Below are positions 1 to 34,608 of a stretch of DNA of 34,608 nt, in pieces (the stretch's first letter is position 1; the number at the start of each line of letters is the position of its first letter). This DNA is from Verrucomicrobiota bacterium (lineage in GTDB: Bacteria > Verrucomicrobiota > Verrucomicrobiia > Chthoniobacterales > UBA10450): contig QHQE01000105.1 in the NCBI GenBank assembly GCA_003219265.1, forward strand, positions 1 to 34,608, written 5' to 3'. A program made the position numbers and the translations under genes. A model generated the notes under the pieces. The model was not told the origin of the DNA. It made no database searches and worked only from the letters and a program-made list of their open reading frames with translations.

Positions 1-37
1 AGTTGAAATTCGCGATCGAATCATGAAAGATCGCGAA

Positions 38-392
38 ATGTTTCGCCTGGGATTTTTCTCGCGTTCGGCAAATAGCCAGCGCGCTGCTGTTTTTTATTTT
101 GTCAGTTTTCGCAACGGCCAATGTGTTGACCTGGCACAACGACGACGCGCGCACCGGCCGGAATTTGAGCGAAAAGATGATCCTCACGCCGTCGAACGTC
201 AACTCGGCTGGCGCGGTGAATGCACTTGTCGATCCAACGTTGGAGTTGCACGACATTAGCGGGACGCTCATTGCGTCAAACGATAATGCCGCTATCCTGG
301 CGAGATTACAACCGGGGGATTACACTGCGATCGTGCGCGGCTCCGGTGGGACAACGGGCGTCGCACTGGTGGAAGCTTACTCGCTGCATTGA
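38..392 (+). pseudogene. Relic of a secreted protein; chimeric, frame-disturbed
   Basis: An open frame ends with TGA at 390-392. Its readable part starts near 81 with a hydrophobic signal-peptide core (LLFFILSVFATA), then VLTWHNDDARTGRN and ILTPSNVN. That resembles the opening of large secreted beta-propeller-like proteins common in Acidobacteria and Verrucomicrobia. It then switches to ALVDPTLELHD, GTLIASNDN and GDYTAIVRG...GVALVEAYSL, which resembles the C-terminal module of a different secreted family. In that module a stretch normally lies between the NDN and the DYTAIV parts; here it is nearly absent. The only ATG codons upstream (23 and 38) are in another frame (MFRLGFFSRSANSQR), so a frameshift near 80-84 is likely; otherwise a TTG at 99 would be the start. 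I read it as a decayed fusion remnant. Family assignments are from memory of motif style. Confidence 0.55.
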
Positions 393-451
393 GTCTAATG
401 CCCGCCGTGATCGGAGATCTGCACTGAGCGAAGTCGAACTGGCGCGCCGGT

Positions 452-1702
452 TCAGCCGGCAAATTGCGTCGCGACCAGAGTGGCGTTGTGGCCGCCGAAG
501 CCGAACGAGTTGTTTAACACGACACGCACTTTCTTTTCCCGCGCCACATTTGGCGTGTAATCGAGGTCGCATTCCTCGCTCGGATTCTCCAGATTGATCG
601 TAGGCGGAATTACGGAATCGCGGATGGCAAGCGCGCAGGCCGCCATCTCTACACCGCCAGCGCCGCCTAACAAATGGCCAGTCATCGATTTGGTGGAGCT
701 GATCGAAACTTTGCGGGCGTGATTGCCGAAGACCTTCTTGATCGCTCGAGTCTCGCAAAGATCGCCGATGTCCGTAGAGGTGGCGTGGGCGTTGATGTAA
801 TCAACTTGGTCTGCGGAAATGCGGGCATGTTCGAGCGCGAGTTGCATGGCGCGCGCGGCGCCTTCGCCATTCGGTGGCGGAGCAGTCATGTGGTAGGCGT
901 CTGCAGTAAGTCCGTAGCCCGCGAGTTCGCAATAAATCTTCGCGCCGCGCGCTTTCGCGTGTTCCAGCTCTTCCACGACAACAACACCGGCGCCTTCGCT
1001 CATAACAAAGCCATCGCGATCGCGGTCGAACGGTCGCGAAGCGCGCTCGGGCTCGTCGTTGCGCGTGCTCAGCGCTCTCATGGCGGAGAATCCTGCAAGA
1101 CCAATCGCGACAATCGAAGCCTCGGAGCCTCCAGCGAGAAAAATATCGGCGTCGCCGAACTTAATCATCCGCCATGATTCGCCGATGGCGTTGTTCGAGG
1201 TCGCGCAGGCGGTAACGATGCACATGTTTGGACCATGCAGCCCGTACTCCATTGAGATGAGACCGCTGGCCATATTGCTGATCAACATCGGAATCGTGAA
1301 AGGGGAGTTTCGGGATGGCCCCTTGGTTACCAGGACCGTGTATTGATCCTCCAACGTTTTTAGTCCGCCGATGCCACTGCTGACAATCACGCCAAAGCGA
1401 TCTCGATTGAGCTTTTCAAGATCGATTCCACTGTTCTCCAGCGCCATCTTTGCCGCGGCCAGCGCGAGTTGCGCAAAACGATCGGTTCGCCGTATATCTT
1501 TCGGGTTGCGGAAAAATGGTTTCGGGTCGAAGTCGCGCACTTCACCGCCGATCTGGCAATCGTAGTCGGTCGTGTCGAAAGCCTCGATTTTGCGAATGCC
1601 GCTGACGCCCTTTTTAAGATTCGACCAGAATGTCTCCACGTTGTTTCCGACCGGTGTGATCGCGCCCAGACCGGTGATGACGACTCTTCGATCCGTATTC
1701 AT
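452..1702 (-). CDS. fabF: 3-oxoacyl-[acyl-carrier-protein] synthase II (FabF)
   Basis: A beta-ketoacyl-ACP synthase II that condenses malonyl-ACP with a growing acyl-ACP in type II fatty acid synthesis in the cytoplasm. The 416-residue length is normal for FabF. The catalytic residues are visible: Cys166 in VTACATSNN, His306 in NAHATST, Lys338 in SSTKSMTGH and His343 in the same motif, matching the Cys-His-His plus Lys set of the family. The glycine-rich FGFGGHNA lies near the C-terminus. The start ATG is at 1702, after a 117-nt gap from guaB3, and the gene is the last of the minus-strand run. A short hairpin (GCCGG, loop TTCAG, CCGGC at 446-460) has the stop codon in its loop, but no T-run follows, so it is a weak terminator candidate. 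No acpP or other fab genes are adjacent. Confidence 0.96.
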   Translation of the reverse strand: MNTDRRVVITGLGAITPVGNNVETFWSNLKKGVSGIRKIEAFDTTDYDCQIGGEVRDFDPKPFFRNPKDIRRTDRFAQLALAAAKMALENSGIDLEKLNRDRFGVIVSSGIGGLKTLEDQYTVLVTKGPSRNSPFTIPMLISNMASGLISMEYGLHGPNMCIVTACATSNNAIGESWRMIKFGDADIFLAGGSEASIVAIGLAGFSAMRALSTRNDEPERASRPFDRDRDGFVMSEGAGVVVVEELEHAKARGAKIYCELAGYGLTADAYHMTAPPPNGEGAARAMQLALEHARISADQVDYINAHATSTDIGDLCETRAIKKVFGNHARKVSISSTKSMTGHLLGGAGGVEMAACALAIRDSVIPPTINLENPSEECDLDYTPNVAREKKVRVVLNNSFGFGGHNATLVATQFAG

Positions 1703-1707
1703 TTAGG

Positions 1708-1817
1708 GAAGTGACGAGTGATGAGTGAGAAGTGAAAGACAAAAAGTGAAAGGTGAGAGGTGGAAGGGCAATTTGCTCTTGGACGCTTATCGGTTATTCC
1801 TCATCACTTGTCACTTT
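1708..1817. repeat. Imperfect inverted repeat between guaB3 and fabF
   Basis: The left arm GAAGTGACGAGTGATGAG (1708-1725) and right arm CTCATCACTTGTCACTTT (1800-1817) are complementary at about 16 of 18 positions around a roughly 74-nt interior. The left half continues as a degenerate purine-rich series of GTGA/AGTG units up to about 1765. The arms sit almost exactly between the guaB3 stop (1820) and the fabF start (1702). It may be a dispersed mobile repeat or a folded spacer; there is no T-run for an intrinsic terminator. Confidence 0.6.
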
Positions 1818-1819
1818 CT

Positions 1820-2998
1820 TCACCCGCTGCCCATTCCAACGCTCTGGACAGTTTGAAAAAGTTTCCCTTCGGTCTTAATCGATGGCGCAATGATGATTTC
1901 CGTTTGCTGCAACTCTGCTATCGTGCGCGCACCCACGTTTCCCATGCAGGTCGTGATTGCACCAACCAGATTTTGGCTGCCATCGTCCACTTCAGCCGGG
2001 CCGAAGAGAATTTGTTTTAACGAGCCAGTCGCGCCGACCTTGATGCGCGTCCCGCGCGGAAGGTTCGCATGCGGCGTAGCCATTCCCCAGTGGTAGCCGC
2101 AGCCGGGCGCTTCCTGCGCTTTGGCAAACGCGCTGCCGACCATTACAGCATCCGCGCCGCAAGCGAGCGCTTTGCAAACATCACCGCCCTTGCTCATGCC
2201 GCCGTCGGTGATGATCGGCACATAGCGCGAAGTTTTTTTGAAATAAGCGTCGCGCGCCGCCGCGCAATCGACTGTCGCCGTAACTTGCGGGACGCCCAGC
2301 CCGAGCACCCCGCGCGAGGTGCAGGCCGCTCCCGGCCCGACGCCGATCAAGACCGCGGCTGGCCCGCACTCCATGATCTCGAAAGTGACATCATAGCCGA
2401 CGGTATTGCCGACGATTACGGGAATGCGCATCTCACGGCAAAATTTTTCCAGGTCGAGCGATTTATATTCCGATGAAATATGCCGGACTGTGGAAACCGT
2501 GCTTTGGACAACAAAAACATCGGCCCCTGCCTCTTCTGCAATCTTGCCGAATTCGGCCGCGCGCTGCGGAATGGAGCTGACCGCCGCCAGCGCGCCACCG
2601 TCTTTGATCTGGCGAATTCGTGCCGCAATCAAGTCTTTCTGGACCGGCTCCTGATAAATTTTTTGCAGCAGCGCCGTGATTTCAGATTTGTCCGCCTCGA
2701 CAATTTTTTGCAGGACCTCCTGGGGATTCTTGTAGCGCGTTTGCACGCCTTCCAGATTGAGCACCGCTAGTCCGCCCAATTTGCTCATGGCGATGGCGAA
2801 CCGGACGTCGACCACTCCGTCCATCGCGCTGGCGAGAATTGGAATTTTTAACACGAGCGGGTCCGCTTCTTTGCGCGGCCAGCGGCAGGTAATGTCGACC
2901 TCGTTCGGATTGATCGTCACGCGACCAGGCACGAGCGCGATTTCATCGAAGCCGTAGGTGACGCGGGCTTTGCGATTGCGGCCGATCCACATTCCCAT
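1820..2998 (-). CDS. guaB3: GuaB3-type IMP dehydrogenase family protein (no CBS domains)
   Basis: A 392-residue TIM-barrel protein of the IMP dehydrogenase/GMP reductase superfamily. IMPDH oxidises IMP to XMP with NAD+, the committed step to GMP. The catalytic-loop cysteine is Cys226 in GVGPGAACTSRG. The phosphate-binding stretch is seen as PIITDGGMSKGGDVCKAL and GADAVMVGSAFA. The N-terminus (IGRNRKARVTYGFDEIALVPG) and ILASAMDGVVDV...GGLAVLNLEGVQTRY are typical of the GuaB3 subfamily of actinobacteria and cyanobacteria. The Bateman (CBS) insert of canonical GuaB is absent, which explains the shorter length against about 490 residues. It lies 2 nt downstream of the zinc-ribbon gene, so it is probably co-transcribed with the exb genes. 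Catalysis as IMPDH rather than GMP reductase is inferred from the subfamily. Confidence 0.88.
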   Translation of the reverse strand: MGMWIGRNRKARVTYGFDEIALVPGRVTINPNEVDITCRWPRKEADPLVLKIPILASAMDGVVDVRFAIAMSKLGGLAVLNLEGVQTRYKNPQEVLQKIVEADKSEITALLQKIYQEPVQKDLIAARIRQIKDGGALAAVSSIPQRAAEFGKIAEEAGADVFVVQSTVSTVRHISSEYKSLDLEKFCREMRIPVIVGNTVGYDVTFEIMECGPAAVLIGVGPGAACTSRGVLGLGVPQVTATVDCAAARDAYFKKTSRYVPIITDGGMSKGGDVCKALACGADAVMVGSAFAKAQEAPGCGYHWGMATPHANLPRGTRIKVGATGSLKQILFGPAEVDDGSQNLVGAITTCMGNVGARTIAELQQTEIIIAPSIKTEGKLFQTVQSVGMGSG

Positions 2999-3000
2999 TT

Positions 3001-3240
3001 TTAAATTCGCTCCATTTTAAATCGTTCGTTTAGACTTCCGCAGCGCGGACACCGCGGAAGCAGAGCGTCGGTCTGATCTTCAAATTCGAACGCGCACATG
3101 ACGCAACGCAGCCGATACTGTAACGCTCGGCGTTCGCGGCGGCGCCGATTCCACTCTCCCAATATCCAGAAGAGAAAAACCGCCGCAAGGAAAAGCAGCA
3201 GATAAATCGTAACGAGCGCGGCCAGACTAACCCGAATCAC
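3001..3240 (-). CDS. Small membrane-anchored zinc-ribbon protein
   Basis: A 79-residue protein with one transmembrane helix at about residues 5-27, a very basic stretch (NRRRRERR) that should sit on the cytoplasmic side, then a zinc ribbon with Cys46-x2-Cys49 and Cys64-x2-Cys67. I do not recognise a named family. The start is GTG at 3238-3240, which overlaps the TonB-like stop codon (GTGA), so translation is probably coupled. The stop is 2 nt from the guaB3 start. The position inside the exb operon suggests a membrane-associated accessory role, but no function can be assigned. Confidence 0.75.
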   Translation of the reverse strand: MIRVSLAALVTIYLLLFLAAVFLFWILGEWNRRRRERRALQYRLRCVMCAFEFEDQTDALLPRCPRCGSLNERFKMERI

Positions 3241-4034
3241 GGTGCACCTGTGGTTGTCGGTGTTCCCGACGGACGCGCGACATCAGTGTCCCACTCGATC
3301 GTCGCGATGCCCCAAATGAGAGACTGATCGCTTTTCTCCCCGGCTGTCGGTCTTCCAGGAAAACGACAGAGCATGAGATAATGCCTGGCTTGCTCATCCA
3401 GGGCCGGATCGCCTGACGAATTCAGTGGAAAGCAATAGCGGATTTCTCCCCGGTCGCCGACCGCAACGCGAAAACGGACGCTCTCTGGTGCCTCGTTGCT
3501 CGATGCGGAAAAATTTGGCGCCGGCAAATTCGGAGCGCCCAAACCATCGAGCTCCTTTGAAAACGAAACGGATGTCGGCGTTGCACTCATGGCGGGGGCA
3601 GCTTGCTGGTGGACAATCGGCACGGCGGCTGGCGGCTGCGAACTCGGCGTGCGAAGATCGGTAACCAGCGGCGGAATCTCTTTCAGGGCGGGCTCCGTCG
3701 CGAGATAGGATGGAATGTGGCGCACTTTCGGCAACGCGTGCAGCCTTGCCTCAGGCGGACGTTGCGTGGCGAAGGCGAGCGCGGGGTCCTCCGCATCAAC
3801 CCAGCGAAGCACCGTGCGGCCTTCTTCAGAATTGGGCGCGATCAAACTGACGCGAGCTGGTGGCGGCAGAAGTGAGACCGTCGGCGGATAAACAATTTGA
3901 AAAATGTAGAAGCAAAGAGCGTGTGCGATCAAGGACGCAATGAGAAAAGCTGTGATCGCCGCTTTCCGGCGCCGCGGCGGCTCCCAATTAAAAAGAAGCG
4001 ATGTGGGCGCAGGCGCAGACAAGGAAGTGTTCAT
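3237..4034 (-). CDS. TonB-like energy-transducing protein
   Basis: A 265-residue protein with a short basic N-terminus, one transmembrane helix (about residues 26-48), a long proline/alanine-rich periplasmic linker, and a small C-terminal domain (FRVAVGDRGEIRYCFPLNSSG to about residue 245) resembling a TonB C-terminal fold. In the TonB/TolA family the helix contacts ExbB-ExbD, and the C-terminal domain carries proton-motive energy to an outer-membrane partner. The stop overlaps the downstream gene (GTGA), and the start ATG overlaps the exbD stop (ATGA). The C-terminal sequence is divergent, so the receptor it serves is unknown. The call rests mainly on architecture plus the exbB-exbD neighbours. 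Confidence 0.7.
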   Translation of the reverse strand: MNTSLSAPAPTSLLFNWEPPRRRKAAITAFLIASLIAHALCFYIFQIVYPPTVSLLPPPARVSLIAPNSEEGRTVLRWVDAEDPALAFATQRPPEARLHALPKVRHIPSYLATEPALKEIPPLVTDLRTPSSQPPAAVPIVHQQAAPAMSATPTSVSFSKELDGLGAPNLPAPNFSASSNEAPESVRFRVAVGDRGEIRYCFPLNSSGDPALDEQARHYLMLCRFPGRPTAGEKSDQSLIWGIATIEWDTDVARPSGTPTTTGAP

Positions 4035-4435
4035 CGCGGCGGAGTTGTGGCCAGCGCGACGGACGTGATCCCATGTTCGAGCGCGGCGTTTGCCACCTCA
4101 ACAACCGTTTCATAGGGAGTCAAGCGGTCCGCTTTAATGATGATCGAGCGACCTTCGCGCTTGGCTGCGTCCAGTGCCGGCCCGAGCTGATCGAGTGTGA
4201 TTTTTTGATCCCGGAAATAAATCGCGGGAGCTGCGCCAGCGGTGATGCTGATGATTTGTTGATTGATCTGCGGACCAAGCGTAAACCGCGAGAACGGCAT
4301 CGAAACGGAAATTCCGGGCTGCAAAATGAAATTCGAACTGAGTAACAGAAAGAAAACCAGGAGAAAAACGACGTCGAGCAGCGGGAAAAGGACGAGCCAG
4401 CCGAAGTTATATTCCTTCGTCCGGCTGAGCTTCAT
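4031..4435 (-). CDS. exbD: ExbD/TolR biopolymer transport protein
   Basis: A 134-residue inner-membrane subunit of the ExbB-ExbD proton-driven motor. A single N-terminal helix carries the essential acidic residue, Asp21 in FPLLDVVFLLVFFLLL, equivalent to Asp25 of E. coli ExbD, which is protonated during proton flow. The periplasmic domain follows, with IYFRDQKITLDQL and the conserved IIIKADRLTPYETVVEV. It lies 40 nt downstream of exbB and overlaps the TonB-like gene by 4 nt, the classical exbB-exbD-tonB order. An ExbD serving a TolR-like role cannot be excluded, since no tolA, tolB or pal lies nearby. Confidence 0.93.
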   Translation of the reverse strand: MKLSRTKEYNFGWLVLFPLLDVVFLLVFFLLLSSNFILQPGISVSMPFSRFTLGPQINQQIISITAGAAPAIYFRDQKITLDQLGPALDAAKREGRSIIIKADRLTPYETVVEVANAALEHGITSVALATTPPR

Positions 4436-4475
4436 GCGCGCGCTGAACTGATTGTCGACCTCAGAAATTGTCGAT

Positions 4476-5159
4476 CTAGCGATCGAGACCTGCTTCCCGA
4501 TCGGCGGCGGTTGTTTCCGCGGGCTGTTGGAAGCTGATGATCCCGCTGATCGGCCGGCTCTCCGTCAACATATGCACAATCTCAATGCCGGCGCGTTCCA
4601 TTTCGTGCAGCATCGTGTTCACGCGCGCTGAGAGATAACTGTAAGCGACGAAGGTGGGCGTGGCGACGACCAGGCCCGCCGCAGTTGTCAAAAGACTTTT
4701 GTAAACCCCGCTGGAAAGTTCTGTCACCGTAGCATACCCGCCGTGCGACGCGATTGTGCCGAACGCATCGATCATTCCGGCGACCGTTCCAAGCAACCCG
4801 AGCAATGGCGCGAGAAAAGCGAGCGTGGCGAGCACGCCGAGAAATCGCTCCAGTTTCGGCACCTCGAGCTGTCCGGCTTCCTGCACAATCTCGCGCAGCT
4901 CCGATCGCGGCGCATCGTGCCGGATAATGGCAGAATGAATCACGCGCGCGACTGGGCCAGGTGTGCCGGCCGATTCGTGTAACGCTTCGGCAAAGTTGCG
5001 GCGCTGGATGAGATTGGAAAGCCCCTTCAAAAATTCACCGACGTGGATCGTCGCTCGATGCAAGTAAAAAAGGCGTTCGGCGAAGACGGCGATCGAAATA
5101 ATGCTGCAAGCCAGAATTGGCCACATCAGCAAACCGCCCTTCTGAATGTAGTCGATCAC
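4476..5159 (-). CDS. exbB: ExbB/TolQ/MotA family proton channel protein
   Basis: Inner-membrane proton-channel subunit with three transmembrane segments: one right after the start (GGLLMWPILACSIISIAVFA), and two after a cytoplasmic loop, around LATLAFLAPLLGLLGTVAGM and LLTTAAGLVVATPTFVAY. The last two contain the conserved LLGLLGTV and TTAAGLVVA motifs. I chose GTG at 5157-5159 because GAGG lies 7 nt upstream and the product (227 residues, starting VIDYIQKGG) matches the usual N-terminus. The same frame stays open upstream to beyond 5282 with a TTG there, so a longer N-terminus is possible. It is the first gene of the minus-strand operon and diverges from mraZ. Confidence 0.92.
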   Translation of the reverse strand: MIDYIQKGGLLMWPILACSIISIAVFAERLFYLHRATIHVGEFLKGLSNLIQRRNFAEALHESAGTPGPVARVIHSAIIRHDAPRSELREIVQEAGQLEVPKLERFLGVLATLAFLAPLLGLLGTVAGMIDAFGTIASHGGYATVTELSSGVYKSLLTTAAGLVVATPTFVAYSYLSARVNTMLHEMERAGIEIVHMLTESRPISGIISFQQPAETTAADREAGLDR

Positions 5160-5508
5160 GTCAATTCCTCTAGACCTCTTTGCCGACGCTGGCAAGCCAT
5201 CAGCGACGGTGCGGCCCGTTATTTGCGCCCTTTTCGGTGAAACAGAAGCGCTCGGTAACGGCGCCGATGTCCAGCCGATCAATTTGCCGGAGGCATCAAA
5301 AATCGAGTAGCCGGTCTGCTTTCCTGCTGAAACGTAACTGTAAACGATTTCCCGGTTTTGGCCGCAGCCTGGCTGGAGGCGATCTGCGCAACGGAAAGGC
5401 TGAAGGCGCAGGCGATTGTCGATCTTGCATACCCGGGCCCAAGCTCACGGCGAAGGCAGGGTTTAACGGGTCGGGAGAGTGGCTGCAAAATGGGGCTTTA
5501 TTTTTTTA
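5160..5508 (-). other. Region upstream of exbB; possible frameshifted small secreted ORF
   Basis: No intact gene was found here. On the minus strand one frame gives a signal-peptide-like stretch (CAFSLSVAQIASSQAAA, around 5365-5425). After about 5345-5362 a different frame, in phase with exbB, reads as plausible protein (EIVYSYVSAGKQTGYSIF, then LIGWTSAPLP). Joined by one shift in the run AAAACCGGGAAA these would make a short exported peptide or an N-terminal extension of ExbB. No ATG precedes it. It may equally be non-coding leader with chance open frames. Confidence 0.3.
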
Positions 5509-5538
5509 TTGACACCTTGGCACGGGAAGTGGTTAAAA
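5509..5538 (+). promoter_or_regulatory. Predicted promoter of the dcw cluster
   Basis: A perfect -35 hexamer TTGACA at 5509-5514 is followed 17-18 bp later by GTTAAA/TTAAAA (5532-5538) as a -10 region. It is preceded by an A/T-rich run (TTTATTTTTTTATT). Transcription would start near 5545, a little upstream of the mraZ ATG at 5582. The -10 overlaps the first two MraZ-type boxes, which fits autorepression. Confidence 0.65.
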
Positions 5539-5562
5539 GTGGAGGAAAGTGGATCGAAATGG
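5527..5562 (+). promoter_or_regulatory. Putative MraZ operator: four AARTGG boxes, 10-bp period
   Basis: AAGTGG occurs at 5527-5532, 5537-5542 and 5547-5552, and AAATGG at 5557-5562, each exactly 10 bp from the last. MraZ proteins of E. coli and Mycoplasma bind three or four direct repeats with a (G)TGG core at 10-bp spacing upstream of their own operon. The boxes here lie between the -10 region and the mraZ start, so a bound MraZ ring would block initiation or clearance. Assignment is by spacing, core sequence and position. Confidence 0.78.
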
Positions 5563-5581
5563 ACCAATTCTCCACTTACCC

Positions 5582-6037
5582 ATGGAGCCTCTTTCTCAAA
5601 CTCAACTCCTCTACGCCGGCGAATTTCGTCACTTCATCGACGATAAAAATCGCATCACCGTTCCCGCACGCTGGCGTCGCGACGAAAGTGGAGAGTTCAT
5701 CATTTTGCCGGAAGCGAGTCATCAATTTCTCCTCGTCATGTCGCCGGAGGAGTTTGCTCGCATGAGCTCAGCGGCGGAATCGAACCCAAACGTCTCCGCG
5801 CGCGATCGTCGCGTTTTTTTGCGCCAACTGCATTCGCGCGCGCAGCACGGCGCGGCGGATCGACAAGGTCGTCTCGTTTTGTCCGAGGAGCTTTGCAAGA
5901 AAGTTGGATTGAAAGGCGAAGTGGCGCTCGTGGGTGGCCGCGGGCGTTTTGAAATTTGGAATTTGCAACGCTGGAAGCGCGCGCATGAAGAGGAAACGCC
6001 CACTTACCAGCATGTCGCGAATGTGATCGGTTTGTAA
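5582..6037 (+). CDS. mraZ: Transcriptional regulator MraZ
   Basis: First gene of the dcw cluster, an AbrB-like DNA-binding protein that forms rings and controls its own operon. The two diagnostic DxxxR motifs are present: Asp20-Arg24 (DDKNR, followed by ITVPARW) and Asp93-Arg97 (DRQGR, followed by LVLSEEL). The 151-residue length from ATG 5582 is usual. An in-frame GTG at 5549 would give 162 residues, but it lies inside the operator and only 3 nt from GGAGG, so I prefer 5582 even though no strong ribosome-binding site precedes it. It is followed by rsmH, as in most bacteria. Confidence 0.93.
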   Translation: MEPLSQTQLLYAGEFRHFIDDKNRITVPARWRRDESGEFIILPEASHQFLLVMSPEEFARMSSAAESNPNVSARDRRVFLRQLHSRAQHGAADRQGRLVLSEELCKKVGLKGEVALVGGRGRFEIWNLQRWKRAHEEETPTYQHVANVIGL

Positions 6038-6135
6038 GCGGCTTATCGGCCAGGAAAAATATGAACGCATTACTGTTTGAGCGGCCGGTCTGGTTCGCAT
6101 CCGGTCCGCTCATTCTCGAAGAGGAGGCGCAGGAA

Positions 6136-7062
6136 ATGGAGGACTTTACTTATCACCGCCCGGTGCTCGCGGCTGAAGTAATGGAATTGCTCGCGCCGCG
6201 GCCGAGTTCTCTCGTGGTCGACGCAACCTGCGGGGGCGGCGGCCACACGGAAGCAATCTTGAAAAGTGGTGCCGACGTCTTGGCTTTGGATCAAGATCCC
6301 GAAGCGATCCAACATGCGACCGATCGACTGGCCAGGTTCGGCGGGCGGGTCACGTTGCGGCAGGCGAATTTTCGCCACGCGGATACAGTTCTCGACGAGC
6401 TCGGGATCACAACAATCGGTGGTGCGCTTCTCGATCTTGGCGTCTCGTCGCGGCAACTCGAAAATGCGGAGCGCGGTTTCAGCATGATGCGCAATGGGCC
6501 AATCGATATGCGCATGGATCCGCGCAACGTGCTGACCGCCGCCGATATCGTTAACAATTACAGCGAAGAGCAACTCACTCGCTTATTTCGTGATCTCGGT
6601 GAGGAACCGGCCGCACGTCGCATCGCCAGTTTGATTGTCAAGGCGCGCAAGAGTGCGCCCTTCCGTGAAACCCTCCCGCTCGCGCGCGCGATCGAAAAAG
6701 TCGTCGAGCGGCACGGGCGTCGTCATCCGGCCACGCAGGTTTTTCAAGCGTTGCGCATGGAAGTAAATGATGAGCTCGGCGCACTCACAGAGGGCCTGCG
6801 TGTTCTGACGGGCCGACTGGAGACCGGTGGGCGCATTGCCGTTATCACATTTCATTCTCTGGAAGATCGGATCGTCAAAAATTTCTTCCGTGATCGCAGT
6901 CGGCAATGGCTCGACCGGCCGGAATGGCCCGCGCCGCGGCGCAATCCTGAATACGATCTGAAGTTAATTACGCCGAAACCGGTGGAACCGGGCGAAGACG
7001 AACAACGCGCCAACCCACGCTCCCGCAGCGCAAAATTGCGCGTCGCCGAAAAAATCGCATGA
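6136..7062 (+). CDS. rsmH: 16S rRNA (cytosine1402-N4)-methyltransferase RsmH
   Basis: SAM-dependent methyltransferase that modifies C1402 in the ribosomal decoding centre. It shows the family N-terminus YHRPVLAAEVMELL, the SAM-binding VVDATCGGGGHTEAIL, the motif LLDLGVSSRQLE, RGFSMMRNGPIDMRMDP, and the C-terminal ITFHSLEDRIVKNFF. I chose ATG 6136 (308 residues) because GAGGAGG lies about 8 nt upstream and the N-terminus aligns with the family. An in-frame ATG at 6061 with AGGA in front would add 25 residues not typical of RsmH. The stop overlaps the ftsL start by 4 nt. Confidence 0.95.
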   Translation: MEDFTYHRPVLAAEVMELLAPRPSSLVVDATCGGGGHTEAILKSGADVLALDQDPEAIQHATDRLARFGGRVTLRQANFRHADTVLDELGITTIGGALLDLGVSSRQLENAERGFSMMRNGPIDMRMDPRNVLTAADIVNNYSEEQLTRLFRDLGEEPAARRIASLIVKARKSAPFRETLPLARAIEKVVERHGRRHPATQVFQALRMEVNDELGALTEGLRVLTGRLETGGRIAVITFHSLEDRIVKNFFRDRSRQWLDRPEWPAPRRNPEYDLKLITPKPVEPGEDEQRANPRSRSAKLRVAEKIA

Positions 7063-7427
7063 ACCGGTCGCGTCACAGAAATTGGAACAGAGTCGATGCG
7101 GCGTCGTTGGCGCGTTGGATCGTGCTGACCGCGTTTCTCGCACTCGCCGGCCTGAGTTACGTCTATTTGACGCTGCAACTGTACCATCTCGGCGACCGTA
7201 AAAAGGCGCTTGAGAACGATTTGGCCAGTCTCCGCACGCAGAACGATGTCGCCAGCGTTCAAATTGCGGCGCTGACCTCACGATCCGCTTTGCAGCGCCG
7301 CCTGAAGGAAGGCTATTTGAAAATGATCCCAATTTCTGAGCATAACATCGTGCGACTCACGATGCCCGCGCCGCCCAATGGCGAAGATGCGATCCAACCT
7401 GTAGCCAATCAACCCGCCGGCCGATGA
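7059..7427 (+). CDS. ftsL: FtsL-like cell division protein
   Basis: A 122-residue bitopic protein with a basic cytoplasmic N-terminus, one transmembrane helix (about residues 18-39, WIVLTAFLALAGLSYVYL) and a heptad-like coiled-coil segment (about 40-80), the architecture of FtsL/DivIC. FtsL forms a complex with FtsB and FtsQ that activates the FtsW-FtsI septal synthase. Sequence conservation in this family is low, so the call depends on architecture and on position between rsmH and ftsI. It overlaps both neighbours by 4 nt (ATGA), suggesting tight translational coupling. Confidence 0.85.
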   Translation: MNRSRHRNWNRVDAASLARWIVLTAFLALAGLSYVYLTLQLYHLGDRKKALENDLASLRTQNDVASVQIAALTSRSALQRRLKEGYLKMIPISEHNIVRLTMPAPPNGEDAIQPVANQPAGR

Positions 7428-9187
7428 AGTGGAACAGCCGAATCCGTTGCGCGCTGGCGTGCCTCGCCTTCACCGCCGTCTTCAGCGGTTTTTCTTTTCG
7501 ATTGATCTATCTCCAGATGATCAAGCACGACGAGTACGCCGGGCTGGCTGCTGAAAAACACGTTTACAAACAAATCATTTATGCGGAGCGCGGCGCAATT
7601 TTCGACGCAAACAACGAAGTCCTCGCGCACAATGTGCCCGTCGAAACTGTCGTGGCCGACGCGACCCATCTGAACAATCTCGATGCGATTGTCGATCTGG
7701 TCGGCGATGAGCTGAAAATTTCGGCTCGTGAGCTGGCGGCAAAATTACGCGGTGACCGCCGTTACATCGTCATCAAGCGCGAAGTGCCGAAAGCCCTGGC
7801 CGCGGTGCTGCGCGAGAAGCTACGGGCGCGAAACTTACGCGGCATCTATTTCGAGCACGACGCCACCCGCATTTATCCGAATGGCTCCATGCTTTGCCAC
7901 GTCATCGGATTCACGGACTTCGATCATCGCGGCATCCAGGGTGTGGAAGCTTCTATGGAAGAATATCTGCACGGGCAGGATGGCTACCGTTACATCGAAC
8001 ATAATTGCGCCGGCCAGGAAATCGTCCTCTATCGCGGGCAGGAACGCGCCCCGCGCAACGGTTATCAGGTGCATCTGACTGTCGATCTTAACCTGCAGAA
8101 TATCGTCGAAAACGAAATCGACTCCGCCATGCGCGAATACACGCCGCAAAAGGCCACCATCATTCTGATGCGACCGCAGACGGGCGAGATTCTGGCGATG
8201 GCTAACCGCCCTAATTTCGATCTCAATCTGCGCGCGGACGCCAAACCGGAGCAAATGAAAAACCGCGCCATCATCGACATGATGGAGCCGGGTTCCACTT
8301 TCAAGATTGTGACCGCGGCCGCCGCGCTCAATGAGCGCACGGTCCGTCCTGACTCGATGATTTTTTGCGAGAATGGCGTCTGGAATTTCGGAGGAAGCGC
8401 GCTGCACGATCATCGGCCTTTCGGGGAGTTGAGCGTGCAGGACATTCTCGTGAAATCGAGCAACATCGGCGCGGCCAAACTCGCCTGTAGCGTCGGCGAG
8501 CAAAAATTCTATGAGTACATTCGCCGCTTCGGTTTTGGTGAGCGCACCGGGATCGAGCTTCCCGGTGAGATCAGCGGTCTGATTCGCCCGCCCCAATCCT
8601 GGAGCAAAATCTCGATCACACGGATTCCGATGGGCCATGAAATCGGAGTGACGCCATTGCAGATGACCGTGGCGATGGCGGCGATCGCCAATGGCGGCAA
8701 ATTGATCACTCCGCGCATGGTGAAATCGATCACTAGCGACGACGGCAAAACTCTTAGCTCGCTTTCGCCGGTCGTTTTGCGCCAGGCCATTTCTCCCCAG
8801 ACAGCCAGACAAATCGGCGATGCGCTGCGCGGTGTCGTGAGTGATCGCGGCACCGCCGCCGCCGCCGCCGTCCCCGGCTTTACCATTGCTGGCAAAACGG
8901 GCACCGCCCAAAAAGTCGATCCGAAAGGTGGCTACGAAAAAGGAAAGTATGTCGTTTCCTTCAGCGGCTATCTGCCCGCCGACCATCCGGAGTTTGTCGG
9001 CCTTGTTGTGCTGGACGATGCGCACACGAACAAGCCGGAGTTGAACTACGGCGGGCTCGTCGCCGGCCCGATCTTTTCCCGAGTCGCTGAGCAAGCGGCG
9101 CGTTATCTCGATCTTCAGCCGCACGAGGAAATTCGCAAAGCCTTGCCAGTGGAGCGAGTTGCCCTAACCAATGTCCCGCCCCGTTGA
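7424..9187 (+). CDS. ftsI: Penicillin-binding protein FtsI (class B transpeptidase)
   Basis: Septal peptidoglycan transpeptidase, 587 residues. It has an N-terminal membrane anchor (about residues 8-30), a dimerisation domain with the ERGAIFDANNEVLA motif, and a C-terminal transpeptidase domain. The three active-site motifs are intact: Ser291-Thr-Phe-Lys294 in EPGSTFKIV, Ser345-Ser-Asn347 in VKSSNIGAAK, and Lys491-Thr-Gly in IAGKTGTAQK. It works with FtsW, encoded later in this cluster, to crosslink new septal wall. A run of six alanines precedes the KTG strand. No PASTA domains are present. Confidence 0.96.
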   Translation: MKWNSRIRCALACLAFTAVFSGFSFRLIYLQMIKHDEYAGLAAEKHVYKQIIYAERGAIFDANNEVLAHNVPVETVVADATHLNNLDAIVDLVGDELKISARELAAKLRGDRRYIVIKREVPKALAAVLREKLRARNLRGIYFEHDATRIYPNGSMLCHVIGFTDFDHRGIQGVEASMEEYLHGQDGYRYIEHNCAGQEIVLYRGQERAPRNGYQVHLTVDLNLQNIVENEIDSAMREYTPQKATIILMRPQTGEILAMANRPNFDLNLRADAKPEQMKNRAIIDMMEPGSTFKIVTAAAALNERTVRPDSMIFCENGVWNFGGSALHDHRPFGELSVQDILVKSSNIGAAKLACSVGEQKFYEYIRRFGFGERTGIELPGEISGLIRPPQSWSKISITRIPMGHEIGVTPLQMTVAMAAIANGGKLITPRMVKSITSDDGKTLSSLSPVVLRQAISPQTARQIGDALRGVVSDRGTAAAAAVPGFTIAGKTGTAQKVDPKGGYEKGKYVVSFSGYLPADHPEFVGLVVLDDAHTNKPELNYGGLVAGPIFSRVAEQAARYLDLQPHEEIRKALPVERVALTNVPPR

Positions 9188-9215
9188 GCGCCTTGCGCCC
9201 GCATGCTGAACTCTC

Positions 9216-10691
9216 ATGCAGCTCAAAACTCTTGCCGGTGCGATTCCAGTCCGCCAGGTCATCGGGCCACTTGATCGCGCAGTCGAAAGCATCGCGTATG
9301 ACTCGCGGCGAGTGCAAAGGAATGGCCTGTTCGTGGCGCTGCGTGGAGAGAAAAACGACGGGCACGAATTCATCGGCCAGGCCATTGAAAACGGTGCTTC
9401 CGTGATCGTCGCGGAGCGCGAAGAGAAAAATCCGCGCGCCACCTGCCTTCTCGTGGAGAACACGCGCACCGCGCTCGCCGATCTGGCTGCAACTTTTTAC
9501 GGACTGCCGGCGCGGCGATTAAAACTCGCGGCCGTCACCGGCACCAATGGAAAAACCACCACCACCTTTCTCATCAAACACATCTGTGAAAAGGCCGGCT
9601 TGCGTTGCGGTTTGATCGGGACGGTGCGCTATGAAATCGGTGAGCGCGTTTTGCCAGCCGCGCGGACGACGCCGGAATCGCTCGACCTGCAAGAGTTGCT
9701 CGCGCAAATCGCGAACGCCGGTTGTCGCGCCGCGGCCATGGAGGTTTCTTCCCACGCGCTGACGCAGGAGCGCGTACGCGGCCTCGAGTGGGACGTCGCT
9801 GTCTTCACTAATCTGACGCAAGACCATCTCGATTATCACGGCACGATGGAAAATTACTTCGAATCGAAGGCGAAATTGTTCGCTCAGCTGGCGCAGCAGA
9901 AGAAACGAAAGCCCATCGCAGTCGTGAACATGGACGATCACTACGGCGAGCAATTGCTCGATAAGATCGACACGAAGATTTCCGTGATCACGTTTGGAAT
10001 GGGCGTGCGCGCAGATTTTCGCGCCTCAAATTACCGCATGGAATTTGGCGGCACATCGTATCAGCTCGACGCGCGGGGCAAAAGTTATCTCGTGCGCCTG
10101 CCGTTAATCGGCCGGTTCAACGTCGCCAACTCGATGGCGGCGCTGGCCGCAGCGAACGCGCTCGGCCTCAACCTGCGCGAAGCAGTTCTCAGCCTCGGTA
10201 AATCGCCGCAAGTTCCTGGCCGGCTCGAGATGGTCCCGGCAAAGCGCAAATTTCAGGTGTTTGTTGATTACGCGCACACGCCGGACGCGCTCCTCATCGT
10301 TCTCAAAACATTGCGTCAACTCGAGCCGGGTCGCGTGATTGTCGTGTTCGGTTGCGGCGGCGATCGCGACCGGCAGAAGCGACCGCTCATGGGCCGCATC
10401 GCCGATCAAAATGCGGATTACTCGATCATCACTTCCGATAACCCGCGCAAAGAAGACCCCAACGCGATTATCTCCGAGATTGAAAAAGGCTTTGGCTCGG
10501 ATTGTTACGAAAAAGTGACCGGACGCGCCGAGGCGATTGTCCGCGCGATTGCGGTCGCTCAACCGCGCGACATTATCTTGATCGCGGGCAAAGGGCACGA
10601 AACTTATCAGGAATTCGCCGATCACACCGTGCCATTCGATGATATTCAAGTCGCGCGCCGCGCAATCGAGGACCGCCCTGTGGAATTCTAG
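9216..10691 (+). CDS. murE: UDP-MurNAc-L-Ala-D-Glu:meso-DAP ligase (MurE)
   Basis: Cytoplasmic Mur ligase adding the third residue of the stem peptide, 491 residues. The ATP-binding loop TGTNGKTTTT is at about 108-117; YFESK has the carbamylated lysine at about Lys218; DYAHTPDAL is at 351-359. The motif DNPR at 408-411 is the signature for meso-diaminopimelate, rather than lysine, as substrate, so the wall is predicted to be of the DAP type. It starts 28 nt after ftsI; the ribosome-binding site is weak. The murF start codon follows immediately after the stop. Confidence 0.96.
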   Translation: MQLKTLAGAIPVRQVIGPLDRAVESIAYDSRRVQRNGLFVALRGEKNDGHEFIGQAIENGASVIVAEREEKNPRATCLLVENTRTALADLAATFYGLPARRLKLAAVTGTNGKTTTTFLIKHICEKAGLRCGLIGTVRYEIGERVLPAARTTPESLDLQELLAQIANAGCRAAAMEVSSHALTQERVRGLEWDVAVFTNLTQDHLDYHGTMENYFESKAKLFAQLAQQKKRKPIAVVNMDDHYGEQLLDKIDTKISVITFGMGVRADFRASNYRMEFGGTSYQLDARGKSYLVRLPLIGRFNVANSMAALAAANALGLNLREAVLSLGKSPQVPGRLEMVPAKRKFQVFVDYAHTPDALLIVLKTLRQLEPGRVIVVFGCGGDRDRQKRPLMGRIADQNADYSIITSDNPRKEDPNAIISEIEKGFGSDCYEKVTGRAEAIVRAIAVAQPRDIILIAGKGHETYQEFADHTVPFDDIQVARRAIEDRPVEF

Positions 10692-12086
10692 ATGAATAAA
10701 TTATCGATCTTTCAAATTGCTGAGTTTGCGAGCGCTTCCGTCTCGGGCGGAAATGGAAATGTTTCCATCGACAAGATCAGCACCGATTCGCGCACGTTAA
10801 AACACGGCGAATTGTTCGTCGCCTTGCGCGGGGAAAATTTCGATGGACACAAATTCGTCGAAGCCGCTGTGAAAACCGGCGCCGTGGGCGCGATTGTCGA
10901 TCTTGGCTGGAAGGGAAAGGTTCCAGACAACTTCACGGTCATTCGCGTCGAAGACACTTTGCAAGCCTACCAAACCGTTGCCGCGAACTACCGGAAATCG
11001 CTTCCGCTTCGAGTCCTGGCGATCACCGGAAGCAATGGCAAGACGAGCACGAAAGATTTTGCAGCAGCGGTCCTCGGTCGCCGTTTCCGGGTGACCAAAA
11101 CTCAAGGCAACTTCAATAATCACGTCGGCCTTCCGCGCACCATGCTGGAGGCGACCTCGCAAGATGAGGTCGCGGTTTGGGAGATTGGCATGAATCATCC
11201 CGGTGAAGTTGCCGCGCTCGCGAAAATCGCCGCGCCGGATGCGGCGCTCATCACAAACATCGGTATTGCGCACATCGAGTTCATGGGTTCGCGCGAAGCG
11301 ATCGCGGCCGAGAAAGGCGCGCTTGCGGAAGCCATCGGGCCACAAGGCTCGATTATTTTGAATGCGGATGATCCGTTTAGTAAAAACATCGCGGCGCGCA
11401 CGCACGCCAAAGTCATTTTTGCTGGGACAACTGCGGGAACAATTCGCGCCGGCGAAATTACCCAGAGCGCGCATGGATCGGATTTTACCATTCTCGAGGG
11501 CGCGCATCGCTGCCGCGCGCAATTGCCCGTACCGGGTTTGCACATGGTGCAAAACGCCATGCTGGCCGTCGCTGCCGGTCGCCTCTTCGGTCTTTCCCTC
11601 GAGGAAGCCGCTGCCGGTCTCGTCGCCGCGCCGCTGGCCAAGGCGCGTTTGCAGATCAGACAAATTGGCGGCGTGCAATTCATCGATGACAGCTACAACG
11701 CGAATCCCGATTCGATGAAAGCGGCGCTGCGCACGCTAGTGGAGTTGGATGCCGATGGAAAACGGATCGCCGTGCTCGGGGAAATGCGTGAGCTGGGTAA
11801 AGAATCTGCGCGCGGTCATCGCGAAGTTGGCGAAACAGCGGCCGAGCTTGGCGTTGATCAACTGATTGCGATTGGCGACATGGGCGCGGCGATTGCGGAG
11901 GCCGCGCAGCAGGCCGGCTTGGAAAAAACTGCCGCGGTCGGGTCGATAAGCGAAGCCGCTGAGATGTTAACCGAAATCACGGCGCCGGGTGATCTGGTGC
12001 TGATCAAAGGAAGCCGGACCGCGCGGACTGAGCGTGTGCTCGAGGAATTCGCAAAGCGGCAACCGACGGAGGGCGTTCCCTCATGA
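10692..12086 (+). CDS. murF: UDP-MurNAc-tripeptide:D-Ala-D-Ala ligase (MurF)
   Basis: Last cytoplasmic Mur ligase, adding the D-Ala-D-Ala dipeptide made by Ddl (encoded downstream) to form UDP-MurNAc-pentapeptide. It is 464 residues with the ATP loop GSNGKTST at 113-120, GNFNNHVGLP, the strand WEIGMNHPGEV and the C-terminal FIDDSYNANPDSMKAAL typical of MurF. The ATG follows directly after the murE stop, and the end overlaps mraY by 4 nt. Confidence 0.96.
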   Translation: MNKLSIFQIAEFASASVSGGNGNVSIDKISTDSRTLKHGELFVALRGENFDGHKFVEAAVKTGAVGAIVDLGWKGKVPDNFTVIRVEDTLQAYQTVAANYRKSLPLRVLAITGSNGKTSTKDFAAAVLGRRFRVTKTQGNFNNHVGLPRTMLEATSQDEVAVWEIGMNHPGEVAALAKIAAPDAALITNIGIAHIEFMGSREAIAAEKGALAEAIGPQGSIILNADDPFSKNIAARTHAKVIFAGTTAGTIRAGEITQSAHGSDFTILEGAHRCRAQLPVPGLHMVQNAMLAVAAGRLFGLSLEEAAAGLVAAPLAKARLQIRQIGGVQFIDDSYNANPDSMKAALRTLVELDADGKRIAVLGEMRELGKESARGHREVGETAAELGVDQLIAIGDMGAAIAEAAQQAGLEKTAAVGSISEAAEMLTEITAPGDLVLIKGSRTARTERVLEEFAKRQPTEGVPS

Positions 12087-13183
12087 TGTATTACCTCCAT
12101 CGGTTCAGTGATCAGTTCATCGGCTTTAACGTCTTCTATTATGTAACGTTCCGTTCGGTCGCGGCCGCGGTCACCGCTTTCGCAGTTTCACTGATCTTCG
12201 GGAACCTCGTCATCCGCAAGCTGACGGCGCTCAAGTTGGGCCAACCGATTCGCGCGGCGGAAGAAGTCCACCGGCTGGCAGAATTGCACTTCGGCAAGCA
12301 AGGAACGCCGACCATGGGTGGCGTGCTCATCATCGGCGCCGTTTTTCTTTCCAGCTTTTTGTGGGCGCGTCCGGACAATCGCTTCGTCTGGCTCGCTTTG
12401 TTCAGCATGCTTTATCTGGGTGCGCTCGGATTTGCGGACGACTACCTGAAGGTTACGAAGAAAAAATCGGCCGGCATCAGTGGCCGATTCAAGCTGTTGT
12501 TCCAAATCATTCTCGCGGTTATCGTCACCGCCGTTTTTCTTACCAGTCCGCTGCTCGAGGTGCAGGCGCGTTCGCTTTACCTGCCATTTTTCAAGGCGCC
12601 GGTCATCACGAACATGGGATGGTTTACCTTTCTGTTTTTTGCGCTCGTCATTGTTGGATCGTCCAATGCGGTCAACCTGACCGACGGCCTGGACGGTCTC
12701 GCCATCGGATGCACCGTGACGGTAGCGTTTGCCTATGCGCTGCTTTCTTATGCGGCCGGAAATTTTCGCATCGCGGAATACTTGCAGGTTCCGTTCTATC
12801 CATTCACCGGCGAGCTGACGGTTGTTTGCGCAGCACTGGTTGGCGCCGGTTTTGGATTTCTTTGGTTCAACTGTCATCCAGCGAAAGTTTTTATGGGCGA
12901 CACCGGATCGCTCGCCATCGGCGGCATGATCGGTGTGGTCGCGATCTGTTGTAAGCAGGAGCTGCTCTTGATGGTGGTGGGCGGAGTTTTCGTGATCGAA
13001 GCGGTCTCGGTGATTTTGCAGGTGCTGAGTTTCAAACTGACCGGCCGCCGCATCTTTGCCATGTCGCCCATTCATCATCATTTCGAACTGGTCGGTTGGA
13101 AAGAAAACACCGTCATCGTGCGGTTCTGGATTCTCTCTGGAATCTTCGCCTTGCTCGGCCTGGCGACGCTGAAGTTGAGGTAG
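12083..13183 (+). CDS. mraY: Phospho-MurNAc-pentapeptide translocase (MraY)
   Basis: Polytopic inner-membrane enzyme that transfers phospho-MurNAc-pentapeptide to undecaprenyl phosphate to form lipid I. It is 366 residues with about ten transmembrane helices. Catalytic motifs are present: Asp119-Asp120 in GFADDYLK, NLTDGLDGLA at about 198-207, Asp273 in FMGDTGS, and the triple histidine 331-333 in SPIHHHFELVGW. The N-terminal extension before PTMGG is normal for the longer MraY form. It is tightly packed between murF and murD. Confidence 0.97.
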   Translation: MMYYLHRFSDQFIGFNVFYYVTFRSVAAAVTAFAVSLIFGNLVIRKLTALKLGQPIRAAEEVHRLAELHFGKQGTPTMGGVLIIGAVFLSSFLWARPDNRFVWLALFSMLYLGALGFADDYLKVTKKKSAGISGRFKLLFQIILAVIVTAVFLTSPLLEVQARSLYLPFFKAPVITNMGWFTFLFFALVIVGSSNAVNLTDGLDGLAIGCTVTVAFAYALLSYAAGNFRIAEYLQVPFYPFTGELTVVCAALVGAGFGFLWFNCHPAKVFMGDTGSLAIGGMIGVVAICCKQELLLMVVGGVFVIEAVSVILQVLSFKLTGRRIFAMSPIHHHFELVGWKENTVIVRFWILSGIFALLGLATLKLR

Positions 13184-13187
13184 AAAC

Positions 13188-14513
13188 GTGCGCTACAAAA
13201 ATCAGAAGGTCGCGGTTCTCGGGGCAGGTCTGAGCGGAACGGCCGCTGCGCTTCTGCTCAAAGCGGAAGGCGCTCAAGTCACCGTTCTCGATAACGCCGA
13301 GGAAAAGAATTTACTCAAGTCCACCATCGACAATCTGCGCGCGCAAGGCATTCACGTGATTTGCGGACCGGCGGCAGACGAAGATTCAACCACTTATCAA
13401 CTGGCGGTCTTGAGTCCGGGAATCGATCCGGCGGCTCCGCTGGCGCGCAATTTTTCTTCGCGCAACATCGAGATGATTGGCGAGCTCGAGCTCGGCTGGC
13501 GATCCTGTGAACTTCCGATCATCGCCGTAACCGGCACAAACGGCAAAACAACTACCACTGAATTGCTCGCGCAGATGCTGGACGCCTGCGGCCAACGGAC
13601 CATCGCTTGCGGCAACATCGGCAAACCGCTTTCAGAAGTCGCGCGGGAGAAAAACTCGTTCGACGCGCTCGCCGTCGAAGTGAGTTCGTTTCAACTGGAG
13701 ATGATCCAAACTTTCCGGCCATCGATTAGCCTTTGGCTCAACTTTGCTCCCGACCATCTCGATCGTTATCGCTCCGTCACCGATTATCGCGCGGCCAAGC
13801 TGCGCATTTTTGAGAATCAAACCAAGGACGATGTCGCGATCGTCAATGCGAGTGAGACTCTGCCGAAAATTCGCCCGCGCCAAATTACGTTCAGTGCTTA
13901 TACCGATCGCGCCGATTTTCGTTTGGCCGAAGGGGCGATCGTTTATCAAAACCAAATCGTTTTGCGTCTGGCCGAGACCAAACTGCGCGGCTCGCACAAC
14001 ATCGAGAATTTGATGGCGACGCTGGCCGCGGGCCTGGCGCGCGGTTTGTCGTTTCAGCAAATGGTCCCGCCGCTCTGCGCCTATGAGCCGCGCCCGCACC
14101 GCTGCGAATTTGTGCGCGAAGTTGGCGGCGTCGGTTACGTCAACGATTCCAAGGCGACAAATCTCGATTCCGTCGAAAAGGCGCTGCGCGCGCAAACCAA
14201 ACCGATCGTTCTCATCGCCGGCGGCAAGGACAAAGGTTTCACCTTCGATCCGCTCCGGCCGCTCGTGAAAGAAAAAGTTCGATCGACAATTTTGATTGGC
14301 GAAATGGCCGGGAGCATCGCGCGCGCCTGGAGCGGCGCGGTCAAATCCGAAATCGCCAACTCCCTCGCCGACGCGGTCGAGCGCGCGCACGCCATCGCCA
14401 GGCCGGGCGACGTCGTTCTTTTCTCACCAGGCACATCTTCCTTCGACATGTTCAAAAGCTACGCCGATCGCGGCGATCAATTTCGCGCCCTCGTCCAAGC
14501 TCTTCCGAAATGA
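13188..14513 (+). CDS. murD: UDP-MurNAc-L-alanine:D-glutamate ligase (MurD)
   Basis: Adds D-glutamate to UDP-MurNAc-L-Ala. The protein is 441 residues with an N-terminal Rossmann-like LGAGLSGTAAA (about 11-21), the ATP loop TGTNGKTTTT (115-124), the substrate strand EVSSFQLE, and the C-terminal YVNDSKATNLDS and FSPGTSSFDMF typical of MurD. The start is GTG at 13188, 4 nt after mraY. The stop is 4 nt before the LysM gene. Confidence 0.96.
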   Translation: MRYKNQKVAVLGAGLSGTAAALLLKAEGAQVTVLDNAEEKNLLKSTIDNLRAQGIHVICGPAADEDSTTYQLAVLSPGIDPAAPLARNFSSRNIEMIGELELGWRSCELPIIAVTGTNGKTTTTELLAQMLDACGQRTIACGNIGKPLSEVAREKNSFDALAVEVSSFQLEMIQTFRPSISLWLNFAPDHLDRYRSVTDYRAAKLRIFENQTKDDVAIVNASETLPKIRPRQITFSAYTDRADFRLAEGAIVYQNQIVLRLAETKLRGSHNIENLMATLAAGLARGLSFQQMVPPLCAYEPRPHRCEFVREVGGVGYVNDSKATNLDSVEKALRAQTKPIVLIAGGKDKGFTFDPLRPLVKEKVRSTILIGEMAGSIARAWSGAVKSEIANSLADAVERAHAIARPGDVVLFSPGTSSFDMFKSYADRGDQFRALVQALPK

Positions 14514-14517
14514 AATC

Positions 14518-15090
14518 ATGAAACTCCCCAAACTGCTGCGACGCAAAAAACTTCGGGCCACGGCCGGGCGCCCATCCCTGCGGGCATCCGCTCAAACGGA
14601 CTACGAGGAAATGTCCGAACCGAACATGAAGTTGTCGCGCGCATTGCTGATTGTTCTGGTTCTCCACGTCGTGGCCGTTTCCGGAATCATCGCTTTCAAC
14701 GCGATCAAAACGCGCCAGGGATCGATTGCTCCGGCGCCCGCATCGACAAAGAACACTGCGGTTGCCCCGAAAGCTTTCGGGGTTGGATCGACCATCAAAG
14801 CTGCCGCTGCCAGTTCACGGCCGCCAGTTGTCCAAAAGGATTCCGCGGCGGCCAAGCAGGCCGCGAAAGACGGAGGTAAGTCAAAACAAAGTGTGAACGC
14901 AAAGAGCGCAGATGCGGGAAAAGTTTACGTTGTCGCAAAAGGCGATAACCCGGTGATGATCGCAAAGAAATTCAAAGTCTCTTATGACGACTTGATCGCG
15001 CTCAACCACATCGAAGATCCGCGCAAATTGCAAATCGGACAAAAGCTGCTGATCCCAAAAACAACAAAACCAAGAAAATCCGACGAGTGA
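14518..15090 (+). CDS. Membrane-anchored LysM-domain protein within the dcw cluster
   Basis: A 190-residue bitopic protein with a basic cytoplasmic tail, a transmembrane helix at about 41-62 (ALLIVLVLHVVAVSGIIAF), an alanine/lysine-rich linker (70-134) and one C-terminal LysM domain at about 135-180 (YVVAKGDNPVMIAKKFKVSY, then NHIEDPRKLQIGQKLLIP). LysM domains bind N-acetylglucosamine-containing glycans, so the periplasmic end likely contacts peptidoglycan. ATG 14518 directly follows murD. The place between murD and ftsW suggests a division or wall role, perhaps tethering the septal machinery to peptidoglycan. That role is inference; I know no named orthologue. Confidence 0.8.
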   Translation: MKLPKLLRRKKLRATAGRPSLRASAQTDYEEMSEPNMKLSRALLIVLVLHVVAVSGIIAFNAIKTRQGSIAPAPASTKNTAVAPKAFGVGSTIKAAAASSRPPVVQKDSAAAKQAAKDGGKSKQSVNAKSADAGKVYVVAKGDNPVMIAKKFKVSYDDLIALNHIEDPRKLQIGQKLLIPKTTKPRKSDE

Positions 15091-15124
15091 ACTCTGAGGT
15101 GAGTCTGCAAAACGGGAAAGATCG

Positions 15125-15168
15125 TTGCGGCGAGATGCCGCAACCAGCACGCGAGACGCGTGCGCTCC
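15125..15168 (+). repeat. REP-like double-hairpin repeat, copy A
   Basis: Two perfect adjacent hairpins: TTGCGGC, loop GAGAT, GCCGCAA (15125-15143), then after CCA, GCACGCG, loop AGA, CGCGTGC (15147-15163), followed by GCTCC. The reverse complement of 25808-25848 has the same two-hairpin layout with matching loops, linker and tail. It occupies the spacer between the LysM gene and ftsW, a rare gap in an otherwise tightly packed cluster. Confidence 0.75.
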
Positions 15169-15184
15169 GCAATCCGAGAACCTA

Positions 15185-16327
15185 ATGCATCGTAAAAGCG
15201 CTTACATCCTGTTTCTGGCCGTGCTCGGCATGCTCGTCATCGGCATCGTCATGCTTTTCAGCACGAGTGCCTTTGCGCGCGACAGTCATGGCGATGTTTA
15301 CTTTTTCATCAGACGCCAGGCGATTTGGCTCGGAGTCGGGCTGGCCGTCTGCACGGTCGCCGCGCTCATCGATTACCATTTTTGGCAGCGGACATGGTGG
15401 CTTTGGTTTGGTCTCGCATTCATTGCGCTGGCGCTTTGCTTCGTTCCGCATCTCGGAATGCGCATTAACGGTTCGCGCCGGTGGGTTGGCCTCGGTCAGT
15501 TCGGTTTTCAACCCTCTGAGATTGCGAAGATCGCTGCGGTGTTTTTTCTCGCCGCTTGGTTTTCGCGTTATGAAAAGGCAACCAGTAGTCTGCTCCGCGG
15601 CTTTGTTCTTCCGCTCGCGATCGTCACTTTGCTGCTCGCGCTTATTCTCACCGAGGTGGACCTCGGAACGACCGTCCTGCTCGGCGCGACCGCATTTGTC
15701 GTGATGTTCGTTGCCGGAGTGAATCCGATGTTGCTCAGCATGGTTTCGCTTGCCGGAGTAGGTGGCATTCTCTTTCTCGCCACGCAAATGTCAGAACGAA
15801 TGGGCCGGCTGGCCGCGTTTCTCGATCCGGAACGCTTCAAACAAGATGCCGGCTTGCAGCAGATGCAGGCGTTGATCGCCTGGGGCAGCGGCGGAATGGA
15901 AGGACTTGGCCTCGGCAACGGCCGGCAAAAAATGCTTTATCTGCCCTACGCCCACACGGATTTCATTTTCCCGATTATCGGTGAAGAGCTCGGTCTACGG
16001 GTCAGCTTGCTCGTGGTCTTTTTGTTCGTGGTCATCATTGTTTGCGGAATGATGATCGCGCTGCACGCCAAAGACCGGTTCGGTTTGCTGCTTGGCTGCG
16101 GCGTTGTTTCGCTGCTGGCTTTGCAGGCGGCGGTGAACATTGGCGTGACCACTTCGCTTTTGCCGAACAAAGGTCTGCCGCTGCCCTTTATCAGCTACGG
16201 AGGTTCGAACCTCGCCGCGTCTTTGTTCGGGATTGGTTTACTCCTGAATATTTATCGCCAGGGGGTTCTCGAACCGTTGCACAAGAAACGGACGATGATG
16301 CCGGCTCGGATGACACCGCGGATTTAG
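15185..16327 (+). CDS. ftsW: FtsW lipid II polymerase (SEDS family)
   Basis: SEDS-family glycosyltransferase that polymerises lipid II at the septum with FtsI. From ATG 15185 (MHRKSAYIL) it is 380 residues with about ten transmembrane helices. Conserved SEDS motifs are present: GSRRWVGLGQFGFQPSEIAK, LPYAHTDFIFPIIGEELG and LPFISYGGSNLAASLFGIG. An in-frame start at 15125 would run through the repeat element and is rejected. RodA is the main alternative, but the dcw location favours FtsW. Spacing to murG is 24 nt. Confidence 0.95.
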   Translation: MHRKSAYILFLAVLGMLVIGIVMLFSTSAFARDSHGDVYFFIRRQAIWLGVGLAVCTVAALIDYHFWQRTWWLWFGLAFIALALCFVPHLGMRINGSRRWVGLGQFGFQPSEIAKIAAVFFLAAWFSRYEKATSSLLRGFVLPLAIVTLLLALILTEVDLGTTVLLGATAFVVMFVAGVNPMLLSMVSLAGVGGILFLATQMSERMGRLAAFLDPERFKQDAGLQQMQALIAWGSGGMEGLGLGNGRQKMLYLPYAHTDFIFPIIGEELGLRVSLLVVFLFVVIIVCGMMIALHAKDRFGLLLGCGVVSLLALQAAVNIGVTTSLLPNKGLPLPFISYGGSNLAASLFGIGLLLNIYRQGVLEPLHKKRTMMPARMTPRI

Positions 16328-16351
16328 CTCCAACATCCACAATTCATTTCC

Positions 16352-17407
16352 ATGAACACAGTGATCGCATGCGGTGGAACCGGCGGACATCTTTTCCCCG
16401 GCATCGCCGTGGCCGAGGTGCTGCGTGATCGCGGCCACGAAGTCATGTTGTTGATCTCGGAAAAGGAAATTGATACACTCGCGCTTTCCGGAGGCGCACG
16501 TTTCCGATTCGAAAAGTTGCCCACAGTCGGATTGCCTTCGCCATTCTCGCCTGCGATTCTGGGTTTTATCCGGCGATTCGGCGCAAGCCTTTCGCTTTGT
16601 CGATCCATCTACCGCAAGTTCAAACCACAAGTTGTTCTCGGCATGGGCGGCTTCACCTCCACCGCGCCCGTCCTCGCTGGGCGCATGCGCGGCGTTTCCA
16701 CTTTTATTCACGAATCGAACGCCGTTCCCGGAAAAGCCAACCGGCTGACCGCGCGGATGGTGCGTGCCGTCCTGCTCGGATTCAAGGAATGCGCGCCCTT
16801 TTTTCCAAAAGCGCGCACTGAAGTCACCGGCACGCCCATTCGAACCGAGCTCAAACGCTTGGATCGACATGTTGCGCGTCAAAGACTGGGCCTGCGCGAA
16901 GACCTCACGACGCTGCTCGTGATGGGCGGAAGCCAGGGCGCGAGTGGGATCAACCAGGCCATCATCAAATCGCTGCCCTCATTGCATGATGTCCGTCTCC
17001 AGGTCATCCATCTCTCCGGTGGGCGCGATGAGCGTCTGGTTGCGGATAATTATCGCCGCGAAAATATTCCGGCTTTTGTCGCCGCTTTCCACCATCGGAT
17101 GGAGGAAGTTTATAGTGCCGCCGATCTTATTGTTTCGCTGCCGGGCATCTTAATTCCCTTTCCTTATGCGGCCGATGATCATCAATCGCGCAACGCGGAA
17201 ATCTTTGCGCGCGCTGAGGCCGCGATTCTCCTGAAGGAATCAGAGCTTTCCGGCGAATTACTGGCGGGCAAAATCAAGGAATTGATCGGCGACGCGCAGA
17301 AGCTTCGGTGCATGTCCGAAAACTGCTCGCGCCTGGCGCCGGAAAACGCCGCTGGGCTGGTGGTTGCAACCATGGAAAAATATAGCACTCATGACGCGCG
17401 CCTCTGA
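16352..17407 (+). CDS. murG: MurG (lipid II synthase) lacking a conserved block
   Basis: Peripheral membrane glycosyltransferase that adds GlcNAc from UDP-GlcNAc to lipid I. It is 351 residues, with the N-terminal GGTGGHLFPGIAVAEVL, GMGGFTS (about 97-103), IHESNAVPGKANR and the C-domain GGSQGASGIN (192-201). The conserved stretch normally found between DLIVS and LPxILIPF, of the form RSGAxSLxExxxxG, is missing: Ser262 is followed directly by Leu263-Pro-Gly-Ile-Leu-Ile-Pro-Phe. About 14 residues (42 nt) are absent in frame. In E. coli MurG structures this loop contacts the UDP-sugar, including a glutamate (Glu269) at the ribose, so activity is doubtful. The 3' end overlaps the murC start. Confidence 0.9.
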   Translation: MNTVIACGGTGGHLFPGIAVAEVLRDRGHEVMLLISEKEIDTLALSGGARFRFEKLPTVGLPSPFSPAILGFIRRFGASLSLCRSIYRKFKPQVVLGMGGFTSTAPVLAGRMRGVSTFIHESNAVPGKANRLTARMVRAVLLGFKECAPFFPKARTEVTGTPIRTELKRLDRHVARQRLGLREDLTTLLVMGGSQGASGINQAIIKSLPSLHDVRLQVIHLSGGRDERLVADNYRRENIPAFVAAFHHRMEEVYSAADLIVSLPGILIPFPYAADDHQSRNAEIFARAEAAILLKESELSGELLAGKIKELIGDAQKLRCMSENCSRLAPENAAGLVVATMEKYSTHDARL

Positions 17408-19007
17408 AATAGACCTGACGAAGCTGCTCATAAGTGAGCACCACAAGATTCATCTGATCGGCGTGGCTGGGAGCGGAATGAGCGGGATCGCCGCGCTTTT
17501 GCTCGAGCTCGGGCACGAGGTTAGCGGTTCGGATAAAGTCAGCACCCTGGAGACGGATCGATTGCAGCGTCTCGGTCTGCGTTTTCGTGAAGAACATCGC
17601 GCGGAGGATGCGAGTGACGCCGAGCTCGTCATCTTTTCTTCCGCCATTAAGATCGACAATCCGATCCTGCTAAGCGCACGCGACTCTGGAAAGCCGGTCG
17701 TGCGCCGGGCCGAGGCGCTCGCTGCCATCATGCGCGGCAAGCGCGGCATCGTCATCGCTGGAATGCACGGAAAAACGACGACCTCGGCAATGGCCGCGCA
17801 CGTTCTGCGCGAAGGTGGACTGCATCCGTCACATTACGTCGGCGCGGAAATCCCGATTCTTGGGACCAACGCGCACTGGGACCCGCGTGGCGAATATTTT
17901 GTCGCGGAAGGCGACGAAAGCGATGGGACGCTCCAGTATTTTCATCCCGAACTCACCCTCATTTTGAACATTGAAGAAGAGCATCTCGATTTTTATGCCG
18001 ATCTTGCCGCCATCGAAAAAGTTTTCGCTCAGCTCATCGCGCAAACGAGCGCAACTGTTTTTTACAGCGCCGATGACGCGAACACTGCGAAATTATGCGC
18101 CGAGCGAAAAGCCGCCATCTCTTATGGTTTTTCTGAAAAAGCGGACTATCGCGGCGCCGATGTTGAGTTGCGCGATTTCGCGTCCGTTTTTCGCGTTTAT
18201 CGTCAAGGCAAACAACTTGGCGAAGCGGTGCTGAATGTTCCCGGCCAGCACAACGTCCACAATGCCATCGGCGTGATCGCGCTCGCCACCGAACTCGGGA
18301 TTGCCTTTGAAAAAATTGCCGCCTCGCTGCGCAAGTTCGAGCACGCGCGTCGTCGTTTTGAAATCAAATACGCGAGCGATCGTTTTCTCCTGGTCGATGA
18401 TTACGCGCATCATCCCACGGAAATTCGTGCCACGCTTAAGACGGCGAAATCAACCAGGCGCAAGCGTGTGCTGACCATGTTTCAGCCACATCGTTTTTCA
18501 CGAACGAAAGCGCTGTGCAAAGAATTCGGAAGCGCGTTCGATGATGCTGACCGCGTCGTGGTAACGGATATTTACGCGGCAAGTGAGGCGCCGATTCCCG
18601 AAATCAGCGGTCAAACCATCGCGGATGAAATTGTGGCGCACGGTCATGGGGGCGTGAGTTACCAGCCGCGTTTGGAATGGATGCATCGAAATGTCGGAAA
18701 CATGCTGAACTCCGGCGATCTCGTGCTGAGCCTTGGCGCGGGCAACATTCACGAGCAATTGTCGATCCTGGCCGCAGATCTCGTGATCGCAGAAAAGTTG
18801 AAAGCGATCGTCGGGGAAGAGGGCGATGTCCGCCTATACGAGCCGCTCTCTAAACACACCACTTTGCGCGTCGGCGGTCCGGCGCAGTTTTGGGTTGAAC
18901 CGCGCAATGAAAGCGCCTTCGCAGAATTGATTCGCTTTTGCCGGCACGAAACTCTTTCGCTTTTCGTCATCGGCTCGTGCGCGACGGTGGCATCCGCGGG
19001 GTGGTAG
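17391..19007 (+). CDS. murC: MurC (UDP-MurNAc:L-alanine ligase) fused to a broken MurB N-terminus
   Basis: Residues 1 to about 475 are a full MurC, which adds L-alanine to UDP-MurNAc: VAGSGMSGIAALL near the start, the ATP loop GMHGKTTT at 124-131, EGDESDGT, NIEEEHLDFY, DDYAHHPTEIRATL and FQPHRFSRT are all present. Without a stop the frame continues into the MurB N-terminus (KHTTLRVGGPAQFWVEPR at about 488-505, then LFVIG ending at 528). It then shifts into ten residues unlike MurB and stops at 19007. The frame begins at ATG 17391, inside the end of murG; a TTG at 17364 also lies in frame. The intact ancestor was probably a MurC-MurB fusion. Confidence 0.92.
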   Translation: MTRASEIDLTKLLISEHHKIHLIGVAGSGMSGIAALLLELGHEVSGSDKVSTLETDRLQRLGLRFREEHRAEDASDAELVIFSSAIKIDNPILLSARDSGKPVVRRAEALAAIMRGKRGIVIAGMHGKTTTSAMAAHVLREGGLHPSHYVGAEIPILGTNAHWDPRGEYFVAEGDESDGTLQYFHPELTLILNIEEEHLDFYADLAAIEKVFAQLIAQTSATVFYSADDANTAKLCAERKAAISYGFSEKADYRGADVELRDFASVFRVYRQGKQLGEAVLNVPGQHNVHNAIGVIALATELGIAFEKIAASLRKFEHARRRFEIKYASDRFLLVDDYAHHPTEIRATLKTAKSTRRKRVLTMFQPHRFSRTKALCKEFGSAFDDADRVVVTDIYAASEAPIPEISGQTIADEIVAHGHGGVSYQPRLEWMHRNVGNMLNSGDLVLSLGAGNIHEQLSILAADLVIAEKLKAIVGEEGDVRLYEPLSKHTTLRVGGPAQFWVEPRNESAFAELIRFCRHETLSLFVIGSCATVASAGW

Positions 19008-19672
19008 TTCATCCGTGCGGCGGCGATTTCGACCGGATCGAGATCAACGGAACCGAAATCACAGCGGGCGTCGGCGCAAAACTAAAAGAACTTGCATACG
19101 CCGGAAAAGCGGCCGGCTTGACTGGCCTCGAATGGATGGAAGGAATTCCCGGCGCGATTGGCGGCGCGTTGCGCATGAACGCGGGCGCGATGGGCGCGCA
19201 AACTTTTGAAAACGTGGTGCGTCTTCGTTATCTTGATGCCAACGGCGAAGCGCACACGAAAAACCGCGACGAACTGGAAGTGCACTATCGCAACGTGCCG
19301 ATCTTGGAACAAAACTACGCGGTCCGCGCGGTTTTTCGCGGCCAGGCGGCGCCGGCCGAGGAGATCGTGCGCAAACTGAAAGCGTCTCAGGAAAAGCGGC
19401 GCTCTTCGCAGCCGATGGCCAAAAGCGCGGGCTGCATTTTCAAAAATCCAGGCCCTTGTCCGGCGGGGAAACTTATCGATGAGCTGGGGTTGAAACATTC
19501 GCGCGTGGGAAATGCGCGCGTCTCCGAAGTGCACGGCAATTTCATCGTCAACGATGGCGGCGCGACCGCATCGGAAATGCTTGAGTTGATTGACAAGATC
19601 AAAGCGACCGCGCGCGCAAAGCGTGGGATCGAGCTGGAGACGGAAGTTAAAATCGTGGGAGAACCGGCATGA
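18974..19672 (+). pseudogene. murB: MurB (UDP-N-acetylenolpyruvoylglucosamine reductase) C-terminal part, frame-broken from murC-murB
   Basis: From about 18974 a second frame carries the rest of MurB, the FAD enzyme that reduces UDP-GlcNAc-enolpyruvate to UDP-MurNAc. LVRDGGIRGVVVHPCGG is followed by AGVGAKLKELAYAGKAAGL, GLEWMEGIPGAIGGALRMN, SAGCIFKNPGPCPAGKLIDE (with Cys at the usual Ser/Cys acid position), and HGNFIVNDGGATASEML. The motif RGSNL, expected between FVIG and LVRDGG and needed for FAD binding, is missing. The join fits a 16-nt deletion, which also changes frame. The piece has no convincing start of its own; an in-frame TTG at 18938 would read out-of-frame residues first. As read, MurB should not be functional. 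Confidence 0.85.
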
Positions 19673-19703
19673 TTGAGGACGCGCAACGCTGGAGGGCGAT
19701 GTC

Positions 19704-20639
19704 ATGACGTCCGAAATTTCCGGCCAGAAAATTGCCGTGCTCATGGGCGGGCCGGGGTTGGAACGCGAAGTTTCGCTCGCGACTGGTCGCGGTGTCTCAA
19801 AAGCACTGCGCTCGTTAGGCGCCGAGGTCGTGGATATCGATGTCCAGGATAAAAATTTCAAACTCCCGGAGGATGTCGATCTTGCCTTCGTCGCGCTGCA
19901 CGGGACCTTCGGCGAAGACGGGCAGGTGCAAAAAATTCTCGAAGATCGCCGCGTCCCCTACACCGGTGACGGCGTTGAAGAAAGCCGGCTTGCTTTCGAT
20001 AAGATTCGCTCCAAAGAAGAATTCCGCGAGCACGGTGTGAACACGCCGGAGTGGGAGACGTTGCAAGTTTACCGGCATCCACGCATGGAACCGCCGTTTG
20101 TGGTCAAAGCGCCGCGACAAGGATCGACCGTCGGTGTTTATATTGTCAAGGCGTCCGACGAGATCGAAAACGCGGTTGTCAAGGCAGCGGAATACGATTG
20201 GGAACTGTTGATCGAGAAATTTATTTCGGGCCGCGAGCTGACCATCGGCATTCTAGGTAATCAAGCATTGCCCATTCTCGAGATCATTCCGAAGGGCGGT
20301 TTCTACGATTTCTCGAACAAGTACCCGTTTCTGAATCCGCAAGCCGGCGGCGGCGCGCAGCACGTTTGTCCGGCGAAAATTCCAGACGAGCAAACGTGCG
20401 CCATTCAGGAGCTCGCTTTGCGCGCGCATCGCGCGCTCGGTTTGCAAGTTTATTCGCGCGTTGATGTGATTTTGTCCGAAACCGGTGAGCCGTTCGTGTT
20501 GGAAGTAAACACGATTCCCGGGATGACCGAAGCGAGTCTGCTACCCGAAGCGGCCGGGGCCGCGGGAATCAATTATGTCGATCTTTGCGTGCGCATCATC
20601 GCACTCTCACGTGCGCGGATGGGGAGGAGTGCGAAATGA
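19704..20639 (+). CDS. ddl: D-alanine-D-alanine ligase (Ddl)
   Basis: ATP-grasp enzyme that makes the D-Ala-D-Ala used by MurF. It is 311 residues with the N-terminal GGPGLEREVSLATGRGV, HGTFGEDGQVQ, the ATP-binding KAPRQGSTVGV, FISGRELTIGILG, the omega-loop FYDFSNKY keeping the tyrosine typical of D-Ala:D-Ala specificity (not D-Ala:D-Lac), and the metal-binding SRVDVILSETGEPFVLEVN followed by IPGMTEASLLP. The start ATG 19704 has GGAGGG about 8 nt upstream. The stop overlaps the ftsQ start codon. Confidence 0.95.
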   Translation: MTSEISGQKIAVLMGGPGLEREVSLATGRGVSKALRSLGAEVVDIDVQDKNFKLPEDVDLAFVALHGTFGEDGQVQKILEDRRVPYTGDGVEESRLAFDKIRSKEEFREHGVNTPEWETLQVYRHPRMEPPFVVKAPRQGSTVGVYIVKASDEIENAVVKAAEYDWELLIEKFISGRELTIGILGNQALPILEIIPKGGFYDFSNKYPFLNPQAGGGAQHVCPAKIPDEQTCAIQELALRAHRALGLQVYSRVDVILSETGEPFVLEVNTIPGMTEASLLPEAAGAAGINYVDLCVRIIALSRARMGRSAK

Positions 20640-21709
20640 GACGCCGCCCGGAACCTCCTCGCGCCCGCAATCGGCGCGTCTCGAATTGGCGGCAGCGACG
20701 CCAGCAACATTTGCTCGATGTGAAGGTCCGCTCGCGCAAAGCGACGCAGCACCGGAATCGGCGCGTGCTGGTGGTCGTTTCCAAAGTCGTGCTGGCATGC
20801 GTGCTGTGCATCGGCCTCTATATTGGCGTGCGGTGGGGAGCGGAGCGTTTGTTCTTTGAGAATCCGGATTACCAAGTGAGCACGATCGAAGTGCAGACAG
20901 ATGGCACCCTGCAACGGGAGCAGATTTTGAAAGTGGCCGATGTGCGTGAGGGCGAAAATATTTTTCGCGTGAACCTGGCCCGCGTACACAATCAGCTCCA
21001 GCAGCTTCCGCAAGTCGATGAGGTGCAAGTGATGCGCAAATTGCCGGGCGAAATAGATATTCATGTGATCGAGCGAAAGCCGGTGGCCTGGATCACGGAT
21101 GAAAAACAAATTGTCGATCCGTTTGCCTCCGGCGCCGCTTTTCTGGTGGACGCGCGCGGAGTTTTGATGAAAGAAAAGAAATTGCTGCCAGAATATCTGG
21201 GACTGCCGCTCATTACCGGATGCGCGAGCGAGCCGCTCGAGGCCGGCAAAGTCGTCGAATCGTTTGAAGCAAAAGCGGCGCTGGAACTTCTGCGCCTGAG
21301 CACGCGCAGCTTTATGCAGACGCGTTTCCAGATTCGCGAGATCGATGTTTCCAAAGGTTACTGCCTGCTCGTGACGGACAAAAATCATACGCGCGTCACC
21401 TTCGGCTTTGAGAATCTCGAGGCGCAGTTGCAGCGATTGGAGCAGTTTCTGGTTTACTCGGATGATTCGAAGCGCGAACTCGCGACCGTGACCTTGCTCG
21501 TGCAACGGAACATTCCGGTGACCTTTACCAAATCGGCCGCCACGATCATCAATGACACGATCGACCCCGATGCGGCGCCGCGCATTTTCAAGGCGATGCC
21601 GGTGCAGTCGACGGCCAAGAGTGCGCCCTCTTCGGCGAAAGCACATGCGAATCCGAAACCGGTTCCGGTGCGACGCGCCATTCCGGTCGAACAGCGGAGG
21701 AAGGACTAA
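20636..21709 (+). CDS. ftsQ: Cell division protein FtsQ
   Basis: Bitopic divisome protein of 357 residues with a strongly basic cytoplasmic tail (residues 1-43), one transmembrane helix (about 44-66, VLVVVSKVVLACVLCIGLYIG), a POTRA domain (about 79-149, YQVSTIEVQTDGTLQREQIL to EIDIHVIERKPVAW) and a beta domain. The C-terminus is proline/alanine rich. ATG 20636 has GGAGGAG 6 nt upstream and overlaps the ddl stop (ATGA). FtsQ recruits FtsB-FtsL and so links FtsA-FtsZ to wall synthesis. The order ddl-ftsQ-ftsA-ftsZ is classical. Confidence 0.93.
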   Translation: MRRRPEPPRARNRRVSNWRQRRQQHLLDVKVRSRKATQHRNRRVLVVVSKVVLACVLCIGLYIGVRWGAERLFFENPDYQVSTIEVQTDGTLQREQILKVADVREGENIFRVNLARVHNQLQQLPQVDEVQVMRKLPGEIDIHVIERKPVAWITDEKQIVDPFASGAAFLVDARGVLMKEKKLLPEYLGLPLITGCASEPLEAGKVVESFEAKAALELLRLSTRSFMQTRFQIREIDVSKGYCLLVTDKNHTRVTFGFENLEAQLQRLEQFLVYSDDSKRELATVTLLVQRNIPVTFTKSAATIINDTIDPDAAPRIFKAMPVQSTAKSAPSSAKAHANPKPVPVRRAIPVEQRRKD

Positions 21710-21714
21710 CCAAC

Positions 21715-22923
21715 ATGGCGACCAGTGATTTGATGGTCGGTCTCGAAATTGGCACGTCGAAAATTTGCGTGGTCGTCGGCGAAAGCCGGACCGATGGCAC
21801 GATTAAGCTCCTTGGTGTCGGCCAGGCGCCTTCGCGTGGCGTGCGCAAAGGCGAGATCGTCGATTTTGAGACAGCGATGAAATGCGTGCACGAAGCTGTG
21901 GTCGATGCAGAACAAAAAAGCGACGTCATGATTCGGAGCGTTTACGTCTGCGTGGCCGGGGCGCACATTCAAAGTTTCAATAACCGCGGCTGCGTGACAC
22001 GTCCGGAAGACCATGATGAGATCGATGAGCAGGACGTCGAGGATGTAAAAATCAGCGCGCGCGAAGTAAGCATCCCCGCGCAAAACGCCTTCCTCCATTC
22101 AATCATCCAGCATTACCATGTCGATGGACAGGATGGCGTTCTCAATCCGATCGGGATGCTGGGCGAAAAACTGGAAGCCGATTTTCACATCATCCACGGA
22201 GTGCGCACCCGCATTCAAAACACCATCCGGTGCGTGAAAGAGCTGCCGCTCGATGTCGAGGACGTGGTCTTCAGCGCGCTTGCTTCGGCGCAGGTTGTGC
22301 TCACCCAGCACCAAAAAAATCTCGGCGCCCTTGTCATCGATATTGGCGGAGGCACGACCGATTACATTCTTTATGTCGATGGAGCGGTGAAGCAGAGCGG
22401 CGTCTTCGCCGTGGGCGGCGATCACATTACCAACGACATCTCGATGGGGCTGCGCATTCCCATGACCCGCGCCGAAAAATTAAAGATCGAGGAGGGAAGC
22501 GTCGTTCTCGGTAATTGTTTGCCGGGCGAAACGATCCTGTTGAAAGACGATTCCGGTTTCGCCGGCAAAGAAGTCGAACGCGAAACGCTCAACACGATTA
22601 TTCATTTGCGTCTGCGTGAAACCTTGGAACTCCTCAAACGCAAACTCGAGGAGGAATCGTTCATCAATTACCTCGGCGCGGGCATTTTCATTACCGGCGG
22701 ATGCAGTCTTCTTAACGGCATCGATCATCTGGCGGGAGAGGTCTTCGAAATGCCGGCGCACGTGGCGCACGCGCAAACCATGTCGGGACTCACTTCCGCG
22801 TTCGAGAACCCGCAATTCTCCACCGCCATCGGACTGATCAAATACGCGCAAGCGGTGCAAGCGGACCGGCCGCGGCGCGGGATCGGTCGAATTTTCGGGA
22901 AATTTTTCAGCGGCATGCGATGA
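21715..22923 (+). CDS. ftsA: Cell division protein FtsA
   Basis: Actin-like ATPase of 402 residues that tethers FtsZ to the membrane. The phosphate-1 loop is near the start (VGLEIGTSKICVVVGE), the phosphate-2 motif is ALVIDIGGGTTDYILY, and the adenosine motif is GIFITGGCSLLNGI. The C-terminal amphipathic membrane-targeting helix is visible as RRGIGRIFGKFFSGMR. The 1C subdomain region SIPAQNAFLHSIIQHYHVDG is present. The start lies 5 nt after ftsQ. Confidence 0.96.
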   Translation: MATSDLMVGLEIGTSKICVVVGESRTDGTIKLLGVGQAPSRGVRKGEIVDFETAMKCVHEAVVDAEQKSDVMIRSVYVCVAGAHIQSFNNRGCVTRPEDHDEIDEQDVEDVKISAREVSIPAQNAFLHSIIQHYHVDGQDGVLNPIGMLGEKLEADFHIIHGVRTRIQNTIRCVKELPLDVEDVVFSALASAQVVLTQHQKNLGALVIDIGGGTTDYILYVDGAVKQSGVFAVGGDHITNDISMGLRIPMTRAEKLKIEEGSVVLGNCLPGETILLKDDSGFAGKEVERETLNTIIHLRLRETLELLKRKLEEESFINYLGAGIFITGGCSLLNGIDHLAGEVFEMPAHVAHAQTMSGLTSAFENPQFSTAIGLIKYAQAVQADRPRRGIGRIFGKFFSGMR

Positions 22924-22941
22924 GCAAACGAGGTTCTATTT

Positions 22942-23002
22942 TGGAGGGACGCACGCCGTGGCGTCCCACTATTTCAGGGACGGGACAGCGCCCGTCCCTC
23001 CA
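22942..23002 (+). repeat. Double-hairpin palindromic element in the ftsA-ftsZ spacer
   Basis: The outer arms TGGAGGGACG (22942-22951) and CGTCCCTCCA (22993-23002) are a perfect 10-bp inverted repeat. Inside are two separate hairpins: GGGACGC with GCGTCCC (22946-22967, 8-nt loop) and GGGACGGG with CCCGTCCC (22977-22998, 6-nt loop). This looks like a dispersed REP-type element. Lying between the two most dosage-sensitive division genes and ending 20 nt before the ftsZ ATG, it could alter mRNA processing or translation; no T-run supports termination. Confidence 0.75.
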
Positions 23003-23021
23003 GGTTTAGAATGAACAATCA

Positions 23022-24425
23022 ATGATTCAGCTCAGCAAAAATTACAGCTTGCCCGAACGCGAGGAAGAAATCGTCCCGATCAAAGTCGTGGGCGTGGGCG
23101 GCGCCGGTTCGAACGCGCTCGATCGCATCCTTCTCGATGGCTTGGAGCGAGCCGACCTGATTGCGGTCAACACCGATGTGCAATCGCTGGCCAGTTCGGT
23201 GGCGGCGCACAAAGTGCAACTCGGTCGCTCGGTTACGCGCGGCCTCGGCGCGGGCGGCGATCCGGAACTTGGTTATCAATCGGCGGTGGAATCGGCCGAC
23301 GAGATCCGGCAGGCGCTGGTCGATGCGCGAATGATTTTTATTTGCGTGGGGCTCGGCGGTGGAACTGGTTCGGGCGCTGCGCCGTTTGTCGCGCAGCTCG
23401 GGCGGGAAGCCGGTTCACTCGTCATTGCTTTTGCGACGCTGCCATTTTCCTTCGAGGGCAAACGCCGCGGCGCCCAAGCCCAGGAAGCGTTTGCGCGGTT
23501 AAACGAAATCGCTCACGCCGTTATCTGTTTCGAGAACGATCGCATGGCCGACATGGTCGCGCCGAAAGCGGGCATTCATCAAGCCTTTGCCATTGCCGAC
23601 ATCACCATTAGTCAAAGCGTGCGCTCGATTGTAAATCTAATCCAGCGGCCCGGACTCATCCGCATCGGCTTCGATGATTTGCTGGCCGCGTTGCGCAGTC
23701 GCGACGGTCGCTGCCTCTTTGGTTTCGGTGAATCAGATTCCGATAACCGCGTGCATGACGCGCTTGCGCAGGCGCTCAAAAATCCGCTGCTGGATCGCGG
23801 CCGCGCGTTGGCGAACGCGGCGCACGTGCTCGTTCAGATCGCGGGAGGGCCTGGCATGACGTTATCGGAAGTGGAAATCTTGATGCACGAGCTCGGGCGC
23901 CACGTGAACGACCAGACACAGATTCTTTTTGGAACGGCGGTGGACGGGCGAATGGGAAACCGCTTGAGCGTCACCATCATCAGTTCGCTCGCCGGAGATA
24001 GTGATTCAATCCAGCAGACCAAGCCGGCGAAGAGCAGCGTTTCGATGCCACCGGTCTGGGAACAACCGGCGGAGCCGTCGCCGAAGATTGAGATCATGCC
24101 GGAACCAGTTGTCACTGAAACGCACTCGAAGCCTGCTCATCTCATTGCGTTTGAGCAACCGGCGACGGCTGACGTCGAACCGCCACCGCCAGTGTCCGTA
24201 GCGAAAAAAACTGCAAGCGCGCCGCGATTGATCGTGCCAAAGAAAAAGCCGTTGCCCATAGAGGAAGCGAAGCCAGCCGCGGAAAAATCCGTCCAAGCCA
24301 AGCAGGAGGTCTTGCAATTCGAGCCGGTCACGCGCGGTCGTTTTGAAAAAAGCGAGCCGACGATTGTGGAAGGTCAGGACCTGGATGTCCCGACCTTCTT
24401 GCGGAAAAAGGTCCGCGTGAAATAA
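23022..24425 (+). CDS. ftsZ: Cell division GTPase FtsZ
   Basis: Tubulin-like GTPase that forms the division ring, 467 residues. VVGVGGAGSNALDR lies at 22-35, the GTP signature GGGTGSG at 112-118, and PFSFEGKRR has the guanine/ribose contacts. The T7 synergy loop reads IRIGFDDLLAAL (213-224). Compared with NVDFAD in E. coli, the Asn and first Asp are replaced by Arg214 and Gly216, while the key second Asp is kept as Asp219. A proline-rich linker (about 335-450) leads to the conserved C-terminal peptide DLDVPTFLRKKVRVK that binds FtsA. No strong ribosome-binding site precedes ATG 23022. It is the last gene of the cluster. Confidence 0.96.
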   Translation: MIQLSKNYSLPEREEEIVPIKVVGVGGAGSNALDRILLDGLERADLIAVNTDVQSLASSVAAHKVQLGRSVTRGLGAGGDPELGYQSAVESADEIRQALVDARMIFICVGLGGGTGSGAAPFVAQLGREAGSLVIAFATLPFSFEGKRRGAQAQEAFARLNEIAHAVICFENDRMADMVAPKAGIHQAFAIADITISQSVRSIVNLIQRPGLIRIGFDDLLAALRSRDGRCLFGFGESDSDNRVHDALAQALKNPLLDRGRALANAAHVLVQIAGGPGMTLSEVEILMHELGRHVNDQTQILFGTAVDGRMGNRLSVTIISSLAGDSDSIQQTKPAKSSVSMPPVWEQPAEPSPKIEIMPEPVVTETHSKPAHLIAFEQPATADVEPPPPVSVAKKTASAPRLIVPKKKPLPIEEAKPAAEKSVQAKQEVLQFEPVTRGRFEKSEPTIVEGQDLDVPTFLRKKVRVK

Positions 24426-24446
24426 TCGCGCGTCGCGCGATTATTT
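24420..24446. terminator. Palindromic bidirectional terminator between ftsZ and the M20 gene
   Basis: A perfect 27-nt palindrome with arms AAATAATCGCGCG and CGCGCGATTATTT around a single T. It contains the ftsZ stop (TAA, 24423-24425) and the stop of the convergent gene (24441-24443). GC-rich stem and A/T-rich base on both sides suit Rho-independent termination in either direction. Confidence 0.75.
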
Positions 24447-25781
24447 CTTCATCAGTTCGAGCACCGCGCTCGTCATGCCGATAATGCCGACGCGAATCGT
24501 TGGCTCTGGAACAGGCGCGAATTTGCTTGAGTGCAAGCTTGGCAGCAGCGTGCCGTTCTTTTTGCTGTCGGCAATTTTTGCCGGATCGACCGCGCCGATC
24601 CAGAAATCGCATGCCGGGATCGAGTGATCGGGCAGGCTGTATTCGGAAAAATCTTCACCGCCCATCGTCGGATCGCTTGCTTCGACATTGTTGGCGCCTA
24701 ATTGCTTTTTCCACACGGCGACGAGACGCTTCGTCAGATCGGGATTGTTGTAAGTCGCGGGCGTAAATTGATCTTTTAGTAGATCGACAGTCGGTGCGCG
24801 CTCGGGCGGAATTCCCGCAGCGACGGCGCAGCCTTTCGTGATCCGATCAATTGCCGCCAGGACGCGATCGCGCACGTCGGATTTATAAGTGCGCACGGTC
24901 AGCTGCATTTTCACTTCATCGGGAATGATGTTGTGTTTGGTCCCGCCCTGAATCGATCCCACGGTGACAACGATTGGATCGATCGGATTATTTTCGCGGC
25001 TGGCAATGGTTTGCAGCGCCATGATGATTTCCGCCGAAAGCACGATCGGGTCTTTCGTTTTGTGAGGATAGGCGCCGTGCCCGCCCACGCCGCGCACGGT
25101 GATGTTTACCGAATCGACATTTGCGTAGGTGTAACCCCCCGTGACGCCGATTTTTCCTGTTTCCAGAAACGCGTTGTCGTGATACCCGAGCGCGAAATTC
25201 GGTTTCCCAAACCGTGTATAAAGTCCCGCTTTCAGTAGCGCTCTCGCGCCGTTACCCGTTTCCTCGGCCGGTTGCCCGACAAACATGATCGTGCCTTGCC
25301 ATTGATCCCGCAGTCGTTGCAATACGCGCACTGTGCCGATGAACACCGCCATGTGCGCATCGTGCCCGCACGCATGTGCTACGTGCACCTCTTTGCCTTC
25401 GTCATTTTTCGTGACGACTTTGCTCGCGTAAGGCAAGCCGGTTTCCTCTTCCACGGGCAACGCGTCCATGTCCGTGCGCACGAGAACGGTCGGGCCCTCG
25501 CCATTTTTCATTAGGCCAACGACGCCATAACCTTTCATCGCCGGATTGTCGTACTTGCCGAAATGGTCAGTCACTTCGCAACCGGCAGCGCGCAATTCCT
25601 TCGCAATTAGCGCCGATGTCTGCTCTTCGTGTCCCGACAATTCCGGATGACTGTGAATGTCCTTGTAAATTGCGAGCAACGAGGGCAGCTCACTCGCCGC
25701 GATGTTTTCGAGCGACGGCTGTTGCGCGAACGCGGATACCGAAAAGATCAGACACAAGATCGACAACGAACAAATCTTCAT
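24441..25781 (-). CDS. Secreted M20-family amidohydrolase/metallopeptidase
   Basis: From ATG 25781 (MKICSLSILC) the protein has 446 residues with a signal peptide cut after about residue 19 (SVSAFA, then QQ). It belongs to the M20 amidohydrolase group that includes hippurate hydrolase and N-acyl-amino-acid deacylases. Metal-ligand motifs are present: HACGHDAHM at about 136-144, QPAEETGNGA with the catalytic/ligand Glu pair (173-174), His201 in GYHDN, and the C-terminal LHSSKF. The dimerisation-domain motif GVGGHGAYPHKTKDP is present. An upstream in-frame start at 25871 would bury the signal peptide and is rejected. The exact substrate (acyl-amino acid, peptide or auxin-type conjugate) cannot be told from sequence. 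Confidence 0.88.
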   Translation of the reverse strand: MKICSLSILCLIFSVSAFAQQPSLENIAASELPSLLAIYKDIHSHPELSGHEEQTSALIAKELRAAGCEVTDHFGKYDNPAMKGYGVVGLMKNGEGPTVLVRTDMDALPVEEETGLPYASKVVTKNDEGKEVHVAHACGHDAHMAVFIGTVRVLQRLRDQWQGTIMFVGQPAEETGNGARALLKAGLYTRFGKPNFALGYHDNAFLETGKIGVTGGYTYANVDSVNITVRGVGGHGAYPHKTKDPIVLSAEIIMALQTIASRENNPIDPIVVTVGSIQGGTKHNIIPDEVKMQLTVRTYKSDVRDRVLAAIDRITKGCAVAAGIPPERAPTVDLLKDQFTPATYNNPDLTKRLVAVWKKQLGANNVEASDPTMGGEDFSEYSLPDHSIPACDFWIGAVDPAKIADSKKNGTLLPSLHSSKFAPVPEPTIRVGIIGMTSAVLELMKK

Positions 25782-25807
25782 CCCGCACTTATAACAGAAC
25801 GGTTGAG

Positions 25808-25848
25808 GTAGCGCACGCGTATCGCGTCTGGTTCGGCATCCCGCCGAA
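25808..25848 (-). repeat. REP-like double-hairpin repeat, copy B
   Basis: Read on the minus strand it gives TTCGGC, loop GGGAT, GCCGAA, linker CCAG, then ACGCG, loop ATA, CGCGT and tail GCGCTAC. This matches copy A (15125-15168) hairpin for hairpin. The stem bases differ between copies but remain paired. It lies upstream of the M20 gene start. Confidence 0.7.
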
Positions 25849-25865
25849 ACGAACGTTTCTGATTT

Positions 25866-25953
25866 ATCCACAGATTACAGAGATTAACGCAGATTATTTT
25901 CAGGCTTTGGCCTTCCGATTTTGAATCTGTGAAAATCTGCGCAATCTGTGGAT
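25866..25953. repeat. Inverted repeat with ATCCACAGATT arms
   Basis: ATCCACAGATT (25866-25876) is complementary to AATCTGTGGAT (25943-25953). Inside, GCAGATTATTTTCAG and CTGTGAAAATCTGC form a second, imperfect paired layer, so the whole could fold as a long cruciform ending 5 nt before the polymerase ATG. Similar CACAGATT-type palindromes occur as dispersed repeats in several bacterial phyla. Confidence 0.6.
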
Positions 25954-25958
25954 GACTC

Positions 25959-28169
25959 ATGGATTTCGAGAAGAACACGATGCTCTTCGGCGCGGATTCG
26001 ACGCCGCGCATTGTTGCAATCGAACTGGGGGAAGCCGGCACGGTAAAAGTTTACCGGCGTGGAAAAGATGGTTCGACAATCGCCGACATCGAGCCGTTCC
26101 ATCCATTCGTTTGGTGCGACTCCGATATTGTCGATCTTGGCATCGAGGCTGAAAAACTCGCCGGCGATCTTAAATACGGTTGGCGCGTCACCATCGACAG
26201 CTGGAAGGAATTGATCGCGCTGCGTAACGGGCTCAAAAAAGCCGGGCGCAATTTCTTTGCGTTCACCGATCCCGTCCAACATTATCTCACCGCGACTGGC
26301 CGGACGCTTTTCAAAGAGTTGCCGTTCGAGGAACTCAAGCGGATGCAACTCGAAGTCCTGTCATTCGCCGAGCCTATAACCGGGGTCGCTGACCCTGGCC
26401 CCACCGACCATCTCATGAGCATCGCCCTCTCCGACAAATCTGGCTGGGAGGAATTGATAATTGTCGATCAAAAAAACGCCGAGGAATCGGAGAGAAATGC
26501 GCTCAAGCGCTTAACGAGTCTCATCGAGGAACGCGATCCGGATGTGATCGAAGGTCACAACTTGTTCCGCTTCGATCTGCCGTATCTGGTTACTCGTGCG
26601 CGTAGAGCAAAAGCGAAGCTCAATTGGGGGCGCAGCGGCGGATTTTTACGGTCGCGTCCGTCGCGACTCCAGATCGCGGAGAAAACCATCGATTACCCGA
26701 AGTTCACGATCGATGGCCGGCATTTCGTCGATACATTTTTGCTCGCGCAATTTTACGATGTCGGAATGCGCACGTTATCGGGCTTCGAGCGTGTCGATGT
26801 GGCGCGGCATTTCGGTTTTTGCGATAGCGAAGAGCTTTCGTCGCTCACCGGGAAGGAATTGCAACGTGCCTACATCGAGAATGACGAAAAGTTTCGGCAA
26901 CGTGCGCTTTGCGCCGTACGCGAAACGCGCGCCGTCGCCGAGCTTCTCAGCCCGAGTTATTTCGTCCAGGCGCAGATTTTCCCCTACAATTATCAGGACG
27001 TGATCGTGCGCGGCAACGCTACGCGGATCAACGCGCTTTTCCTGCGTGAATATTTCCGGCAGCGTCATTCCATTCCGGAGATGCCGATGGTGCGCACGTT
27101 CGAGGGTGGTTACACCGACATCTTCTTCACCGGTGTCGCGCGCAACGTCTGGCATTGCGACGTGGCGTCGCTTTATCCGTCGGTCATGTTGCAGTTCGAT
27201 TGCTTTCCCGCGACTGATCGACTCCAGATTTTCCGGCATCTGCTGAGTGACCTGCGCACTTTCCGACTCGAAGCGAAAGCAAACATGCGCGCGGCGTCGA
27301 ACGATCCGGCGCGGCAACGCTATTTTCATGCGCTTCAAAACACATTCAAAATTCTGATTAACAGCTTTTACGGCTATCTCGGATTCGCGCAGGGACATTT
27401 CGCCGATTTCGACGCCGCTGCGCGCGTCACGCAGATCGGGCGCGACCTGTTGAAAAAAATGATCGACTGGCTGAACGCGCGCGGCGCGCAAGTGATCGAG
27501 GTGGACACAGACGGCATTTATTTCACGCCGCCGCCGAAGATCGACATCGACAAATTACGCAGCGGCCTGGCGAAAGAATTGCCACCGGGCATCGAGGTCG
27601 AGTTCGACGAGCAGTTCGACGCCATGTTCAGCTACAAGGCGAAAAACTACGCGCTGCTCACGCGCGACGGCGACGTGATCGTCAAGGGTGGCGCGCTCAA
27701 GTCGCGCGGGCTTGAGAAATTCCAGCGCGTCTTCCTCGAGGAAATGATCAAGCTCATCATGGATGGAAAACCGGAAGAGATTTTCGATCTTCGAGAAAAG
27801 TTCAAAAACAAAATCCGCAATCGTGAATGGAACATCGACATGTTGATGAAAACCGACACGCTCCAGGATTCACTCGACAAATATCGCCGAAAGATCGCCG
27901 GCTCAGCGCGCAACCGCGCCGCTGCTTACGAGCTAGCCCTCGCGAGCGGCCGCAATTATTGCCCCGGCGACCAGATCAGTTATTACATTACCGGCTCCGG
28001 AAAGAAGGTCGCCGCGTATGAAAACGCCAAGCTCGCTTTAAGCTTCGATCCGCAAAACCGCGACGAAAACATCGATTACTACGTCGCCAAGCTCGACGAG
28101 CTGGCGAAGAAATTTGAAGGACTCGCTGCTGTTACATGCAACGAGAAACAGGAGAATCTGGCCTTCTAA
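25959..28169 (+). CDS. Family-B DNA polymerase with probably inactive exonuclease
   Basis: A 736-residue polymerase of the PolB family. Polymerase motif A is DVASLYPSV (Asp401), motif B KILINSFYGYLG (Lys464-Asn468-Tyr471), and motif C VDTDG (Asp516, Asp518). All three are intact, so nucleotide addition should work. The 3'-5' exonuclease domain looks degraded. Exo I, expected as a QLDIET-type sequence, reads QLEVLS (Glu132, Leu134). Exo II is kept (GHNLFRFDLPYL, Asp206). Exo III, expected as Tyr-x3-Asp, reads RALCAVRETRA (Arg315, Ala319). It may therefore be error-prone or serve in repair or translesion synthesis. Expected motifs are from memory. The end is 7 nt from the stop of the convergent gene. 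Confidence 0.9.
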   Translation: MDFEKNTMLFGADSTPRIVAIELGEAGTVKVYRRGKDGSTIADIEPFHPFVWCDSDIVDLGIEAEKLAGDLKYGWRVTIDSWKELIALRNGLKKAGRNFFAFTDPVQHYLTATGRTLFKELPFEELKRMQLEVLSFAEPITGVADPGPTDHLMSIALSDKSGWEELIIVDQKNAEESERNALKRLTSLIEERDPDVIEGHNLFRFDLPYLVTRARRAKAKLNWGRSGGFLRSRPSRLQIAEKTIDYPKFTIDGRHFVDTFLLAQFYDVGMRTLSGFERVDVARHFGFCDSEELSSLTGKELQRAYIENDEKFRQRALCAVRETRAVAELLSPSYFVQAQIFPYNYQDVIVRGNATRINALFLREYFRQRHSIPEMPMVRTFEGGYTDIFFTGVARNVWHCDVASLYPSVMLQFDCFPATDRLQIFRHLLSDLRTFRLEAKANMRAASNDPARQRYFHALQNTFKILINSFYGYLGFAQGHFADFDAAARVTQIGRDLLKKMIDWLNARGAQVIEVDTDGIYFTPPPKIDIDKLRSGLAKELPPGIEVEFDEQFDAMFSYKAKNYALLTRDGDVIVKGGALKSRGLEKFQRVFLEEMIKLIMDGKPEEIFDLREKFKNKIRNREWNIDMLMKTDTLQDSLDKYRRKIAGSARNRAAAYELALASGRNYCPGDQISYYITGSGKKVAAYENAKLALSFDPQNRDENIDYYVAKLDELAKKFEGLAAVTCNEKQENLAF

Positions 28170-28176
28170 GACTAAT

Positions 28177-30057
28177 TTATCTCTCGATTAGAATGTCCGG
28201 CCGAGGTGTATGCGGAGTAAAAATATTTTCGATATAACGCCTGGACCACGGCACGTCGACGGTCCGCGTCCAATTCACAAAATTCCGGACGGTTAGCTGA
28301 TCCTGTTTGGACAAAGCCTCAAACTCTGCCCGCAGTACTGCCGGAATCGATTTACCGCCACCGATGTACCCGCTCAACATGATATCGAGTTTCGTTTTCG
28401 TTAGCGGGTCGTATTCCCGCCACGCCATCAGAATGACGCGAGCCTCGTGGAACCGGTTGCCCGATTGATCGGCTGTATCTTTGCCCGGCGGAGGCGATGT
28501 CCCCGCGAGTTGTTCGAGAGACGGTGTTAAGTCGCGGAGATCCGCACGCCAAGTCGCTTCGAGTAAATAGGACGGTAATTCGGATTTGTCGGCGAAAGCC
28601 GAAAGCTCCGATTTGAGAAATTCGATGAGGCTGGGCCGCAATTCAGGATGTCCGCCTGCAAGCGATGCAGCACCAATTAATGGACCATTCCACCGAAAAT
28701 TCGGTGGATCATTCCACGGAAATTTCGCGAGAACGGACTCTTTTCCTAGGCTGAGGAGCTCCGGGAAGGCGTCTAGTGCATCATGGGAGCCGAGCTTCTC
28801 TGCGGCTGTCATCGCCGTGATTCGTAGATCATCTATAAGTCGCTCCTCATCGCTCTCTTTCTTTCGCTTCTCCTCACGTAGTTTTAGTTCTTTCTCGAAA
28901 CTCGCCTGATCGGGAAATCTGCTTGGGTCGAGTTCTTGCATCTCGGGCATCGGTTTGAAGTTGGCCGCGGCTTCTACTCCGCGATGCAGCACTTCGAGTA
29001 AGGCGCCGTCGATGCGTGCATCCTTGTAGCGCAGCGGATTTGAGATTGGAACTAGCATGTCCATCACATCGGAACACAGGTACTGCCGCTTCGGATTGCG
29101 AAGAATGTCTGCCAATCTGCCGATCCAGCGCTTGACGGCTTCGGGATCATCGCCGTCTGGAGGTGGTGCGTGCAGGAACTTCGCGTCCGGGTCCGGGGCA
29201 ACGTACCGGCCGATTTTTGGAACGGGATACCGTCTTTTGATTCCGCTTCGCTCGATCAATCGTCGAATTAAAGTCGCCGCAAATGTGTCACAGGATTCTG
29301 CCACGTTTCCGGCGGCGCACTCACCGCAAGGTTCACCGAAGACTGCTTTCTCGATTACCGGCCCGTCCGGTTTCATCCAAAGACGTCCGAAGTCGTCAAC
29401 CGAAGAAAACGCTGCACTACGCCCCGATCTGGGCTCAACTACTGGATGCACGTGGCGCAGCCACCAGAGGATCTCATAAGTTTGCTGCGCCACGAGCCGC
29501 GGAAGCGGGTGAGAATCGGTTTTCATCACCGCGCGCTCGATCTCCTCTTTCGATGGCCGACCGACGATCTCGACCTCTGAAACTAACAGCGTCGAGTTGT
29601 AGCCATCGTGTTTCAGAATCGTTACGCCTTGCTCGGGAGCGGCGTAATAGTTTCCGCTGATCCACTGTATCCCGATCTCGCCACGCTTGGGTGGGTGAGC
29701 GTCTCGATTATCGATTTTGAAAGTGAGACCTTTTGCCTCCTTACTGACATAATCGGAGACGAACGCGACCGCCGCGTCGCGAGGATCCATTTCCCAAAGG
29801 CGGTCTAAAGAAGAGAATCTCACACGATCCTCCTCATATTCCTGTGAAAGTTGCTGGTCGACCGAACTCTTGCGCCCAACCACCAATTGCAGTAGCTCTT
29901 CATCAGTTTTGTCTTTCAGAGAGCCAAGCGTTGCTGGCGTTGCAGCTCGAGAAGCGATTGGGGATGGAGAATTACCGCCGAGTGATGAAATGCCGTTAAT
30001 GAGAATTGCGGCGCCCGCGACCGCGGCGAGCAGATATCGACGGCGAACTTTTGTCAT
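28177..30057 (-). CDS. Large exported protein of unknown function
   Basis: I do not recognise this protein. From ATG 30057 (MTKVRRRYLLAAVAGAAILI) it has 626 residues with a basic N-terminus and a hydrophobic segment at about 8-24 that is a signal anchor or uncleaved signal. A low-complexity Ser/Pro/Ala linker follows, and then a mainly charged, helical body. A strongly charged helix (ELKLREEKRKKESDEE) lies mid-protein, and the C-terminal third has the spacing of helical repeats. Cysteines are few; FGEPCGECAAG is the only cluster. GAGGGG precedes ATG 30057; an ATG at 30081 is a possible alternative. It sits exactly between the polymerase and a second copy of the polymerase 3' end, suggesting insertion. 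Confidence 0.7.
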   Translation of the reverse strand: MTKVRRRYLLAAVAGAAILINGISSLGGNSPSPIASRAATPATLGSLKDKTDEELLQLVVGRKSSVDQQLSQEYEEDRVRFSSLDRLWEMDPRDAAVAFVSDYVSKEAKGLTFKIDNRDAHPPKRGEIGIQWISGNYYAAPEQGVTILKHDGYNSTLLVSEVEIVGRPSKEEIERAVMKTDSHPLPRLVAQQTYEILWWLRHVHPVVEPRSGRSAAFSSVDDFGRLWMKPDGPVIEKAVFGEPCGECAAGNVAESCDTFAATLIRRLIERSGIKRRYPVPKIGRYVAPDPDAKFLHAPPPDGDDPEAVKRWIGRLADILRNPKRQYLCSDVMDMLVPISNPLRYKDARIDGALLEVLHRGVEAAANFKPMPEMQELDPSRFPDQASFEKELKLREEKRKKESDEERLIDDLRITAMTAAEKLGSHDALDAFPELLSLGKESVLAKFPWNDPPNFRWNGPLIGAASLAGGHPELRPSLIEFLKSELSAFADKSELPSYLLEATWRADLRDLTPSLEQLAGTSPPPGKDTADQSGNRFHEARVILMAWREYDPLTKTKLDIMLSGYIGGGKSIPAVLRAEFEALSKQDQLTVRNFVNWTRTVDVPWSRRYIENIFTPHTPRPDILIER

Positions 30058-30130
30058 ACTCCCCTCGTCAGGTGTTGCCATCGGTGTATGAGATTTCAAT
30101 GATAACGGAAAGATGAATCGGAGAACAGCC

Positions 30131-30283
30131 GCCGCCTCCGAAAATGCCAAACTTAGCTCGAATTCCGATACGCAAAACCGCGACGAAAACGTCGATTACT
30201 ACATCGCCAAGCTCGACGAGCTGGTGAAGAAATTCACGAATTTGAAGGACGCTTCTGCTAAACAGGAAACGCTCGCGTTGTAG
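30131..30283 (+). pseudogene. Duplicated 3' end of the family-B DNA polymerase gene
   Basis: The frame reads AASENAKLSSNSDTQNRDEN, then VDYYIAKLDELVKKF, and closes with KQETLAL and TAG at 30281-30283. The polymerase C-terminus at 28012-28169 reads AAYENAKLALSFDPQNRDEN, IDYYVAKLDELAKKF and EKQENLAF. Over 30171-30234 against 28051-28114 the DNA matches at 61 of 64 positions, at a constant offset of 2120. The rest of the gene is absent. It is a remnant of a second copy or the product of an insertion that carried a duplication, and it overlaps the 5' region of the unknown gene on the other strand. Confidence 0.85.
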
Positions 30284-30414
30284 GTTAATTATGGCCGCTT
30301 TGCCGCGAGAAACTTTTGGGCATCGAGCAAGCAACCTTCGCTGCGCTCCGGCGCGCGATGGACTGCTCGATCCACTTAAGGCGGATCAGCTGTCGGCGGT
30401 TTCTTCGCTGCGAC

Positions 30415-30729
30415 TTATATCATCATTCGCATCAGCTCGCCCATCATCACAGTGACGGGCCAGGCTGCTACGCATGCGATCCAGGCGAAGAATATTGCTT
30501 CTTTGAGATATTCGCCGGCTGCTTCGGCACCGAAGTATTCGCGGCTGATCTTGCGGAACGTGCGCAGCTCGGCGATGCCCTTTTCCGCAATCGCAGAGGA
30601 GCGGCTGAGTGCTTCCGCGGTCGATTGAAAGGAGTAATCCGTTAATGGACAACTCCGGTGATCGCGGTATGCGCTACTATCGCCACGGGGGTGGCGCTGA
30701 TTTGAACTGACTTGAGGTGTTGGTTTCAT
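30415..30729 (-). CDS. Small membrane protein of unknown function
   Basis: A 104-residue protein starting MKPTPQVSSNQRHPRG, with a polar N-terminal half (SFQSTAEALSRSSAIAEKGI, ELRTFRKISREYFG) and a single C-terminal transmembrane helix (AIFFAWIACVAAWPVTVMMG). The start at 30729 is preceded by an A-rich leader (AGAAAAAAACTT). An upstream in-frame start at 30882 would add 51 arginine-rich residues without protein character. The long structured leader (see 30730-31100) may belong to it. No family recognised. Confidence 0.6.
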   Translation of the reverse strand: MKPTPQVSSNQRHPRGDSSAYRDHRSCPLTDYSFQSTAEALSRSSAIAEKGIAELRTFRKISREYFGAEAAGEYLKEAIFFAWIACVAAWPVTVMMGELMRMMI

Positions 30730-31100
30730 AAGTTTTTTTCTAATAATTGGGTGCTTTCGATTCGGGAAGACCCGGCGCAAAGCGTCGAGTGATTCAGCCA
30801 CTGGGGTGCCGCGAAAGCGGGCTCCAACTTGGCGAGACCTAAAACGCGTGTTATGCAGCCTGCCCGCCGCAGCGGGCGGCACAAATTGACGCGTTGGTCG
30901 TTTTCATCTCATGCTGCTTACAGCCGTTTTCATGCCTGTCCAGGAAGCCGGGACGATCAAAGTCATAAGTCACTCTAGAACTGGACTTTAGCAGATATCG
31001 TCGCTACGGCGAACGGACCGAGGTGCCTGGAAAAAAAACTAGGTTTTTCTCAAATACCGGTTGCGGCGGCAGCCGTCCTGCTGCATAAGAGGCGACTTTT
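30730..31100. other. Intergenic region between divergent genes; several hairpins
   Basis: No gene was found in these 371 nt. The left part has a row of short perfect hairpins: CGGG/CCCG (30763-30774), GGCGC/GCGTC with an AAA loop (30774-30786, sharing a base with the previous one, so the two are alternatives), AGTG/CACT (30788-30802), CCGC with a GAAA tetraloop (plus strand) and GCGG (30809-30820), and a strong GCC-GCCCGC/GCGGGC-GGC stem (30858-30880). Beyond that, up to the AGAGG ribosome-binding site at 31087-31091, I see nothing specific. It must hold promoters for both neighbours. Confidence 0.5.
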
Positions 31101-31655
31101 ATGCGGAACTTCGCCGCTCTTTCTGTCGTCATCGCTGGTTCGGTTCTGCTCGCTGCCACGGCCGTTGGAGCCGATGGTTTGGCCTCTTCGAAGCCGCGCT
31201 TTGTCTTCAAAGACGCGCAAGGAAAAATGCAGTCGGCCGAGATCGTCACGAAATATCAGTCGAAGAAGATCGTTTACCCACTTGCGAAGGTTGATCCGAA
31301 GGTCGATCCGAAGCTGCGCCGCGCCGCAACGATCGCGGAGGAACGCTCGCATGCGCACTCACGCTCGCAGTGCTGGCATTACGTGAAGGCGGCGCTGGTC
31401 GCCGCCGGCGTGGTCAATTCGCGGCCGAAGAGTGAACTGGCCAAAGAGGCCGGGCAAGAGCTGGTGACCAGCTACGGATTCAAAAAACTGGCGGTGCGCG
31501 ATCCGTTCGCAGCGCCGGTGGGCGCGGTGCTCGTTTACGGCGCCAAGCGCGCGGCGGGTCACGTGGAAATCCGCACCAAAGATGGTTTCGTGAGCGATTT
31601 TCGCTCGAAGAAACCGTCGCGGCGTCCGCTGCTTGGCGTTTACGCGAAGTCGTAG
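31101..31655 (+). CDS. Secreted NlpC/P60- or CHAP-like protein
   Basis: A 184-residue exported protein with a signal peptide (about 1-23, cut after AVGA). The C-terminal domain has a cysteine at the start of a helix (SQCWHYVKAALVAAG, Cys91) and a histidine in PVGAVLVYGAK...AAGHVEIRT (His154), the order and spacing of the Cys-His dyad of NlpC/P60 and CHAP peptidoglycan amidases or endopeptidases. It may cleave cell-wall peptides in the periplasm. AGAGG lies about 9 nt before the ATG. The match is at motif level, so a non-enzymatic relative is possible. Confidence 0.7.
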   Translation: MRNFAALSVVIAGSVLLAATAVGADGLASSKPRFVFKDAQGKMQSAEIVTKYQSKKIVYPLAKVDPKVDPKLRRAATIAEERSHAHSRSQCWHYVKAALVAAGVVNSRPKSELAKEAGQELVTSYGFKKLAVRDPFAAPVGAVLVYGAKRAAGHVEIRTKDGFVSDFRSKKPSRRPLLGVYAKS

Positions 31656-31714
31656 CCCCATTCAGTCGCCAAGGTGACGGTCAAAGTCAGCCCCGGTCAT
31701 CCGCATAGGCGGCG

Positions 31715-33067
31715 CTAGGCAGCGGATGGTTTGTCGAGTGGTGCAGCGATGTCGCTGATGTCCGACGTGCCGATGTGCTGTTGCACGCGAGCAAACACGA
31801 CTTGCTTTCTCCCGAGCCAAAGGCTGAGGGCGCACCAGAGCGCAGCGAGGGGGGCGGCGACGAACGAGATGCCGGTCAGACCGAGACCGAGCCAGGTCAG
31901 TAGGGGATATGACCATGCGCCGATCTGGTCCCCGGCGCGGTAAACGAACGTGTCGATGAAGCTCTTGGCTTTGTATTTGTCCTCGCGCCGCAGCACCGTG
32001 TAGAGCACTTCGCGCGCGGGACGCGCCATAGCGTAATCGGCTGCGCGCCGCAACACCTGGAAGACGGCGAGTAAGCCCAGGATCGGCATCAGCCCCATCC
32101 CAATAAAGCCAATCATGCTCAGCAGCGGCAGCATCGCCAGCGTCATCCCGACGCCGAGCCATTTGAGCAACCGGCCGGTGAGAAAAATCTGAACGAGGAT
32201 CGTCAGCGTGTTTACCGAACGGTCCAGATTGGCGAAGAACGCGGTGCGCGCGGCGCGGTCGCTGAATTGGTGGGCGGTAATGTCGGCCTGTTGGAAATAA
32301 ATAAGCGTAGCAGTGATCGCGTGCAGCAGAATGAACCCGCAGATGCCGAGCAGATAAGGCGAGCGCACGACGTGCGTGATTCCCGCCCAAAGGCTTCCGC
32401 CAACCGGCTTCTCGGCTCCGATTTCGGTCGCGGGTAATTGTCGATCTTGCCTGAAATCGGCCGGAAAGAATCGAACGCACCATGTGCCTGCTTCCAGCAT
32501 GACGGCGGAGACAAAGAGCAGGTTCGCCGTGCCGATATGTCGTACGAGCGAGGCAGTGATGGTGCCGCCCAGGATTCCGCCGAGCGTTCCGCCCACGGCG
32601 ATGAAACCGAAAAGACGTTTTGCCTGGTCGGTGCTGAAGACATCCGTCATGAACGCCCAAAAGACGCTGATGACGAAAAGGTTGAAGACACTCACCCACA
32701 CAAAGAACACACGCCCGATCCACGGCTGCTGTGCGGGCGCAAGTGTGCGCATGAGCACGTAAAAGATGATCAAGTTCGCGATGAAAAAGCGGTAGGCGAT
32801 CGGAATAAATTTCCGGCGCGACATGCGGGCAACGATGGCGGAAAAGAGCGCGTTCCCGAGCAGCATGGTCGCGAGCGTGGCAGTGAACAGCCAGGAAAGA
32901 TTTTCGCGTCCGGCCGCGCCGATCTCGTCGCGGATCGGGCGGATGACGTAATAACCGCCGAGGACGAGGAAGTTGAAAATGAATCCAAGCCAAAGCGCGC
33001 GGATTTCGTCCGGGCGAACATCGACAATCTTGTCGAAGATGCGGTTTACTTTTGTTGCTTGTGCCAC
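31715..33067 (-). CDS. Npt1/Npt2-like nucleotide transporter or MFS-related permease
   Basis: A 450-residue polytopic membrane protein with about 12 predicted helices. The start (FDKIVDVRPDEIRALWLGFIFNF then GYYVIRPIRDEIG) and FWAFMTDVFSTDQAKRLFGFIAVGGTLGG are typical of proteins annotated as Npt1/Npt2 or ATP:ADP-antiporter-like in free-living bacteria. These lack a proven nucleotide-exchange role and may be MFS-like. The stop lies in the loop of a possible hairpin (CATCCGC/GCGGATG, 31698-31728). The start overlaps the epimerase gene by 22 nt, so the two are likely co-transcribed. Confidence 0.75.
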   Translation of the reverse strand: MAQATKVNRIFDKIVDVRPDEIRALWLGFIFNFLVLGGYYVIRPIRDEIGAAGRENLSWLFTATLATMLLGNALFSAIVARMSRRKFIPIAYRFFIANLIIFYVLMRTLAPAQQPWIGRVFFVWVSVFNLFVISVFWAFMTDVFSTDQAKRLFGFIAVGGTLGGILGGTITASLVRHIGTANLLFVSAVMLEAGTWCVRFFPADFRQDRQLPATEIGAEKPVGGSLWAGITHVVRSPYLLGICGFILLHAITATLIYFQQADITAHQFSDRAARTAFFANLDRSVNTLTILVQIFLTGRLLKWLGVGMTLAMLPLLSMIGFIGMGLMPILGLLAVFQVLRRAADYAMARPAREVLYTVLRREDKYKAKSFIDTFVYRAGDQIGAWSYPLLTWLGLGLTGISFVAAPLAALWCALSLWLGRKQVVFARVQQHIGTSDISDIAAPLDKPSAA

Positions 33068-34176
33068 GCAGCAAGGACCTCAGCTTCGCGTTCGGGGGTG
33101 ACTCCGGCTTTCAAATGCGATTGTCGACCTCGCGGTTGAGATTTGAACCAGGCGAGTGCCTCGCTCGCGGTATCGGCGAGTGAACGAAACGTGAGTCCTT
33201 TCGCGAGCGCGCGGCTAATGCTCGTGCGGGCCATTCCGCTTTCATCGCCCGTCCAAACGGGCATGTCCGACCAGGCATCGACTTTTTGTTGCTTTAGAAA
33301 ATCGGCCGGTGCCCAGGTGAATTTTGCATTCGAATTAAGCGCGCCCTTGATTCCATCGAGCATCCCGCCAATTCCGAGCGGCTTGGCTGGTCCGGTCGCG
33401 TTGTAGATTCCGGTCTCGCGGTTCTCGACCACGCGAACCGTCCATTCGGCGAGATCGCGCGCGTCGATAAACTGCACGGGATCGGTGGGCGCGCCAGGCG
33501 CCAGCACTTCGCCACCGCGATCGATGCGGACCGGCCAGTAGGTGAAGCGGTCGGTCTCATCGCGCGGGCCGACGATCAGTCCTGGCCTAACGATCAACGT
33601 TTTCCCTGGAAACCACTTTTCCGCTTCCTGCTCCGAAAGCGCTTTTAGTGGCCCATAGGTTTTGTAGCCGGACGCTTTCATCGCTTCGAGCGTTTCCTTG
33701 AATGGATCGGAGCCATCGTATTTCGCCAGCGGCGCAGTTTCATCGACGCCTTTGCTAGTGTCGGCGTAAACCGAAATCGTCGAGACGAAAACGTAACGCT
33801 CGACATTTCCCTTGAGAACTTGCGCAGCGTCACGTACCCAAGCCGGCAGCGTCGTCGGGTTATCGATCGCAACATCCCATTGTCGATCTTTCAACGCGTC
33901 GAGCTTTCCGTTGCGATCGCCGACCAGTTGCTCGACTTCGTTAGGCAACTCGCCGGGATGCGTTTTGCCCCGATTGAATGTCGTCACTTTGTGCCCGCGG
34001 CTGAGCGCGTAACGAACTTGGTACGGTCCCGTGAATCCGGTCCCGCCGAGGATGAGAATACGCAAAGACTTGACCGATTTCTCCGCGAATAAACTTGTCG
34101 ATCTTAGGGCAAAGCCAAGCCCGCTGCCGACGGCGATGGAAGTCTTTATAAAGTGACGGCGAGTCGTCTTGTTCAT
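33046..34176 (-). CDS. Tat-exported NAD-dependent epimerase/dehydratase (extended SDR)
   Basis: A 376-residue protein with a twin-arginine signal (TTRRHFIKTSIAVGSGLG), implying export in folded form with bound cofactor. The mature part is an extended short-chain dehydrogenase: nucleotide-binding ILILGGTGFTGPYQVRYAL, FVSTISVYAD with the active-site serine region, a Tyr-x3-Lys-type stretch at YGPLKALSE, and RPGLIVGPRDETDRF. The YxxxK aligns as Tyr-Gly-Pro-Leu-Lys. The substrate is unknown. It overlaps the transporter gene downstream and is divergent from the aldo/keto reductase, which also has a twin-arginine-like start, with only 40 nt between them. Confidence 0.85.
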   Translation of the reverse strand: MNKTTRRHFIKTSIAVGSGLGFALRSTSLFAEKSVKSLRILILGGTGFTGPYQVRYALSRGHKVTTFNRGKTHPGELPNEVEQLVGDRNGKLDALKDRQWDVAIDNPTTLPAWVRDAAQVLKGNVERYVFVSTISVYADTSKGVDETAPLAKYDGSDPFKETLEAMKASGYKTYGPLKALSEQEAEKWFPGKTLIVRPGLIVGPRDETDRFTYWPVRIDRGGEVLAPGAPTDPVQFIDARDLAEWTVRVVENRETGIYNATGPAKPLGIGGMLDGIKGALNSNAKFTWAPADFLKQQKVDAWSDMPVWTGDESGMARTSISRALAKGLTFRSLADTASEALAWFKSQPRGRQSHLKAGVTPEREAEVLAAWHKQQK

Positions 34177-34216
34177 GGTTGGCGATTACGAACGCAGGTT
34201 TATTCTCCTCTTCAAC

Positions 34217-34608
34217 ATGAACTCGATGACACGACGTGAGGCCGCGCGATTAATCGGCGGGACAACCGCCAGCTTGCTGTTGCCGATTAGTGCATCGCGT
34301 GCGCAATTGGCAAGCAAATCATTAACCGTGCTTACGCGCGCGATCCCTTCATCGGGCGAGAAGCTGCCAGTCATCGGACTCGGAACGTGGCGAACGTTCG
34401 ATGTCGATCTTACGGCGGACAATCGGAAGCCACTCGCAGAGGTGCTCTCGCTGTTCGTGAAACTGGGTGGACGCGTGATCGATTCATCGCCGATGTACGG
34501 ACGTTCAGAGCAAGTCATCGGCGAACTCGCGACCCAGCTCGGCCTTCACGAACAGCTTTTTCTCGCGACCAAAGTTTGGACGCGCGGAAAACAAGCGGGC
34601 ATTGAATC
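34217..34608 (+). CDS. Aldo/keto reductase with Tat-like signal (partial, runs off window)
   Basis: The gene is open to the last base and has no stop in the window; 130 codons are visible. The N-terminus MNSMTRREAARLIGGTTASLL is twin-arginine-like, followed by LPVIGLGTWRTF, GGRVIDSSPMYGRSEQVIG (Asp and Tyr of the aldo/keto reductase tetrad) and FLATKVWTRG (Lys of the tetrad). The fold is the (alpha/beta)8 NADPH-dependent reductase barrel. Start ATG 34217; ATG 34226 (MTRREAA) is equally good. It may form a Tat-exported redox pair with the divergent epimerase. Confidence 0.85.
   Translation, partial: MNSMTRREAARLIGGTTASLLLPISASRAQLASKSLTVLTRAIPSSGEKLPVIGLGTWRTFDVDLTADNRKPLAEVLSLFVKLGGRVIDSSPMYGRSEQVIGELATQLGLHEQLFLATKVWTRGKQAGIE

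Follow-up and report, generated by a model that had tools for sequence, protein, structure and literature searches.

A 16-nt deletion interrupting the murC-murB fusion of a draft Verrucomicrobiota genome, most probably a local assembly error

The fusion of MurC with MurB is a described verrucomicrobial trait (PMC4803751), and both murCB and murG count among the essential genes of Verrucomicrobium spinosum (PMC12283558). The MurB/C fusion enzyme of V. spinosum carries the MurC and MurB domains in one frame (PMC4803751), as do the fusions encoded by the relatives of the organism studied here, a member of the same phylum. We analyzed a 34,608-nt stretch of DNA (hereafter, the window) that makes up contig C67 of the draft genome of an uncultured soil bacterium related to Candidatus Udaeobacter (2.09 Mb in 200 contigs, 84% complete). 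The window has the MurC-then-MurB domain layout of the verrucomicrobial fusion, which its relatives encode in one frame. Unlike the V. spinosum enzyme, however, the copy in the window is 16 nt short and divided between two frames, which an assembly error appears to have caused, and neither the intact frame nor the GRGSN motif was found in it.

The original prediction held that FVIG is followed directly by LVRDGG in another frame of the MurB half, and re-reading the frames and coordinates in the sequence bore this out. The murC frame reads LFVIG at 18960-18974 (CTT TTC GTC ATC GGC, with FVIG at 18963-18974), and LVRDGG (CTC GTG CGC GAC GGT GGC) is read in the other frame, from base 18974. The 16 nt are absent from the MurB half, RGSNL is gone and the frame is broken, so that the murC open reading frame (ORF) runs past the junction to a stop and the rest of murB continues, open, in the other frame (Table 1). 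Domain searches matched the rest of murB to positions 70-301 of the 303 in the NF010480 model. As written, the ORF should not encode a working MurB, in agreement with what had been predicted.

Table 1. Position of the murG and murC-murB features in the window.
Feature	Position	Strand	Evidence
murG	16352..17407	+	TIGR01133, 222 bits, below the 250-bit cut-off; sole PF04101 match in the genome
Junction of the 42-nt private deletion in murG, in frame (14 codons), conserved RxGAASL-type stretch lost	17133..17141	+	
MurC and the initial part of MurB, to a false stop past the junction	17364..19007	+	ORF list; TIGR01082 above cut-off; MurB model positions 11-66 at the end of this frame
Junction of the 16-nt private deletion, RGSNL lost, frame broken	18974..18975	+	Relatives 16 nt longer; GRGSN in 108/109
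Rest of MurB in the other frame (from TTG at 18938 in the ORF finder)	18976..19672	+	NF010480; Pfam MurB_C

A search of genome contigs retrieved 80 loci, the closest of which came from drafts of Chthoniobacterales and Candidatus Udaeobacter with no more than 82% protein identity. The close relative loci that align across the junction have 16 extra nt there. Local alignments of a wider set identified 59 loci that are exactly 16 nt longer and a few that are 17-19 nt longer, consistent with the size first proposed for the deletion. The loss of RGSNL was likewise upheld, because protein alignments showed GRGSN in 108 of the 109 relative loci and GR*SN in the other one. In this exception (L006:3393-3637), one differing base puts a stop inside the murB motif, and this could be either genuine variation or an error in sequencing. 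The shift of -16 was seen in the window only (1/110 murCB loci), and 104 of the 110 murCB loci carry an uninterrupted single frame. Thus, the alignment with related MurC-MurB fusions proposed in the original prediction showed that relatives keep one frame and the motif at this locus, rather than the separate MurB start in homologues that would have explained the break away.

Another deletion, not mentioned in the original prediction, is present in murG, 1.8 kb upstream of the murB break. Here, ADLIV is followed directly by SLPG and relatives have a RAGAASLAEFAAF-type stretch between them, with exactly 42 nt extra at the site in 47 of 53 aligned loci. The murG deletion probably has the same origin as the one in murB. 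We saw no further large private deletion in the window, where only 0-3 relatives per position were available outside about 14-24 kb.

Defects of the same class affect unrelated genes of the draft, as shown by the 42 nt missing from murG, a 57-nt deletion in another contig and N-gaps of the wrong size. This survey took at most the first 20 kb from each of contigs C1-C96, for a total of 843 kb including the window, and passed over a few contigs consisting entirely of N, which we took for withheld sequence. The reference was a single 846-kb contig from a relative with a more complete genome, which allowed the comparison of 143 genes. The 57-nt deletion is the third private deletion written without N; it lies in frame in a TPR-like gene (L189:5469), and each of the 8 relative genomes covering both sides has exactly 57 nt more. 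N runs explained three further apparent frame breaks in the draft, and two candidates (C64/L220:9051, -32; C22/L178, -1 plus a 34-nt gap) were set aside as weak or poorly conserved matches. A stretch of approximately 60 nt (L177:11021-11084) has dozens of matches, on both strands, in the genomes of relatives and is apparently a near-palindromic, dispersed repeat that this family commonly carries.

The N runs inside contigs have lengths of 1, 11, 16, 21, 33, 53, 58, 59, 71, 93, 97 and 185, an assortment that is as a scaffolder writes gaps. All six N-gaps in or near coding sequence that could be measured fall short, by 17-58 nt. They comprise 53 N for 70 nt (-17, on which several genomes agree), 16 N for 37 nt (-21, in most genomes), 21 N for 43 nt (-22), 71 N for 103 nt (-32), 97 N for 126 nt (-29, sized from one genome only) and 93 N for 151 nt (-58). 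A run of 58 N stands for a variable stretch of about 150-230 nt, and the N-gaps of L181, L183, L235, L246 and L175:6034, which lacked relatives aligning to both flanks, were left out of the sizing. The disagreement in length between the N-gaps and the relatives argues against stretches masked by the database. Furthermore, the three N-less deletions of the draft measure 16, 42 and 57 nt; with an underestimate of 17-58 nt, gaps truly of these sizes would be estimated at or near zero and could close without N.

Together, the three private N-less deletions and the consistently short scaffold gaps strongly favor a local assembly error as the source of the 16-nt loss in murB, to which we assign a probability of about 0.93. 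The draft would have been scaffolded from shorter contigs with gap lengths consistently underestimated, and contig ends a few tens of unassembled bases apart would have been joined with no N between them. Such joins would have produced the false deletions of 16 nt in murB, 42 nt in murG and 57 nt in the other gene. We infer that all of them came from the same scaffolding or gap-handling step and that N was dropped when gap estimates were near zero. In the living organism, the murC-murB fusion is very probably intact. Two observations count against an assembly error. One N run has a length of 1, indicating that the assembler writes N for at least some gaps estimated as very short, and the 57-nt deletion would require an underestimate matching the largest that we measured in coding sequence. 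Of the three options in the original prediction, a local assembly deletion is therefore the one that best explains the data; a second MurB was not found in the available part of the genome and a lesion carried by the population is unlikely.

The latter option, a real and recent deletion that some or all of the sampled population carries and that was faithfully assembled, is the most plausible of the alternatives, albeit an improbable one. Neither N nor any ambiguous base marks the murB junction in the contig, and a very recent loss is compatible with the codon-position constraint described below. Yet this reading needs two essential single-copy genes, 1.8 kb from each other, to have been hit and a third deletion to have arisen elsewhere, and we found no second murB or murG copy in the available genome, in which PF04101 matched once. 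Nor do the junctions have the direct repeats expected of slippage, as the flanks of each window junction share only about 2 nt, which is little for such a mechanism. Hairpins were also rejected as a common cause, because strong folding in some relatives, like a high GC content, is a feature of the missing murG segment but not of the murB segment.

It is very unlikely that another MurB is present and that the window copy is a tolerated pseudogene. A second gene could sit in the missing part of the draft, but the search for it suggested in the original prediction found MurB_C only once in the available genome (84% complete), in the window itself, and the murC-murB fusion of relatives is intact at the locus. 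Moreover, the constraint on murB equals that on murC. On both sides of the murB break, the sequence differs from relatives at 5-10% of second codon positions and 43-55% of third positions, much as in murC and murG (rows L083 and L088, on the wrong strand, were left out). The relaxed constraint expected of a pseudogene was not apparent on either side, though a very recent loss would not show. By this sequence measure, murB has been under constraint until at least very recently. We consider it just as improbable that the organism represents a free-living verrucomicrobial lineage with a recent loss of MurB function and an altered MurG, its peptidoglycan pathway changed or absent. Least credible of all is that the written sequence yields a working protein through programmed frameshifting or through a MurB with its own start. 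The downstream frame does stay open as far as 19672 and might begin at the TTG at 18938, but neither route restores the missing RGSNL residues and nearly all murCB loci are uninterrupted.

Local assembly errors are known from metagenome assemblies and leave incorrect genes in public databases (PMC7111523). As in the errors described there, unsupported joins and wrong gap lengths would account for incomplete or incorrect protein-coding genes in this draft; here, however, they are deduced from how the draft differs from relatives and from its own N-gaps of the wrong size rather than from read support. The case calls for caution, because short N-less joins in this draft would delete pieces of conserved genes, including motifs that a reader would call functional. 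Family searches barely register such deletions, as the remainder of murB passes the Pfam cut-offs. Hence, a gene loss claimed on the basis of such a draft needs to be backed by reads. Similar defects were identified in the drafts of relatives, where a scan of 94 loci revealed N-less, frame-breaking losses in murG in two drafts (approximately 40 nt at L004:2828-2834 and 37 nt at L079:2819-2834) and where an N-gap interrupts murCB in L084 (1/110 loci). These three cases correspond to a rate of roughly one or two per hundred in murG and murCB among comparable drafts. With L004 and L079, murG is a gene that has been hit repeatedly.
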